A stretch of DNA of 55,508 nt from Planctomycetaceae bacterium (GTDB lineage Bacteria; Planctomycetota; Planctomycetia; Pirellulales; PALSA-1355): contig PLYM01000219.1 of the NCBI GenBank assembly GCA_003153375.1, positions 25,361 to 80,868 of the forward strand, written 5' to 3'. A program made the position numbers and the translations under genes. Under the pieces are notes generated by a model. It made no database searches. It worked only from the letters and a program-made list of their open reading frames with translations, and had not been told where the DNA came from. Positions 1 to 55,508 of the stretch are shown one piece after another. How positions within the stretch are numbered: the stretch's first letter is position 1; every line of letters begins with the position of its first letter.

Positions 1-3000
1 AACGGCGTGATCATCGGCAAGCGGCCGGGGATCCAGGATTGGAACCTGCAGGTCGTTAACGGTTTCCTGGTCTACACGGTGACCGATCGCACCAACGTCG
101 CCTTGATCCAAAGTTCGGCGCCCATCAACGACGGTCAATGGCACCGGATCGTGGTCGAGCACGACGGCTCGTCGCGCACCTTGACGATGTACATCGACGG
201 TGTGCAAATCGGCACACCCGTGGATTGCGGGCTGGTGGGCAACACGATGTCGGCCGATCCGGTAATGCTGGGATCGTTCGTCGACGGCACCGACCATTTG
301 GATTTTGACATCGACACGCTGCGCGTGACGCGCGCGGCGCTAGCCCCCAGCCAGTTTTTGTCGGCCGACTACACGGCTCCCTTGCGCGCGCCACTGACGA
401 CCCCGCCGGCCAATGGTCCGACGGCGCTATCGGGCTTGCAGCTTTGGCTGCCGGCCTACGACCCGACACGCTATTTTTCCGGGGATGGCATTGGCGATCC
501 CCTGCCGATCGCACCCGTGACCGGCACGGCAGCGCACTGGGCGCTGGACGCGTCGCCCAATCAGTTCTCGGCCTACGTGACGCTGCCCAACCGCGAATTG
601 CTGTACGCCAACGATCCCGGTATCGGCGCCAACTGGGCTTTTCCCGCGCCCCAGGGCGCGGGCGAGCGATTGCTCGTGCCCAACTCCAACGGCACCGGCG
701 CCAAGAACTTCGACTTCGTCCAAAATACTGGCGTCTTCACCCTCTCCACCTTCGTCAATTTTGGCTCCACTTTCGCCGGCTACATGACGTTGTTCGACAC
801 GGCCGACACCTCCACGGTCAACACGGGTTTTACCCTGAAAGTGACCAGCGACGGCCAGTTGAGCCTGTCGATCGCCGGCGTGGCAGGAGCGAACTCGGTG
901 GTGCGTTTCAACGAGAGTACGGCCACCGGAACGATCGCCAGAAATACCTGGTATCAGATTGCCGTCGTGGGCAACGGACCGGGCAACCCGATCACCTTTT
1001 ACATCACGCCTGCCACGAATTCGACGGTGATGGCCCAAACTTCGTCCACGTCGATCACCGGAGCAGATGGTAACTATCCGACCGACAGTAACCACAATCT
1101 GTCGATTGGCTCTTCGGACATTTTGGATCGGGGCTTCTTTCACGGCCAGATGGTCGATCAGTCGATCTACAATCGCGCGCTGTCGCCTATTGAAATCCAG
1201 CAATTGTTCAACTTCACCACGCAGACGCAAGGCGGCCATGGCGTGGGGCCCGTCTTCCTGAGCAGCACGAACCTCGACTATGGCGTCGTGCCTTACCTTT
1301 CGACCCCGACCCAAACGTTACGGCTGGTGAATGGCACGAACGATACCAACCAAGGTAGTCCCACGAACCTGACGGTGCTCTCGGCCACGATCTCGGGTCC
1401 CGGCGCGTTGCATTACAGCCTGCAGGGATTCGTGCCCGGCGCGGTGATCGCGGCCGGCGCCGCGCTGCCCATCAGCGTGAGGTTCGACGGCACGACGGGC
1501 AGTCTTGGCACGTACAACGCAATGCTGACACTGGTCACCGATCAGAGCGCGGTCACGGGATCGCCCGGCCAGACGTTCACGGTGCCACTAACGGCCGGGC
1601 TGGCGGCAGCCGTCGATTTGAATGGTCCGGCAGTCGGCACCGGTTATATTTCGACGTGGACCAACGCCGGACCGATCGGCATCGTCGATCCCAGCCTCGC
1701 CAGTTTTACCGACGCCGGCAACACGAGCCCCGTGTCGATGACCGCCACACTGACTGTGCCGCACGCCGGCGATGTCCTGTCGGCCAATACGAGCGGAACT
1801 AATCTGACGGCCAGCTATTCGGCCGGCACGCTCAGCTTGACCGGCAGCGACTCCGTGGCGAACTACACGAAGGTTTTGCGGACGATTGCCTATACCAACA
1901 CGAACGACGGCCCAGGCGTGTTGTCGGAAACCGTCAACATCTCGGCCAATGACAATGCGCTCAATACCGTCGCCGCGGTCGCCACGATCATTATTGACCT
2001 GGTGCCGCCGGCGATTGATTTGAACGGCCCAGCTGCGGGCGGCGATTTCGTGACGCCGTGGACGGTTTTCGGTCCGGTGAACGTCGGAGATCCGTTTTCG
2101 TCGACGCTCACCGACGCCGACAGTACGAACATGGCGTGGCTGACGGTTACGCTCGATCAACCCCGACCGGGCGACGTGCTGGCAGTGAACAACTATGGCA
2201 GCAGTATCGCGGCCAGTTTCTCCGGGGGCACGCTTAGCCTGAGCGGCGTTGATCTGGTCGCCAATTACCAAAAGTTATTGCGGACCATAACTTATGACAA
2301 TACGAATGGTGGGCCGGGCGTTCCCTCCGAGACGCTGCACGTGTTGGCCTGTGATGGCGCGTTGGTAAGCACGCCGGCGATGGTCACGGTCAACATCGAC
2401 TTGACTCCGCCAGTCGTCGACCTCAATGGCGCGGCGACGGGCACCGGATTCACTTCGACTTGGACTGGCGCGCCGGAGAGTATTGTCGACTCAACGAGCA
2501 CGACGGTTCTCGATACCGGTACCGGCACGCTGCTGTCCATGGCATTGGCGATCACGACTCCGGCGACCGGCGATTTGTTGGCGGCCAATACGACCGGCAC
2601 CAACATAACATCGTCGTTTAACAACGGCTCCTTGACGCTGAGCGGCGCCGACTCGTTGGCCCACTATCAGCAAGTACTGCGCACAGTGACTTATACGAAC
2701 ACCGTCTCGGGCCCCGGCGTTAATATCGTCAAGGTCACGGTCATCGGCTACGACGGCACGGCTCCCAGCAACACGGCCGTAGCGACGATCGACGTGCCGC
2801 CGATCGTCGACTTGAATGGACCGGGTGCGGGCAACGACTTCAGCACCCCGTGGACCGTGTTTGGCCCGTCGAACATCGCGAATCCGACTGCGTCCACGAT
2901 CAGCGTTGCCGACAATGCGAACCTAGCTTGGGCCACAGTCTCGCTAGACAATCCTCAGCCCGGCGATGTGCTGGCAGCGAATACGACGGGCACCAATATT

Positions 3001-6000
3001 ACGGCGAGTTTTGACGGCAGCGTGCTGACCCTGCTCGGCGGCGATTCGGTGATGAATTTCCAGAAAGTGCTGCGGACAGTTACGTATGACAATACGGACG
3101 GCGGACCGGGCGTTGCTTCCGAGACGCTGCACGTCGTGGCCAGCGACGGTCTGTTGGCCAGTGGGCCGTCGGCCGTTACGGTCAACATTGACTTGACGCC
3201 TCCGATCGTCGATCTCAACGGCGCAGCAGCGGGCACCGGTTTTGTGAACACTTGGACCAACGTCCCGATCAACATTGCCGACGCGGCCAATGCGACGGTC
3301 GTCGATGGCGGCAGCAGCACGCTGCAAAGCATGACGTTGGGGCTCACGGCTCCCAAGACTGGGGACCTGTTGGTTGCCAACATCACCGGCACCAGCATTG
3401 CCGCCACGTTTGCCAGCGGCACGTTGACCCTGACGGGCATAGACACCCTGGCGCACTATCAGCAGGTACTTCGCACGGTTACCTACACGAACACGGCGAC
3501 CGGACCAGGAGTCAGTTCCGTCACGGTCAAAGTTGTAGGCTTCGATGGCGTCGCGCCCAGCAATGCCGCCATGGCGACCGTCGGAATTCCGCCGGTGCTG
3601 AGCCTGACCGGCTCTTCGAGCACGCCGAACTACACAACCAACTGGTACAATAGCGGCTCGGTGCCGATCGTCAACATGGCTCAAGCCTCGTTCGTGGATC
3701 CCGCGGGGGTGACTCAGTTGGCTTCGCTGACGGTGAAGCTAACGACGTTCCACGCGGGCGACGTGTTGAGCGTTCCGACGTTGGCGAGCACGACGATCAC
3801 GTCGAGTTATGCCAACGGCACGCTGACGCTCTCGGGCGTCGATTCGGTTTCCGATTACCAGCGGACGTTGCGGTTCATTAATTACAACAACACGGCGGGC
3901 GGGCCAGACGTCCCCAGCGTGACGGCCACGCTGGTGGCCAGTGACGGCACGTACTCGAGCAGTCCGGTCACCGCGACGATCAACATCAACGTGGCCTCGG
4001 GCCAGGTGTTGGGCAACCGGCTGTTTTACAACAACTCGAAGTACGACGGGAACAACGGGGCGATCAACGCCAACGACGACGCGGCGATCGCCTCGGACAA
4101 GCTGGGTTTCAACGGTGTTGGCACGGCCACGTTTGCCAACATCAGTTCGTTCAGCCGGGGTATCACCGGGGTGATGGTCGACCTGCAAGCCGGTTTGGGC
4201 GCGCACAGCCTGATCAACCTGACCAGCGGCGACATCACGTTCAAGGTCTCGCCGACTGCTTTCGTCGCCTCGACTTACAATCAGCTCAGCACGTGGACCA
4301 CCGCGCCGACTCCGGCGAATATTTCGGTGCGGCTGGGAGCAGGTACCGGTGGTTCGGACCGGATTGAGATTACCTGGCCGAATGGCACCATCAAGAACAC
4401 CTGGCTCGAGGTCGACGTCCACTCGGGCGGCCATAGCGGTCTAAGCTCGGACGATATCTTCTTCTTTGGTAGCCTTCCTGGCGACTCGGGCGTGGGCGAC
4501 CTCGTCACCTTGGCCAAGACGGATGGAAACGATTACAACGCCACCTTGAGCAACATCGCCGGCCTAACGACGCCCGTCTGGAATGCACTGGATTATTCGA
4601 AGGACGGCAAGGTCGACGGCAGTGATTCCAACGTGTCGATCAATAACATTTCTTCGCTCCGCTATATCGCCAACCTGGTTACGCCGTCGACGCCGGTCGT
4701 CAATTTGGCTGGGGCCGCGACGACTTCCACGTCAACGTGGACCCACGTCGGTCCGGTTGCAGTGGCCGGAAACGCGGCATTGGCCGGTGGGCCCGGTCTG
4801 GCGTGGCTGACTGTTTCGCTTTCCAGCCCCAGGACCGGCGACATTCTGGCCGCTAACACGACCGGCACCAGCATTACGTCAGCATTCATCAACGGGAGCC
4901 TGATGTTCACCGGCAGCGATACGCTGGCCCATTATCAGCAGGTGCTGCGCAGCGTCACTTATGACAACATTTCGCCGACTGGGCCCGGTGCGAACTTCGA
5001 AACGATTCAGGTCACGGCCAACGACGGCACATTCTCGAGCCCGCAGACCACGGCGACCATTACGATTCCGCCGGTGCTGAGCCTGACCGGCTCTTCGAGC
5101 ACGCCGAACTACACAACCAACTGGTACAATAGCGGCTCGGTGCCGATCGTCAACATGGCCCAGGCGACGGCAATTGATCCGGCCGGCGTGACCAATCTTG
5201 CCTCGGTAACGGTGAAGCTGACGACGTTTCACACGGGCGATGTGCTGAGCGTGCCGACGTTGGGCAACACCACGATCGCGTCGAGTTATGCCAACGGCAC
5301 GCTGACGCTCTCGGGTATCGACTCGGTCGCCGATTACCAGCGGACGTTGCGGTTCATTAATTACAACAACACAGCGGGCGGCCCGGGCACCGGCAGCGTG
5401 ACCGCCACGCTGGTGGCCAGTGACGGCACGTACTCGAGCAGTCCGGTCACCTCGACGATCAACATCAACGTGGCTTCGGGCCAGGTGTTGGGCAATCGGC
5501 TGTTCTACAACAACTCGAAATACGACGGGAACAACGGGGCGATCAATGCCAACGACGACGCGGCGATCGCGTCGGACAAGCTGGGTTTCAACGGCGTTGG
5601 CACGGCCACGTTCGCGAGCATCAGTTCGTACAGCCGGGGCATCACCGGCGTGATGGTCGACCTGCAAGCCGGTTTGGGCGCGCACAGCCTGATCAACCTG
5701 ACCAGCGGCGACATCATGTTCAAGGTTTCGCCTGCCGCTTTCGTCGCCTCGACTTACAACCAGCTCGGTACGTGGACGACGGCGCCGACGCCTGCGAACA
5801 TTTCGGTGCGGCTGGGAGCCGGCACCGGTGGTTCGGACCGGATTGAGATTACCTGGCCGACTGGCACCATCAAGAACACCTGGTTGGCCATCGACGTCCA
5901 TGCCGGCGGAAACACAGGGCTCAGTTCCGACGATATTTTCTACTTCGGCAGTGTCATCGGCGACTCGGGCGCGGGCGATTCGGCCACTCTCGCTAAGTCG

Positions 6001-6504
6001 GATGGAAATGACAACACGGCGGCGATCAATAACATCGTCGGCCTGACAACGCCGGTTTGGAACGCCTTGGATTTTTCGAAGGATGGCAAGGTCGACGGCA
6101 GCGATGCCAATCTTCCGCTCTCGAGCGTCTTTGCTTTGCACTACCTCGCCAATCCGACCGGCTCGTTCGGTTCACAGTCGGAGTCGCCGGGTGCATCGCC
6201 GGCGGCCGCGCCTGCAGCGGTGGTGTCGTCCGCGACGCCAATCACGACGGCAGTTTCCACCACGGATCACGTCGTTGACGCCAGTCTGCCGAGCAGCCTG
6301 TCCCTGGGAGCACCGCTGTTGACGCCGAATTGGATTCCAGGTGGTCCGTTGCATTCGACAGTCGTCAGCGCGCCAGACGGTCGGTCATCAACCCACGCGG
6401 CGTCCAGCCGACAGTTCTTGGAGGCCATCGACCAGATCGCCCGTAAATTCGACGCGACGGACGAGTCGCTCGATAGTCTGTTGGCGGAACTGGGATTGCG
6501 CTAG
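1..6504 (+). CDS. Giant secreted/surface protein, LamG + cadherin-like repeats + dockerin-like modules (5' partial)
   Basis: The reading frame is open at base 1, so the N-terminus and any signal peptide lie outside the window; the first in-frame start codon visible, a GTG at 7, is not the real start. About 2,167 residues are visible. In order (residues counted from base 7): a LamG/concanavalin-like domain (about 1-125), a second one (about 135-405), a choice-of-anchor-D-like beta domain (about 412-535), six repeats of about 130 residues starting near 536, 670, 803, 933, 1067 and 1198 (typical openings VDLNG or LSLTG, with a DVL.ANT.GT core), a dockerin-like module (about 1329-1550), two more repeats (near 1564 and 1691), a second dockerin-like module (about 1822-2045) and a tail. 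Each dockerin-like module ends in a calcium-loop motif (DYSKDGKVDGSD near 1529 and DFSKDGKVDGSD near 2022). The architecture suits an extracellular adhesin or carbohydrate-binding protein. The actual ligand cannot be read from the sequence. Confidence 0.85.
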   Translation, partial: NGVIIGKRPGIQDWNLQVVNGFLVYTVTDRTNVALIQSSAPINDGQWHRIVVEHDGSSRTLTMYIDGVQIGTPVDCGLVGNTMSADPVMLGSFVDGTDHLDFDIDTLRVTRAALAPSQFLSADYTAPLRAPLTTPPANGPTALSGLQLWLPAYDPTRYFSGDGIGDPLPIAPVTGTAAHWALDASPNQFSAYVTLPNRELLYANDPGIGANWAFPAPQGAGERLLVPNSNGTGAKNFDFVQNTGVFTLSTFVNFGSTFAGYMTLFDTADTSTVNTGFTLKVTSDGQLSLSIAGVAGANSVVRFNESTATGTIARNTWYQIAVVGNGPGNPITFYITPATNSTVMAQTSSTSITGADGNYPTDSNHNLSIGSSDILDRGFFHGQMVDQSIYNRALSPIEIQQLFNFTTQTQGGHGVGPVFLSSTNLDYGVVPYLSTPTQTLRLVNGTNDTNQGSPTNLTVLSATISGPGALHYSLQGFVPGAVIAAGAALPISVRFDGTTGSLGTYNAMLTLVTDQSAVTGSPGQTFTVPLTAGLAAAVDLNGPAVGTGYISTWTNAGPIGIVDPSLASFTDAGNTSPVSMTATLTVPHAGDVLSANTSGTNLTASYSAGTLSLTGSDSVANYTKVLRTIAYTNTNDGPGVLSETVNISANDNALNTVAAVATIIIDLVPPAIDLNGPAAGGDFVTPWTVFGPVNVGDPFSSTLTDADSTNMAWLTVTLDQPRPGDVLAVNNYGSSIAASFSGGTLSLSGVDLVANYQKLLRTITYDNTNGGPGVPSETLHVLACDGALVSTPAMVTVNIDLTPPVVDLNGAATGTGFTSTWTGAPESIVDSTSTTVLDTGTGTLLSMALAITTPATGDLLAANTTGTNITSSFNNGSLTLSGADSLAHYQQVLRTVTYTNTVSGPGVNIVKVTVIGYDGTAPSNTAVATIDVPPIVDLNGPGAGNDFSTPWTVFGPSNIANPTASTISVADNANLAWATVSLDNPQPGDVLAANTTGTNITASFDGSVLTLLGGDSVMNFQKVLRTVTYDNTDGGPGVASETLHVVASDGLLASGPSAVTVNIDLTPPIVDLNGAAAGTGFVNTWTNVPINIADAANATVVDGGSSTLQSMTLGLTAPKTGDLLVANITGTSIAATFASGTLTLTGIDTLAHYQQVLRTVTYTNTATGPGVSSVTVKVVGFDGVAPSNAAMATVGIPPVLSLTGSSSTPNYTTNWYNSGSVPIVNMAQASFVDPAGVTQLASLTVKLTTFHAGDVLSVPTLASTTITSSYANGTLTLSGVDSVSDYQRTLRFINYNNTAGGPDVPSVTATLVASDGTYSSSPVTATININVASGQVLGNRLFYNNSKYDGNNGAINANDDAAIASDKLGFNGVGTATFANISSFSRGITGVMVDLQAGLGAHSLINLTSGDITFKVSPTAFVASTYNQLSTWTTAPTPANISVRLGAGTGGSDRIEITWPNGTIKNTWLEVDVHSGGHSGLSSDDIFFFGSLPGDSGVGDLVTLAKTDGNDYNATLSNIAGLTTPVWNALDYSKDGKVDGSDSNVSINNISSLRYIANLVTPSTPVVNLAGAATTSTSTWTHVGPVAVAGNAALAGGPGLAWLTVSLSSPRTGDILAANTTGTSITSAFINGSLMFTGSDTLAHYQQVLRSVTYDNISPTGPGANFETIQVTANDGTFSSPQTTATITIPPVLSLTGSSSTPNYTTNWYNSGSVPIVNMAQATAIDPAGVTNLASVTVKLTTFHTGDVLSVPTLGNTTIASSYANGTLTLSGIDSVADYQRTLRFINYNNTAGGPGTGSVTATLVASDGTYSSSPVTSTININVASGQVLGNRLFYNNSKYDGNNGAINANDDAAIASDKLGFNGVGTATFASISSYSRGITGVMVDLQAGLGAHSLINLTSGDIMFKVSPAAFVASTYNQLGTWTTAPTPANISVRLGAGTGGSDRIEITWPTGTIKNTWLAIDVHAGGNTGLSSDDIFYFGSVIGDSGAGDSATLAKSDGNDNTAAINNIVGLTTPVWNALDFSKDGKVDGSDANLPLSSVFALHYLANPTGSFGSQSESPGASPAAAPAAVVSSATPITTAVSTTDHVVDASLPSSLSLGAPLLTPNWIPGGPLHSTVVSAPDGRSSTHAASSRQFLEAIDQIARKFDATDESLDSLLAELGLR
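3586..4636 (+). repeat. In-frame segmental duplication, copy 1
   Basis: This stretch encodes one 130-residue repeat plus the first dockerin-like module. It is nearly identical to 5065-6115, with a constant offset of 1,479 bp (493 codons) at both ends, so the copies are in frame and no indel separates them. Differences are scattered substitutions, and similarity decays after about 4636. Confidence 0.9.
5065..6115 (+). repeat. In-frame segmental duplication, copy 2
   Basis: Second copy of the block at 3586-4636. It begins in the same way, with an ATTCCGCCGGTGCTGAGCC start, and ends just after the calcium-loop motif. One further repeat unit (about 4,690-5,060) lies between the copies. Confidence 0.9.
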
Positions 6505-6520
6505 CGCAGCGCGGGCCGCT

Positions 6521-6540
6521 TGCCGAATCGCCGGCAGTTT
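6521..6540 (+). terminator. Weak terminator-like hairpin between convergent genes
   Basis: TGCCG at 6521-6525 pairs with CGGCA at 6532-6536 around a 6-base loop and is followed by GTTT. It lies in the 51-bp gap between two convergent genes. The stem is only 5 bp, so this is a suggestion only. Confidence 0.25.
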
Positions 6541-6555
6541 CGCCTTGGCTGAACG

Positions 6556-9500
6556 TCATTTGCCCAACTTTTGGCGTATCCATTGCACGTCTTCCAATCG
6601 TCTTCCATAGAGCAGCGGCTCGATGGCATTCGAGACGATCGAGAGCTTGAAGAAGCCAGTAAAATCGGAAAAGGCGTCGAGCAGCAGTGGCCCCTGAAGG
6701 CCGCCGGGTTCGTTCATCGTGGCCGTCGCGGACTCGCCCGCCCGCAGATAACGGGTTAACACGGGCTTGCCCTGCAGATCGCGGAGCGAGATGTAGGAGC
6801 CGTCGTTTGGTCCGGCCGCGGTGAACGTGAGTCGGATGCGGCCGCTCGTCAGCGGCACCAGGTAACCCCGAGTCACGGCCGCGCAGAGCGTGTTCGGATC
6901 GTTCGAGTCGCGCAGCTTCGAATTCTTGAGCACCTGGCACTCGCGTTCGGTCGTCAGGGGTTGGAAGATCCCGATGCGCTCGCTGCCGATCAGGGCGGTG
7001 TACAAGCCCGGGTCAGCCGCCGGAATGGGATAACGCTCGCCAAAGCAGTACCAGGTCGAGGGCCGCACGCTACGTTTTTCGAGCGGCAGCTCGGGAACGT
7101 TCAGCAGGTTTTGTCGCTTTGCCGAGTACAACAGCAGCCCAGCGGGAAACATGCCGCCGCCACCGATCGCGTGGGCTTGCACGTCCAGGGTGGCCGACTG
7201 CGAGTCGCGCCAGAATAGAACCTTAATACCGCGCGCCGCCAGTGCTTCACGATGGCCGGCGAGCGCCGTGCTGGAAAAGTAAGTGCCTCCATCGTCCGGC
7301 GGCGGCAACGACGTGATGTGCGCGTCGCGCAGAGCCGCGGCAAAACGATGCCATTGCAGCATGAAGTGTCCGTCTCGCGGGCCTGGCGCCAGGCCATACA
7401 GATCCCAGCGCTTGTCAGACGCCTGGTCGTGAAACACCCGCCGCACGCAGCGGTCGAGCGTGCCGGCATGTCGCCGGAGCAGGGATTCGTCCTTGGTGAT
7501 CTGATAGGCGGTTGCGCACAAGGCCAGGGTCCAAAAGCCCTCGATGTTCGTGCCGCTCATCTGGGCGTTATCGACGATGAACTTGTTAAAGGCCGCGTCG
7601 TCGGGAAACAGCTCGTGATAGCGAGTCAGCCAACTCGCCTCAAAAATCGCGCCGGGCTGCTGCTGCGCCAACGGCACGCTTGACAGATCGTGGACCATGC
7701 CTTTGATCGCGGTGAGAAACTCAGGCCGCGGGTCATACTCATAGGCCGTGATGGCGTGTACCAGCGTCGTGTTGACTTCGCGCCTTGTGCCCCCGGTGGG
7801 TAGCTTGACGTTTTGCAGCCACAGGTCGTAGCCGTCCTTTGCCCAGCGGTTCGCGTCGATCAGCCAGGCATAGAGCAGCGCCGAGGGATCGGGCCAATGA
7901 CCCCACTGAGCGGAATCGGAATCCGACGCTTCCGTGCCAAAAGCGCGGCCGCCCCAGGGGACGAAGGCCTTGCAATGCCAGAATGACGCCGGGCGATGAT
8001 AGCGCACGTCCGAGGTGTCGTGATGCTGGCCCTTGCCGTCCATGTATCCGCGCATCCCGTCATAGCGCACCTCTCCGATACTGGCATAGTTGTCGGTGCA
8101 AACGCGAGCCCAGCGCAGCAGTCGTGGGTCGGCGTCTAAGGCGGCCAGTCGCCACGAGGTGCTGACATGCTGGTAATGGTTGTTGTTCCACACCCGGTGC
8201 AACGACGGACGCCCGCCCGCGACGCCGGCGGCCGTGGGATTCATGATCTCTTCGCTGTGCGTGTTTCCATAAATGCACCAGCCGTAGTCGCCATAGCGCT
8301 CGATCGAATGGCCATATCCCAGCATGCCTTCGCGGGCCGCCCGATCGATTTCCGGAAACGGAGTGGGCGTGGCGACCACGTAGCCTAGCGCGCCACTCGA
8401 GGCGATTTTCTCAGGGCCAACCGTGGCGATCGGGCTTTGGTCGTAGAGCTTCTCAAGCTGCTCAAAGTAGCGGTTGTCGCGGCGCCCGCTCGGGGCGGCG
8501 GGCACGATGGCCAGCGCAAACTCGTTGTGCATCGCCACGCCTTCCAGGTTGGCGCCGCGGGCGAACTCGGCTTTGCACTCCGTCGTATCGGTTTGGGCCT
8601 CGAGCACCGAAAAATACTCGCTGGGCAGCCGTGAGTCCAATAGCCGGCCGGTGAGAAAGCACTGAAACTTGTAGACGCCGTCGAGCCGCAATGATGTTTC
8701 GTCGGGAAAGGCGAACTGGCCGTGCTTGGGCCATGCGTAGTAGACCAGCTCATCACGGCTGATCTTGATTTCCTTGGGATATTTCTGCCAGAAGTCCTTG
8801 GTCAGCAGCGCCACGTGATGATCGGGCAGTTCGGCGCTGAACCAGCCCGCGCTGCGCGCCTCGGTTGTCGAGACTCGCAAAGGCCCGGCACGGTCGTCGC
8901 CCGCTTCGTTGAGCGTCAATAGCCGATCGGCCGAAACCTGCGCGAGCCAGATCGATGAGGTGTCGTCGCGCAAGTTTCCGTTGCGATTGCCGGAGGAGAA
9001 CTGCCTGGCTCCGGCCAGCGCGAAGGTGAACGCCAACTCCGAAACGGCCTGTTTGCGCATGTCGTCGGCAAAGATCGTGGCATGGTCGAACTTAACGATC
9101 GCCGAACCAGCAAACGCCGAGATCCGCGTGACGAACCGGCAGAACGGCTCGATCTTGCGATCGGCGCTCTGATACCAGCCCACGCACCTGATGGTCACTT
9201 GCGCGGGCCCTTGTTGCTCAATGACTACCTCGGCCTTGTCGTCGAAGCTGGCGCGCCACGTGAGGCCGCGGTCGTCCACGACGCTGGGGCCGCCGACACC
9301 TTTGAGCACGGTTGTGTCGCCATACTTGGCCAGCGTGATGCCGGCGAAGGGTCGAGGAATGGTGAGCGAGATGACACCCGTGTTAATGTGAATGCCGCTC
9401 GCATCGTCGGTGACCACCAGCGGCGACTTGGGCTGCGGCTGCGCCGGCACTTCGGTGGTGAGCTCATAGCGGGCCGGCATGCCGTTCTGGTAGCGATAGC

Positions 9501-9738
9501 CGGCGTAGGCGTGGAGCCACTTGGCCGAGCCGTCGGGCCAACGCGCGGCCACCTCGACCTGCGAGACGATCGGGCGGTCGTTCTCCAGCACGCAGAACTG
9601 GGCATCCGGCTTGATGGCGCCGGCGGGCACCGCCACGACGGCATGCGTGGGCCAGGTGACGTCCGCTAAATGTACTTGAGGTTGCAGTAGCAATGGCAGG
9701 CTGCACAAAGCGTAGGCCGCCAAAACCGCCGAATACAT
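6556..9738 (-). CDS. Secreted exo-rhamnogalacturonan-lyase-like protein (PcRGLX/YetA-like)
   Basis: A protein of 1,060 residues that probably acts outside the cytoplasm on a polysaccharide. The N-terminal region (VAVPAGAIKPDAQFCV, then WPDGSAKWLHA) matches what I recall of the first RIFT-barrel domain of PcRGLX-type exo-rhamnogalacturonan lyases (PL26-like). The middle holds an alpha-barrel-like stretch rich in Trp, His and Tyr (for example YGDYGWCIYGNTHSEE). The start at 9738 is chosen because AAGGA stands 7 bases before that ATG and the protein then opens with a hydrophobic signal-like segment (MYSAVLAAYALCSLPLLL). Upstream in-frame ATGs at 9771 and 9807 lack such spacing. The gene is convergent with the giant surface protein and faces away from the glycan locus. 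Family assignment is from memory of motifs; substrate and activity are inferred, and an inactive homologue is possible. Confidence 0.7.
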   Translation of the reverse strand: MYSAVLAAYALCSLPLLLQPQVHLADVTWPTHAVVAVPAGAIKPDAQFCVLENDRPIVSQVEVAARWPDGSAKWLHAYAGYRYQNGMPARYELTTEVPAQPQPKSPLVVTDDASGIHINTGVISLTIPRPFAGITLAKYGDTTVLKGVGGPSVVDDRGLTWRASFDDKAEVVIEQQGPAQVTIRCVGWYQSADRKIEPFCRFVTRISAFAGSAIVKFDHATIFADDMRKQAVSELAFTFALAGARQFSSGNRNGNLRDDTSSIWLAQVSADRLLTLNEAGDDRAGPLRVSTTEARSAGWFSAELPDHHVALLTKDFWQKYPKEIKISRDELVYYAWPKHGQFAFPDETSLRLDGVYKFQCFLTGRLLDSRLPSEYFSVLEAQTDTTECKAEFARGANLEGVAMHNEFALAIVPAAPSGRRDNRYFEQLEKLYDQSPIATVGPEKIASSGALGYVVATPTPFPEIDRAAREGMLGYGHSIERYGDYGWCIYGNTHSEEIMNPTAAGVAGGRPSLHRVWNNNHYQHVSTSWRLAALDADPRLLRWARVCTDNYASIGEVRYDGMRGYMDGKGQHHDTSDVRYHRPASFWHCKAFVPWGGRAFGTEASDSDSAQWGHWPDPSALLYAWLIDANRWAKDGYDLWLQNVKLPTGGTRREVNTTLVHAITAYEYDPRPEFLTAIKGMVHDLSSVPLAQQQPGAIFEASWLTRYHELFPDDAAFNKFIVDNAQMSGTNIEGFWTLALCATAYQITKDESLLRRHAGTLDRCVRRVFHDQASDKRWDLYGLAPGPRDGHFMLQWHRFAAALRDAHITSLPPPDDGGTYFSSTALAGHREALAARGIKVLFWRDSQSATLDVQAHAIGGGGMFPAGLLLYSAKRQNLLNVPELPLEKRSVRPSTWYCFGERYPIPAADPGLYTALIGSERIGIFQPLTTERECQVLKNSKLRDSNDPNTLCAAVTRGYLVPLTSGRIRLTFTAAGPNDGSYISLRDLQGKPVLTRYLRAGESATATMNEPGGLQGPLLLDAFSDFTGFFKLSIVSNAIEPLLYGRRLEDVQWIRQKLGK

Positions 9739-9750
9739 TGCGAAATCCTT
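9732..9750 (-). promoter_or_regulatory. Ribosome binding site that decides the start of the lyase-like gene
   Basis: On the minus strand the sequence reads CAAGGATTTCGCA immediately before the ATG at 9738, giving AAGGA with a 7-base spacer. The alternative ATGs at 9771 and 9807 have no comparable site. Confidence 0.5.
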
Positions 9751-9807
9751 GAAGGAAAATCGGTCGTACATCTTCGAGCCGAAGACGCACGCCACCCTGT
9801 CGGGCAT

Positions 9808-10396
9808 CTCTCAATTTTACCGCAACGGCCGCGCGAAGCGTATTGTCGAAGTGGTGCTGTGGAGTGCGATTGCAAGGCGTCGCCACCCGATTGCGTGCGC
9901 GGGGCCGTGTCGCCAAATGTCACCTCCGGCGTCGCCACCCCGCCACATGCCGATCGAGGCGACGCGACGGTCGGCACGATGGCTCAGCCTACGGTGGGCA
10001 TCACAGCCTGGCCAATCGCTACAGTCCGGCATTAGCTGCCTGTTAGTCCGCTCAGGCATTCGGTTTGCAAACGGTCGGGATGTCAGGGAAAATGCTCCGT
10101 CGTGGATGTTTCCCGGTGGCGGCCAGCAGACGGACGGAAATTGATCTGATAAACTAGAGGTTTGGATCGATCCCATTGCTGCCGCCTGGGGGCTGGCATT
10201 CTGCTACTCGGCAGAGGCTTTCGCCCGACGTGTTCGATCACGGCGGAAAAACAAATGAACTCAACCGGGGACCTTTGTCACCCATGGGAACGGAGTGCGC
10301 GCCCCGGGGGGGCGACAGTCACGACTTTCTCGGGGAATTGCCGAATTAGAGGCCTCGCCCAAACTGGGCTCGCCCCACGACGCGGAATGCTGCCTG
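9808..10396. other. Intergenic region between divergent genes (589 bp, less if longer starts are used)
   Basis: No convincing gene is seen here. The 13-base word GGCGTCGCCACCC occurs twice (9876-9888 and 9928-9940). A weak extended -10-like TGATAAACT lies at 10147-10155 without a recognisable -35 box. This region must hold the promoters of the divergent lyase-like gene and of the antiterminator gene, but I cannot place them with confidence. No ops element of the RfaH type was found. Confidence 0.5.
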
Positions 10397-10957
10397 ATGC
10401 CGATCTTGCCCGCAGAGCCCGACATATTTCCGCCGGAATTGCTCGATCGCGCGCTCGTGCCGTCCGAGACGCCGGCGTCGTGGTGGGCCATGTACACAAT
10501 GGCACGGCGCGAAAAGGAACTGGCGCGACGGTTGCGCGGCTTGGGGATTGGTTTCTACTCGCCATTGGTGCAAAAGCGCACTCGGTCGCCCGGCGGCCGG
10601 ATGCGAGCCAGCTTTGTCCCGCTGTTCGCCAGTTATGTGTTCGTGCAGGCCACGGAGCAGCAGCGCTATCAGGCCCTGACGACCAATTGCGTTTCGCGGT
10701 GCCTGGCGGTGCCCGACGGCGTGCGGTTGGTTCACGATCTGCGCCAGATTCGCCAACTGATCGAGTTGGGAGCGCCGTTGACGGTCGAGGCGCGCATCGA
10801 GCCCGGCCGGCGCGTGCGGGTGCGCACGGGTCCGATGTCGGGCATGGAAGGCACGGTCGTCAAACGGCGCGGCAAAAACTGGCTGGTCGTGGCGGTCGAA
10901 TTCTTGCAGCAGGGGGCTTCGGTCCTGTTGGAGGATTTTCAAGTCGAGCCGCTATGA
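10397..10957 (+). CDS. NusG-like specialised transcription antiterminator (RfaH/UpxY type)
   Basis: A 186-residue protein of the NusG superfamily. The NGN domain starts at about residue 30 (WWAMYTMARREKELARRL) and continues with FYSPL and FASYVFV; the KOW domain lies at about 135-170 (RVRVRTGPMSGMEGTVVKRR). Housekeeping NusG genes sit near secE and rplK. This one stands alone at the head of a 40-kb polysaccharide locus, as RfaH-, UpxY- and LoaP-type regulators do, so its likely role is to let RNA polymerase read through the long downstream operon. The ATG at 10397 is preferred to the ATG at 10295 because the extra 34 residues do not resemble the family. The target DNA element is not identified. 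Confidence 0.85.
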   Translation: MPILPAEPDIFPPELLDRALVPSETPASWWAMYTMARREKELARRLRGLGIGFYSPLVQKRTRSPGGRMRASFVPLFASYVFVQATEQQRYQALTTNCVSRCLAVPDGVRLVHDLRQIRQLIELGAPLTVEARIEPGRRVRVRTGPMSGMEGTVVKRRGKNWLVVAVEFLQQGASVLLEDFQVEPL

Positions 10958-10989
10958 ATCGCGCTCAAGGAACGCCAGCCGCTACGGCC

Positions 10990-11020
10990 AGACAATCGTT
11001 GCGACAGGTATTGTCTTTTG
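10990..11020 (+). terminator. Weak hairpin with T-run after the antiterminator gene
   Basis: AGACAAT at 10990-10996 and ATTGTCT at 11010-11016 are a perfect 7-bp inverted repeat with a 13-base loop, ending in a short T-run. The stem is AT-rich and the loop long, so termination would be weak, which would suit a site subject to antitermination. Confidence 0.25.
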
Positions 11021-11080
11021 GTTCGGTGAAACCAGTTGCTAGCTAGACGTTTGAATCGCGTCAGGGATTTTTTGATTTCA

Positions 11081-11109
11081 TTGAACGAATTCGCGATTGA
11101 GGTTATGCT
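11081..11109 (+). promoter_or_regulatory. Candidate sigma-70 promoter of the long glycan operon
   Basis: TTGAAC at 11081-11086 and TATGCT at 11104-11109 are separated by exactly 17 bases. Transcription would start near 11116, leaving a leader of about 77 bases before the ATG at 11193. It sits downstream of the weak hairpin that follows the antiterminator gene. Confidence 0.4.
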
Positions 11110-11192
11110 GCCAGACGAGGCCGCGCGGCCGCGCCTGTGGGCAAGCCGCGAGCGATTTTCGACCGCTCCAGATTGGCACCCCGGCAAATCGC

Positions 11193-13136
11193 ATGAGTAG
11201 CACCCTGTTTCCCCAGCGGCCCACCAAGCGCGCCGTGGCCGTGCTCTTTTTGCACGCGATCGTGTTCGTGCTGGTCTATTGGTTTGCCTTCTCGGTCCGC
11301 AACGACTTTTCGATTCCCGCCGAGGATTGGCGCACGCTGTGGCTCACCCTGCCAGGCGTGGTCATTCTCAAGTCGATCATCTTCTACTACTACGGCCACT
11401 GCCATCGGTCGTGGTACAGCGTCTCGTTTTCGGATCTCGTGGCCTTGTTCCACTCGGCCACGCTGGCAGTGCTGTTCTTGTTGGCCTTCGACCGCCTGTT
11501 TGGCCACAATCTGCACCCGCCGCGGGGCGTGTTTCTGCTCGATTGGGCCATGACCATCCTGGTGCTGGGTGGACTGCGGGCCGTCGGCCGCATGTCTCGC
11601 GAAGAACTTAGCCCCCGTCTTTGGCGAACGGGATATCGAAAAGCGTTGATCGTCGGCGCGAACCAATCGGGCGAAACGCTGGCCCGGCATTTGTTGTCCG
11701 ACCGTCGTTTGAAGTATCAACCGGTCGGATATCTGGATCACGATGAGAGCCGAGAGGGTTCGACCGTGGGCGGCATTCCGGTCTTTGGCGACCCGATCGA
11801 CGCACTGTCGATCGCCACGCGATTGGGCGTCGAAGACATCCTGGTGATTTCCGGCGTACTGACTGGCCCGCAATTGCGCAGCCTGATGGAAAGTTGCGGT
11901 ACCGCAAACATCGCGCTCAAGGTGATTCCGGCCTATGACGACCTGCTGGCCAGTAACTACACGCCGCAGATTCGCGACATCGACATCAACGACTTGCTGC
12001 GTCGCGAGCCGGTGCAACTCAACAGCGACGCGATCAGCAACTTGATCGCGGGCCGCATCGTGATGGTCACCGGGGCCGGCGGCAGCATCGGCTCGGAGAT
12101 TTGCCGCCAGGCGCTCAAGTTCCGCCCCAAGATGCTGTTGCTGGTCGAGCAGGCCGAAAACAGCCTGTTCCTGGTCGAGCAGGAATTCCGCGCTCTTAGA
12201 ACCGAGTCGGTAGTGATCCCTTATATCGCCGACATCACCGATAAGGCTCGCATGAACCAGATCTTCGGCGAGCACCGGCCGTCGATCGTGTTTCATGCCG
12301 CGGCACACAAGCACGTGCCGATGATGGAATACAACCCGGGCGAGGCGATCAAGAACAACGTCTTGGGAACTCGCCAACTGGCCGAACTGGCCGACGAACA
12401 CGGCGTGCAAGAGTTCGTCATGATCTCGACCGACAAGGCCGTGAATCCCACCAGCATCATGGGCGTGTCGAAGCAATTGGCCGAGCGCTTCGTACACGCC
12501 TTTTCGGAAGTCGCCAGCACGAAATTCGTCGTGGTCCGCTTCGGCAACGTCTTGGCCTCGAACGGCAGCGTGGTGCCGATCTTTCAGGAGCAAATTCGCC
12601 GCGGCGGACCGATCACGGTGACGCACCCCGAGATCGAACGCTTCTTCATGACCATTCCCGAAGCTTCGCAGCTCGTGTTGCAGGCCGCGGCCATGGGCAA
12701 GGGGGGCGAGATCTTCGTGCTCGACATGGGCGAATCGGTGCGGATTGTTGATCTGGCTCGCGACCTGGTCCGGCTTTCGGGCCTCAAGCCCGACGACATC
12801 GACATCGTGTTCACCGGCTTGCGGCCGGGCGAAAAGCTTTACGAAGAGTTGTATTTCGACGATGAAGAAATGCAGCCCACGCCGCACCCGAAATTGTTCG
12901 TGGCCTATCACCGGCCCTACACCTTGGCGGACGTGCAGACGGCCATCACCGCGGTGGCCGCATTGATGCACGAACCGGCTGACGTGCTGCGGTTGAAGAT
13001 CAAGGAACTGGTCGCCGAATATGCGGAGCCGGGCACATCGCCCGAAGGAGTGACGAAACCGCTCGCAGACAATTCCGTTTACGCTCCCACGCGGCGTGCC
13101 GGCCCGGCGCCGCCCGAACCGCGCTACGTGCTGTAG
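11193..13136 (+). CDS. Membrane-anchored nucleotide-sugar 4,6-dehydratase (WbpM/PglF/CapD family)
   Basis: A 647-residue inner-membrane enzyme predicted to convert UDP-GlcNAc (or a similar sugar) to the 4-keto-6-deoxy form. About four hydrophobic segments fill residues 10-130, followed by a CoA-binding-like Rossmann region (LIVGANQSGETLARHLL) and the catalytic SDR domain with a nucleotide-binding loop at about 292-302 (VTGAGGSIGSE). The usual YxxxK pair is replaced by MxxxK (Met423, Lys427), the signature of the large WbpM-type dehydratases. KHVPMMEYNP and GLRPGEKLYEEL are also family hallmarks. The ATG at 11193 is chosen because the transmembrane region follows directly; the longer ORF start at 11097 adds an unrelated Arg/Cys-rich tail. 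With the DegT aminotransferase and PglC-like transferase at the other end of the locus it could supply a bacillosamine-type starter sugar. Confidence 0.92.
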   Translation: MSSTLFPQRPTKRAVAVLFLHAIVFVLVYWFAFSVRNDFSIPAEDWRTLWLTLPGVVILKSIIFYYYGHCHRSWYSVSFSDLVALFHSATLAVLFLLAFDRLFGHNLHPPRGVFLLDWAMTILVLGGLRAVGRMSREELSPRLWRTGYRKALIVGANQSGETLARHLLSDRRLKYQPVGYLDHDESREGSTVGGIPVFGDPIDALSIATRLGVEDILVISGVLTGPQLRSLMESCGTANIALKVIPAYDDLLASNYTPQIRDIDINDLLRREPVQLNSDAISNLIAGRIVMVTGAGGSIGSEICRQALKFRPKMLLLVEQAENSLFLVEQEFRALRTESVVIPYIADITDKARMNQIFGEHRPSIVFHAAAHKHVPMMEYNPGEAIKNNVLGTRQLAELADEHGVQEFVMISTDKAVNPTSIMGVSKQLAERFVHAFSEVASTKFVVVRFGNVLASNGSVVPIFQEQIRRGGPITVTHPEIERFFMTIPEASQLVLQAAAMGKGGEIFVLDMGESVRIVDLARDLVRLSGLKPDDIDIVFTGLRPGEKLYEELYFDDEEMQPTPHPKLFVAYHRPYTLADVQTAITAVAALMHEPADVLRLKIKELVAEYAEPGTSPEGVTKPLADNSVYAPTRRAGPAPPEPRYVL

Positions 13137-13206
13137 CCCGGGGGCTTTCCTGGCCCTCGCAATCTTCCTTTCCGAGTCCGCGACGGCGGAATTTTTCTCA
13201 CCGTTC

Positions 13207-14196
13207 GTGTCCGAGCCGATTCTCATTGCCGGATTTGGTTCCGCCGGGCGCAGGCACTTTCAAAACCTGCGCGCCCTGGGCGCCGGCAATTTCGTGTTCT
13301 ATCGCACCTTTCAGGCGACGATTCCCGATCCCGAAATTGCCGCCTGGCCCTCGACTGCCAACCTCGAAGAGGCCCTGGCCCTGCGTCCGAGGATCGCGAT
13401 TGTTTCGAATCCCACGGCACGGCATCTCGACGTGGCCTTGGCAGCGGCCCGGGCCGGCTGCCATTTGTATATCGAAAAGCCCCTGTCCCATTCGCTCGAC
13501 CACTGTCAGTTGTTGGCCGAATTGGTGCGGCAGCGGGAGCTAACGGCGATGGTCGGTTGCCAGTATCGCTTCCATCCGTTGCTCAAGAGTCTGCGCGACC
13601 AATTGCACGCGGGGCGAATTGGCGAGGTGCTGGGCGCTCGGGCCGAATGGGGCGAGTACCTGCCCGATTGGCACCCTTGGGAAGATCATCGCAAAAGCTA
13701 CAGTGCTCGCGGCGACCTGGGCGGTGGCGTGGTGCTAACGCTGATTCACCCGCTCGACTACTTGCACTGGTTGTTTGGTCCGGTGCGACACGTGCAGGCC
13801 TCGATTCGCAGCGTGCCGAGCCTGCAAACTTCGGCGGGCGACGATTGGGCCGAAATCACGCTCGAGTTCGCCAGCGGGGTGATCGGACAGGTACACCTCG
13901 ATTATGTGCAACGTCCTCCCGTACACCGACTGAGCGTTTGGGGCGATCGCGGACGGGCCACATGGGACTTTCATGCCGGCACGCTCGATTGGCAAGCCCC
14001 CGACGGCAGCACCGAGACCGAACGCGTACCTACGGGCTTTGAGCGTAATACGATGTTCCTCGATGCTCTGCGCAGTTTTCTGGAGGCTGCCGAACATCGC
14101 CGACCCAGCTCCATTCCGTTGGACGACGGGATCGCGGCGCTGGACGTGGCATTGAAGGCCAAGCATAGCGCGGCGCGAGAGGGGTGTCATGTCTAA
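13207..14196 (+). CDS. Gfo/Idh/MocA-family oxidoreductase
   Basis: A 329-residue NAD(P)-dependent oxidoreductase. The Rossmann loop is at the very N-terminus (ILIAGFGSAGRRHFQ) and the family EKP motif is present in IEKPLSHSLD. A C-terminal domain with GGGVVLTLIHPLDYLHWLFG fits the substrate-binding half. The GTG at 13207 is chosen because it places the dinucleotide fold at residue 5. The ORF runs further upstream but overlaps the dehydratase gene without family similarity. Its last 8 bases overlap the next SDR gene. It stands before the CMP-sugar synthetase and NeuB genes, a common position for oxidoreductases of nonulosonic-acid pathways, but the substrate is unknown. Confidence 0.85.
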   Translation: MSEPILIAGFGSAGRRHFQNLRALGAGNFVFYRTFQATIPDPEIAAWPSTANLEEALALRPRIAIVSNPTARHLDVALAAARAGCHLYIEKPLSHSLDHCQLLAELVRQRELTAMVGCQYRFHPLLKSLRDQLHAGRIGEVLGARAEWGEYLPDWHPWEDHRKSYSARGDLGGGVVLTLIHPLDYLHWLFGPVRHVQASIRSVPSLQTSAGDDWAEITLEFASGVIGQVHLDYVQRPPVHRLSVWGDRGRATWDFHAGTLDWQAPDGSTETERVPTGFERNTMFLDALRSFLEAAEHRRPSSIPLDDGIAALDVALKAKHSAAREGCHV

Positions 14197-15022
14197 CGAA
14201 GTTCCGGCGATGTTCGACCTGACCGGCCGGGTGGCCATTCTGACTGGCGGCGCGGGCTTGTTGGGCCGCCAATACACCCGCACGCTGTTGGAGGCCGGGG
14301 CCAGGGTCGTGGTCGCTGATGTGAACGCCGAAATCGCCTGCTCGGCCGCGCAAGCCGCCACGGCCGAAGTGGGGGGCGAGGCCATCGGCTGGGGAATCGA
14401 CGTCCGCCGCAAGGCCGAGGTCGAGAAAATGGTCACCGACGTTCACGAGCGTTACCAGCGCGTCGACATCCTGATCAACAATGCCGCCATCGATCCCAAG
14501 TTCGACGCCGGCACCGCGGCGCGTCAGGCCAACACGTTCGAAGACTATCCGCTCGATCTGTGGCAAGAGTCGTTGGACGTGAACCTGACCGGCGCGTTTC
14601 TGTGCAGCCAGAGCGTTGGCAAAATCATGGTGGCCCAGCAGCGCGGCGCAATCGTCAACATCTGTTCAACCTATGGCGTCGTCGCCCCCGATCAGCGGCT
14701 GTATCAACGCCCCGGCGAGGCAGAGCAAAAGCTGTTCAAGCCGGCGCCCTATTCAGTCACTAAGGCTGGCATTGCCCATCTAACCCGCTATCTGGCGGCC
14801 TACTGGGGCGACAAGGGAATTCGCGTCAACACGCTCACTCCCGGCGGCGTCTACAACTCGCAAGACGATGACTTTGTCACGAAGTACGCCGCGCGCACGC
14901 CCTTGGGTCGGATGGCCCGTCAGAACGAGATGAACGGCGCCATGCTGTTCCTGGTCTCCGATGCTTCGTCCTATATGACCGGCTCGAACCTGGTCGTCGA
15001 CGGAGGCTGGACGGCATGGTGA
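14189..15022 (+). CDS. Short-chain dehydrogenase/reductase
   Basis: A 277-residue classical SDR. The cofactor motif is TGGAGLLG near the N-terminus, followed by NNAA and the catalytic Tyr188/Lys192 pair (YSVTK). The C-terminal segment ends SYMTGSNLVVDGGWTAW, typical of the family. It overlaps the preceding oxidoreductase by 8 bases and the following CMP-sugar synthetase by 7, so translation is probably coupled. SDRs similar in context to PtmA accompany cytidylyltransferases and NeuB-type synthases in nonulosonic-acid loci. A role in making or modifying the sugar precursor is therefore likely, though not shown by sequence alone. Confidence 0.88.
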   Translation: MSNEVPAMFDLTGRVAILTGGAGLLGRQYTRTLLEAGARVVVADVNAEIACSAAQAATAEVGGEAIGWGIDVRRKAEVEKMVTDVHERYQRVDILINNAAIDPKFDAGTAARQANTFEDYPLDLWQESLDVNLTGAFLCSQSVGKIMVAQQRGAIVNICSTYGVVAPDQRLYQRPGEAEQKLFKPAPYSVTKAGIAHLTRYLAAYWGDKGIRVNTLTPGGVYNSQDDDFVTKYAARTPLGRMARQNEMNGAMLFLVSDASSYMTGSNLVVDGGWTAW

Positions 15023-16248
15023 AGCGCCCGGAAATCTTGGCCGTCGTGCAGGCCCGCGGCGGGTCGAAGGGTTTACCCCGCAAAAACCTGCGGTTGCTCG
15101 GCGGTCACCCGTTAGTGGCCTACAGCATCGCCAGCGGCCTGGCGGCCCGCTCGGTCACTCGGGTCATCATGTCGACCGACGACGAAGAAATTGCCCAGGT
15201 CGCGCTACAGTACGGCGCCGAGGTGCCTTTTCTGCGTCCGCCCGAGTTGGCTCGGGACGACACGCTCGACTTTCCGCTGTTCGAGCATGCGATCCGCTGG
15301 CTGGCTGAATCCGAGAATTACCATCCCGACGTGATCGTGCAGTTGCGACCGACCACGCCGCTGCGACCGCGCGGACTAATCGACGAGGCGGTGCGGATTT
15401 TGGAGTCGGATGCGGCCGCCGATTGCGTGCGCGGCGTGACGATTCCCAAGCAAACCCCCTATAAAATGTGGCGCGACGGCGACGACGGCTGTCTGTTGCC
15501 GCTGATGGATACCGCGTTCGCCGAGCCTTTCAACATGCCCCGGCAGCAGTTGCCGATGGCCTACTGGCAAACCGGCCACGTCGACGCGATTCGCACCACG
15601 ACGATCACCAAGAAGGGGTCGCTGACCGGCACCCGGGTGCGGCCGGTGATGGTCGACGGAAACTATTGTGTGGATATCGATACTCTGGTCGATTTTGATC
15701 TGGCCGAGCGGGCCATGCGACAAAAACATCTCGACATCGACGTGCCCCAGGGAGCCGGTGCGCGGACGTTGCGGGCCTGGCCTAAGCAGATCGACCTGCT
15801 GGTATTCGACTTTGACGGTGTGTTTACCGATAATCGAGTCCTTGTTCTCGAGGACGGCCGCGAGGCGGCCTGGTGCAATCGTGGCGATGGGATGGGCTTG
15901 TCGTTGCTGCGAGATACCGGGTTGCCCATGTTCGTGCTGTCGACCGAGGAGAACCCGATCGTCCTGGCACGCTGCCGCAAGCTGCAGTTGGAGTGTCGTC
16001 ACGGTCTGGCCGATAAGCGCGCGGCATTGATTGAGTTGGCACGCGAGAGAAATGTGGACTTGAGCCGCGTCGTCTATGTGGGTAACGACGTAAACGATGT
16101 GGGTTGCATGGAAGCGGCCGGATTTGCGGTGGCCGTGGCCGATGCTCACGGCGAGGCGCTCGCCCGAGCCGACCTGGTGCTTTCGCGACCCGGAGGCCAG
16201 GGCGCCGTGCGGGAATTGTGTGACCTGCTTTTGCAACAAATGAGGTAA
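15016..16248 (+). CDS. CMP-nonulosonate synthetase fused to a KdsC-like HAD phosphatase
   Basis: A 410-residue bifunctional protein. Residues 1 to about 235 form an N-acylneuraminate-type cytidylyltransferase (AVVQARGGSKGLPRKN, then QLRPTTPLR), which would activate a nonulosonic acid with CTP. Residues about 255-410 form a HAD phosphatase with all core motifs: DFDGVFTDN (Asp265 and Asp267), a Ser in VLSTEE, Lys in GLADKRA and GNDVNDVG. A fused, apparently active phosphatase suggests that the synthase product is a 9-phosphate (Kdn-9-P or Neu5Ac-9-P route) that is dephosphorylated before activation. Animal CMAS also carries a C-terminal HAD-like domain. The gene overlaps the SDR and lies 9 bases before neuB. 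Confidence 0.9.
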   Translation: MVKRPEILAVVQARGGSKGLPRKNLRLLGGHPLVAYSIASGLAARSVTRVIMSTDDEEIAQVALQYGAEVPFLRPPELARDDTLDFPLFEHAIRWLAESENYHPDVIVQLRPTTPLRPRGLIDEAVRILESDAAADCVRGVTIPKQTPYKMWRDGDDGCLLPLMDTAFAEPFNMPRQQLPMAYWQTGHVDAIRTTTITKKGSLTGTRVRPVMVDGNYCVDIDTLVDFDLAERAMRQKHLDIDVPQGAGARTLRAWPKQIDLLVFDFDGVFTDNRVLVLEDGREAAWCNRGDGMGLSLLRDTGLPMFVLSTEENPIVLARCRKLQLECRHGLADKRAALIELARERNVDLSRVVYVGNDVNDVGCMEAAGFAVAVADAHGEALARADLVLSRPGGQGAVRELCDLLLQQMR

Positions 16249-16257
16249 AGCGAGATC

Positions 16258-17154
16258 ATGGCACGAATTGTTGAACTCAACGGCCGGCCCACGGGCGATG
16301 GTTGTCCCAACTATGTGATCGCCGAAGTCGGCATCAACCATAACGGCAGCCTTGAGATCGCCAAGCGGCTGATCGACGTGGCCAAGGCCAGCGGCTGCGA
16401 CGCCGTAAAGTTTCAAAAACGCACGCCCGAAAAATGCGTGCCGGCGGAAATGCGCGACAAGATGCGTGAGACCCCCTGGGGTTACATTTCCTATCTGGAG
16501 TATCGCTACAAGGTCGAGTTCGGTCTGGAAGAATTCCAGCAAATCGACAACTACTGCCGGGCCCAGAAGATTGCCTGGTTCGTCTCCTGCTGGGATCCTG
16601 ACTCGGTCGATTTCATCAAGCCGTTCAAAACGCCCTGCATCAAGATTCCCTCGGCGTCGCTCACTGACCGCGAATTGCTCGAATCGATTCGTGACTCGGG
16701 TCACCCGGTGATGCTCTCGACCGGCATGTCGGACATGAATCAAATTCAGGCCGCGGTGAAGTTGCTGGGCACCAAGAACCTGCTGTTGGCTCATGCCACG
16801 AGCACCTACCCATGTCCCAAGGAAGAGCTGAACCTGCGGATGATCACCACGCTGCGAGAGATGTACGATTGTCCGATCGGTTATTCGGGACACGAAGTCG
16901 GTTTGGCGACGACCGTGGCCGCCGTGGCCCTGGGGGCTTGCTTCATCGAGCGGCACATCACGCTCGATCGGGCGATGTGGGGTAGCGATCAGGCGGCGTC
17001 GATCGAGCCGGGTGGCTTGAAACGGCTCGTCAAAGACATTCGCAACGTGGAGACCGCCTTGGGCGATGGCCGCAAACGCGTCTATGACAGCGAAGTGGCG
17101 GCTGCCAGCCGCTTGCGTCTGAAGCAAACCCTGGTCGTGTCGGACAAGAAGTAG
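16258..17154 (+). CDS. neuB: NeuB-family nonulosonate (phosphate) synthase, lacking the usual C-terminal SAF domain
   Basis: A 298-residue TIM-barrel enzyme that condenses PEP with a mannose-type sugar (or its 6-phosphate) to give a nine-carbon acid. Family motifs include AEVGINHNGS near the start, AVKFQKR, CIKIPSAS, MLSTGMSD, IGYSGHEVG and the final barrel segment IERHITLDRAMWGSDQ. The protein ends about 45 residues after that, whereas typical NeuB proteins continue with an antifreeze-like SAF domain that reaches into the partner subunit's active site. That domain is absent here. Together with the fused phosphatase next door this favours a sugar-9-phosphate product, but the exact sugar (Kdn, Neu5Ac-like or another) is not determined. 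Confidence 0.88.
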   Translation: MARIVELNGRPTGDGCPNYVIAEVGINHNGSLEIAKRLIDVAKASGCDAVKFQKRTPEKCVPAEMRDKMRETPWGYISYLEYRYKVEFGLEEFQQIDNYCRAQKIAWFVSCWDPDSVDFIKPFKTPCIKIPSASLTDRELLESIRDSGHPVMLSTGMSDMNQIQAAVKLLGTKNLLLAHATSTYPCPKEELNLRMITTLREMYDCPIGYSGHEVGLATTVAAVALGACFIERHITLDRAMWGSDQAASIEPGGLKRLVKDIRNVETALGDGRKRVYDSEVAAASRLRLKQTLVVSDKK

Positions 17155-17211
17155 CCACGACGGGGCAAGGCGCGAGCGCGCCGCGAAATCCTTTCAACTC
17201 GCGAGGTTCTA

Positions 17212-18165
17212 GTGAATTCGAAATTCTGGCAACAGAAACGAGTGCTAATCACCGGCGGCTGCGGCTTTGTCGGTCGCTGGGTGGCCCGTGCCTTGCATCC
17301 GGCCGAGGTCGACCTGCACATCCTCGACTTGGCCCCGTCGAACCACTTGGACGAGAAGCACACGTTTCATCGCACCAACTTGTGCGATCTGACCGCCACG
17401 CGCGAACTGATCGGCTCGCTGCGACCGGCAGCGATTATTCACCTGGCCGGCCAGCCGGGCGTGGCCTCGTCGCACGACAATCCGGTGGGAGCGTACGAAG
17501 CCAACGTGCTGGCTACTTTCAATTTGCTCGAGGCCTGTCGCCAGCAAGGGGGCGTGGAAGCCATCGTGGCGGTGTCGAGCAACCACGTCTACGGCGAACA
17601 GCATCACCAACCGACGCCCGAAGACGCACCACTCAACGGCGACGGCATGTATGCCGTGTCAAAATTGGCCGGCGACGTGCTGGCTCGCGCTTATGGCAAG
17701 ACCTATGGCTTGCCGGTTGGAATCGCGCGGATGACCAACTCGTTTGGCGGCGACGATCACCACTTGGCCCACATCATTACGGCCACAATCCTATCGACAC
17801 TCAAGAACCAGCGACCCGTCATTAAGCAAAGCGGTCGCGATCGCAAGGGCTATTTGTATATCAAAGACACCGCTCAGGGCCTCTTGGCTGTTGCCGAGGG
17901 AGTTGCCGGTTCGAGAGATTTGCACGGGGACGCTTTCAATCTGGTTCCCAACGAAGTCCTGCCGGTCACCGACCTGGTGCGGGCTATCCTTGCGGCCGTG
18001 GGCAGCAAACTCGAGCCTGAGATTCTCAATCCGACGGCGGCCTTCGAAGTGGAACACTTGGATAACAGCAAGGCTCGCGAGTTGCTCGGGTGGACTCCGC
18101 AATTTGATTTGCCGGCTGGACTGGCCGAGACGATTGCCTGGTATCGCAGCCACGGTCACGGCTAA
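17212..18165 (+). CDS. NAD-dependent epimerase/dehydratase
   Basis: A 317-residue extended SDR acting on a nucleotide sugar. It shows VLITGGCGFVGRWVA at the N-terminus, HLAGQPGVASSHDNP, a Ser-rich SSNHVYGEQ segment and the catalytic pair in MYAVSKLAGD. The GTG start at 17212 is supported by GAGG five bases upstream and by the immediate Rossmann fold. It lies 57 bases after neuB in the same direction. It resembles GDP-mannose or CDP-glucose dehydratases and UDP-sugar epimerases; I cannot choose between them. Confidence 0.87.
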   Translation: MNSKFWQQKRVLITGGCGFVGRWVARALHPAEVDLHILDLAPSNHLDEKHTFHRTNLCDLTATRELIGSLRPAAIIHLAGQPGVASSHDNPVGAYEANVLATFNLLEACRQQGGVEAIVAVSSNHVYGEQHHQPTPEDAPLNGDGMYAVSKLAGDVLARAYGKTYGLPVGIARMTNSFGGDDHHLAHIITATILSTLKNQRPVIKQSGRDRKGYLYIKDTAQGLLAVAEGVAGSRDLHGDAFNLVPNEVLPVTDLVRAILAAVGSKLEPEILNPTAAFEVEHLDNSKARELLGWTPQFDLPAGLAETIAWYRSHGHG

Positions 18166-18216
18166 CGCGAGTGACCCCGTGGCGGACTTTCATTTGTTGG
18201 GAAACTGACGAGCGCG

Positions 18217-19140
18217 ATGGAGCAGGCGGTTTGCCTTTTGTGCGGCGTTGAGGACGAACGGGCGCTGCTGCGCCGCGCCAAGCCGCGCCACGTTGTCTGC
18301 CGTCGTTGCGGCCTGGTCTATCAAAATCCACGGCCCACGTTGGAGGAGATATCGGCCTACTATCAACAAGGCTATTGGGAGGATCGGGGGCCGATCGCCG
18401 CCAACGGCGCCAACGGCGCCGAGCCCATCCGGCCAGCGTCGCTCGATCGTGGCCGTTTCGTGGTCGAATGGACGCAGAAGTACATCGGGTCGGTCGAACG
18501 TGTGGTCGAGATTGGCTGTGGCCGGGGAGAAATCCTGGCCTACGTACGCGACCACTTGAATTGCCAGGCATTGGGCGTGGAGCCCTCGCGAGCCCAGGCC
18601 ACGACTGCTGCCCAGCGGTTTGGCCTGGAGGTGCACAACGCGACCTTGGACGACGTGGATTTGCAGGGTCGTAAGGCCAACGCCTTGGTTTTGAGCCATG
18701 TGGTGGAACATTTTCACGACCCTCGCGCCGCGCTGATTCGCTGCCGTGATTTGCTGGCCGACGGCGGCTGGATTTTCGTCGAAGTGCCCAACATTCTCGA
18801 GCCCAACCGGCACAAGCGACTCAGCAAGTGGCTGGCTTTCGAGCACATGTACTATTTCTCGGTGGGCACGCTCAGCCGTGTTCTTGCCGAAGCCGGCTTC
18901 GCAGTGAAGCACACCGAGACCAAGGCGTTTGTGCGTGTGCTGGCGCAAATGCAGCCCGTGGTGCCCAAAGGTTGGGCTGCCATGCCAGCCTCGGCGAACG
19001 AATATCGCGACGTGTTGCGGGCACTGCGACGGCACGAGTTCATTTATTGGCCACGCTACGCGGTGCAACGTGCGGCGAGCTTGTTGTCGCGCGGCCGCGC
19101 AGTGGCTTCATCCTCTGCGGAAAAGGATCAGGACGACTAG
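18217..19140 (+). CDS. SAM-dependent methyltransferase with N-terminal zinc ribbon
   Basis: A 307-residue class I methyltransferase of the Methyltransf_23 type. Two CxxC pairs at the N-terminus (CLLCG and CRRCG) should bind zinc. The SAM motif is VVEIGCGRGEILAY, and post-I motifs include LVLSHVVEHFHDP. Such proteins occur widely in O-antigen and capsule loci, where some methylate sugars. The acceptor here is unknown. Confidence 0.85.
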   Translation: MEQAVCLLCGVEDERALLRRAKPRHVVCRRCGLVYQNPRPTLEEISAYYQQGYWEDRGPIAANGANGAEPIRPASLDRGRFVVEWTQKYIGSVERVVEIGCGRGEILAYVRDHLNCQALGVEPSRAQATTAAQRFGLEVHNATLDDVDLQGRKANALVLSHVVEHFHDPRAALIRCRDLLADGGWIFVEVPNILEPNRHKRLSKWLAFEHMYYFSVGTLSRVLAEAGFAVKHTETKAFVRVLAQMQPVVPKGWAAMPASANEYRDVLRALRRHEFIYWPRYAVQRAASLLSRGRAVASSSAEKDQDD

Positions 19141-19176
19141 CTCGGCGGCTTGCGTCGCGGGGTTGCTGTTTTCAGC

Positions 19177-20655
19177 ATGCTGAAGAAATTGTTGGCACTC
19201 TTGTCGGACGCCGCGATTTATGGCGTCAGTAATGCGCTCAGCCAACTGATTAACCTGTTCTTGTTGCCGCTGTTCACGGCCTATTTGACGAAATCTGACT
19301 ACGGCATGATGGGCCGGCTGACAATGTTCGCGGCCGTTTACAGCCCCTTGGCCAACCTGGGTATGACCAACGCCATCTATCGCCGGTACAACACCGACAA
19401 GCAAGAGGCCCAGCGAAATGAGACCCTGAGCACCGGGCTGATCAGCGTCGTCTGCTCGTCGCTCTTTCTGCTGGCCGCCTGCCAGTTGGCCGCCGAACCC
19501 CTCAGCGGGTTTATCTTCGGTAAAGAGGGGCAGACGCAGATCGTGCGGCTGGCCTTCGTTTCGGCCGCCCTGGTGCAGATCGGCACTGTGCCGCTGGTCG
19601 TGCTGCGGGCCTCGCGCCGCGTGAAGACGATCGCGGGGCTGAACGTGGCCAAGCTGTTGTTTTCGATTTCCGCTTCGATATGGTTCGTCGTGATTCAGGA
19701 AATGGGTGTCCTGGGCTATGTGATCGGACTTCTCATTGCCGATATCGTGTTCGTCGTGATTCAGTATTCGATGATTGCCCGGGCATTCCGCTTTCTGGCT
19801 AGCTGGTCGGTCTGGAAGCGAATGCTTGCCTACGGCCTGCCGTTCGTGCCGCACCACTTGCAAGCCGCGGTGCTCTATCAATTCGGCGAGTACATGACTG
19901 GCAATATGCTCGGGCTGGGCGAAGCGGGTCTTTACAGTATGGCCACGAAGTTCGCTCTGCCGGTGGGCTTTGTCGTTAGCGCCGTCAACACCGCGTGGGG
20001 GCCCTACAAGTTTCAGATCCACGCCGACGACGAAAACCCGGCGGCATTTTTTCGCACTGCCGTCACATTCTATTGCACGGGCATCTTCTACCTCTGGGTC
20101 GGCGTGTCGATTTGGGGCCCGGAACTCTTGCGGTTGATGACCACCGCGGAGTTTCACCCCGCCGCGGCGCTGGTGCCCATGGTGGCCCTGATCCCCGTTT
20201 CCCAGGGATTGTTCTTCATGTTCGGCACCGGAATCGAGATGAGCGACAATACACGGGCCATGCCGCTGATCAGCTTGATCGGGCTGGCGACGGTTGTCGT
20301 CACGGCGTTCGGCCTGATTCCGCTGCTGGGCATGCAAGGCGCCGCACTCTCGACCGCGAGCGGTTGGCTGTTGATGGCGGTCACTGCTTTCTTCCTCGCA
20401 CAACGGAGATTCGCAATCTCCTACGACTGGCGGACCGTCGCCGCGCTGCTTCTGCTGGCGGTGGCCTGTTTCGGACTCGCTTATTTGTGTCGCGACTTGG
20501 CGCCGGGCCCGCGCATTGCGGCGGCTCTGGGGCTATCGCTGGCTTATCCTATGCTGGCGATCATGATTCTGCTGCGCTCGGAGACGGAACGCGGCCGGAT
20601 TCACATTCTGTGGAACCGCGTCCGGCGGCAAACGCCCAACGCAGTGGCGCCATAG
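19177..20655 (+). CDS. Wzx-like polysaccharide flippase
   Basis: A 492-residue integral membrane protein with roughly 12-14 hydrophobic segments, of the MOP/PST (Wzx) family. The opening (LSDAAIYGVSNALSQLINLF, then LPLFTAYLTKSDYG) is characteristic of flippases that move lipid-linked oligosaccharides across the inner membrane. The ATG at 19177 is preferred over the TTG at 19150 because it directly begins the amphipathic N-terminus. It is the only flippase-like gene in the window and would export the lipid-linked repeat unit for the O-antigen-ligase-like protein encoded at 32393. Confidence 0.88.
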   Translation: MLKKLLALLSDAAIYGVSNALSQLINLFLLPLFTAYLTKSDYGMMGRLTMFAAVYSPLANLGMTNAIYRRYNTDKQEAQRNETLSTGLISVVCSSLFLLAACQLAAEPLSGFIFGKEGQTQIVRLAFVSAALVQIGTVPLVVLRASRRVKTIAGLNVAKLLFSISASIWFVVIQEMGVLGYVIGLLIADIVFVVIQYSMIARAFRFLASWSVWKRMLAYGLPFVPHHLQAAVLYQFGEYMTGNMLGLGEAGLYSMATKFALPVGFVVSAVNTAWGPYKFQIHADDENPAAFFRTAVTFYCTGIFYLWVGVSIWGPELLRLMTTAEFHPAAALVPMVALIPVSQGLFFMFGTGIEMSDNTRAMPLISLIGLATVVVTAFGLIPLLGMQGAALSTASGWLLMAVTAFFLAQRRFAISYDWRTVAALLLLAVACFGLAYLCRDLAPGPRIAAALGLSLAYPMLAIMILLRSETERGRIHILWNRVRRQTPNAVAP

Positions 20656-20736
20656 CGGAACGCGATCGAATGCCTGGACCTTTGCAGATCTTCCACTAGA
20701 CCGTGGAGCGCGTGATGACGCGGAGCTAAACAAGAC

Positions 20737-21630
20737 ATGCCCTTATCCGACTATATTCTGTATCGCCTAGCGAAGAACCGCCCGTCGCCGGCTCAGCATC
20801 TCGTCGACAAACTCGGCGCTGAGCCGGGCACCGACGCTTACCATATCGCCTATGCTCGCCACCAGTTCGACTCCAAAGTGCAGGAGGGGATCCCGTTTCC
20901 GGTGGCCGGCAAGGAAGTGCTGGAGATTGCCTGTGGCCACGGGGGCATCTGCTGTTTTCTGGCCGTGGGGGGGGCGACGCGCGTAGTCGGAGTAGACCTT
21001 GACACTTATCGTTTGAAGATTGCCGAAGCGTTCACGATCAACTTGAATCGACAGCTGGGGAACGGCTGTCAGCTGCCGATCACGTTTCAGGAAGAAAACG
21101 CCTGCCATATGTCGTTCGCCGACAACTCGTTCGACGTCGTGATCGCCGATAAGGCCTTTGAGCACTTCAGCGACCCAGAAGGAGTCATGCGCGAGTCATT
21201 TCGCGTATTGCGGCCCGGCGGCACGCTGCTGGTTCCGCTGTTTTCGTCTATCTATAGCAAGTACGGTCTGCACATTAAGCATGGACTGAAGGTCAATTCG
21301 GCGAATGTGTTCTTTTCCGAAACCACGATCATCCGGGCTATGAAGCGGCTGGCGGTCGAAAATCCAAAAATCTACGACCTGTATCCCGGACTGATCGACA
21401 ATCCGCAGCGTGTGCGCGACCTGCGACGCTACAAGGATTTAAATGACATTACCTATCGCGAGTTCAAGCAGATGGTCGAGCGTGTGGGCTTTGAGATGGA
21501 TTGGTTCCGACCGCTGCCCACGCGCCTGGGACGGATCGTCGCTTGCATACCGCTGCTGCGCAATACGTTGATGATGGACATTTGTTCAAAGGGGGCCGGG
21601 GCCTCCCTGCGAAAGCCGGCCAACTCGTGA
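20737..21630 (+). CDS. Class I SAM-dependent methyltransferase
   Basis: A 297-residue protein with the SAM-binding motif EVLEIACGHGGICC, an acidic loop VVGVDLD and a Methyltransf_11-like core (DNSFDVVIADKAFEHFSDP, then VLRPGGTLLVPLFS). It has no zinc ribbon, unlike the methyltransferase at 18217. Its stop codon overlaps the GTG start of the next gene (GTGA), so the two products are probably made together and may act on the same glycan. Confidence 0.85.
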   Translation: MPLSDYILYRLAKNRPSPAQHLVDKLGAEPGTDAYHIAYARHQFDSKVQEGIPFPVAGKEVLEIACGHGGICCFLAVGGATRVVGVDLDTYRLKIAEAFTINLNRQLGNGCQLPITFQEENACHMSFADNSFDVVIADKAFEHFSDPEGVMRESFRVLRPGGTLLVPLFSSIYSKYGLHIKHGLKVNSANVFFSETTIIRAMKRLAVENPKIYDLYPGLIDNPQRVRDLRRYKDLNDITYREFKQMVERVGFEMDWFRPLPTRLGRIVACIPLLRNTLMMDICSKGAGASLRKPANS

Positions 21631-23180
21631 CGCCTATCAGTCGCGCTGCGGTGCTCTCGTGGCTCGACGAAGCACGGGCCGCCGCCCAAGGAACTCCCTG
21701 GGGTGAGCAACTGCTTGTCGATCAGATCGATGCCTTGGACGTGTTGCTCGAACCCTTGCACCTTGAACTGTTGCGAGCGCTGCGTGCCAGTGGTGATCCC
21801 CACGCAATGCCGGCGGGCCGGGGTCTCGTGCTCCGCGCACGCTGGTTAGCCTTTGGACTGAAAAAAATGATCCACGAACGGCGAGCTCGAACATCCACGA
21901 GCCGGCCGCACCGAGTCGCGACCTTGTTTTGGCCGCGCGAGTTGACGCACATCAATGCGCAATTGCCCGTGTTGCGCTGCCTCGAAGGTCGGGGGACAAG
22001 TTGCGGAGTTCTGGCCTGCCATCCCAAGGCGGTTGAACACCTGCGGCTTCGCGGCGTGGAGTCCGTCTTTACGTGCGGCGCCTGGCCACAGGTCGTGCGT
22101 GGCGCGCGCCACGCCGGCAAACTGCGGGCACGCGCGGCGGCGGCCGCGCCGCCACTCAGGTTGCCCCTGTTTCGGACCGGCGCGCAGGAGGTCTCGCTCG
22201 AGCCGATTTGGCGGGCCACGGTGTGCCGGCTGCTGAGTGAAGTCTTCGAGTCGGTTGCCAATGCTCGCTCAGCGATCGAACAGTTTCAGCCGGCCGAGAT
22301 CGTGATTGGCAATGACCTCACCTTGCACGGTCGCGCCGCCGCGCTCGTGGCCCGAAACGCCGGCGTCAGGACCGCGGTTTTGATGCACGGCAACGTTACG
22401 GGCGACGAACTTCACGGCCGGCACGTGTGCGATGCGGTCATCGTCTATGGCGAGGCTGGCCGTCGCGAAATGGTGCGTCATGGCGGTGACGCTGCCCGGG
22501 TGCTGGTCTGCGGCGCGCCCTATTTGGACGATAGCCCGCGACAAAGCGGCCAGATGGATGCTCGCTTGCAGGCGCGATTGCAGCTTGAGCCGCAAGACCG
22601 CTGGATCCTGGTCGCTACCTCGGGGCCCGGCGATCGCATTTCGCACGAGCACCACCGTTTGGTGATCGAAAACCTGTTGCACGTTGCGGCGGCGATGCCG
22701 GACGTTCATTTGGTGATCAAGCTGCACCGCAAGGATCGCGTGACCCATTACCAAAGCGCCTTGCAGGGCCCCGTAGCGAGCAGGATTCACGTGCTGCCGT
22801 TCGGCGAGTCGAATTTGCCGATAAGCATTTTTGACTGGCTGCAAGGCTGTCCGTTGTTGCTCACCGGCGCGTCCACCGTCGCGGTCGAAGCCATGTTGCT
22901 GGATGTGCCCGTGATCACGATGGACTTTCATCGTGAGATTCACGGCGTTGACTTCATTGACGCGGGCGCCACGCGGCACGTGACCGATTTCGCGGCACTG
23001 GCCGCCGCGGTCGCCGCCAGCTTTGCGTCGCCCAACTCGCTAGCGGATGTTGCCGGCCGCGCGCGCCAGTATTTGGCCGACGCGTTTTACTTGCTGGACG
23101 GTCGATCGGCCGAGCGCACGGCCGACGCGATCGAATCGCTGGCCCGGCAGCCGATGGGCACGGGGGCAAGCAGCGAGTGA
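21627..23180 (+). CDS. GT-B-fold putative glycosyltransferase (capsule/CDP-glycerol transferase-like)
   Basis: A 517-residue protein. The first 100 residues are helical and not recognisable. From about residue 100 it looks like a GT-B enzyme: VATLFWPRELTHINAQLPVL opens the N-terminal Rossmann half, and the C-terminal half shows VHLVIKLHRKDR, then LTGASTVAVEAMLLDVPVI and a following MDFHREIHGVDF, similar to the donor-binding part of capsule and CDP-glycerol transferases or UDP-GlcNAc 2-epimerases. The GTG start overlaps the previous stop as GTGA, and its own stop overlaps the next GTG in the same way. Its place near the CMP-sugar genes makes it a candidate transferase for the nonulosonic acid; this is inference only. 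Confidence 0.7.
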   Translation: MTPISRAAVLSWLDEARAAAQGTPWGEQLLVDQIDALDVLLEPLHLELLRALRASGDPHAMPAGRGLVLRARWLAFGLKKMIHERRARTSTSRPHRVATLFWPRELTHINAQLPVLRCLEGRGTSCGVLACHPKAVEHLRLRGVESVFTCGAWPQVVRGARHAGKLRARAAAAAPPLRLPLFRTGAQEVSLEPIWRATVCRLLSEVFESVANARSAIEQFQPAEIVIGNDLTLHGRAAALVARNAGVRTAVLMHGNVTGDELHGRHVCDAVIVYGEAGRREMVRHGGDAARVLVCGAPYLDDSPRQSGQMDARLQARLQLEPQDRWILVATSGPGDRISHEHHRLVIENLLHVAAAMPDVHLVIKLHRKDRVTHYQSALQGPVASRIHVLPFGESNLPISIFDWLQGCPLLLTGASTVAVEAMLLDVPVITMDFHREIHGVDFIDAGATRHVTDFAALAAAVAASFASPNSLADVAGRARQYLADAFYLLDGRSAERTADAIESLARQPMGTGASSE

Positions 23181-24226
23181 AATCAGCCAACCCCCTACGA
23201 TCGATGGCGGGCACGATTGGCCGGCAGTTGTCGTGCGCGATCCCGTTGGGCGTCTGGCGCCGGATCGTGCCCCGCGACGTCATTGCCGTCTGCTACCACA
23301 TGGTCAGCGATCGCAGCTTGCCGCATGTCAGGCACTTGTATCCTTACAAGTCGTCGGCCGCGTTTCGCCAGGACCTGCTCTTTCTACGCGACAACTATCG
23401 GATCATCAGCTACCAGGAACTGCACGACCATCGGCTGGCCGGCAAACCGCTCGACGGCCCAAGCGTACACATCTCGTTCGACGACGGTTTCGCCGAGTGT
23501 GATACTGTGGTCCGGCCCCTGCTGGTGGAACTGGGTTTGCCGTGTACATTCTTCATCAACACCGACTTTGTCGACAACGGTGCCTTGTTCTATCGAAATC
23601 AGGCGTCGTTGTGCATTGACCGGCTGCGCTCACTCGAACCTGGCGAACGCCGCCAGTTTCTGGGGACAGTCGCCGAGCGCTGTGGAGGCAGGTCAGCCAA
23701 CCCACAGGACGTCATTCAGTGGGTCGGTGCGATGGGCTATGCCGATCGGCCTATCCTCGATGAACTATCCTCGCTCCTCGGAGTCAACTCGCGAGCGTTT
23801 CTGGCCGCCGAGCGACCCTATCTCACAGGTGAACAGATCCGGAGGCTGGCAACCGATGGCTTTACGATTGGTGGCCATACGCGCAGCCACGAGCGGCTGT
23901 CGTCCGCGACGACTCCGGCCGATGTAAGACAGCAAATCGTCGCGTCATGCTCTGATATTCGCGATCTCACCGGTCAATCGGTGGTTCCTTTTGCCTTTCC
24001 GTTCAGTGGAGCCGGCATCGATCGCCGCCTGCTGGCGCAAGTGATGGCCGATCATCCGTTCATCGGCCTCATGTTCGACACACAAAAGCTAAAAAAGGAC
24101 AGCGACTTCGTGGTCAATCGGATTTGCTGCGACTCCCCACCGATGGAGTTGGCCCGAGGTTCGAATCTGCCGAAGGCGCTCTGCAATGCGTATTTTTCTT
24201 TGACAGCCAGCTTGTTGGGGAACTAG
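23177..24226 (+). CDS. NodB-type polysaccharide deacetylase
   Basis: A 349-residue carbohydrate esterase family 4-like protein that would remove N- or O-acetyl groups from a glycan. The catalytic motif is ISFDDGFAECD with the paired Asp residues, and the metal-binding His motif is GGHTRSHERL. There is no clear signal peptide, so it may act in the cytoplasm on a lipid-linked precursor or be exported by other means. The GTG start overlaps the preceding stop (GTGA). Confidence 0.85.
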   Translation: MKSANPLRSMAGTIGRQLSCAIPLGVWRRIVPRDVIAVCYHMVSDRSLPHVRHLYPYKSSAAFRQDLLFLRDNYRIISYQELHDHRLAGKPLDGPSVHISFDDGFAECDTVVRPLLVELGLPCTFFINTDFVDNGALFYRNQASLCIDRLRSLEPGERRQFLGTVAERCGGRSANPQDVIQWVGAMGYADRPILDELSSLLGVNSRAFLAAERPYLTGEQIRRLATDGFTIGGHTRSHERLSSATTPADVRQQIVASCSDIRDLTGQSVVPFAFPFSGAGIDRRLLAQVMADHPFIGLMFDTQKLKKDSDFVVNRICCDSPPMELARGSNLPKALCNAYFSLTASLLGN

Positions 24227-24295
24227 AACAGATTAGGGCGTCACGCATCACGTGCGTCGAAATAGCGGGACGATCATCACCGTTCGATAACCAAG

Positions 24296-26035
24296 ATGCT
24301 GTCCAATCAATCAGCAGATATGTCGCTTAAGGCACCAGCCGTTGGCTCACCCACGGTCGAGCAGCCGCAGATTATGGGGCTCGTCGAACAGGTCCAAGCG
24401 ACCGTCCGGCAAACCATCAACTTTTGCGCGCGCGAGAAGTTCTGGCTGACTTGCACGGCCGCAATCGTGCTGATTTGGACCGTCGAACTCTACGCCGTTC
24501 AAGCGCGCACACTCATCTATCCGAATGAGGTGGGTGCACGATTCGCATTTTGGGCGCCCAAGGTCCGGCTAGTGCTTGATTTGCTGTTTATCTCAACGCT
24601 TACGGTTTGGTTTCGGCCGCGCTGGTTGTGCCTGATCATGGTTGGCTCGTTCTTCGCCTACCTGGGGCTTGTCACATACTTCCAATACTTTCAACGCCCC
24701 ATATCCCTGCTGACGATTTTCACCAATTGGCGAGAAGGGATCGAAATCAGCGGCTTTGCGCTCGACATGTTTCCGAAGCGAGCCGTGGTCCTGCTGGCCG
24801 CGGCGTTGGTGGCACAGCTGACAGCGCTGTTTCTGTCGCGCCGGGTCGCCCTGCCGAGGAACTGTGCTCGACTGGGCGCCGCGACGCTGGCCATCGGCTT
24901 CCTCACGCTGTTCGTGGGCCTCAACTTCTGGGACCCTCTGAGCTTTATCCAGACCAAGCGTGGCGTGGGGCGGTTAGGGGCCGTGCGCGGTTATCTTGGC
25001 CCTTGGGCCGCCGAGTGGTACTACCTGCGTGACAGCAAGGTGCTGGGGCAGGCGCTGGATTTGCGAAAGATCAAATACGATCGCCTGACACCCGCCGAGG
25101 CCGACATTCCGATTCACAAACACCTGGTGATCGTGCAGGCCGAGAGCCTCGACTTCAATATCCTCGGTCACATGGTCGACGGTGTGGCGGTCACGCCGTT
25201 CTTGAATCGCCTGCGCGACATTTCGATGTTCTATCGCGTCCGGGCGATGCATTACAACGTTTCCGCCGACGCCGATTTCGTGGCCATGAACGGCGTGTCT
25301 GGCTCGAAGCATGCCAACACCTACATGATCCCAAACTATCCGTATGAGAACACGACGCCCCAATTACTCGCACGGTGCGGTTTCACGGTCTCGAGCTTCC
25401 ATGGCTACAACGGAATGTTCTACCGACGGCGGCCAGCCTTCGAAAAAATGGGCTTCGACCAGATCTACTTTCGCGAGGAATTGGAACGACCGCCGTACAA
25501 TCTGCGGGTCGATCGCTGGGGAGTGCCAGACCGGGACGTGCTGATGCTCTCGGCGCTCAAGATGCGCGGGGCAAAAGAGCCCACTTGCCATTTCGTCATT
25601 ACGCTGACGACGCATACGCCCTACACCATGCTGCAGGCGAGCGAGCGCGAGATTTATCCGAATCCTACCTCGACGCTTGAACACTATATGAACAATATGC
25701 GGTATCTGGATAACTGCCTGCGCGACTACTTTACGGCGCTGGGCAGCGGTACCACGGTGATGCTCTATGCGGATCATCCCACGGAGCAGAGCTGTGCGGG
25801 GGGGGATTTCGCGCCTGACCGATCGGATGGCCGCGAATATATTCCCGTGTTCATCTACGATACGGATCAGGACTTGAGTAAACTGCAAAAGACGCGCAAG
25901 AGCCCGCTCCGCCGCGATGGGAGTTTGAACCTGGTTGACATGATTAACTATCTTCGAGGGCAGGTGGAGTTGGCCTATGGAACGGATTCGGCCGAAGCGG
26001 CGGATCGTCCTCAGGCGGCCCAAACGCCTCCGTGA
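24296..26035 (+). CDS. LtaS/OpgB-like membrane phosphoglycerol transferase (sulfatase fold)
   Basis: A 579-residue protein with about five hydrophobic segments (residues about 50-215) followed by an extracytoplasmic alkaline-phosphatase-like domain. Compared with lipoteichoic acid synthase, the metal ligands are kept: Glu in VQAESLDF (about 283), His440 in TLTTHTPY and Asp493-His494 in YADHPTE. The segment that carries the catalytic Thr of LtaS aligns as NVSADADF, so the nucleophile appears to be Ser (about 323). The predicted activity is transfer of a phosphoglycerol or related phospho-group from a lipid to the glycan on the periplasmic side. An ATG at 24320 is an alternative start. Confidence 0.82.
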   Translation: MLSNQSADMSLKAPAVGSPTVEQPQIMGLVEQVQATVRQTINFCAREKFWLTCTAAIVLIWTVELYAVQARTLIYPNEVGARFAFWAPKVRLVLDLLFISTLTVWFRPRWLCLIMVGSFFAYLGLVTYFQYFQRPISLLTIFTNWREGIEISGFALDMFPKRAVVLLAAALVAQLTALFLSRRVALPRNCARLGAATLAIGFLTLFVGLNFWDPLSFIQTKRGVGRLGAVRGYLGPWAAEWYYLRDSKVLGQALDLRKIKYDRLTPAEADIPIHKHLVIVQAESLDFNILGHMVDGVAVTPFLNRLRDISMFYRVRAMHYNVSADADFVAMNGVSGSKHANTYMIPNYPYENTTPQLLARCGFTVSSFHGYNGMFYRRRPAFEKMGFDQIYFREELERPPYNLRVDRWGVPDRDVLMLSALKMRGAKEPTCHFVITLTTHTPYTMLQASEREIYPNPTSTLEHYMNNMRYLDNCLRDYFTALGSGTTVMLYADHPTEQSCAGGDFAPDRSDGREYIPVFIYDTDQDLSKLQKTRKSPLRRDGSLNLVDMINYLRGQVELAYGTDSAEAADRPQAAQTPP

Positions 26036-26129
26036 CGCCGCGGATTCGGTGTGACTGGCATAACAGGATCGCGCGGCCCTGCTGCGTGCGATCTATGACG
26101 AATCGTTCACTCCCCCTGTTGGCCGTTCA

Positions 26130-26158
26130 TTGCAGCCCTCGGCGGGCCGGACTATAAG
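26130..26158 (+). promoter_or_regulatory. Candidate sigma-70 promoter of the sugar-activation cassette
   Basis: TTGCAG at 26130-26135 and TATAAG at 26153-26158 are separated by exactly 17 bases, within a 180-bp gap free of genes. Transcription would start near 26165, about 50 bases before the GTG at 26216. This would make the cassette at 26216-29795 independently transcribed. Confidence 0.45.
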
Positions 26159-26215
26159 AGAAGGTGTTGCAGCACCGCCTTTCACATCGCCGTAGATTCA
26201 CCCCATCCACGTTCC

Positions 26216-26974
26216 GTGGCGATCAACGACGCTAATCCTGATCTGAATGCACCGCGTCTGACCCTGATTTTTCCCATGGCTGGGCGGGGCGAGCGATTCG
26301 GCACCACGTTTAAGCCCTTCTTGCAAATCGGCGACCAGGCGTTTATTGAAGCCGCGGTCGAGCCCTTCCGCAAATGGCGGTCGGCCATTTCGAACATCGT
26401 GTTTGTGTTTCTTCGCCAACAGGACGTCGACTTCTCCGTGACTAGCCGGCTCGAAAAGATGTTTGACGGGTTGCCCTGGCAGGCGGCGCTGCTGCCGCTT
26501 CCCACAGCCGGTCCCGCCGAGACCGTGGCCGGCGGTGTCGAGCAGGCGGGCGTCCAAGGCCCGGCGATTATATGCGACTGTGATCATGCGGTGAACGTCG
26601 ATCCGATCTTTGAAATGTTTCTGGCCGGCCTGGCGGGCGACTGCGTGTTGCCGGTTTGGGACCTGGCGGGCGAAGAGCTTAAGTCGTGGAGCGTCGCGGC
26701 AATTGCCGACGATGGTACGGTCGACGCCATTGCCGAAAAGGCCGCTCCGCCCGGCGCCCGGCGGACCGCGGGCGTGATCGGATGTTATTACTTCGCGGAC
26801 GTGGCCCGAGCGGCCGCGATCTGCCGTGAGCAGGCCTACCTGGTTATCTCTGAAGTCGTGGCCGACCTCATTCGGCAAGGAGCGCGAGTGAACTCGGTGC
26901 CGATTAGCGAGGCGCGATTCTTCGGCGACCCGGCGCGGCTGGCCAAGGCGGCAAAGTCTTCCGCCGGCAATTGA
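26216..26974 (+). CDS. Sugar nucleotidyltransferase (NTP_transferase family)
   Basis: A 252-residue GT-A-fold nucleotidyltransferase. The signature loop is intact (FPMAGRGERFG, then KPF), with the metal-binding Asp pair in CDCDHAVNVDP and a later GCYYFADV strand. It should join an NTP to a sugar phosphate or a similar phosphate ester. It is clearly paralogous to the first domain of the protein encoded at 27714: both share SGPAI/QGPAI..CD.DH, LKSWS, GVIGCYYFAD and EFFGD/RFFGD blocks. The start is a GTG at 26216. The sugar and base are not predictable. Confidence 0.82.
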   Translation: MAINDANPDLNAPRLTLIFPMAGRGERFGTTFKPFLQIGDQAFIEAAVEPFRKWRSAISNIVFVFLRQQDVDFSVTSRLEKMFDGLPWQAALLPLPTAGPAETVAGGVEQAGVQGPAIICDCDHAVNVDPIFEMFLAGLAGDCVLPVWDLAGEELKSWSVAAIADDGTVDAIAEKAAPPGARRTAGVIGCYYFADVARAAAICREQAYLVISEVVADLIRQGARVNSVPISEARFFGDPARLAKAAKSSAGN

Positions 26975-27006
26975 TCAATACCCAAACGGAAGTGGAAAAC
27001 CGTTCC

Positions 27007-27717
27007 ATGGATTTACTGCGAAATATCAAAGTCTTTGCCGACGGCGCCGTAACCCGCCAGGTTCCGGAATTGATCGCGAAGCACAAGGTCAGTGGCTTCA
27101 CCACGAACCCCACGTTGATGGCCAAGGAAGGCATCCGCGACTATCAGGGCTTCGCCAAGGAACTATTGTCGGTCGTGGGCGGCCGCCCGGTCTCCTTCGA
27201 GGTCTTTGCCGACGACCTCGAGGAAATGCGCCGCCAGGCGATGACGCTGGCCGGCTGGGGCGACAATGTCTATGTGAAGATTCCCATCACGAATACCCAA
27301 GGCGAGTCGACCGCGGGTCTGGTCAAGTCGTTGTCCGCCTCGGGAGTCAAGCTCAATGTCACGGCCGTCTTCACGCCCGAGCAGATTCGAGGGCTGGCTC
27401 GCTGTTTTGATACCGGCACGCCCGCCGTGGTTTCGATCTTCGCCGGGCGTATTGCCGACGCCGGCATCGATCCCTCTTCCATCATCCAAGGCGCTCTCGA
27501 TCAGTTCAAAGCGCAGCCGCACGTCGAAGTGCTGTGGGCTAGCGTTCGCGAGATTTTCAACGTGGTGAATGCCGCCACGGTCGGCTGCCACATCGTCACC
27601 GTGCCGATCGCCATGCTCGACAAGTTGAGCTCCCTGGGCAAGGATCTCACCGAGTTCTCGTTGGACACGGTCAAGATGTTCCGGACCGACGCCCTGGCTT
27701 CAAAACTGAGTCTATGA
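27007..27717 (+). CDS. Transaldolase / fructose-6-phosphate-aldolase-like enzyme
   Basis: A 236-residue class I aldolase of the small transaldolase family. The Schiff-base lysine lies in VYVKIPITN (residue 91 from the ATG at 27007), preceded by the family opening FADGAV and GFTTNPTLMAKEG. Late barrel segments VSIFAGRIADAG and VLWASVREIFNV are typical. An upstream in-frame TTG at 26971 would overlap the previous stop as TTGA and add 12 unrelated residues; the ATG matches the family N-terminus better. It sits between two nucleotidyltransferase genes, so it probably makes or rearranges a sugar phosphate for activation rather than serving central metabolism. Its stop overlaps the next gene as ATGA. 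Confidence 0.85.
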   Translation: MDLLRNIKVFADGAVTRQVPELIAKHKVSGFTTNPTLMAKEGIRDYQGFAKELLSVVGGRPVSFEVFADDLEEMRRQAMTLAGWGDNVYVKIPITNTQGESTAGLVKSLSASGVKLNVTAVFTPEQIRGLARCFDTGTPAVVSIFAGRIADAGIDPSSIIQGALDQFKAQPHVEVLWASVREIFNVVNAATVGCHIVTVPIAMLDKLSSLGKDLTEFSLDTVKMFRTDALASKLSL

Positions 27718-29795
27718 AGCGCTCTGGCCCACCGCCGGTGACCGTGATCTTCCCGATGGCGGGTCAGGCTGCGCACGCGGGTTACAAATTCAAACCGTTC
27801 GTCGAGTTGAGCGACGAACCGGTGATCGCGGCCGTCGTACGCCCGTTCCTCAAGTGGCAAGCGTCCATCGCGCGCTTCGTGTTCGTCACCCTGGCCGAAC
27901 ACGAGGCCGAGTTCGCGGTGCGAAAGCGTCTCGAAGAAATCTTTCCCGACTTGAAGTTCGACCTGGTCTGTCTGGATCGTCCCACGCAAGGGCCCGCCCA
28001 GACGTTGGCCATGGCCGTCGGCCGCCACGAAATTAGCGGTCCCGCGATCGTTTGCGACAGCGACCACTCGATTGACGTCGATCCCTTGTTCCAGGAAATC
28101 CACGCGGCACACGCCGAGAGCTGCTTGTTTCCGATTTGGAGCCTGCGCGGCGAGAATCTGAAATCGTGGAGCATCGCTGCCTGCGCCGCCGACATGCGTG
28201 TGACGGCGATTGCCGAAAAAGAGCTGCCCGCAGCGAGCGGCGATTTCTTTGGCGTTATTGGTTGTTACTACTTTGCCGATATTGTCGCCACGGCCCAACT
28301 GGTGCATAGTCGTTCGTTTGGCTATCTGTCGCAAGCGATCAAGGAATTGATCGTGGGCGGCCAATGCGTGCGCGCGGTGAAGATCGACCGGGCCGAGTTT
28401 TTCGGCGATGCCCGCGGACTGCGCGAGGCCCGCGCCCGTCGCGACCGGTTTCCGGGCACGATCTTTTGCGACCTCGACGGCACCGTGATCGAACACCAAG
28501 ACGTGCCGCGCTACGATCGGCCCTTGCAGTTGCTCGAAGGGAGCAAGGAAAAGCTGGCGCAGTGGATCGACGAGGGTTATCTGGTCGTCTTGACTACGGC
28601 TCGTCCGCTGGCCGAACAGCCGCAGTTGGAGCAGGCCTTGCGCGATCAGGGTGTGCCGTTTCACCGCTTGAACATGGGGTTGCCCAGCGGGCCGCGCTAT
28701 ATCATCAACGATCGCAAGCCGTCGGCGATGCTGGTGCCGCAAGTCGTCTCTTACGAAGTGTCGCGCAACGAAGGCATCACGCACATTACGATTCCGTCGG
28801 TGGTGCCGACGATCCTCAAACGCTTCAACGGCGCGTCGTTCGCGGACACTCTCTTAGTCGAGGACGACGAAAAGCGATTCGTGCGGAAGCGGGTGCTCAA
28901 ACGCGATCACCTGACGTTGGGTTATGCCAAGCTCAAGAACCAATATCGCACGCTGGAACGATTCTCGCACTTTGCCGAAATCGTACCGGCTCTGTACGGC
29001 GACCATGACAACTCGCTGGAGTATTTCTTCGACATGGAGTATCTCGCCGGACATCAGCCGTTGACGCGGCTGAGCGCCGTCGAGTTGCCCCAGGCGCTGG
29101 CCAAGCTGTTGGGCGTATTCCAAGAGCGCGTCTACGGGGTCAAGACTTCGACCAACGCGTCGGGGCCCGACTGGCTGATCAGCCATTTCTCGCGGAAGAT
29201 CTTTCCCAAGTTGGAAGCCGTGCAAACGCACCCGGTGTTGGGACGGTTGGTCGACGGGGGCGAAATCCGCATCGGCGATAAGACCTATCCGGCACTTAAC
29301 ACGCTGCTGTCATCGGTGATCGAGGGGCATGGCGCCCAAGTATTGGCGCCCAAGTGGCTGTCGGCGATCCACGGCGATTTGACGTTCGAAAACGTCCTCT
29401 ATCGCGGCGGTGACGTGCGCGTGATCGACATGGACGGCGGCGATTTTCTCGACGCGCCTGAGCTCGACATGGGCAAGCTGTTTCAGTCGCTCGTGGGCCG
29501 CTACGAGGAGTGGGCCCACGTCGACGCCAAGCTGTGCGAACAGTCGCCCGATGGACACATCACGCTCAAGCCGAACCTGCAACGGCCCGACCCGGCCGTC
29601 GAACAATTGTGCGTCGACTATTGGTCCCAGATCCTCTCCTGCTCGCCGGAACAGGCCTATGTGAAAGGTCTGTTTTACATGGGGTTGCATTTGATTCGCA
29701 TGATTCCATTCCGGCTGCGAGTCAGCGAAGAGCAGGCTTTCTTTGCCTTGGCGTTGGCGGTCAAATGGATTGGCGATGCCCACGAGTCGCTGTGA
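27714..29795 (+). CDS. Three-domain nucleotidyltransferase-HAD phosphatase-kinase fusion
   Basis: A 693-residue protein with three enzyme domains. Residues 1 to about 240 are a sugar nucleotidyltransferase paralogous to the gene at 26216; its metal Asp residues remain (CDSDHSIDVDP) but the signature loop has changed to FPMAGQAAHAGYKFKPF, losing the usual Gly-x-Arg. Residues about 247-380 are a HAD phosphatase (FCDLDGTVIEHQ at about 250, LTTARP, INDRKPSA). Residues about 400-690 are a kinase of the aminoglycoside/choline phosphotransferase type, with HGDLTFENV at about 551 and VIDMDGGDF at about 568. The kinase, phosphatase and nucleotidyltransferase set parallels the three steps of NDP-heptose synthesis (1-phosphorylation, removal of the 7-phosphate, nucleotidyl transfer). 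Whether the order and substrate are the same is unknown. It overlaps the transaldolase-like gene by ATGA. Confidence 0.85.
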   Translation: MKRSGPPPVTVIFPMAGQAAHAGYKFKPFVELSDEPVIAAVVRPFLKWQASIARFVFVTLAEHEAEFAVRKRLEEIFPDLKFDLVCLDRPTQGPAQTLAMAVGRHEISGPAIVCDSDHSIDVDPLFQEIHAAHAESCLFPIWSLRGENLKSWSIAACAADMRVTAIAEKELPAASGDFFGVIGCYYFADIVATAQLVHSRSFGYLSQAIKELIVGGQCVRAVKIDRAEFFGDARGLREARARRDRFPGTIFCDLDGTVIEHQDVPRYDRPLQLLEGSKEKLAQWIDEGYLVVLTTARPLAEQPQLEQALRDQGVPFHRLNMGLPSGPRYIINDRKPSAMLVPQVVSYEVSRNEGITHITIPSVVPTILKRFNGASFADTLLVEDDEKRFVRKRVLKRDHLTLGYAKLKNQYRTLERFSHFAEIVPALYGDHDNSLEYFFDMEYLAGHQPLTRLSAVELPQALAKLLGVFQERVYGVKTSTNASGPDWLISHFSRKIFPKLEAVQTHPVLGRLVDGGEIRIGDKTYPALNTLLSSVIEGHGAQVLAPKWLSAIHGDLTFENVLYRGGDVRVIDMDGGDFLDAPELDMGKLFQSLVGRYEEWAHVDAKLCEQSPDGHITLKPNLQRPDPAVEQLCVDYWSQILSCSPEQAYVKGLFYMGLHLIRMIPFRLRVSEEQAFFALALAVKWIGDAHESL

Positions 29796-29886
29796 CGAGC
29801 CGCCGCGCGCTCCAATCCGACCGGGCTCGGTTGCCGGTCCTTTTCGGTCTAACCTTTCGCTCGATCCCGGAACTCCACCGGTATTT

Positions 29887-31158
29887 GTGAATTCGAACTC
29901 CGCTCCATCCGCCGCGCCGCTGCCCAAGATGGTGCTGCACGTCCTCAACTCGCCCACCGGCGGCGCCGCCCTGAGCACGCTGGGGCTGATCGCCGAATTC
30001 AAACGGCGGGGCATTCGCTCCTGTGCAGTGTGCGACACGGCCGGGTACGAGGCGGACCAGAAAGTATTGTCGGACGCCGTCGAGGGCCGATCGCTGGCCA
30101 CGAAACTCTATTGGACCAACCGTAAGATTCGCAGCGCCCCGTGGAAACGGCCGATTCACGAAGTGCGGCAACTGTTGCAAACCGGCTTCCAGCGGGGATC
30201 GACCGGCAAGGTCGTTGAATCGGCCCGCCGTTGGGGTGCTGACTTGATCCACACCAACACGATCGTGACTTCCGAGGGCGCGCTGGCTGCCCGGCAACTG
30301 GGCTTGCCCCATGTCTGGCACGTGCGCGAACTGGTGGGGCCGGGGCAACCGACCCGACTTCCCTTCGAAGGCGCAAAATTCGCCCCTTTCATGACGCGCT
30401 ATTGCTCCAAGCTGATCGCCAACTCCCACGCCTGCGCTGCGCTCGTTCGCGACATCGCTCCGCCCGGCATGCTGGAAGTGGTGCCCAACGGCATCGACCT
30501 TTCGCGATTTACTCCTCGCGGCCAGTACCAGCGGCCCGGCAAAATCGTGGTTGCCATGGTTGCCAGCCTGACCAGTCGGGTCAAGAAACACTCGCTGTTC
30601 GTCGAGGCGGCCGCTCTGGTGGACCGCAGCCTGCCGATTGAATGGCGCATTTATGGTCACGATCCGTCACGGGGTGGCACGGTGCCGGCCGATGCCTACA
30701 TTGCCGAAATTCACGCACGAATCGCCCGAGCCGGGCTGCGTGATCGCTTCGCGTGGCCGGGGTTTGTCGAAGATCCCCGCGCGATCATGTCCGATATCGA
30801 TCTGCTGGTGCATCCGGCCGACGAGGAGTCGTTTGGGCGCGTGGTAGTCGAAGCCATGGCCGCGGGCTTGCCGGCCATCGGCGTTCGAGGCGGTGGAGTC
30901 GGCGAGATCATCCGCGACGGCGAGACCGGCTATCTGGCTGATCCCGACAACGCGCGACAACTGGCCACCGGCATCCAACGACTGGTCTCGAATGCCGAGT
31001 CGCGCCAATCAATGGGATTGGCAGGGCGGCAGCGGGCCGAGTCCACTTATTCCTTGGAAGCCTGCGCGACCGGCGTCGCGCGGGTCTACGAAATGGCGAT
31101 GCTCCGCCCACTGGCCGCGGCCACTTCGGACCGATCGCGCGCCGCGGTCAGTTCCTAA
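29887..31158 (+). CDS. GT4-family glycosyltransferase
   Basis: A 423-residue GT-B glycosyltransferase. The N-terminal half has HVLNSPTGGAALSTLGLI and HVWHVRELVGPGQPTRLP; the C-terminal half has VVPNGIDLSRF and the retaining-enzyme EX7E motif in EESFGRVVVEAMAAG. The GTG at 29887 is the proposed start; an ATG at 29929 is also possible, and the ORF extension to 29743 overlaps the previous gene and is not family-like. It should transfer a hexose-type sugar to the growing lipid-linked chain in the cytoplasm. Confidence 0.87.
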   Translation: MNSNSAPSAAPLPKMVLHVLNSPTGGAALSTLGLIAEFKRRGIRSCAVCDTAGYEADQKVLSDAVEGRSLATKLYWTNRKIRSAPWKRPIHEVRQLLQTGFQRGSTGKVVESARRWGADLIHTNTIVTSEGALAARQLGLPHVWHVRELVGPGQPTRLPFEGAKFAPFMTRYCSKLIANSHACAALVRDIAPPGMLEVVPNGIDLSRFTPRGQYQRPGKIVVAMVASLTSRVKKHSLFVEAAALVDRSLPIEWRIYGHDPSRGGTVPADAYIAEIHARIARAGLRDRFAWPGFVEDPRAIMSDIDLLVHPADEESFGRVVVEAMAAGLPAIGVRGGGVGEIIRDGETGYLADPDNARQLATGIQRLVSNAESRQSMGLAGRQRAESTYSLEACATGVARVYEMAMLRPLAAATSDRSRAAVSS

Positions 31159-31175
31159 AGGCATTTGAAACGAAC

Positions 31176-32237
31176 ATGAAGTTTTCGATTTGCATTCCGA
31201 ACTACAACTACGCTCGCTACTTGGGCCGGACGATTCAGAGTGTACTGAATCAGCAGGATGCCGAATTCGAGGTGCTAGTCTCCGACAACGCCAGCACCGA
31301 CGGTTCCCCCGACGTGGTGCGCAAACTGGGCGACTCGCGCATTCATTTGCACGAGAATGTCTGCAATGTCGGTTTTTCCGGCAACCTGGATCGCGCGGCT
31401 CGCATGGCGACCGGCGAGTGTATGATCATGCTCTCCTCCGATGACCTGATGCGCGCGGGCGCCTTGTCGGCCTATCGCAAGCTGTGGCAGCATCTGGGCC
31501 CGCGTGGCGCGACGGCAATCGCCAGCGCCAGTTTTGACGTGGTCGACGCCGACGACCAGATCACGGGCTACCTGGGTCCCGATAAAACTCTTTGGACCGA
31601 ATCCGACCGGCTACCCGAGTTGGAGAAGATTCTCGGCGCTCCGGTTTATGGCGTGCCGGCCGGCGAGTTGCTCCGGCGCTGCTTACCGCAGATGAAGAAC
31701 CCGTTTAACTTTGCCGCCACCTGCTATGCGTCGGATCTTTATTGTCGTGTCGAAGGCTACGGCGGCGGGCGCCTGATCAATCCCGACAAATGGTTTCATT
31801 GGAAGGTGCTGGGCGCTGCCGAGATGGCCTACTTCGTCGATGAGAAGCTGTTCGCCTATCGCTGGCACAGCAGCAATCAGGGATCTCAGGAAAACGCGAC
31901 GGGGGCCCTGAAGTACATGGTCGATGAATATGTCTCGACGCTGGAGCTGGACGGCATGGTGCTGGAGAAGATCGGCCTGACCCGCGAAGCCGTCGCGATG
32001 TGGTTCGTCGAGAACGATGTCGCTCGTCATGGCCTCTCCACGCTGGCCCGCGGCGGCCGGGTCAAGGCGCGACGCATTCTCAATTTCGGCCGGGCGGTTT
32101 ATCCGCAGTATGTGCGGCGGAATCCCAAGGCGTGGGCCCTGGCGTTCTTGCTGGCTCTGGGACCGGCCGGACAAAAGTTTGCCCAGCATGCCTATAGGTC
32201 CTATAGCCAGGACAACCCGCCAGCCCCCCAACATTGA
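31176..32237 (+). CDS. GT2-family glycosyltransferase
   Basis: A 353-residue GT-A inverting glycosyltransferase with the classic opening FSICIPNYNYARYLGRTIQS, the VSDNASTDGS loop and an acidic SSDDLM motif that should bind the metal and nucleotide sugar. It starts 17 bases after the preceding GT4 gene. Donor and acceptor are not predictable. Confidence 0.87.
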   Translation: MKFSICIPNYNYARYLGRTIQSVLNQQDAEFEVLVSDNASTDGSPDVVRKLGDSRIHLHENVCNVGFSGNLDRAARMATGECMIMLSSDDLMRAGALSAYRKLWQHLGPRGATAIASASFDVVDADDQITGYLGPDKTLWTESDRLPELEKILGAPVYGVPAGELLRRCLPQMKNPFNFAATCYASDLYCRVEGYGGGRLINPDKWFHWKVLGAAEMAYFVDEKLFAYRWHSSNQGSQENATGALKYMVDEYVSTLELDGMVLEKIGLTREAVAMWFVENDVARHGLSTLARGGRVKARRILNFGRAVYPQYVRRNPKAWALAFLLALGPAGQKFAQHAYRSYSQDNPPAPQH

Positions 32238-32336
32238 GCAATTTTGGTCTTCGCGGCGCTAGCAGTTCGGAATGCCGGAGAGCCGGTGCGGTGCCGGCGG
32301 GTGCGGTCCGGAAAAACGGGCACAAGAACCAATTAG

Positions 32337-32345
32337 TGCTAAAAT
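32337..32345 (+). promoter_or_regulatory. Possible extended -10 promoter element
   Basis: TGCTAAAAT at 32337-32345 resembles an extended -10 box in the 155-bp gap before the O-antigen polymerase/ligase gene. No good -35 hexamer stands 17 bases upstream, so this is weak. Confidence 0.2.
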
Positions 32346-32392
32346 AACGGTAACAGTTGTCCGCGGCACCGCCCGCGATCGAATCGCCCCTA

Positions 32393-33748
32393 ATGTCCCA
32401 CCATCTCCCTGTCACGAACGCAATGAGCACGCGGCCCGCCACGCCACTGGGTCCGGTCCTTCTGACGATGGGTCAGCGGCCTGTCACGCAACAGCAATTG
32501 GCGATCGCCGGCATGACGGTGACCGGTGTGCTGCTGTTCTTGATCGGCTTCTTGGTCGTCGGTTCAGGCTATTCGATGTTGCGGCCCAAGTTCATCGGCC
32601 TCTCGCTGCATCCCTACTTGCTTCCGGTCGCTGTCGCCTTCCCGCTGGTGCTGATGTCTCGGATGCACATGTTTCCGCTCCGGATTGGGGTGTCGATTCT
32701 GGTTTTTGTCAGCACCTATTGCTTTTCGGCGCTTAATGGCGGATTGAATCCGCTCGGAGAGGTGTTCAAGGTCGCCTCGGCCGTGATCTCGATCATCGTC
32801 TGCGCGCTGCTGGTCCGTCGTCGGGGCGACTTCGTGGCCGGGGCGCTGGGATTGGCGATTGCCGTGGCGGCGTTGGGCATGCGCGGATTGCAACCCGCGC
32901 AGATGGCCTCGGGCGAGATCATGGATGGGGCCAACAAGAACTCCTACTCGATTTTCGCGTTGCCTGCCATTTTGCTGGCCGGGTTCATCGTTTTGCATTT
33001 CAAGACGGTACCAAAAATCGTCAAGGCGGCTCTAATCGTTTGTATTTTGCCCGCGTTGGCGGTGATCTTCATGGGAGGCAATCGTTCCGGCTATTTGGGG
33101 GCCGTGATCGTGGGGGCCATGCTTTTTTGGGACCAGCGGGGCAAGGGCCTGCTGCTCGTCGGCGGCATTGTGGCGGTGGTCGCCGTGGGCATTGCCGAGT
33201 ATGGCTCGACCAAGATTCTGAACGAGCGACTGAAGCAAACCGTCGAAGGCAATCGGTCCGACAACATTCGCCGCGACATCGTGATTGCCTGTGCGGAAAT
33301 TGCCTTAGAGAACCCGATCATCGGAGTTGGTCCACAGAGGCTACCGCTCGAAATTGCGAACCGTCTGCCGTATGCCACCGTCGGATACGTCGAGGCGCAC
33401 AACGTGTTCGCGCATGTGATGGCCGGCAGCGGGCTGATTTGCTTTGGTGCTTTGCTGGCCGCGGGCTGGACGTTGTGCACGTGGCGGCCGCGTGGCGGTG
33501 GCACGATTGGAGGCAAGGAGGATCCCTTGAGCCAAGCCCGAAAGTTGATGCGGATGTTGATCATCCTTTGGATCGCGCGAGGACTCTTTACCCCCGAGAT
33601 TATTTACAACCCCGCGTTTGACATCTCGATTGGGTTGGTGATCGGATACTGCATGTTGGCGGATCGGGCGGGCGCCGAAGCGCGACTGGCCAGTCCGCGT
33701 AGTCGACCCGCTCCCCCTGCTCTTGGCGGGCTTGCGGCGAGCCATTAG
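32393..33748 (+). CDS. O-antigen polymerase/ligase-like membrane protein (Wzy/WaaL family)
   Basis: A 451-residue protein with about ten or more hydrophobic segments. The large periplasmic-loop signature of the Wzy_C family is visible as NPIIGVGPQRLPLE followed by EAHNVFAHVMAGSGLICFG. It would polymerise lipid-linked repeat units or ligate the glycan to its carrier after flipping. The ATG at 32393 is chosen over a TTG at 32357. It follows a gap that may hold a promoter. Confidence 0.85.
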   Translation: MSHHLPVTNAMSTRPATPLGPVLLTMGQRPVTQQQLAIAGMTVTGVLLFLIGFLVVGSGYSMLRPKFIGLSLHPYLLPVAVAFPLVLMSRMHMFPLRIGVSILVFVSTYCFSALNGGLNPLGEVFKVASAVISIIVCALLVRRRGDFVAGALGLAIAVAALGMRGLQPAQMASGEIMDGANKNSYSIFALPAILLAGFIVLHFKTVPKIVKAALIVCILPALAVIFMGGNRSGYLGAVIVGAMLFWDQRGKGLLLVGGIVAVVAVGIAEYGSTKILNERLKQTVEGNRSDNIRRDIVIACAEIALENPIIGVGPQRLPLEIANRLPYATVGYVEAHNVFAHVMAGSGLICFGALLAAGWTLCTWRPRGGGTIGGKEDPLSQARKLMRMLIILWIARGLFTPEIIYNPAFDISIGLVIGYCMLADRAGAEARLASPRSRPAPPALGGLAASH

Positions 33749-33796
33749 CCGCGTTGCCGCTCTCATTCCCCCGAAACGGACCGTCTGGCGAAGCCA

Positions 33797-35017
33797 ATGC
33801 CTTTGGAGGATTTACGACTGGGATTCGTGAGTGATCGCGCGGCCTTTGTGGACAACGGCCTATGGGTCGATTCGGGCGTGGGCCGGGTGCTCGAAGTGTG
33901 GGCCGGTATCTGCGACCGTGTCACGCTGGCCCTGACGGCTTCTCCCCAGCGTGAACCCTTTCAAGACATGCGGCTCAGCATTCCAGTCGAGAATTACCTG
34001 CCTTTGCCCTGGCTGCCGAGTATCGCCCGTGGATTTCACAAGGTCTGGGGTTGCCGCCGCGTGATCCGCGAGGTCGAGCGGCGCAGCGACATGCTAATCG
34101 TGCAGCTGCCGTTCGCGGCGCCGCTGGCCCTGTTGGATGCGCGGCGACCGCGACTCTACCATCTCTGCGCCAACATTCACGCCATGGCCAGCACGTCCAA
34201 CGCCTACGAGGGTTTACGTCGCCTGCCCGCGGTGATCGCTGGCCGCACGATCGACCGCATCCAACGGCGCCTCGTCCACTCGCCCACGGCCCGCGTGATC
34301 ACCAATGGCGACGAGCTGTTGGCCCACTACGGCCATCCGCCCGGTTGCGCGGTGGTGTCGACCACGATTCAAGATCGCGAGATCCTAAGCGTTCCGCGCC
34401 GTCGGCCGGCCGATGCCCCGTTTCGGGTGCTGTATGTTGGCTATCTGCGCCGCGCCAAGGGAATTGATACGCTCGTCGCGGCGTTCGAGCGCGTCTTGGA
34501 TCGTATTCCTGGGGCCGAACTGGTGATCGTCGGGCCGCGCGACACGGTGGATCACGGAATGACCGAGTTTTTGGCCCAGAAGCTTCAGGGGCTGTCGCAC
34601 AAGGGCACCGTCCGGCAACTTGGCCATCTCGCCTTTGGTCCAGAATTGTTTCAGCAGTATGCCGATGCCGATGTGTTGGCCCTGCCCAGCCGTTCCGAGG
34701 GCACCCCCCGCGTGCTCATCGAGGCTCGCGCCTTTGGCTGTCCGGTGATCGGCACGCGCGTAGGTGGAATCCCGACGAGCATTTCCAACGAAGTGGACGG
34801 TCTGCTGGTACCGCCCGACGATCCCGCAGCGCTTGGCGACGCGATCGTGCGAGTTGCCAGTGATTGCGAACTGCGCGCGCGACTGGTCACCGGCGGCGTT
34901 CGCCGGGCACGGGCTTCGACGGTCGAATCGTTCGTGCGGACGATGGCTGCCGAAATCGAACAATTGATGGCCGGCGTCGAAGTCGCTCGACAGGCGGAGC
35001 CGGTCCGTTCTTCTTGA
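33797..35017 (+). CDS. GT4-family glycosyltransferase
   Basis: A 406-residue GT-B glycosyltransferase. Diagnostic segments are FRVLYVGYLRRAKGIDTLV at the start of the C-terminal domain, ELVIVGPRD, and the EX7E region SRSEGTPRVLIEARAFGCPV, followed by GTRVGGIPTSI. The N-terminal half is less typical (YHLCANIHAMAS). It stands alone between the polymerase/ligase gene and the carbamoyltransferase gene, with 48- and 35-bp gaps. Confidence 0.86.
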   Translation: MPLEDLRLGFVSDRAAFVDNGLWVDSGVGRVLEVWAGICDRVTLALTASPQREPFQDMRLSIPVENYLPLPWLPSIARGFHKVWGCRRVIREVERRSDMLIVQLPFAAPLALLDARRPRLYHLCANIHAMASTSNAYEGLRRLPAVIAGRTIDRIQRRLVHSPTARVITNGDELLAHYGHPPGCAVVSTTIQDREILSVPRRRPADAPFRVLYVGYLRRAKGIDTLVAAFERVLDRIPGAELVIVGPRDTVDHGMTEFLAQKLQGLSHKGTVRQLGHLAFGPELFQQYADADVLALPSRSEGTPRVLIEARAFGCPVIGTRVGGIPTSISNEVDGLLVPPDDPAALGDAIVRVASDCELRARLVTGGVRRARASTVESFVRTMAAEIEQLMAGVEVARQAEPVRSS

Positions 35018-35052
35018 TTCTTGGATGACCACCAATCCCCAGGTTTTTCTCG

Positions 35053-36747
35053 ATGAGTGAACTGATTCTTGCTGTTCGTTCGGGCCACAATGCCAGCGCC
35101 TGCATCGGCGATCGGTCCAAGGTGCTGTTCGCGATTCAAGAGGAGCGGCTGAATCGGGAGAAGAACTATTGGGGATTTCCGGCGCTGTCAATCCACGCCT
35201 GCCTGGAAGCCGTGGGTGCGTCGATCAAGGACCTGGCGGCCGTCGTCTGTCCTGAGCGCTGGATTCTGTCGAAGTATCATAGCCGCGAGGACATCCTCAA
35301 CGCCTATCGCCGGCACGGCACGCTGGTGGGCCGCTTGCGGCAGCGCGTGGCCGTGCCTTTGGTGCTGACCCTGCGACCCAACTATGGCGAAACCGAATTT
35401 CGCGCCTTGCTGGCCGATCAAGGCTTGGGCAACGTGCCGCTTTCGATCTACGATCACCACACGGCCCACGCCGCCACGGCCTATTACGGTCTGCGGGCCA
35501 ACCCGAATAAAAAGTACCTCGTGTTCACCTGCGACGGATCGGGCGATGGTTTGTGCGCCACGGTGCGCGTGATGGGTGGCGGAGAGGAACAAATGGTGGC
35601 CACCACGCCGATGAGCGATACGCTGGGCGCCGTTTATGCCTGGGTGACGTACGCCATGGGCTTCTTGCCGATGGAGCACGAGTACAAGCTCATGGGCATG
35701 GCCCCTTACGCCTCGGAATCGGCCACGTTGGAAGCGGCCAAGATGTTCGAGGCGTATCTCGGTCTGACGCCCAACGGCTTGAGCTTTCAGCGGCGGATTC
35801 GCGAGAAGATTTCCGATTTCAGTGATCGGCTATTCCGCGATATGAAGGGCCGTCGCTTCGACTACATCTGCGCCGGCTTGCAACGGTTCACCGAGGATTT
35901 GCTGGTCAATTGGACCGCCTGCGCCGTGAAAGAGACCGGCGTGCGCGACGTGTTGGTCGCCGGCGGTGTCTTCATGAACGTCAAAGCCAACAAGCGGATT
36001 GCCGAACTGCCGGAAGTCACGTCGTTTGAGGCGTTTCCCTCGTGCAGTGACGAGACGCTGACGTTCGGCGGTTATTATCTCGAGGCGGCCAAGCGATTCG
36101 GTGACGCCAAGGTCGAGCCGCTCTCGAATTTCTATCTCGGCGATGACATCCGCGACGAAGACGCGTTGCAGACGATCAAGGCCTCGGGACTGAAGTATCA
36201 CCGCCCCGAAGACATGGCCGGCGAAGTGGCCGACCTGCTGATTTCTGGCCAGCCCGTGGCGCGCTGCGCCGGTCCGATGGAATTTGGCGCGCGCGCCCTT
36301 GGCAATCGCTCGATCCTGGCCGATCCGAGCAACCAGGATGTCGTGCGTGTGATCAATCAAATGGTCAAGAAGCGCGACTTCTGGATGCCGTTCGCACCCG
36401 TCGTGCTCGAAAGCCGCCAGCACGAGTACCTGGTGAACCCGAAGAACCTGCGCAGCCCGTACATGATGATGACGTTTGATACCAAGGAGAATTTCCGCGA
36501 CCTGATCGCGGCGGTGCATAACGCCGATCTGACCTGTCGGGCTCAGTTGCTCAACGAACTGATCAATCCCGAGCTGTATCGCATTCTCAAGTCGTTCGAG
36601 CAGAAGACCTCGCGAGGCGTGCTGCTCAACACGTCGTTCAATCTGCACGGCTGGCCGATTGTGCGCACGCCGCAGGACGCCATCGACGTATTGAACAATT
36701 CCGGACTGAACTACCTGCAGGTGGGCAATTACCTGGTACATAAGTAA
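35053..36747 (+). CDS. NodU/CmcH-family carbamoyltransferase
   Basis: A 564-residue enzyme that would carbamoylate a hydroxyl of a sugar using carbamoyl phosphate and ATP. The N-terminal Kae1-like domain contains SGHNASAC, the metal-binding DHHTAHAATAYYG and FTCDGSGDG. The C-terminal YrdC-like half contains PMEFGARALGNRSILADP, WMPFAPVV and LLNTSFNLHGWPIV, all hallmarks of NodU, TobZ and relatives. The length is normal for the family. It points to a carbamoylated residue in the glycan. Confidence 0.92.
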   Translation: MSELILAVRSGHNASACIGDRSKVLFAIQEERLNREKNYWGFPALSIHACLEAVGASIKDLAAVVCPERWILSKYHSREDILNAYRRHGTLVGRLRQRVAVPLVLTLRPNYGETEFRALLADQGLGNVPLSIYDHHTAHAATAYYGLRANPNKKYLVFTCDGSGDGLCATVRVMGGGEEQMVATTPMSDTLGAVYAWVTYAMGFLPMEHEYKLMGMAPYASESATLEAAKMFEAYLGLTPNGLSFQRRIREKISDFSDRLFRDMKGRRFDYICAGLQRFTEDLLVNWTACAVKETGVRDVLVAGGVFMNVKANKRIAELPEVTSFEAFPSCSDETLTFGGYYLEAAKRFGDAKVEPLSNFYLGDDIRDEDALQTIKASGLKYHRPEDMAGEVADLLISGQPVARCAGPMEFGARALGNRSILADPSNQDVVRVINQMVKKRDFWMPFAPVVLESRQHEYLVNPKNLRSPYMMMTFDTKENFRDLIAAVHNADLTCRAQLLNELINPELYRILKSFEQKTSRGVLLNTSFNLHGWPIVRTPQDAIDVLNNSGLNYLQVGNYLVHK

Positions 36748-36783
36748 TGCCCCGCCGGAACTCTGGACAATGAACCTCTTTTG

Positions 36784-37806
36784 ATGGATCCATCGACGGA
36801 AACCGAAGTCGTCATCGGCGGCGATGTTTGTCCGGCTCGACTCGCGGGCGAGAGCCTGTTGGGCCCGCTCGGCGTGTCCCGCACTCCCGATCTATTCATG
36901 TGGACGCTGGATGCCGCCTTGCCGGCAGGTACTAAGCGGCCCGGTTATAGCTGGATACCGTTCGATCCGGCGGCTCTCGACGAGCTGCGGCTGGGAAAGA
37001 CCACGGTGGCGGTTACGGCGGCCAATCACATCACCGATTTTGGCGATGCCGGAGTTCGAGAAACGCTGGACGAACTCGCGCGACGCGGAATTCGACACGT
37101 TGGCGCCGGCGTCGATCAAAACCAGGCTGAGCAGAATCTGATCCTCGATTTGCCGGCTGGCCGGGTTGCTCTGCTGGCGTTTGCCGAAACCCATCCTCGA
37201 GTCAGCGCACTGGCCGCCGGCCCGACCGCGGCCGGAGTGCGCCCGTTTGAACTGGACTCGTGCCTGCGTTCCATCCGCGCGGCGCGCGAACGGGCCGATT
37301 GGGTGTGGGTGGTGCTGCACTGGGGCGAGGAATTCGTGCGGTTTCCCGATCCCGAGCAGCGGCGGATGGCCTGGGATATGGTGGACGCGGGGGCCTCGCT
37401 GGTCGTGGCCTCGCACACGCACGTGCCCTTGGGCTATGAGCAGCGTGGCGATGCGACCATCTTCTATGGTCTGGGCAATTTTCTTTACCCTCCCTACGAA
37501 GAAGAACGCGGATATCAGTACCGCTGGCACCCGGCATCGAGGCAGGGGGTGTTGGCCATCGGCCGCTATGAAGCGAACCGTTGGAATTGGCAGCCGCGTG
37601 AAGTCCGCTTGTCGCACGCGGGCGTGCCGCGCCAGGCCAGCCATGCCCACTGCCCCAACTATGGCGAGTTGTTGCCGGCGGATTTATCCGAATACGCCAA
37701 GGTCTATCCCCGGCTACGGCGCCGGGAGCGCATGGGTTACCGTCTTCAGCGGATATGCTTTATGAGCTGGCAAGAGCGGGCATACCGAATTCGGCAACTG
37801 ATTTGA
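36784..37806 (+). CDS. CapA-like metallophosphatase-fold protein
   Basis: A 340-residue protein of the PGA_cap (CapA) family. Conserved blocks are VIGGDVCPARLA near the N-terminus, VTAANHITDFGDAG, VVLHWGEEF, VASHTHVPLGYE and GLGNFLYPP, which form a calcineurin-like metal site. CapA proteins take part in poly-gamma-glutamate and other surface-polymer production. No transmembrane segment or signal peptide is seen, unlike classical CapA. The start is the ATG at 36784, right after an in-frame TTG. Confidence 0.85.
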   Translation: MDPSTETEVVIGGDVCPARLAGESLLGPLGVSRTPDLFMWTLDAALPAGTKRPGYSWIPFDPAALDELRLGKTTVAVTAANHITDFGDAGVRETLDELARRGIRHVGAGVDQNQAEQNLILDLPAGRVALLAFAETHPRVSALAAGPTAAGVRPFELDSCLRSIRAARERADWVWVVLHWGEEFVRFPDPEQRRMAWDMVDAGASLVVASHTHVPLGYEQRGDATIFYGLGNFLYPPYEEERGYQYRWHPASRQGVLAIGRYEANRWNWQPREVRLSHAGVPRQASHAHCPNYGELLPADLSEYAKVYPRLRRRERMGYRLQRICFMSWQERAYRIRQLI

Positions 37807-37845
37807 GTCGATACGAAGTGACCCGATGATCGAGGACTGGGACCG

Positions 37846-39723
37846 ATGTGCGGCATTTGCGGTGTGATTAGCACGCTTGAGCGGGAGCCTGTGAGCGAGG
37901 CCACGCTGCTGCGCATGCGCGACGCCATGGTCCATCGCGGTCCCGACGACGGTGGCCACTACCTGGCCCCGGGCATCGCGCTGGGGTCGCGCCGGCTGGC
38001 GATTCAGGACTTGTCCGAGCACGGGCACATGCCGATGAGCACGCCCGACGGACGCTATTGGATCGTTTACAACGGTGAGGCCTATAACTTTCGCGAACTG
38101 CGTCCCCGGCTCGAAGCACGCGGTTATCAGTTTCGTTCCGATTCCGACACCGAGGTGCTGCTGTACCTGTATGCCGACGAGGGGCCGGCGATGCTCGAGC
38201 GCCTCAACGGCATGTTCGCCATCGCGATCTGGGATACGCGCGAGCGGACCTTGTTCCTCGCTCGCGACCGCGTGGGCGTCAAGCCGCTGTACTACACCCA
38301 ACAGGGCGAGTCGCTGTATTTCGCCTCCGAGGAGAAGGTCCTCTTCGCCGCGGGCGTGCGGCCTGAGTTTGACACCTCGACCTGGGAGGAAATGCTGTGC
38401 TTCCGTTTCGTGTCGGGCGAAACGACCCCCTTTGCGGGGGTCAAACGGCTGCTGCCCGGCCACTACATGCTGTGGAGGCAGGGCGACGTCACGATTCGTC
38501 GCTGGTGGAATCTGGGCGACCGCGCGCGAGAACTGCGCGAGCAGGCGCCGACCCAAGCGAGCGATTGGTTTCGCGAGACATTTGATAGTTCCGTGTCGCT
38601 CCGGCGAATCAGCGACGTGCCGTTGGGCGTACTGCTCAGCGGCGGCCTCGACTCGGGCAGCGTGGCCGCGGCGCTGGCGTTGCAGGCCGGCTCGGGCGTG
38701 GCCAGCTTTACGGTGCGATTCAAGGAGCCTGAATACGACGAAGGGCCGCTGGCTCGGCAGATCGTCGATCGCTATCGGCTCGATCCGCATGAGTTGACCC
38801 TCTCGGCCGAACAACTGTTTGACGGGCTGGCACAAGCCACCTGGCTCAACGACGAACCGCTGGCCCACGGCAACGACCCGCACATTTGGCGCATTTCCGA
38901 ATATGCCAAGCCGCGCGTCACCGTGCTGCTCTCCGGCGAGGGTTCTGATGAATTGCTGGGCGGATACGTTCGTTACCAGCCGCTGCGCTATCCGGGCCTG
39001 TTGCACCTGGCGCGGCCGACCCTGTCGCTGGCTGCCAGGACGCTGGGCATTCGAGGACGGCTGCAGAAATTCCAACGGTTCTTGGCGCTGGGCGGTGTCG
39101 ATCGCATGGTGCTGTTCAACAGTTGCGACGCGCTGCCCGCCGACCTGGCGGCGATCGGCATGCGTCCTACGGGCTTGCATCCGTTTCGTGAGCGCGTGCT
39201 GAAGGAAGCCCAGGCCTTGTATCCGAACGAGCCGTTTCGCCAGGCGATGTACTGCGATCAGCACACCTTTTTGCAGTCACTGCTGGACCGTAATGACCGC
39301 ATGACGATGGGCGCTTCGATCGAGTGCCGCGTGCCGTTTCTTGACTATCGACTCGTCGAGGGCGTCGCGGCCCTGCCGACGGCCGCTCTGGTGCATGGTC
39401 GGCGCAGCAAGTATTTGTTGCGGTCGGCCTGTGGCGCGCGATTGCCCGACGACGTGATCCATGGTCGCAAGTGGGGTTTTGGCGTGCCCTGGGCGCACTA
39501 TATGCGCAACATGCCGACAATGCGCGACGCGGTACTGGCCCTGCCCGAGACCGCGCCAGTGTGCGACGGCCCCTTCGACGCCGGCAAGCTGCGAAAAACG
39601 ATCGCGGCCTTCATGACCGGAGAAGATCGCCACCAATTGCTGATTCGCCAGTTGTTATTGATCGCCATGTGGCACCGCGCGTTTTTCTGCGGCGCTCCGC
39701 CTCAACCCGTGCTCGCGCGATGA
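37846..39723 (+). CDS. asnB: Asparagine-synthase-like glutamine amidotransferase
   Basis: A 625-residue class II glutamine-dependent amidotransferase. Cys2 is the glutaminase nucleophile (MCGICGV), and the synthetase half carries the PP-loop LSGGLDS at about residue 265-270 plus SGEGSDELLGGY. In polysaccharide loci such enzymes usually amidate a uronic acid to a uronamide rather than making free asparagine. With WecB and a nucleotide-sugar dehydrogenase nearby, a ManNAcA-type residue is a possible target. The symbol reflects the family, not a proven reaction. Confidence 0.9.
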   Translation: MCGICGVISTLEREPVSEATLLRMRDAMVHRGPDDGGHYLAPGIALGSRRLAIQDLSEHGHMPMSTPDGRYWIVYNGEAYNFRELRPRLEARGYQFRSDSDTEVLLYLYADEGPAMLERLNGMFAIAIWDTRERTLFLARDRVGVKPLYYTQQGESLYFASEEKVLFAAGVRPEFDTSTWEEMLCFRFVSGETTPFAGVKRLLPGHYMLWRQGDVTIRRWWNLGDRARELREQAPTQASDWFRETFDSSVSLRRISDVPLGVLLSGGLDSGSVAAALALQAGSGVASFTVRFKEPEYDEGPLARQIVDRYRLDPHELTLSAEQLFDGLAQATWLNDEPLAHGNDPHIWRISEYAKPRVTVLLSGEGSDELLGGYVRYQPLRYPGLLHLARPTLSLAARTLGIRGRLQKFQRFLALGGVDRMVLFNSCDALPADLAAIGMRPTGLHPFRERVLKEAQALYPNEPFRQAMYCDQHTFLQSLLDRNDRMTMGASIECRVPFLDYRLVEGVAALPTAALVHGRRSKYLLRSACGARLPDDVIHGRKWGFGVPWAHYMRNMPTMRDAVLALPETAPVCDGPFDAGKLRKTIAAFMTGEDRHQLLIRQLLLIAMWHRAFFCGAPPQPVLAR

Positions 39724-39769
39724 TGCGAGCCTTGATGATCTCCGTCGAAATCGTTCCCCTTGGCTCTGC

Positions 39770-41191
39770 ATGCGATCCAGCCTGATCTCGCTCTACCACC
39801 GGTTACCGCCGTCGTTGCGGTCGCTCGCGGCCTCGCTGCGTGGTTATCAACTGCGGCGAATGCGGTATGGCGCGGACACCGAAAAACTGGTGGCCGAGGC
39901 CCTGGAGACCGAACGCTTGCCGTCGGCCGAGATCGATCGCCGCGTGCAGGAGCGTTTGCAGTATGTGCTCGCCAGGGCCGCGCGTGAGGTGCCCTACTAT
40001 CGCCAGTTTTGGCAGGGTCCCGGCGCCGCGGGCCGCGATTCTGGCCGGTTGTCGGATTGGCCGGTGCTGGAAAAAGAAGCCGTTCGCACTGCCAAGCACG
40101 ATTTCGTCGTTGATGGCTGCGATCCTTCTGCGATGATTGCCGAACATTCGAGCGGCACTACCGGCAAGCCGCTGCACTTGTGGTGGTCGCGCGAAGCCGC
40201 CCGACGGCACTATGCGATTTTCGAAGCCCGCTGGCGGCGGTGGTACGGCGTCACGCGTCACGACCGCTGGGCCATGCTGGGTGGGCAGTTGATCGCCCCG
40301 GTTGCGCAGCGCAAGCCGCCGTTTTGGGTCTGGAACTCGGCGTTCCACCAGCTTTACATGTCGTCGTATCATCTCTCGAAGGAGACAACCCCGCACTATC
40401 TCGAGGCTCTTAAACGCTACCGGGTGAAATATCTTTGGGGCTACACCTCGGCCCTCTATGCGTTGGCGCAGGACGCACTGGCCATGGGGCGCGATGATTT
40501 GCGGATGACCGTAGCGATCACCAATGCCGAGCCGTTGCTGCCTCACCAGCGCGACGTCATCGGCCGGGCCTTTCATTGCCCCGTCCGCGAAACCTATGGC
40601 ATGTCGGAACTCGTGGCCTGCGCGAGCGAATGCGAGGCGGGGCGTCTGCACCTTTGGCCCGAGACCGGCTTGGTTGAAGTGCTGGATGGCGATCGTCCGG
40701 TTGCGCGCGGTGAAACGGGTGACCTGGTGTGTACGGGACTCATCAATGTCGACATGCCGCTGGTGCGCTATCGGGTGGGCGATCGCGGTGCTTTGGACGA
40801 CGATTTGTCACCCTGTGCGTGCGGACGAACCTTGCCGCGATTGAAGTTTATCGAGGGCCGCGCCGACGACGTGTTGTATACTCCAGAAGGGCGCCGTGTG
40901 GGCCGCTTGGACACGGTATTCAAGGCGGATTGGCCGATTCGCGAGGCTCAAATCACGCAAGAGCGGCTCGACCTGGTCTACTTGCGATTCGTCCCCGACG
41001 CTGACTATACTGACTTGGTCGGCGAACAAATGGTCGCCGAACTGCGAAAGCGGCTGGGCGACGTGTGCGTGCGACTCGAATCCACAGACGTTATCCCGCG
41101 GACCAGCAATGGGAAGTTTCGTGCGGTGATTTGCAATCTGCCGGCCGAAGAGCGGCGGCGCGTGAGTGACGCGGCAGGTGCGAGCACCTAA
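39770..41191 (+). CDS. CapK/PaaK-like adenylate-forming enzyme
   Basis: A 473-residue protein of the phenylacetate-CoA-ligase/CapK type. The ATP-binding loop is EHSSGTTGKPLHLWW at about residue 124-138, with a later AITNAEPL and RETYGMSELVACASE segment, and a C-terminal GRADDVLYTPEGRRVG hinge. CapK-like proteins are common in capsule loci, and some probably activate acyl groups for sugar decoration. A Cys-rich pair in CACGR near residue 344 may bind a metal. It follows the amidotransferase gene by 46 bases. Confidence 0.82.
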   Translation: MRSSLISLYHRLPPSLRSLAASLRGYQLRRMRYGADTEKLVAEALETERLPSAEIDRRVQERLQYVLARAAREVPYYRQFWQGPGAAGRDSGRLSDWPVLEKEAVRTAKHDFVVDGCDPSAMIAEHSSGTTGKPLHLWWSREAARRHYAIFEARWRRWYGVTRHDRWAMLGGQLIAPVAQRKPPFWVWNSAFHQLYMSSYHLSKETTPHYLEALKRYRVKYLWGYTSALYALAQDALAMGRDDLRMTVAITNAEPLLPHQRDVIGRAFHCPVRETYGMSELVACASECEAGRLHLWPETGLVEVLDGDRPVARGETGDLVCTGLINVDMPLVRYRVGDRGALDDDLSPCACGRTLPRLKFIEGRADDVLYTPEGRRVGRLDTVFKADWPIREAQITQERLDLVYLRFVPDADYTDLVGEQMVAELRKRLGDVCVRLESTDVIPRTSNGKFRAVICNLPAEERRRVSDAAGAST

Positions 41192-41304
41192 CGTCCCATG
41201 GACTACCGTCGAGGACGATTTCCGCTTTGTGGAATGCCCGCGGTAACGGGCTTGCTGCCCCTGTTTCAAGCCGCGGTACACGAATCCTTTAGGTAAGAGA
41301 TCTG

Positions 41305-42090
41305 ATGCGCTTGTACCCCTATAGCTGGCGGCGCAAATTGCGAAAGGTTCCGTACCTGCGCGATACGTATCGCTGGTTGCGTGACTGTTGGCACTACTTC
41401 TGCTTCGTGTTGTTCGCCGACGTGCCGCTTTCTTATGGTGAGCGCATCGCGCTATTGAAACGGCTGCGCAAAGCCACCAAGGGAATCGACTGTGCGCACA
41501 CCGAGGGTGAGCTGTTGGTCGTGATGGCCGGGATGCTAGCGCTCACGCCTGACGTGCCCGGAGTGGTGGTCGAAGCCGGCTGCTTCAAAGGGGGCAGTTC
41601 GGCCAAGTTCAGCGTCATCTGCAAGCGTCTCGGCCGCAAGCTGATCGTCTACGATTCGTTCGAGGGCATGCCCGAAAACGACGATCCGCACGATCAGCCG
41701 TCGAAGTTTGGCTTCACGTCGCACTACCCTGGCGGCATTTATGCCGGCGCCTATCAAGAGGTGGTCGACAACGTCCGCAACTACGGCGAGCCCGAGGTCT
41801 GCTCGTACGTCAAGGGTTGGTTCGATGACACGATGCCCGGCTTCGACCAGCCGATCGCGGCAATTTATCTGGACGTCGATCTGCCCTCATCGACGCGCAC
41901 GTGTCTCAAGCATCTTTATCCGCGGCTGTCGCCGGGCGGTTTGCTGTACTCGCAGGATGCCCATCTGCCGCCGGTCGTCGACGTCTTCGAAGACGAGCAG
42001 TTTTGGCGTCGCGAACTGGGCATCGCCAAGCCCCAGATCATCTACTCGCGGCACAAGGGAATTCTTTGGGTTCGCAAGGCGCCAAATTGA
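41305..42090 (+). CDS. TylF/MycF-like macrocin O-methyltransferase family protein
   Basis: A 261-residue SAM-dependent O-methyltransferase. The family is recognisable from VVEAGCFKGGSSAKFS, the VYDSFEGMPE motif, and LDVDLPSSTRTCLKHLYPRL with the following SPGGLLYSQDAH. TylF-type enzymes methylate sugar hydroxyls and need a divalent metal, so it probably O-methylates a residue of the glycan. Its stop overlaps the next gene's TTG start as TTGA. A GTAAGAGA sequence just upstream of the ATG may serve as its ribosome binding site. Confidence 0.86.
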   Translation: MRLYPYSWRRKLRKVPYLRDTYRWLRDCWHYFCFVLFADVPLSYGERIALLKRLRKATKGIDCAHTEGELLVVMAGMLALTPDVPGVVVEAGCFKGGSSAKFSVICKRLGRKLIVYDSFEGMPENDDPHDQPSKFGFTSHYPGGIYAGAYQEVVDNVRNYGEPEVCSYVKGWFDDTMPGFDQPIAAIYLDVDLPSSTRTCLKHLYPRLSPGGLLYSQDAHLPPVVDVFEDEQFWRRELGIAKPQIIYSRHKGILWVRKAPN

Positions 42091-43352
42091 ACGCCGAAGC
42101 CGCCGCCACTGAGCGCCCCGTAACTCACTCGGGGGCTCGACGCCTGTGCATTCTCACGCAGTATTTTCCGCCCGAGATGGGCGCGCCCCAGGCGCGGCTT
42201 TCGGAGCTGGGCGAGCGATTGATCGATGCCGGCTGGGAAGTCGAAGCGCTCACGGCGCTGCCTAACTATCCGACCGGCAAGATCTTTTCGGCCTACGATC
42301 CACGGGTGCCCGTGGTCGAACAGATCGGGCGGATCCGTACGGTGCGGGTGCCGCTGTACACGGCCAAAACCGGCTTCACCAAACGCTTGCGGTCTTATTT
42401 TTCGTTCGTGGCGTCGGCCAAACGGCATGGGCCACGGCTCTGCCGCCGACCGGATCTGTTGTTCGTCGAATCGCCGCCGCTGTTCATTGGCTATGCGGCC
42501 CGCTCATTGGCCAAGCGGTGGCGCTGTCCCTATGTGTTCAACGTTTCCGATCTGTGGCCCGAGTCGGCCATTCGCATGGGCGTGGTCAAGCCAGGCCTGG
42601 CGACGCGGCTGGCCGAGCGCTTGGAATTGAGCCTCTATCGCCATGCCGCGGCCGTAACGGGCCAGTCCAGCGAGATCATCGATTCGGTTCGCCGCCGCGC
42701 CGCGGGCACGCCGACCGCCGTGATTACCAACGGCGTCGATCCCGATCGGTTTGGCAAACAGTTTGCCGACGCGGCCGCTCGCAAACTGTTGGGCCACGAG
42801 CCGGGGCCGATTTTCATTTTCGCCGGCCTGTTGGGACACGCCCAAGGGCTGGACCAGATTCTCGACATTGCCGCGTCGATGCCGGCCGACAAATCGGGGC
42901 GGTTCGTGCTGGTTGGCGAAGGACCCGAGCGACAGCATCTCGAGGAGCGTATTGTTCGCGAGTCCATTCCCCGCGTGCGGCTCGTGCCGGCACAGCCCCG
43001 CGAGCGCGTGCCCGCGCTGTTGGCTGCTTCGGACGTGGCCCTGATCAGCCTGGGCATGGCCATCCCGGGGGCCGTTCCCAGCAAGATCTATGAGGCCATG
43101 GCCACGTCGCTACCGATCCTGTTGATCGCCGAGGGCGAGCCTGCGCGGCGCATCGAAAAGGCCCAGTGTGGCGTTTCTGTGGCGCCGGGCGATCTGGCCG
43201 GGGCTCGCGCGGCCGTTCAGCAATTGGCCGGCGATGCGGACTTGCGCGAGCGATTAGGCGCCAGCGGGCGGCGCGCAGCCGAAACCGAATATAATCGAAC
43301 CGAGATTGGCCGAAAGCTCGACCAGTTTTTACGCAGCCTGTTGCCCCAATAA
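42087..43352 (+). CDS. GT4-family glycosyltransferase (WbuB-like)
   Basis: A 421-residue GT-B enzyme resembling WbuB-type L-fucosamine transferases: LCILTQYFPPEMGAPQARLS opens the protein, LTALPNYPTGKIF follows, and FNVSDLWPESAIRMGVVKPG is diagnostic of this subgroup. The C-terminal half has AVITNGVDPDRF, AGLLGHAQGLDQIL and AVPSKIYEAMATSLPILL. The TTG at 42087 is the only ATG/GTG/TTG codon in frame between the end of the upstream gene and the conserved fold, and it overlaps that gene's stop. Confidence 0.87.
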   Translation: MNAEAAATERPVTHSGARRLCILTQYFPPEMGAPQARLSELGERLIDAGWEVEALTALPNYPTGKIFSAYDPRVPVVEQIGRIRTVRVPLYTAKTGFTKRLRSYFSFVASAKRHGPRLCRRPDLLFVESPPLFIGYAARSLAKRWRCPYVFNVSDLWPESAIRMGVVKPGLATRLAERLELSLYRHAAAVTGQSSEIIDSVRRRAAGTPTAVITNGVDPDRFGKQFADAAARKLLGHEPGPIFIFAGLLGHAQGLDQILDIAASMPADKSGRFVLVGEGPERQHLEERIVRESIPRVRLVPAQPRERVPALLAASDVALISLGMAIPGAVPSKIYEAMATSLPILLIAEGEPARRIEKAQCGVSVAPGDLAGARAAVQQLAGDADLRERLGASGRRAAETEYNRTEIGRKLDQFLRSLLPQ

Positions 43353-43386
43353 AGTTCATTCCGGACCATGTCTCTCGGAGCGGCGC

Positions 43387-44511
43387 ATGAAACGTTCAAT
43401 TGCCTGTGTGGTCGGGGCGCGACCGAATTTCGTGAAGATGGGGCCGATCTTAAAAGCGCTGGGTCGCGTCGCGCCCGAGCTGAGGGCCGTGCTGATTCAC
43501 ACGGGCCAGCACTACGACGAGGTGATGAGCGACGTATTTTTTCAGCAACTCGGCCTGCCGAATCCCGACGTGCATCTCGAAGTCGGTTCGGGCACGCAAG
43601 GACAGCAGACGGCGCGCATTCTCTCGCGGTTCGAGGAGTGGCTGCTCCAGGCCGATCCAAAGCCATCGGCCACGCTCGTCGTGGGCGACGTCAATTCGAC
43701 TCTCGCCTGCGGTTTGGCGTCGGTCAAGCTGGGCGTGCCGTTGATTCACGTCGAGGCCGGTCTGCGGAGCATGGATCGCACCATGCCCGAGGAAATCAAT
43801 CGCGTCGTGACCGACGCGATTGCCGAGTTGCTCCTGGTCAGCGAGCCGAGCGGCCTGGACAATTTGCGTCATGAAGGGCGGCCCGATTCGGCGATGTTCC
43901 TGGTGGGCAACGTGATGATCGACGTCTTGAAAGCCGAGTTGCCGATTGCTCGTGACTTGAAGCAGCCGGAAAAGATGGAGGTGTCCCCGGGTGGGTACGC
44001 CCTGTGGACGATGCACCGGCCCTCGAATGTCGATGATCCGGAGGTGCTGGGAGAAATCGTGTCGGCGCTGATGCGCATCGCCGCACGGCTACCGGTGGTC
44101 TTTCCGGTCCATCCGCGTACGCGAGCGCGGCTGGAAGCCGCCGGCCTGTGGGCGACGCTCTCGGCGGCGCCGGGCGTGGTGCTGAGCCAGCCGCTGGGGT
44201 ACCTCGAATTCCTCAGCCTTTCATCGCAAGCCCGGCTGATCATTACCGATTCGGGCGGCTTGCAGGAAGAATCCACCGTATTGGGCATTCCCTGCCTGAC
44301 CTTGCGAGAAAACACCGAACGGCCCATCACCGTCAGCGAGGGGAGCAGCTCGCTGGTCGGACGGGACACTAAATTGTTGGAACAACTATTCGACGACGTG
44401 CTGGCGGGCCGCTACAAGCAAAGCCATTCGCCCGCACATTGGGATGGCCGGGCTGGCGAGCGAATTGCCCAAGCGGTCGTACGATTTCTCGACTCCTCCG
44501 CACCCATTTGA
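43387..44511 (+). CDS. wecB: UDP-GlcNAc 2-epimerase (non-hydrolysing)
   Basis: A 374-residue enzyme that interconverts UDP-GlcNAc and UDP-ManNAc. Conserved blocks are VVGARPNFVKMGPIL, HTGQHYDEVMSDVFF, HVEAGLRSMDRTMPEEINR, TMHRPSNVD, PVHPRTRARL and ITDSGGLQEESTVLGIPCL. The ATG at 43387 gives the normal family N-terminus; the longer ORF start overlaps the preceding gene. UDP-ManNAc could feed the dehydrogenase at the right end of the window (giving UDP-ManNAcA) or, less directly, a nonulosonic-acid route. Confidence 0.92.
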   Translation: MKRSIACVVGARPNFVKMGPILKALGRVAPELRAVLIHTGQHYDEVMSDVFFQQLGLPNPDVHLEVGSGTQGQQTARILSRFEEWLLQADPKPSATLVVGDVNSTLACGLASVKLGVPLIHVEAGLRSMDRTMPEEINRVVTDAIAELLLVSEPSGLDNLRHEGRPDSAMFLVGNVMIDVLKAELPIARDLKQPEKMEVSPGGYALWTMHRPSNVDDPEVLGEIVSALMRIAARLPVVFPVHPRTRARLEAAGLWATLSAAPGVVLSQPLGYLEFLSLSSQARLIITDSGGLQEESTVLGIPCLTLRENTERPITVSEGSSSLVGRDTKLLEQLFDDVLAGRYKQSHSPAHWDGRAGERIAQAVVRFLDSSAPI

Positions 44512-44549
44512 GTGTACTAGTGCCAGTTTTTGAGTGTACTATTGCCAGT
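44507..44549 (+). repeat. Two tandem copies of a 21-base unit at a 22-base period
   Basis: TTTGAGTGTACTAGTGCCAG(T) at 44507-44527 and a copy with one mismatch at 44529-44549. The first copy includes the wecB stop codon. The region from 44512 to about 44714 before the SGNH gene is otherwise without a recognisable gene. Confidence 0.8.
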
Positions 44550-44714
44550 CGTGGAATGTAGGATTGACTTGGACCCCATTTTGCTCGCGACCTCCCGCTC
44601 CCGAACGCACCCTTTTTTGCCCCACCCTCAGCTACACACGGCATGTGGCACTGTCAGGTGCACAGTATCGCTTGAACGGCAGCCAAGAAGGTCACATTGC
44701 ACGGCGATCGCCCC

Positions 44715-45887
44715 ATGACCGGACCCGCTAGTTCAACCGCCAAACCGTGTTCCGGCCGCGCGCGACTGTTGGTTGTGCTGACAACGGCGGGAATCGTGGT
44801 CGCGCTGGCCGAGTGGGGCAGCAGTCGGGTGATACCCCCAGACTTAGCTCCGGAAGCGATCGGGCGACCGGAAAACGTCATCTGGATTCCTAGACTCCCC
44901 GCGGAGCTACCGATGGACCGCGGTGGTGCGAGCGTCTGGATGCTGGGCAATTCGCACACCTTTGCTTTGCCTGGATTGAAACCCGACGACGAGTTGCGTA
45001 CAGAGTTGAGCGGCATTGTCATCGACCGGCTATCCATGAAGTTGACCGCCAAGTATCCGGGCGTGCAGACGAACCTTTACCTGTTGGCCTACCCGAATTT
45101 CTTGCCGTTCGAGATGCTGACGCGAGTTGGGCAGATGCTCGAGCGCGGCCAGCGTCCGAAGGTCGTTTTCTTGGGCTTAACGTTTGCCAATCTTGCCCGC
45201 GATTCGCGGCTGCGGCACGAGGTGTATCTGACGTATCGCGAGCCCGGATTTGCCGACGCATTCGAGGCGATGCTGGTCGATCCAACAGTTCATGCCGATG
45301 GCGAAATCCTCGAGGAAGTGGGCGCGCAACGGCGGCGCGCCGAACACGATCAGGAAGCCGAACGTCTGCGGTCCGATGCGGACCGGTTGGACGAACAGCT
45401 GGTAACCTGGGCCGCCAAACGACTCACGTTGATCGGCAAGAGTAGCGCCTTGCGCGCTCAAGCGATGCGCAAGCTAATGGGTGGCATCCAGCAGAAATGG
45501 GCCGACCGACAAGGCACGAAATACTCTTACGATTTGATCGAGCATGACTTTGCCTTCAATGTGAAGTGCCTGAAGGCTTTGCTGCGGTTGCTCAAGCAGA
45601 CTGGCGCCGAGGTGCTGTGCTACTATGCTCCGGAGCGAACGGACTTGCCGTTGATGATCGATCCGGTCAGGCAGGAGGCATTCATGGCCGCCTTCAATCG
45701 CGACGCCCAGGAGTTGGGCATTCCCGTACTCGATGCGCGGGGTCTGGTGCCCAATGAGTATTGGGGATGGGTCGAGGGAGCGCCCGACCGGTCGCACTTC
45801 ACCGAACCGGGACATGAGCGATTGGCTGAATTTTTGCTGGAGGAAGCCGAGAAGCGATCCGTCTGGAAGGAGTTGACGGCGCCTTGA
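44715..45887 (+). CDS. SGNH-hydrolase-like membrane-anchored protein (AlgJ/DltD-type partner)
   Basis: A 390-residue protein with one N-terminal hydrophobic segment (LLVVLTTAGIVVALAEW) and an extracytoplasmic SGNH-type domain. Ser80 lies in WMLGNSHTF and the Asp-His pair in PDRSHFTEPGHERL (Asp358, His361), so the catalytic triad appears complete. A charged helical insert around residues 205-250 is unusual. The ATG at 44715 is preferred to a TTG at 44697. The stop overlaps the MBOAT gene (TTGA), which makes a functional pair with that acyltransferase likely, as for DltD with DltB or AlgJ with AlgI. Confidence 0.78.
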   Translation: MTGPASSTAKPCSGRARLLVVLTTAGIVVALAEWGSSRVIPPDLAPEAIGRPENVIWIPRLPAELPMDRGGASVWMLGNSHTFALPGLKPDDELRTELSGIVIDRLSMKLTAKYPGVQTNLYLLAYPNFLPFEMLTRVGQMLERGQRPKVVFLGLTFANLARDSRLRHEVYLTYREPGFADAFEAMLVDPTVHADGEILEEVGAQRRRAEHDQEAERLRSDADRLDEQLVTWAAKRLTLIGKSSALRAQAMRKLMGGIQQKWADRQGTKYSYDLIEHDFAFNVKCLKALLRLLKQTGAEVLCYYAPERTDLPLMIDPVRQEAFMAAFNRDAQELGIPVLDARGLVPNEYWGWVEGAPDRSHFTEPGHERLAEFLLEEAEKRSVWKELTAP

Positions 45888-47335
45888 GGTTCAATAGCCT
45901 GATTTTCCTGGCCTTCCTGGCCATCGTCCTCCTTGCGGTTTGGCTGACGCCGGCGCGCGCTCGACGTTGGGTGCTGTTGATTGTCAGTTATCTGTTTTAC
46001 GCTTCCTGGCACTGGCCCTATCTGTGCCTGCTCGTCGGCTCGGCGGCCTTGACCCACTGGGGTGCGCAGTGGATCGTGGCCGGACCGCCAAACCGCAAGT
46101 GGCGTGGCGGTTGGGTGCTGGCCGCCAACTTGCTGCTCTTGGCGGCGTTCAAATACCTCAGTTGGTTCTGCGAGAACGTCGATTCCGTGGCATCGTGGCT
46201 GGGTTGGGACGAGCCATTCAGTGTTCCTCATTGGTTGTTGCCCTTGGGCATCTCGTTTTATGTCTTCGAGGCCATTAGCTACACGGTCGACATTATCCGA
46301 AAGCGGGAGCGGATTCATTCATTCTGGGATTTTCAGTTGTTCATCGCGTTCTTTCCTAAGCTGATCGCCGGGCCGATCATGCGGGCCAAGGAACTGCTGC
46401 CGCAAATCGAAAACCCTTCCACGCGGCTCGGCAGCGTGACCTTTTTGGACGGACTGTGGATGATCGCGAGCGGGCTGTTCATCAAGATCGTGCTGGCCGA
46501 CGGATTAGCTCCTGAAGTCGATCAGGCGTTCTCGCGCCCCTTCGAAGGCATTGGCACCGTCGACGCCTGGCTCATGGCCGTCGCCTTCGGGCTGGAAATC
46601 TACTTTGATTTTTCCAGTTACAGTCGCATCGCGATTGGTTCGGCGCGATTATGTGGGATTCAATTGGTCGACAATTTCAATTATCCGTACTCCGCCACGT
46701 CGCCGGTCGAGTTTTGGAACCGCTGGCACATGTCGCTGTCGCGATGGATTCGCGATTATTTGTTCTTTCCGCTGTTGGGCAGAAAGGCAACGCTCTCGGC
46801 GATGTGCCGCGCGGCATTGATCTCGATGACGCTGTGCGGCGTGTGGCACGGCGCGGGCTGGCCATTCGTGGCCTGGGGCTTCTACCACGGCGTCCTAATC
46901 GCCGGGTATCACGTGCTTACTTACCGGCAGCGCCAGGCCGACGCCATGCCACCGCTGGAAGCCAACGCCCTGCCCCTCAGGCAAGCCGGGACCGTGCTGG
47001 CTACTTTTGCCCTGGTGTCTTTGGGTTGGCTCTTGTTTCGTTCGACGTCGCTGACGCAGGCGGCCGGGCTTTTGGATCGGGCGTTGAAGCCTTGGGCGTT
47101 TTCTTACCGGGCCTTGTCGGGAACTTTCTATTTGCAGACCACTCTGCTGGTCCTGGCGACCTGGGCCGCTCCCTTTGCCGCGCGCCGCGTAACCGCATTG
47201 GTTGGCGCAGACGAGAACGGGCCACGCGTCGGTTATGCGTTGTGGCTGGCGCAAGGAGGCCTACTGGGCGCGATGTTGGTGCTCTGCCTGATCTATTTGC
47301 GTGGTCAAACCGCATTTATCTACTTCCAGTTTTAA
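45884..47335 (+). CDS. MBOAT-family O-acyltransferase (AlgI/DltB-like)
   Basis: A 483-residue multi-pass membrane protein with about ten or more hydrophobic segments. The TTG start gives MRFNSLIFLAFLAIVLL, which matches the usual AlgI/DltB opening (FNS.xFL), so the non-ATG start is well supported. The invariant His322 lies in CGVWHGAGWPFVAWG, and WNRWHMSLSRWIRDYLFFPL is the other family signature. It should move an acyl group across or at the inner membrane to the periplasmic glycan. The overlap with the SGNH gene and the ligase and carrier genes downstream define its module. Confidence 0.92.
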   Translation: MRFNSLIFLAFLAIVLLAVWLTPARARRWVLLIVSYLFYASWHWPYLCLLVGSAALTHWGAQWIVAGPPNRKWRGGWVLAANLLLLAAFKYLSWFCENVDSVASWLGWDEPFSVPHWLLPLGISFYVFEAISYTVDIIRKRERIHSFWDFQLFIAFFPKLIAGPIMRAKELLPQIENPSTRLGSVTFLDGLWMIASGLFIKIVLADGLAPEVDQAFSRPFEGIGTVDAWLMAVAFGLEIYFDFSSYSRIAIGSARLCGIQLVDNFNYPYSATSPVEFWNRWHMSLSRWIRDYLFFPLLGRKATLSAMCRAALISMTLCGVWHGAGWPFVAWGFYHGVLIAGYHVLTYRQRQADAMPPLEANALPLRQAGTVLATFALVSLGWLLFRSTSLTQAAGLLDRALKPWAFSYRALSGTFYLQTTLLVLATWAAPFAARRVTALVGADENGPRVGYALWLAQGGLLGAMLVLCLIYLRGQTAFIYFQF

Positions 47336-47347
47336 GCGGACCCGCAC

Positions 47348-49039
47348 TTGTCCAGCGAAAACCTCATCGACCGTGTGATTTGTCACGCCGAGCGCACCCC
47401 CGAGCGCACGTGTGTGCAGACGTTTTCCCGCCGCACCAAGCCCGAGCTGCGCACATTTGCGCAAATCGCGGCCTCGGCGGCGCGCGCAGGGTCGTTTTAT
47501 CACGAGGAGGGACTGCGGGCCGGCGATGTGGTGGTCCTCTGCGGGACCCATCACATCGATTTTTACGCCGCCTGGCTCGGATGCCTGTGGCTGGGAGCGA
47601 TTCCCACCGTATTGGCCGAGCCGAGCGTTCGTATCGCCAAGGAAATCTATTGGACCCGCTTGAGCGAGTTGCTGATGCGCATCGGCGCCTGGGGATTGGC
47701 AGTCGATCCGAAGCTGCAGGTCGAAGCGAGCTTGCTCGCGGTGCCGCACACGTTCCGCTACGACCAGATCGCCGCGGGCGCGGGCCCCATCCCGCCGCAT
47801 GCCAACTGTCGACCTGAAAGCACAGCGCTGCTACAACATTCTTCGGGCACGACTGGCTTGCACAAAGGCGTCATGCTCTCGCACGAAGCCGTCTGGCGAC
47901 ATGCCGAGAGCTATAACCGCGACTTGAAGATGGGACCGGCGGACGTGATTGCTACCTGGCTCCCCTTGTATCACGACATGGGATTTATCGCCTGTTTTCT
48001 GACGCCGCTGCTGCTGGGCGTCGAGGTGGTGTGGCTGTCGCCTTTTGAGTGGGTCGCCAACCCCGCGCTCCTGCTCGACGCCGTCAGCCGTCACCGGGCC
48101 ACGCTGGCCTGGCTGCCGAATTTCGCGTTTGCCTTTCTAGCGCAGCGGGCCAAGGCCGCGACGGGACAATTTGATTTGTCTTCATTGCGGGCGCTGATCA
48201 ATTGCTCTGAGCCGGTCAGCCAGGAAGCGATGCAGGCATTTGTCAATCGTTTTGCCTGCCATGGGTTCTCGCCCGCCGCGCTGCAAACGTGTTACGCGAT
48301 GGCGGAAAATGTTTTTGCGGTCACTACATCGAGCGACGAATGCCCTCCCCGCATTCGCCATGTGGACCGCGAATTTTGGCACAACGAGCATCGCTCGGTA
48401 ACCGTGGAAGCGTCGCAAGCCGGCGCGATCACTCACGTGAGCAATGGCAAGTGCCTTGCCGAATGCGACTTGCGCATCGTGGGCGACGACGGCCAGCAAC
48501 TGCCCGCCGGACACGCCGGCCAGATCCTGATACGCTCGCCATTTTTGTTCAATGGCTATTTCCGTCGCGACGATCTCAACCCGGGACTCTTTGATGCCGC
48601 CGGCTTTTTTAATACGGGGGACTTGGGCTATGTCGACGAAGCCGGCCATGTCTACGTCACTGGGCGCATGAAGGACCTGATCATCGTGGGAGGCAAGAAC
48701 ATTTATCCCCAGGATGTCGAACAAATCGTCAATGAGGTCCACGGTGTGCATGCGGGACGCGTGGTCTCGTTCGGAGTGCCTTTGCGAGACCTGGGAACCG
48801 AGGGGCTTGTCGTCCTCGTCGAAAGTGACGAACCGGAGGATTTCTGGCTGGAAATCGCCGAGCGAGTCCGCACGGCCGTGCCGGCCAGGCTGGACACGGA
48901 CGTGGCTGACGCTCGCGTCGTACCACGGGGCCAGCTCCGCAAGTCCACGAGCGGCAAATTGGCCCGCGGCGGCAATCGCGAATGGTATTTGGACGGTAAA
49001 TTTGGGAAAATCCCCGCAGGAGTTTCCTCTAACCCTTGA
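47348..49039 (+). CDS. Acyl-AMP ligase (FAAL/acyl-CoA-synthetase-like)
   Basis: A 563-residue adenylate-forming enzyme. Motifs are LLQHSSGTTGLHKGVMLS (about 161-178), TWLPLYHDMGFIACFLTPL as in fatty-acyl-AMP ligases, FNTGDLGYVDEAGHVYVTGR, DLIIVGGKNIYPQDVE and a C-terminal lysine in STSGKLARGG. It should activate a carboxylic acid as its adenylate and load it on the carrier protein encoded 9 bases downstream. Chain length cannot be read from the sequence. The start is probably the TTG at 47348, since no ATG fits the family N-terminus (NLIDRVICHAERTPERT). Confidence 0.87.
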   Translation: MSSENLIDRVICHAERTPERTCVQTFSRRTKPELRTFAQIAASAARAGSFYHEEGLRAGDVVVLCGTHHIDFYAAWLGCLWLGAIPTVLAEPSVRIAKEIYWTRLSELLMRIGAWGLAVDPKLQVEASLLAVPHTFRYDQIAAGAGPIPPHANCRPESTALLQHSSGTTGLHKGVMLSHEAVWRHAESYNRDLKMGPADVIATWLPLYHDMGFIACFLTPLLLGVEVVWLSPFEWVANPALLLDAVSRHRATLAWLPNFAFAFLAQRAKAATGQFDLSSLRALINCSEPVSQEAMQAFVNRFACHGFSPAALQTCYAMAENVFAVTTSSDECPPRIRHVDREFWHNEHRSVTVEASQAGAITHVSNGKCLAECDLRIVGDDGQQLPAGHAGQILIRSPFLFNGYFRRDDLNPGLFDAAGFFNTGDLGYVDEAGHVYVTGRMKDLIIVGGKNIYPQDVEQIVNEVHGVHAGRVVSFGVPLRDLGTEGLVVLVESDEPEDFWLEIAERVRTAVPARLDTDVADARVVPRGQLRKSTSGKLARGGNREWYLDGKFGKIPAGVSSNP

Positions 49040-49048
49040 TACCCGACC

Positions 49049-49297
49049 ATGAATATGTCCCTAGATGCCATCCTGAAGATCGTGCGCGAGTTTGTGGAGC
49101 GCAAACGCGGCAAATCCGTGCAGACCATCGGCGCCAGCACGGCGTTGCTACGAGACGGATATCTCGACAGCTTCGCGCTGGTCGAGTTGATCGCGGATCT
49201 GGAAAAGCATTTGAATACCCGACTGGAGGACGGTGCGCTGATTCCCGAGGACTTTGAAACACCCGAAACGCTGTACAATCGCCTCCAGGAGTTGTAA
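49049..49297 (+). CDS. Acyl carrier protein
   Basis: An 82-residue acidic four-helix carrier protein. The phosphopantetheine attachment serine is Ser41 in GYLDSFALVELI. Its position between the adenylating ligase and the aminotransferase gene, 9 bases after the former, suggests it is charged by that ligase and presents the acyl group to the MBOAT protein, like DltC or AlmF in related systems. Confidence 0.88.
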   Translation: MNMSLDAILKIVREFVERKRGKSVQTIGASTALLRDGYLDSFALVELIADLEKHLNTRLEDGALIPEDFETPETLYNRLQEL

Positions 49298-49354
49298 CCC
49301 GTGGTGCTTTCTTCCCCGCGAGATTCGCTGAGCGGGCATACGCCACCGGCAGCC

Positions 49355-50569
49355 ATGAACGTTCCTTTTTTTCGTCCCTCGATCGGCGAGGCTGAGATTG
49401 CCGAAGTGGTGAATTGCCTCCGTTCCGGTTGGCTGACCACCGGGCCGACCACCAAGCGCTTCGAGTCTGCCTTTGCCGAGGCTGTCGGCGGCAAGCACGC
49501 GGTGGCGGTGAATTCTTGCACGGCAGCGCTGCATTTGGCCGTCGAAGCATTGGGCCTCTCGCGTGGCCAGGCAGTGCTTGTGCCCACGATGACCTTTGCC
49601 GCCACGGCCGAGATCGTGCGCTATCAGGGGGCGGTGCCGGTGCTGGTCGATTGCGACCCCCAGACGTTCAACATGGACCTGGACGACGCCGAGCGGAAAA
49701 TCAAAATGCTTCGCGCGGGCAAATTGCCGGCCGCGGAAACCGAGCCGCTGTCGATCGTGGGGATCATTCCGGTGCATGTCAGCGGCCTGATGATGGATCT
49801 AGACGCGGTGAACGCCCTGGCAAGGCGACATGGGCTGTGGGTCGTTGAGGACGCGGCCCATGCGTTTCCGGCGGCCTGGCGGTCATCGGAGAGCGCGCCC
49901 TGGCAACGCTGTGGCGAGGGGACGGCGGCGGTCAGCTGTTTTTCATTCTATGCCAATAAGACCATCACGACCGGCGAAGGTGGCATGGCCGTGACCGACA
50001 GCGAAGAGCTCGCTAGCCGGATGCGGATGATGTCGCTGCATGGACTGTCGCACGATGCCTGGGGCCGTTACTCGGGCGGCGTCAGTTGGGACTATCGCAT
50101 CGTCGAGGCGGGCTACAAGTACAATCTGACTGACGTCGCCGCGGCGATCGGCGTGCATCAGCTCGCTCGGGCCGAGTCCATGCGGCTGGAGCGCGAAACA
50201 ATCGCCCGCTGGTATCTGGAAGAACTGGTCGACCTAGAAGCCCTCGAGTTGCCGGTCGTACTGGAAAATCGGCTGCATGCCTGGCACTTATTTCCCGTGC
50301 GGCTGCGACTCGACAAACTTTCGATCGATCGCAACGCGTTCATCACGCACCTGCGCGCGGCGGGCGTCGGCTGTTCGGTCCATTGGCGCCCGTTGCACTT
50401 GCATCCCTACTACAGCGAGCGGTTCGCTTGGCCCGCCGAGCTGTTTCCGGTTGCCTCACCGCTCTGGGAACGCTTGGTCACGTTGCCCTTGTTCCCCGGG
50501 ATGCGTGACGAGGAGCGGGCTCACGTGGTGGGGGCGGTGCGCGATTTGTGCCGTCAAAATCACGCTTAG
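49355..50569 (+). CDS. DegT/DnrJ/EryC1-family sugar aminotransferase
   Basis: A 404-residue PLP-dependent enzyme. The opening (VPFFRPSIGEAEIAEVVNCL, then SGWLTTGP) and the PLP lysine in FYANKTITTGEGG (Lys202) are diagnostic, as are LHLAVEALGL and EDAAHAFPA. It would transfer an amino group to a 4-keto sugar nucleotide, plausibly the product of the WbpM-type dehydratase at 11193. The ATG at 49355 gives the standard N-terminus; a GTG at 49301 would add 18 residues. It directly precedes the initiating transferase gene. Confidence 0.92.
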   Translation: MNVPFFRPSIGEAEIAEVVNCLRSGWLTTGPTTKRFESAFAEAVGGKHAVAVNSCTAALHLAVEALGLSRGQAVLVPTMTFAATAEIVRYQGAVPVLVDCDPQTFNMDLDDAERKIKMLRAGKLPAAETEPLSIVGIIPVHVSGLMMDLDAVNALARRHGLWVVEDAAHAFPAAWRSSESAPWQRCGEGTAAVSCFSFYANKTITTGEGGMAVTDSEELASRMRMMSLHGLSHDAWGRYSGGVSWDYRIVEAGYKYNLTDVAAAIGVHQLARAESMRLERETIARWYLEELVDLEALELPVVLENRLHAWHLFPVRLRLDKLSIDRNAFITHLRAAGVGCSVHWRPLHLHPYYSERFAWPAELFPVASPLWERLVTLPLFPGMRDEERAHVVGAVRDLCRQNHA

Positions 50570-50616
50570 CTGGAAAGCGACCGGCGACTTCGACTTTCTC
50601 AGAAATCGGCCCAGCC

Positions 50617-51285
50617 ATGGATTCCCGCTCATTGCCGCTGTCGACCGTCCAGACGGGGGCTGGTGACCGGGCGCCGCGCCGCCCGTGCTACTCGGCGGCA
50701 AAGCGCTCGTTCGACATTCTGGCGGCTGGCGGGGGCCTGGTGTTGGTGAGCCCGCTGCTGGCCGTGGCGGCCCTGGCGGTGCGACTCGACTCGTCGGGCC
50801 CTGTCTTGTTCAAGCAGCAGCGTGTGGGCCGCGATTTTCGGCCGTTCTGGATCTATAAGTTTCGCACAATGGTGGTCGACGCCGAGAAACAAGGCGGCGC
50901 GCTGACCACGACGGGCGACCGGCGGATTACCCGTGTGGGACGCGTGCTGCGGAAGACCAAATTCGACGAGTTGCCCCAGCTCTTCAACGTGCTACTGGGC
51001 GACATGAGCCTGGTGGGGCCGCGCCCCGAGGTGCCCAAGTACGTCGAGATGTTCCACGATGACTACGTCTACGTGTTGTCCGTGCGTCCGGGGCTGACGG
51101 ATCAGGCCTCGGTCAAATATCGGGACGAGGCGGCCGTACTGGCGGCAAGCTGCGATCCGGAGCTGGAATACGTGAGCCGCATCCTGCCCGACAAAATCGC
51201 CCTGGCCCGCCAGGCGATTGCCGAGGCCACGTTTCTGGGCGATTTGGGCGTGCTGTTTCGCACGGCGCTACGCATCGCGCGCTAA
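50617..51285 (+). CDS. Initiating sugar-1-phosphate transferase (PglC/WcaJ-type, monotopic)
   Basis: A 222-residue polyprenyl-phosphate sugar-1-phosphate transferase. One hydrophobic segment (about 33-55) is followed by the catalytic core with YKFRTM, Asp117-Glu118 in KFDELPQLFNVL and GDMSLVGPRPE. The short length matches PglC rather than the larger multi-pass WcaJ/WbaP proteins. It would start glycan assembly by attaching the first sugar to undecaprenyl phosphate on the cytoplasmic side. It is the last + strand gene of the locus before csrA. Confidence 0.92.
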   Translation: MDSRSLPLSTVQTGAGDRAPRRPCYSAAKRSFDILAAGGGLVLVSPLLAVAALAVRLDSSGPVLFKQQRVGRDFRPFWIYKFRTMVVDAEKQGGALTTTGDRRITRVGRVLRKTKFDELPQLFNVLLGDMSLVGPRPEVPKYVEMFHDDYVYVLSVRPGLTDQASVKYRDEAAVLAASCDPELEYVSRILPDKIALARQAIAEATFLGDLGVLFRTALRIAR

Positions 51286-51310
51286 GGCTCTCCGCCCCCC
51301 CCTTCAGCGA

Positions 51311-51364
51311 GCCTATCCGAGAATTTCCGGAGAGGGTGGCGCTCTCCCATGCTCTCGGATAGGC
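51311..51364 (+). repeat. Long inverted repeat A (hairpin, possible terminator)
   Basis: GCCTATCCGAGA at 51311-51322 and its exact complement at 51353-51364 form a 12-bp stem; GGAGAG (51329-51334) and CTCTCC (51342-51347) form a second stem inside. It lies in the gap between convergent genes (sugar transferase and csrA) and could end transcription from either side, although no long T-run follows. Confidence 0.7.
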
Positions 51365-51371
51365 GTTTGTC

Positions 51372-51440
51372 CGTGTGCCACTGGCTTCGCCCGTGCAGCG
51401 GATGTCGCACGCTGGGCACTGGCAGGGCCAGTGGCACACG
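51372..51440 (+). repeat. Inverted repeat B, REP-like (14-bp perfect arms)
   Basis: CGTGTGCCACTGGC at 51372-51385 is exactly complementary to 51427-51440. A third partial copy of the core (GCACTGGC at 51416-51423) allows an alternative small hairpin. This is the shape of a REP or MITE-like palindromic element. Confidence 0.7.
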
Positions 51441-51468
51441 CCAAGAGACTCAAGCCGATCAATCTACC

Positions 51469-51531
51469 CGCCGCCTCGCAGCGCTCGTTCCCGCCAGGGG
51501 GTTCGGGATACGGGCGCTCGTGGAGGCGGCG
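51469..51531 (+). repeat. Inverted repeat C (9-bp perfect arms)
   Basis: CGCCGCCTC at 51469-51477 and GAGGCGGCG at 51523-51531, just downstream of the csrA stop on the minus strand. It may act as part of the csrA terminator. The whole 273-bp gap 51286-51558 is made of three successive inverted repeats and holds no gene. Confidence 0.6.
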
Positions 51532-51558
51532 ACTCTTCTCAACTTCGCCAGGTGGCGC

Positions 51559-51738
51559 TTACTTGGTGGGCAGTTTCCTGGCGGCGCCGCGCGGGTCGAG
51601 CTCGTCACGCAGCACCAGCACTTCCGGCGGAGCTTCGATCCCCAGACGAACCCTGTCGCCAGCCACGCGAACCACGGTTACGATGATCGAATCGCCAAGT
51701 TTGATACGTTCTCTTTCCCGCCGGGACAATACGAGCAT
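51559..51738 (-). CDS. csrA: Carbon storage regulator CsrA
   Basis: A 59-residue RNA-binding protein, translated by hand from the minus strand. The sequence begins MLVLSRREREKI-like (here MLVLSRRERERIKLGD), continues with IIVTVVRVAGDRVRLGIEAP and ends PEVLVLRDELDPRG and a short basic tail, the full CsrA fold. CsrA dimers bind GGA in hairpin loops of mRNA leaders and control translation or stability. A near-ideal GGAGG stands 7 bases before the ATG and sits inside ATGGAGG, so CsrA may regulate itself. It is next to, and convergent with, the exopolysaccharide locus, a process often under Csr control. Confidence 0.95.
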   Translation of the reverse strand: MLVLSRRERERIKLGDSIIVTVVRVAGDRVRLGIEAPPEVLVLRDELDPRGAARKLPTK

Positions 51739-51780
51739 GACCGAACCTCCATGTATGATCGATGTTTGGTAGTGTATTTA

Positions 51781-51808
51781 TGTATACTAACCGTCGTTCT
51801 CGTGTCAA
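51781..51808 (-). promoter_or_regulatory. csrA promoter
   Basis: On the minus strand a perfect TTGACA (51803-51808) is followed, after 16 bases, by TATACA (51781-51786, with T next). The predicted start lies near 51774, leaving a leader of about 35 bases before the csrA ATG at 51738 and its GGAGG site. It lies inside the 117-bp gap between csrA and the small upstream gene. Confidence 0.6.
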
Positions 51809-51855
51809 GCGAGGTTTCGTGGACCGTTTTTCTCGCCTGATCGGACCGCCGCGCT

Positions 51856-52149
51856 TCAGGCGGCCGTCCCCTCCAGCTGCGGGGCCGCCACAAGTTGCAC
51901 CTTGTGAAATCGCTGGCCGGTCGAATCGTAGAACAAGATCGTGTTGCGTTGCATCTCCCAGATGGCTGACAAGGTGACGGCCCGTGGTCCGTGAAGGCAA
52001 AAGTAGATTCCGCAGGGCCGGTCGGACTGAACCAGTATTCGTTCACTCAGGGGAAAAGCACCGGTCTCAAGCTGATGGTGCTGACAGATGATGGCGTTGA
52101 CGTAGTCTCTGAGATGGGCCAATGTTTGAATCACCGGGGTGGTGAACAT
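51856..52149 (-). CDS. Small conserved hypothetical protein upstream of csrA
   Basis: A 97-residue protein with no signal peptide or membrane segment. Its composition is that of a folded soluble protein: HLRDYVNAIICQHHQLE near the N-terminus, then RPCGIYFCLHGPRAV and TILFYDSTGQRFHKVQL. I recall similar small proteins in planctomycete genomes, but know no function for them. GGAG lies 12 bases before the ATG. It runs in the same direction as csrA, which has its own promoter. The Cys and His residues could bind a metal, but no standard motif is present. Confidence 0.75.
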   Translation of the reverse strand: MFTTPVIQTLAHLRDYVNAIICQHHQLETGAFPLSERILVQSDRPCGIYFCLHGPRAVTLSAIWEMQRNTILFYDSTGQRFHKVQLVAAPQLEGTAA

Positions 52150-52464
52150 GAGGCTTCGTTACTCCGGATGAACACACCTTTAGGTTGGATAAACTGTATG
52201 ATTAGGTGTCGTTTGGATAGTCTGGGTTGAACCCCGACAACCATGCTATCGACCGAACCGCCGGACTTACTTTCAGCAAGATGGTTAAATTGCACAATTA
52301 GAATAATCTACATCAGAGGGGTGCATCTGCTAAAGATCGGGCCACCCAACTGACGCGTTGCGCTGAGGCGCGTAAGAAGAGCGCAACAAAGACTCAGCGG
52401 CGACGCAAACCGCCGCTGGCCTAATCATTTAGGGTAAATCCGAATCCCGGCCATTCGGTTCGGG
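52150..52464. other. Intergenic region without a recognisable gene (315 bp)
   Basis: Less GC-rich than its surroundings. It holds small palindromes (GGGTTGAACCC near 52226, AATTGCACAATT near 52289, CCTAATCATTTAGG near 52421, and CCGAAT/ATTCGG at 52440-52458 just past the stop of the PmoA-like gene). The last could be a weak terminator for that gene, though no T-run follows. The promoter of the 97-residue gene should be here but I cannot place it. Confidence 0.4.
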
Positions 52465-53400
52465 CTACTTGGCAAAGTCCGCAAAGGCTTCCGCGACCTT
52501 GCCGGCCTTCTCGTCGCCCTTGTGCAGCAGCACGCGATAGCGGAGCTTCAGCGTCTCACCGGCCGGCAACGTGTACTCCCCTTTGGTCTGGCCATTGGTG
52601 AAGTCGTGGAGGCCAAACGGGTTGGCGGCGAACAGTCCGTAGGTCCGGACGTGCCAATAGGTGGGAAAGCCATAACTCGAGGGATGATTGAGGATCGCGA
52701 TGCCGGCCGTCTCGCCCTCGACTGGGCCGTGGTAGTCGACCCACGCGGCCTGCTTGCCCCAGGCCAGGCCGTTGGTCTTGCCCTCGCTGTTGATGATCTG
52801 TCCGCCCGCGGGCTTGGCTTCGACTCGCATGCTCGAGGCCACACGCATGCCAAAGGAGCCTTCCTTCGTGTCGCCAAACACCACCGGTCCGGTCGTCGCT
52901 GTGATCGCGATCTCGAAATCGATCCAGCGCTGTTCGGCGTTGCCCCCAAACTTCAGCGTGCGTTCATCCTGGCAGATCAGCTTGCTGCCATCGCCCGTCA
53001 CCCAGTTGTTGCGGCTGACGATCGTGGCTTCCGGGCCGCCTTCGACCTTGACGAACTCCTTGTGCTCGATCCGCCCCTTGCCTTCCACCCAGAAGTCGAC
53101 GCCGTTCACGTTGCCGTGGGTGAACCATAGCGAGCGCTGGTGGGGATGGTCGCGATCGGTCTCGCCGGCAACGGCCTTTTCCATGGGCCAGTTGCGCGTC
53201 ACACGCTTACCCGTGGGGCCAATGACCGGCCACAGAATCGGCTTGCTGCCCGAGCGAATCAGATATTCGGTGAACGGCTGACCGTCGAGCTTGACAGTCA
53301 CGCCGAGTGGCGTCTGTTCGACCGAAACTTCGGCTCTGGCGGTGGTTGCGACGGCAAACCCACTGGCGAGGGCCAGCATGGCAATCAGCGAACGGGTCAT
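52465..53400 (-). CDS. Secreted PmoA-like (DUF6807-type) protein
   Basis: A 311-residue protein with a signal peptide (MTRSLIAMLALASGFAVATTARA). The body matches what I recall of the planctomycete PmoA-like family: VTVKLDGQPFTEYLI, DHPHQRSLWFTHGNVNGVDF, GSFGMRVASSM, WVDYHGPVEGE and GIAILNHPSSYGFPTYWHVR with the following RTYGLFAANPFG. The function is unknown; the family is thought to be beta-rich and extracellular, despite its misleading name. AGGAG lies 9 bases before the ATG. It follows the next secreted gene by 36 bases, so the two are probably cotranscribed. Confidence 0.85.
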   Translation of the reverse strand: MTRSLIAMLALASGFAVATTARAEVSVEQTPLGVTVKLDGQPFTEYLIRSGSKPILWPVIGPTGKRVTRNWPMEKAVAGETDRDHPHQRSLWFTHGNVNGVDFWVEGKGRIEHKEFVKVEGGPEATIVSRNNWVTGDGSKLICQDERTLKFGGNAEQRWIDFEIAITATTGPVVFGDTKEGSFGMRVASSMRVEAKPAGGQIINSEGKTNGLAWGKQAAWVDYHGPVEGETAGIAILNHPSSYGFPTYWHVRTYGLFAANPFGLHDFTNGQTKGEYTLPAGETLKLRYRVLLHKGDEKAGKVAEAFADFAK

Positions 53401-53436
53401 CGTGGCGGTCTCCTGGTGAAAGGGAACGCCACCATC

Positions 53437-54219
53437 CTAATCGTTGCCGCGGTCCTTCGCCACTTTCTTGGCCGTGATGGCCGGCTCCTCGAATTTGCTG
53501 AAGTCGACCGACTTGAACGTGGCCAATTGATGGCCCGTTTCGGCGATTTTCTTGTGATCGCGCGGCAGCAGTCGCCAGGCAACGTGGTGCTCGCTGCGCA
53601 GCGAGACGGCCTTGGCCCCCGTGGCGGCCGCAATTGTCAAACTCACCTGGGTAGGAACCAACGCCCGTTTGGCCAACTCTTCGTTGACCGCCATCCGCGG
53701 AAAAGGGGGCATGGCGCCCGGATTCGACATGGCGTTAAAGCGTGCGTACCAATCGGAGAATTCGCGGTATTGCTGCGAGGCTTCCGGAGTGTTGGCCGGA
53801 ATCGTGGTCAGCTTGTAAGTCACAAAGTCGCTGGTCAGGGTCAATTCATTGGTCTGTTCGAAATCGACCTGAAAGTCGGGGGCGGCGGCGAAATTCATGA
53901 ACGCCCGCGAACTGTTCTTGGCCTGCTCGCGAAACGCTTCGGCGAAAACCCGCACGTCAGCGGTTTTCACCTCCGACTTCACCTTGCGCACCGGGTCGAG
54001 CACGATGAATCGGCCGTGGGGCTGATCGAACACTGCCACGCGCTCGGGATCGGAGAGGTAGTCGTACACGTAGCCGGCTTCGAACAGGGTGGTGTTATGG
54101 CTCACCTTGTCCTTGCCGGCATAGACCTTGGTTTCGATGCGGAAATCGTCGGCCGCAAGCGGCGCGGCCATTCCGGCCAGGGTCACGATTAGTCCGCACA
54201 ATGCCAGGGCAATTCGCAT
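53437..54219 (-). CDS. Secreted hypothetical protein
   Basis: A 260-residue protein with a signal peptide (MRIALALCGLIVTLAGMAAPLAA, cleavage likely before DDFRIETKVY). The mature part is beta-rich, with YDYLSDPERVAVFDQPHGRF and FVTYKLTTIPANTPEASQQY. I do not recognise a family with a known function, although similar proteins are, I think, found in planctomycetes. GAGGA stands 7 bases before the ATG. It is the first gene of a two-gene unit with the PmoA-like protein. Confidence 0.8.
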   Translation of the reverse strand: MRIALALCGLIVTLAGMAAPLAADDFRIETKVYAGKDKVSHNTTLFEAGYVYDYLSDPERVAVFDQPHGRFIVLDPVRKVKSEVKTADVRVFAEAFREQAKNSSRAFMNFAAAPDFQVDFEQTNELTLTSDFVTYKLTTIPANTPEASQQYREFSDWYARFNAMSNPGAMPPFPRMAVNEELAKRALVPTQVSLTIAAATGAKAVSLRSEHHVAWRLLPRDHKKIAETGHQLATFKSVDFSKFEEPAITAKKVAKDRGND

Positions 54220-54607
54220 GGCTCATTCCTCACGCCAGTCAGGGGGCACTTTGGGCCCGGGAGGGTACCGCAAGCCCCCAGCCGAGTAAAGGCGAATCGA
54301 GGGCCCCCGGGGAGGCCACTTCGGGTTTCAGAAGCAGCAGGTTGCTCTCTGGGGCCGCACGCGGCTTGGCAGTTCGCAGGGGTGGAGAGAGGAGTCCCAA
54401 TCTGCGATCGGGGCTGGTCCTGACCTGCTCGGCCAGGCAAAATGCGGCCCGTCGTCAAACCCGTTACAATCGGAACAACGATTTGCTAGGCGAATTGCGC
54501 GGCTAGGGCATGCAAACCTGGGGGCCGCGCGTTATGGTTGATAGTTTACGAACTGCTGGCGAACGGAAGGGCGTTCGGCGGCTGGTCCAGGCGAGGAATT
54601 CGGTCTG
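54220..54607. other. Intergenic region between divergent genes (388 bp)
   Basis: No gene is seen. A -10-like TACAAT lies at 54465-54470 for + strand transcription, without a good -35 box. GAGGA at 54593-54597, 10 bases before the ATG at 54608, is the likely ribosome binding site of the dehydrogenase gene. Confidence 0.4.
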
Positions 54608-55508
54608 ATGTCGATGCAATTGGAAAAGGCGATCCAAGACAAGACAGCTGTCGTGGGAGTGGTGGGGCTTGGCTACGTCGGCCTGCCGTTGATCCGGGCG
54701 TTTATCGCCGCCGGCTATCGCACGATGGGCTTCGACGTCGATCACTCCAAGGTCGAGCAGCTGCTGGCCGGCAAAAGCTACATCGGGCACATTCCCTCGG
54801 AGTGGATCAACGACTGCGTTCAATCGAAAAAGTTCACGCCGACTTCGGATCTCAAGCGGCTGGCCGAGGCCGACGCGCTGTTGATTTGCGTGCCCACGCC
54901 GCTCAGCGAGAGCCGCGACCCGGACCTGGCCTATGTCGAAGCCACGGCGCGACAGATCGCCGCCGTCTTGCGGCCGGGTCAGTTGGTGGTGCTCGAGAGC
55001 ACGACCTACCCCGGCACGACCCGCGACGTGGTCGTGCCGATTCTTGCCGAGCGCGGGCTGAAGCTGGGGACGGAGTATTTCGTCGCCTACAGCCCCGAGC
55101 GCGAAGATCCGGGCAATCCGAACTTCACGGCCAGCGGCATTCCCAAAGTGGTCGGAGGCATTGAGCCGACTAGTGCCAGGCTGGCCGAGGCGCTGTACTC
55201 CAGTGCCGTGGTGAACATCGTGCCGGTTTCGAGCTGCGAAGTCGCCGAGGCCTGCAAGATTCTGGAAAACACCTACCGCTCGGTGAACATCGCGATGGTC
55301 AATGAGCTGAAAATGCTCTTCGACCGCATCGGCATCGATGTCTGGGAAGTGATCGACGCGGCCAAGACCAAGCCCTTCGGTTTTCAGGCCTTTTATCCTG
55401 GACCCGGTTTGGGTGGGCACTGCATTCCCATCGATCCGTTCTATTTGAGCTGGGTGGCGCGCAAGCACGGCATGCCGACGCGGTTCATCGAACTGGCCGG
55501 CGAGATCA
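54608..55508 (+). CDS. UDP-sugar 6-dehydrogenase (WecC/WbpA/UDP-GlcNAc or ManNAc dehydrogenase type), 3' partial
   Basis: The first 300 codons of a nucleotide-sugar dehydrogenase that oxidises C6 to a uronic acid with NAD. Translated by hand: VVGVVGLGYVGLPLIRAF is the Rossmann motif, followed by ICVPTPLSESRDPDL, LESTTYPGTT, the central ENTYRSVNIAMVNELKML helix and the catalytic cysteine (Cys272) in GGHCIPIDPFYLSW. The C-terminal third is cut off by the window end. WecC- or WbpA-like enzymes yield UDP-ManNAcA or UDP-GlcNAcA. With wecB at 43387 the ManNAcA option is attractive, but the exact substrate is not determined. Confidence 0.92.
   Translation, partial: MSMQLEKAIQDKTAVVGVVGLGYVGLPLIRAFIAAGYRTMGFDVDHSKVEQLLAGKSYIGHIPSEWINDCVQSKKFTPTSDLKRLAEADALLICVPTPLSESRDPDLAYVEATARQIAAVLRPGQLVVLESTTYPGTTRDVVVPILAERGLKLGTEYFVAYSPEREDPGNPNFTASGIPKVVGGIEPTSARLAEALYSSAVVNIVPVSSCEVAEACKILENTYRSVNIAMVNELKMLFDRIGIDVWEVIDAAKTKPFGFQAFYPGPGLGGHCIPIDPFYLSWVARKHGMPTRFIELAGEI

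Follow-up and report, generated by a model that had tools for sequence, protein, structure and literature searches.

A recurrent pairing of a transaldolase with a nucleotidyltransferase-HAD-kinase fusion in a planctomycete polysaccharide locus and in viral contigs: a probable nucleotide-sugar cassette

Cassettes for NDP-heptose synthesis (GmhA, HddA/HldE, GmhB, HddC) direct a kinase, a phosphatase and a nucleotidyltransferase (NTase) at a product of the pentose phosphate pathway. The MupP-AmgK-MurU system comprises a HAD phosphatase, an APH-family anomeric kinase and a nucleotidyltransferase. Its role is the recycling of peptidoglycan sugars (PMC5371407). The CDP-6-fructose cytidylyltransferase HS5.18/Mnp1, a capsule NTase whose substrate is a ketose phosphate, forms CDP-6-fructose from fructose 6-phosphate and CTP and is paired with a reductase; the pair as described includes no HAD phosphatase, kinase or transaldolase (PMC10918830). 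The locus studied here resembles the first of these in the proposed use of kinase, phosphatase and NTase on a pentose-phosphate-pathway product, but has no GmhA-type gene, an APH-type kinase in place of the GHMP or PfkB type, and a single fused chain. With MupP-AmgK-MurU it shares the three enzyme classes, the proposed logic and an APH-fold kinase, although that system has separate genes, another sugar and no transaldolase. Action on a ketose phosphate is proposed here as for HS5.18, whereas no NAD(P)-dependent reductase paired with an NTase, the feature of HS5.18/HS5.17, is adjacent in the window. In a literature search by titles and the beginnings of abstracts, covering few subscription journals, no description of this unit, its product or a close pathway was found.

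The window, meaning the whole stretch of 55,508 nucleotides that was analysed, carries at 26216-29795 three ORFs, all on the + strand and overlapping end to end, within a polysaccharide locus:

24296..26035, + strand: LtaS-like sulfatase-fold protein, upstream flank
26216..26974, + strand: P0001, separate NTase, 252 aa, signature GRGERFG...FKP intact
26971..27717, + strand: P0002, transaldolase (TAL) of family TIGR02134, 248 aa, with Lys103, Glu77 and Phe157
27714..29795, + strand: P0003, fusion of NTase-like, HAD and APH-type kinase domains, 693 aa, with full-length relatives in another bacterium (G018) and ten viral groups
27732..28439, + strand: P0003 NTase-like domain with the fold of sugar-1-phosphate NTases; His stands in place of the signature Arg (GQAAHAG)
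28455..28799, + strand: P0003 HAD phosphatase domain, with D253, D255, T295, N332 and D333 invariant in 8/8 fusions
28806..29795, + strand: P0003 APH-type kinase domain, with K392, D555, N560 and D572 invariant in 18 aligned kinases
29743..31158, + strand: GT4 glycosyltransferase, downstream flank, conserved beside the cassette slot
31176..32237, + strand: GT2 glycosyltransferase, downstream flank
32357..33748, + strand: Wzy/O-antigen-ligase-like protein, downstream flank

The ORFs and family matches confirm the three adjacent genes reported in the earlier note (an NTase, a TAL-like aldolase and a 693-residue three-domain fusion), and the ATG/TGA overlap it described is real, at 27714-27717. 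Its suggestion of a stand-alone transcription unit is not borne out, as the cassette is a block inside a long polysaccharide locus and the promoter placed at 26130 is no better than chance: TTGCAG-17-TATAAG, picked out by eye, agrees with 8 of 12 consensus bases, under the scan threshold of 9, and a scan of 25900-30200 returned one site, on the opposite strand, where shuffled sequences give 0.9. The GT4 ORF overlaps the 3' end of the fusion gene and its true start is probably later than 29743; P0002 may start after its annotated TTG, at the ATG at 27007. The LtaS-like gene is present in G001, G034 and G018, and was not found in the sequence stretches examined of G002, G003 and G039.

Searches with the fusion and its relatives, not with the TAL, located the three-domain fusion in G018 and the ten viral groups, so the idea that it is an isolated accident can be ruled out, and the domain order is conserved across 12 groups defined at 90% identity. 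The full-length form is rare among bacteria: in overlapping genome samples, the window's genome (G000) and G018 were its sole carriers in 296 genomes of the order, and again in 297 of the class, and G000 was the sole one in 392 genomes of the phylum, a sample that evidently leaves G018 outside. It was not found in phage or plasmid records. No relative came up in the genome_contigs or viral_contigs collections when P0003 was used in exact-peptide scans; alignment-based viral scans did find relatives, each scan confirming over 480, of which the best 80 were listed. Viral status was checked for a few contigs, with a terminase found on L130.

An adjacent transaldolase, whose conservation had been set beforehand as a check, is present in 12/12 fusion groups, where it overlaps the fusion or lies at most 18 bases away. 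It accompanies the fusion in 22 of 24 individual rows, the other two (L212, L223) being cut off by the end of the contig on the side on which the TAL lies in the rest of their group. By contrast, none of 76 comparison loci without a full fusion has one in the first scan (flank of at most 4-5 kb, some cut; Fisher 2.3e-11, a value that overstates independence because the fusion rows share descent), nor does any of 62 lower-ranked rows in a second scan that largely overlaps the first. The position of the TAL varies among fusion groups, upstream or downstream and mostly overlapping, and in L224 the four functions are arranged as HAD, TAL and NTase-kinase, in that order. The association runs from fusion to TAL and not from TAL to fusion, because in the 80 TAL loci listed by a TAL-first search the cassette's NTase, HAD or kinase was not found in any. 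Viral talC genes are usually read as carbon-supply genes, and it could be argued that the TAL is such a gene merely adjoining an unrelated sugar-activating fusion, the more so as L131 and L128, the viral TALs compared with PHROG, both belong to the PHROG 440 transaldolase family. This seems very unlikely given its presence in every fusion group, on both sides and mostly overlapping, and its absence from all 76 comparison loci. Two TAL subfamilies are also involved, those of the window, L131, L132 and L224 fitting TIGR02134 best and that of L128 fitting FSA/TalC best.

P0002 matches TAL_FSA at 1.4e-38 and the TIGR02134 transaldolase model at 301.4 bits, above the NCBIfam equivalog cut-off of 281.95. 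Enzymes of this type form a Schiff base through a lysine, and a Glu/Phe pair marks the transaldolase type as Gln/Tyr marks the FSA type. In P0002 the lysine is K103, invariant in 10/10 TALs aligned, and E77 and F157 align with Glu and Phe in the chains from T. maritima and T. acidophilum. The transaldolase-type Glu77 is found in the TALs of the window, G018, L128-L130 and L224; Gln takes its position in five viral TALs (L131, L132, L133, L214, L218), which may catalyse a different reaction, and for this reason confidence in the preferred explanation given below is slightly lowered. Further TAL-family genes exist elsewhere, two in the window's genome and one in G018. A TAL tree, built with 40 of the 80 bacterial rows, resolves poorly at depth. 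For its three 'canonical' rows the longest frame between stops on one strand was used, which is probably a frame other than that of the TAL; these rows sit on very long branches, and their placing is meaningless.

P0003 matches the APH, HAD-type and NTP_transf_3 families, each weakly and under the curated cut-off. Models and fold searches support its NTase and kinase domains, and invariant motifs suggest the HAD assignment, for which the best NCBIfam match is HAD-SF-IIIA (7.4e-4, under cut-off); from its short length, the HAD domain is probably capless. The possibility raised in the earlier note that the kinase lacks ATP-binding residues can be set aside: these and the catalytic residues are kept in all 18 aligned kinases. 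By both Pfam and fold it is of APH type, not of the GHMP (HddA) or PfkB (HldE) type. Its predicted fold lies near fructosamine, methylthioribose, N-acetylhexosamine-1 and malto-kinases, with Z of 16-19 against FN3K, MTR kinase, maltokinase, LicA and APH chains, although choline and aminoglycoside kinases score level with sugar kinases in this comparison.

The NTase-like domain of the predicted P0003 model matches 4evw_A (Z 22.8, rmsd 2.5, 213 aligned residues), in a fold list for the full model that covers mainly this part. P0001, which is 44% identical to that domain, matches NTP_transf_3 above the Pfam family cut-off (4e-7) and bears the G-x-x-x-R signature with K-P, as GRGERFG..FKP, the G018 orthologue having GRGARFG. 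Neither P0001 nor P0003 matched the MurU or MupP NCBIfam models at E 0.01. In both bacterial fusions the signature Arg is replaced by His (GQAAHAG, GQSAHEG), which, with the Arg kept in P0001, suggests that the fused domain of the window is probably not the working nucleotidyltransferase and that P0001 probably is the working NTase of the cassette. The signature Arg is kept in all 15 full fusions with a readable motif among the top 17 viral rows (L208-L211, L213-L223). A second NTase alone cannot explain the loss, because four viral groups (L214, L217, L218, L221) also have an additional NTase, of a different type, nearby. Hence the earlier picture of three enzyme classes joined in one chain holds for the conserved domain order, but probably not for a functional NTase within the window's chain.

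P0001 also has a weak IspD-type similarity (TIGR00453 3.1e-4, Pfam IspD 0.0057, both far under cut-off), which would suit an open-chain or polyol route resembling that from CDP-6-fructose to CDP-6-glucitol, with the NTase joining CTP to a ketose phosphate at its terminal phosphate while the kinase and HAD domain adjust the phosphates of another substrate. The LtaS-like gene adjoining the cassette, and the formation of CDP-6-fructose from fructose 6-phosphate and CTP by HS5.18 (PMC10918830), point the same way. This route is nonetheless unlikely, as it makes the HAD and kinase superfluous, the SDR and epimerase genes of the window are more than 8 kb away, and only in L224, of the ten viral loci listed, is an SDR/epimerase-like gene directly beside the unit. 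Such genes occur a few kb off in L132 and L214.

The kinase, HAD and NTase neighbourhood recurs in further arrangements. In five same-order relatives the slot holds a different set, NTase-kinase + HAD + NTase, without a TAL (the NTase-kinase signature was judged by eye), and because of this the cassette looks to have been swapped as a block. Separately, the second GT4 gene (33797) has 35-36% identity in G001 and G002, 58% in G018 and 68% in G003, a pattern that departs from the swap picture. The same three domain types as in P0003 are found in these five sets, in kinase + NTase-HAD pairs (viral contigs, the marine virus AG-345-E15 and G031) and in gp311-310-309 of Bacillus phage G. All of these differ from the cassette in domain order, have approximately 16-28% identity to the NTase-HAD and kinase parts of P0003, and have no TAL found nearby.

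We put the probability at roughly 65% that this is a pathway-dedicated nucleotide-sugar cassette, in which a ketose phosphate from the TAL is dephosphorylated, rephosphorylated elsewhere and charged to an NDP-sugar; the three genes probably serve to make a rare sugar and to activate it. The direct observations are the gene content, the order of the domains, the conserved residues, the TAL adjacency and the different modules in one slot, from which we infer all reactions, their order and the product. The TAL would take dihydroxyacetone from fructose 6-phosphate and add it to an aldose phosphate; the acceptor is most likely erythrose 4-phosphate, and the ketose phosphate formed most likely sedoheptulose 7-phosphate. 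The HAD domain would strip this ketose phosphate of its terminal phosphate, and the APH-fold kinase domain would place a phosphate at a different position, for which the anomeric hydroxyl is the likeliest candidate. The NTase would then join the sugar phosphate to a nucleotide, the activated sugar being consumed by the glycosyltransferases of the locus. In the viral fusions one chain could perform the last three steps, since the NTase signature is intact; in the window and G018 the second NTase gene probably took over catalysis, leaving the fused copy as a partner or scaffold.

That the TAL may supply sedoheptulose 7-phosphate is suggested by the neighbours of its family: of the 80 listed loci, 60 have one or more heptose-type genes nearby, 43 have two or more, and in 33 the TAL adjoins a GmhB-type HAD, although the heptose-type representatives score under most NCBIfam cut-offs. 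The remaining 20 loci have no such gene within 5 kb, some contigs being short. P0002 itself is beside NTase, HAD and kinase genes and not beside genes of the GmhA/GmhB type. The NDP-heptose parallel drawn in the earlier note survives in this link of the TAL family to heptose-type genes, and fails in that the isomerase and NDP-heptose kinase families are absent from the cassette. With no isomerase and no heptose-type kinase, it is not a standard NDP-heptose cassette, and a heptose product is a hypothesis. A variant is possible, if somewhat unlikely, in which a GmhA-like enzyme from outside the cassette isomerises the sedoheptulose 7-phosphate made by the TAL, and the cassette's kinase, HAD and NTase replace HddA/HldE, GmhB and HddC to yield an NDP-glycero-manno-heptose. 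It would fit the GmhA/GmhB/HddA/HddC-type neighbours in the 80 listed loci, HAD relatives accompanied in L142 and L185 by a GmhA-like SIS gene and a split transketolase, and in L169 by SIS and an HddA-like kinase, and the single, unlinked SIS_2 gene of the genome. That SIS gene, however, adjoins what is presumably a ROK-type sugar kinase, no GmhA-profile match was found in the window or the examined flanks of fusion loci, and no SIS domain is present among 30 window proteins scanned with Pfam. Neither the window nor the fusion loci gave a match to the HddA profile. The boldest candidate product for the cassette is an NDP-sedoheptulose, made by removing the C7 phosphate of sedoheptulose 7-phosphate from the TAL and phosphorylating the anomeric C2, as a donor for surface glycans; we regard this as rather doubtful, and know of no precedent for a donor of this type.

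An odd fusion hence becomes a recurrent, testable unit of TAL and NTase-HAD-kinase in bacteria and viral contigs, whose two-gene viral form is compact enough for one-pot enzyme assays. If the proposed pathway is correct, four activities would lead by a compact route from a ketose of the pentose phosphate pathway to an activated sugar, and it would suggest that TIGR02134 transaldolases are linked to the supply of heptose across many bacterial phyla and in some archaea. It would also give a function to some of the viral transaldolases that are commonly assigned to carbon metabolism; were NDP-sedoheptulose the product, some of these would serve sugar-nucleotide synthesis and not host carbon flow.

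The window, part of contig C81, contains a long polysaccharide locus, within which the cassette lies between an LtaS-like gene and a GT4/GT2/Wzy/GT4 series:

24296-26035, LtaS-like gene, upstream flank of the cassette
26216-26974, nucleotidyltransferase (NTase) P0001, 252 aa, overlapping the next cassette gene
26971-27717, transaldolase (TAL) P0002, 248 aa, overlapping both cassette neighbours
27714-29795, NTase-HAD-kinase fusion P0003, 693 aa, overlapping the TAL gene

These genes predict, with a probability of roughly two in three, a TAL-HAD-kinase-NTase route to an NDP-sugar. The TAL would make a ketose phosphate, most likely sedoheptulose 7-phosphate (S7P), from which the HAD would remove the terminal phosphate; the kinase would phosphorylate the product, most likely at its anomeric centre, and the NTase would yield the NDP-sugar. 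The closest logic to this proposed chemistry is that of the MupP-AmgK-MurU pathway. NDP-sedoheptulose, the boldest candidate for the product, seems unlikely. A GmhA profile found no isomerase in the window or in the fetched flanks of the fusion loci, and a Pfam scan of 30 window proteins found no SIS domain; this leaves either direct activation of the ketose or a step by an isomerase encoded far away, for which the SIS gene on contig C92 is a candidate. The same polysaccharide locus also carries a CTP-transferase/HAD fusion (15016-16248) adjoining a NeuB-family synthase (16258-17154), a pair probably representing a nonulosonic-acid pathway, and a carbamoyltransferase with similarity to NodU (35053-36747), which has counterparts in G001 and G002 and also in G018, as far as the stretch fetched from that genome reaches.

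Family-domain scores for P0003 are low when the fusion is taken alone. In a fold search with its AlphaFold model (mean pLDDT 81), the N-terminal domain resembles sugar-1-phosphate NTases (top match 4evw_A, Z 22.8, rmsd 2.5 over 213 residues). The kinase domain, modelled alone (mean pLDDT 91), resembles fructosamine-3-kinase (Z 18.6; rmsd 3.5 with 250 residues aligned), methylthioribose kinase (Z 18.0) and maltokinase (Z 17.7), as well as LicA and APH enzymes, the whole set being nearly tied within about 2 Z units; in a Foldseek search, the top hit is methylthioribose kinase, and N-acetylhexosamine 1-kinase comes eighth. Several of these fold-related kinases phosphorylate the anomeric hydroxyl. 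K392, D555, N560 and D572 are invariant across 18 aligned kinases, as are D253, D255, T295, N332 and D333 of the HAD in 8/8 fusions. The HAD part of one viral fusion (L131:3983-6064) matches PHROG 1238 (1.9e-11), whose label, 'phosphoheptose isomerase', may stem from other members of that family.

The same three genes occur in the same order at a syntenic locus of G018, a genome of the same order and a different family, with identities of 51, 67 and 64% respectively. Viral contigs, most of them so classed by their collection, were scanned with two alignments, A3 (built from two fusions plus two NTase-HAD proteins) and A5 (eight fusions), neither including a TAL; among the matches listed, both recovered full-length fusions at 28-42% identity. 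Phage genes include a terminase on L130 and a phage-type exonuclease on L128. In a first tally, of 80 viral loci, L104, L019, L017 and the window, all eight loci with a full fusion had a TAL, which was found in none of the 76 others within flanks of at most 4-5 kb, some of them cut. A second tally of 79 rows, largely from the same contigs, found a full fusion in 16 of the 17 best rows, the other (L224) having the split form HAD, TAL, NTase-kinase, and no TAL in the 62 lower rows within similarly limited flanks. Pooled, the at least 24 fusion rows, which share descent, form 12 groups at 90% identity, and in 12/12 of the groups listed a TAL overlaps the fusion or lies at most 18 bases from it, on its upstream or its downstream side. 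The only fusion rows lacking one, L212 and L223, each end at a contig edge on the TAL side.

P0002 scores above the TIGR02134 cut-off, and relatives of this type (L023-L102) come from numerous bacterial phyla and also from some archaeal MAGs. Among the best 80 named relatives, at least one heptose-type gene (GmhA/GmhB/HddA/HddC type) lies within 5 kb of the TAL in 60, at least two in 43 and at least three in 27, a GmhB-type HAD directly adjoining it in 33; cluster representatives of the neighbours match NCBIfam heptose models, mostly under the cut-offs. Neither the NTase nor the HAD nor the kinase of the cassette was found at any of these 80 loci. S7P supply is the best common denominator of the TAL-family neighbourhoods. 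As further TAL-family genes occur elsewhere in the genomes, two in that of the window and one in G018, the cassette TAL is an extra and probably pathway-specific copy. The best model is FSA/TalC for the TAL of L128 and TIGR02134 for the TALs in the window, L131, L132 and L224, a difference which suggests that TALs were recruited more than once. Lys103 and Phe157 are invariant among the aligned TALs. Glu is the transaldolase-type residue at position 77, which is Gln in L131-L133 (by alignment) and in L214 and L218 (by eye); these viral enzymes may catalyse a different reaction, which slightly lowers confidence in both the cassette reading and the case for NDP-sedoheptulose.

Other ARRANGEMENTS of the same parts include a kinase adjoining an NTase-HAD protein in genome G031 and marine virus AG-345-E15. 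In Bacillus phage G, a kinase-like frame (gp311, by similarity), a HAD and an NTase (both by annotation) are consecutive. Two viral groups, L142 (3995-8356, its kinase fused to an NTase) and L185 (1-4351), bring together a kinase, a GmhA-like SIS protein, transketolase halves and a HAD of the same family, possibly a transketolase counterpart of the TAL unit in which another pentose-phosphate carbon-transfer enzyme stands beside the same parts. A different kinase fold is joined to a similar HAD at L018:6960-8769 (G020), where a uridine-kinase-like/HAD fusion adjoins an NTase.

P0001 and the N-terminal domain of the fusion are 44% identical. The signature reads GRGERFG (window) and GRGARFG (G018) in the separate NTases, and GQAAHAG and GQSAHEG in the fused ones. 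Arg is retained in every other NTase frame compared, except for one of two neighbouring L022 frames, and in 15/15 viral full-fusion rows of the second tally with a readable motif. Because the change from Arg to His is confined, among the fusions compared, to these two bacterial ones, both accompanied by an intact separate NTase, the separate copy is, judging by sequence, probably the catalyst in the window and G018. Speaking against a simple rule tying a second NTase to signature loss, four viral groups (L214, L217, L218 and L221) have an extra NTase of a different type nearby and a fused signature that is still intact. Intact and signature-less copies also stand together at L022:1405-3654 (G532), where adjacent NTase frames read GRGQRF and GSDQAF.

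In five related genomes, G001 (same genus), G002 and G003 (same family), and G034 and G039 (same order), the slot immediately upstream of the conserved GT4 is occupied by an NTase-kinase fusion, together with a small HAD and an intact NTase; by eye, the NTase signature of the fusion seems degenerate. The fetched stretches of these five yielded no TAL, and the LtaS-like gene is absent from those of G002, G003 and G039. The window's flanks are closer to G001 than to G018 (LtaS-like 59 vs 45%, GT4 60 vs 49%, GT2 69 vs 61%, Wzy 56 vs 39%), a pattern broken by the second GT4 gene (33797; 35% to G001, 58% to G018 and 68% to G003), whereas the cassette genes have 51-67% identity to G018 and at most 26%, or no match, to the other five. 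On balance, these comparisons favour an exchange of the whole cassette as one block; a broken-signature NTase beside an intact one is a recurring feature of the locus.
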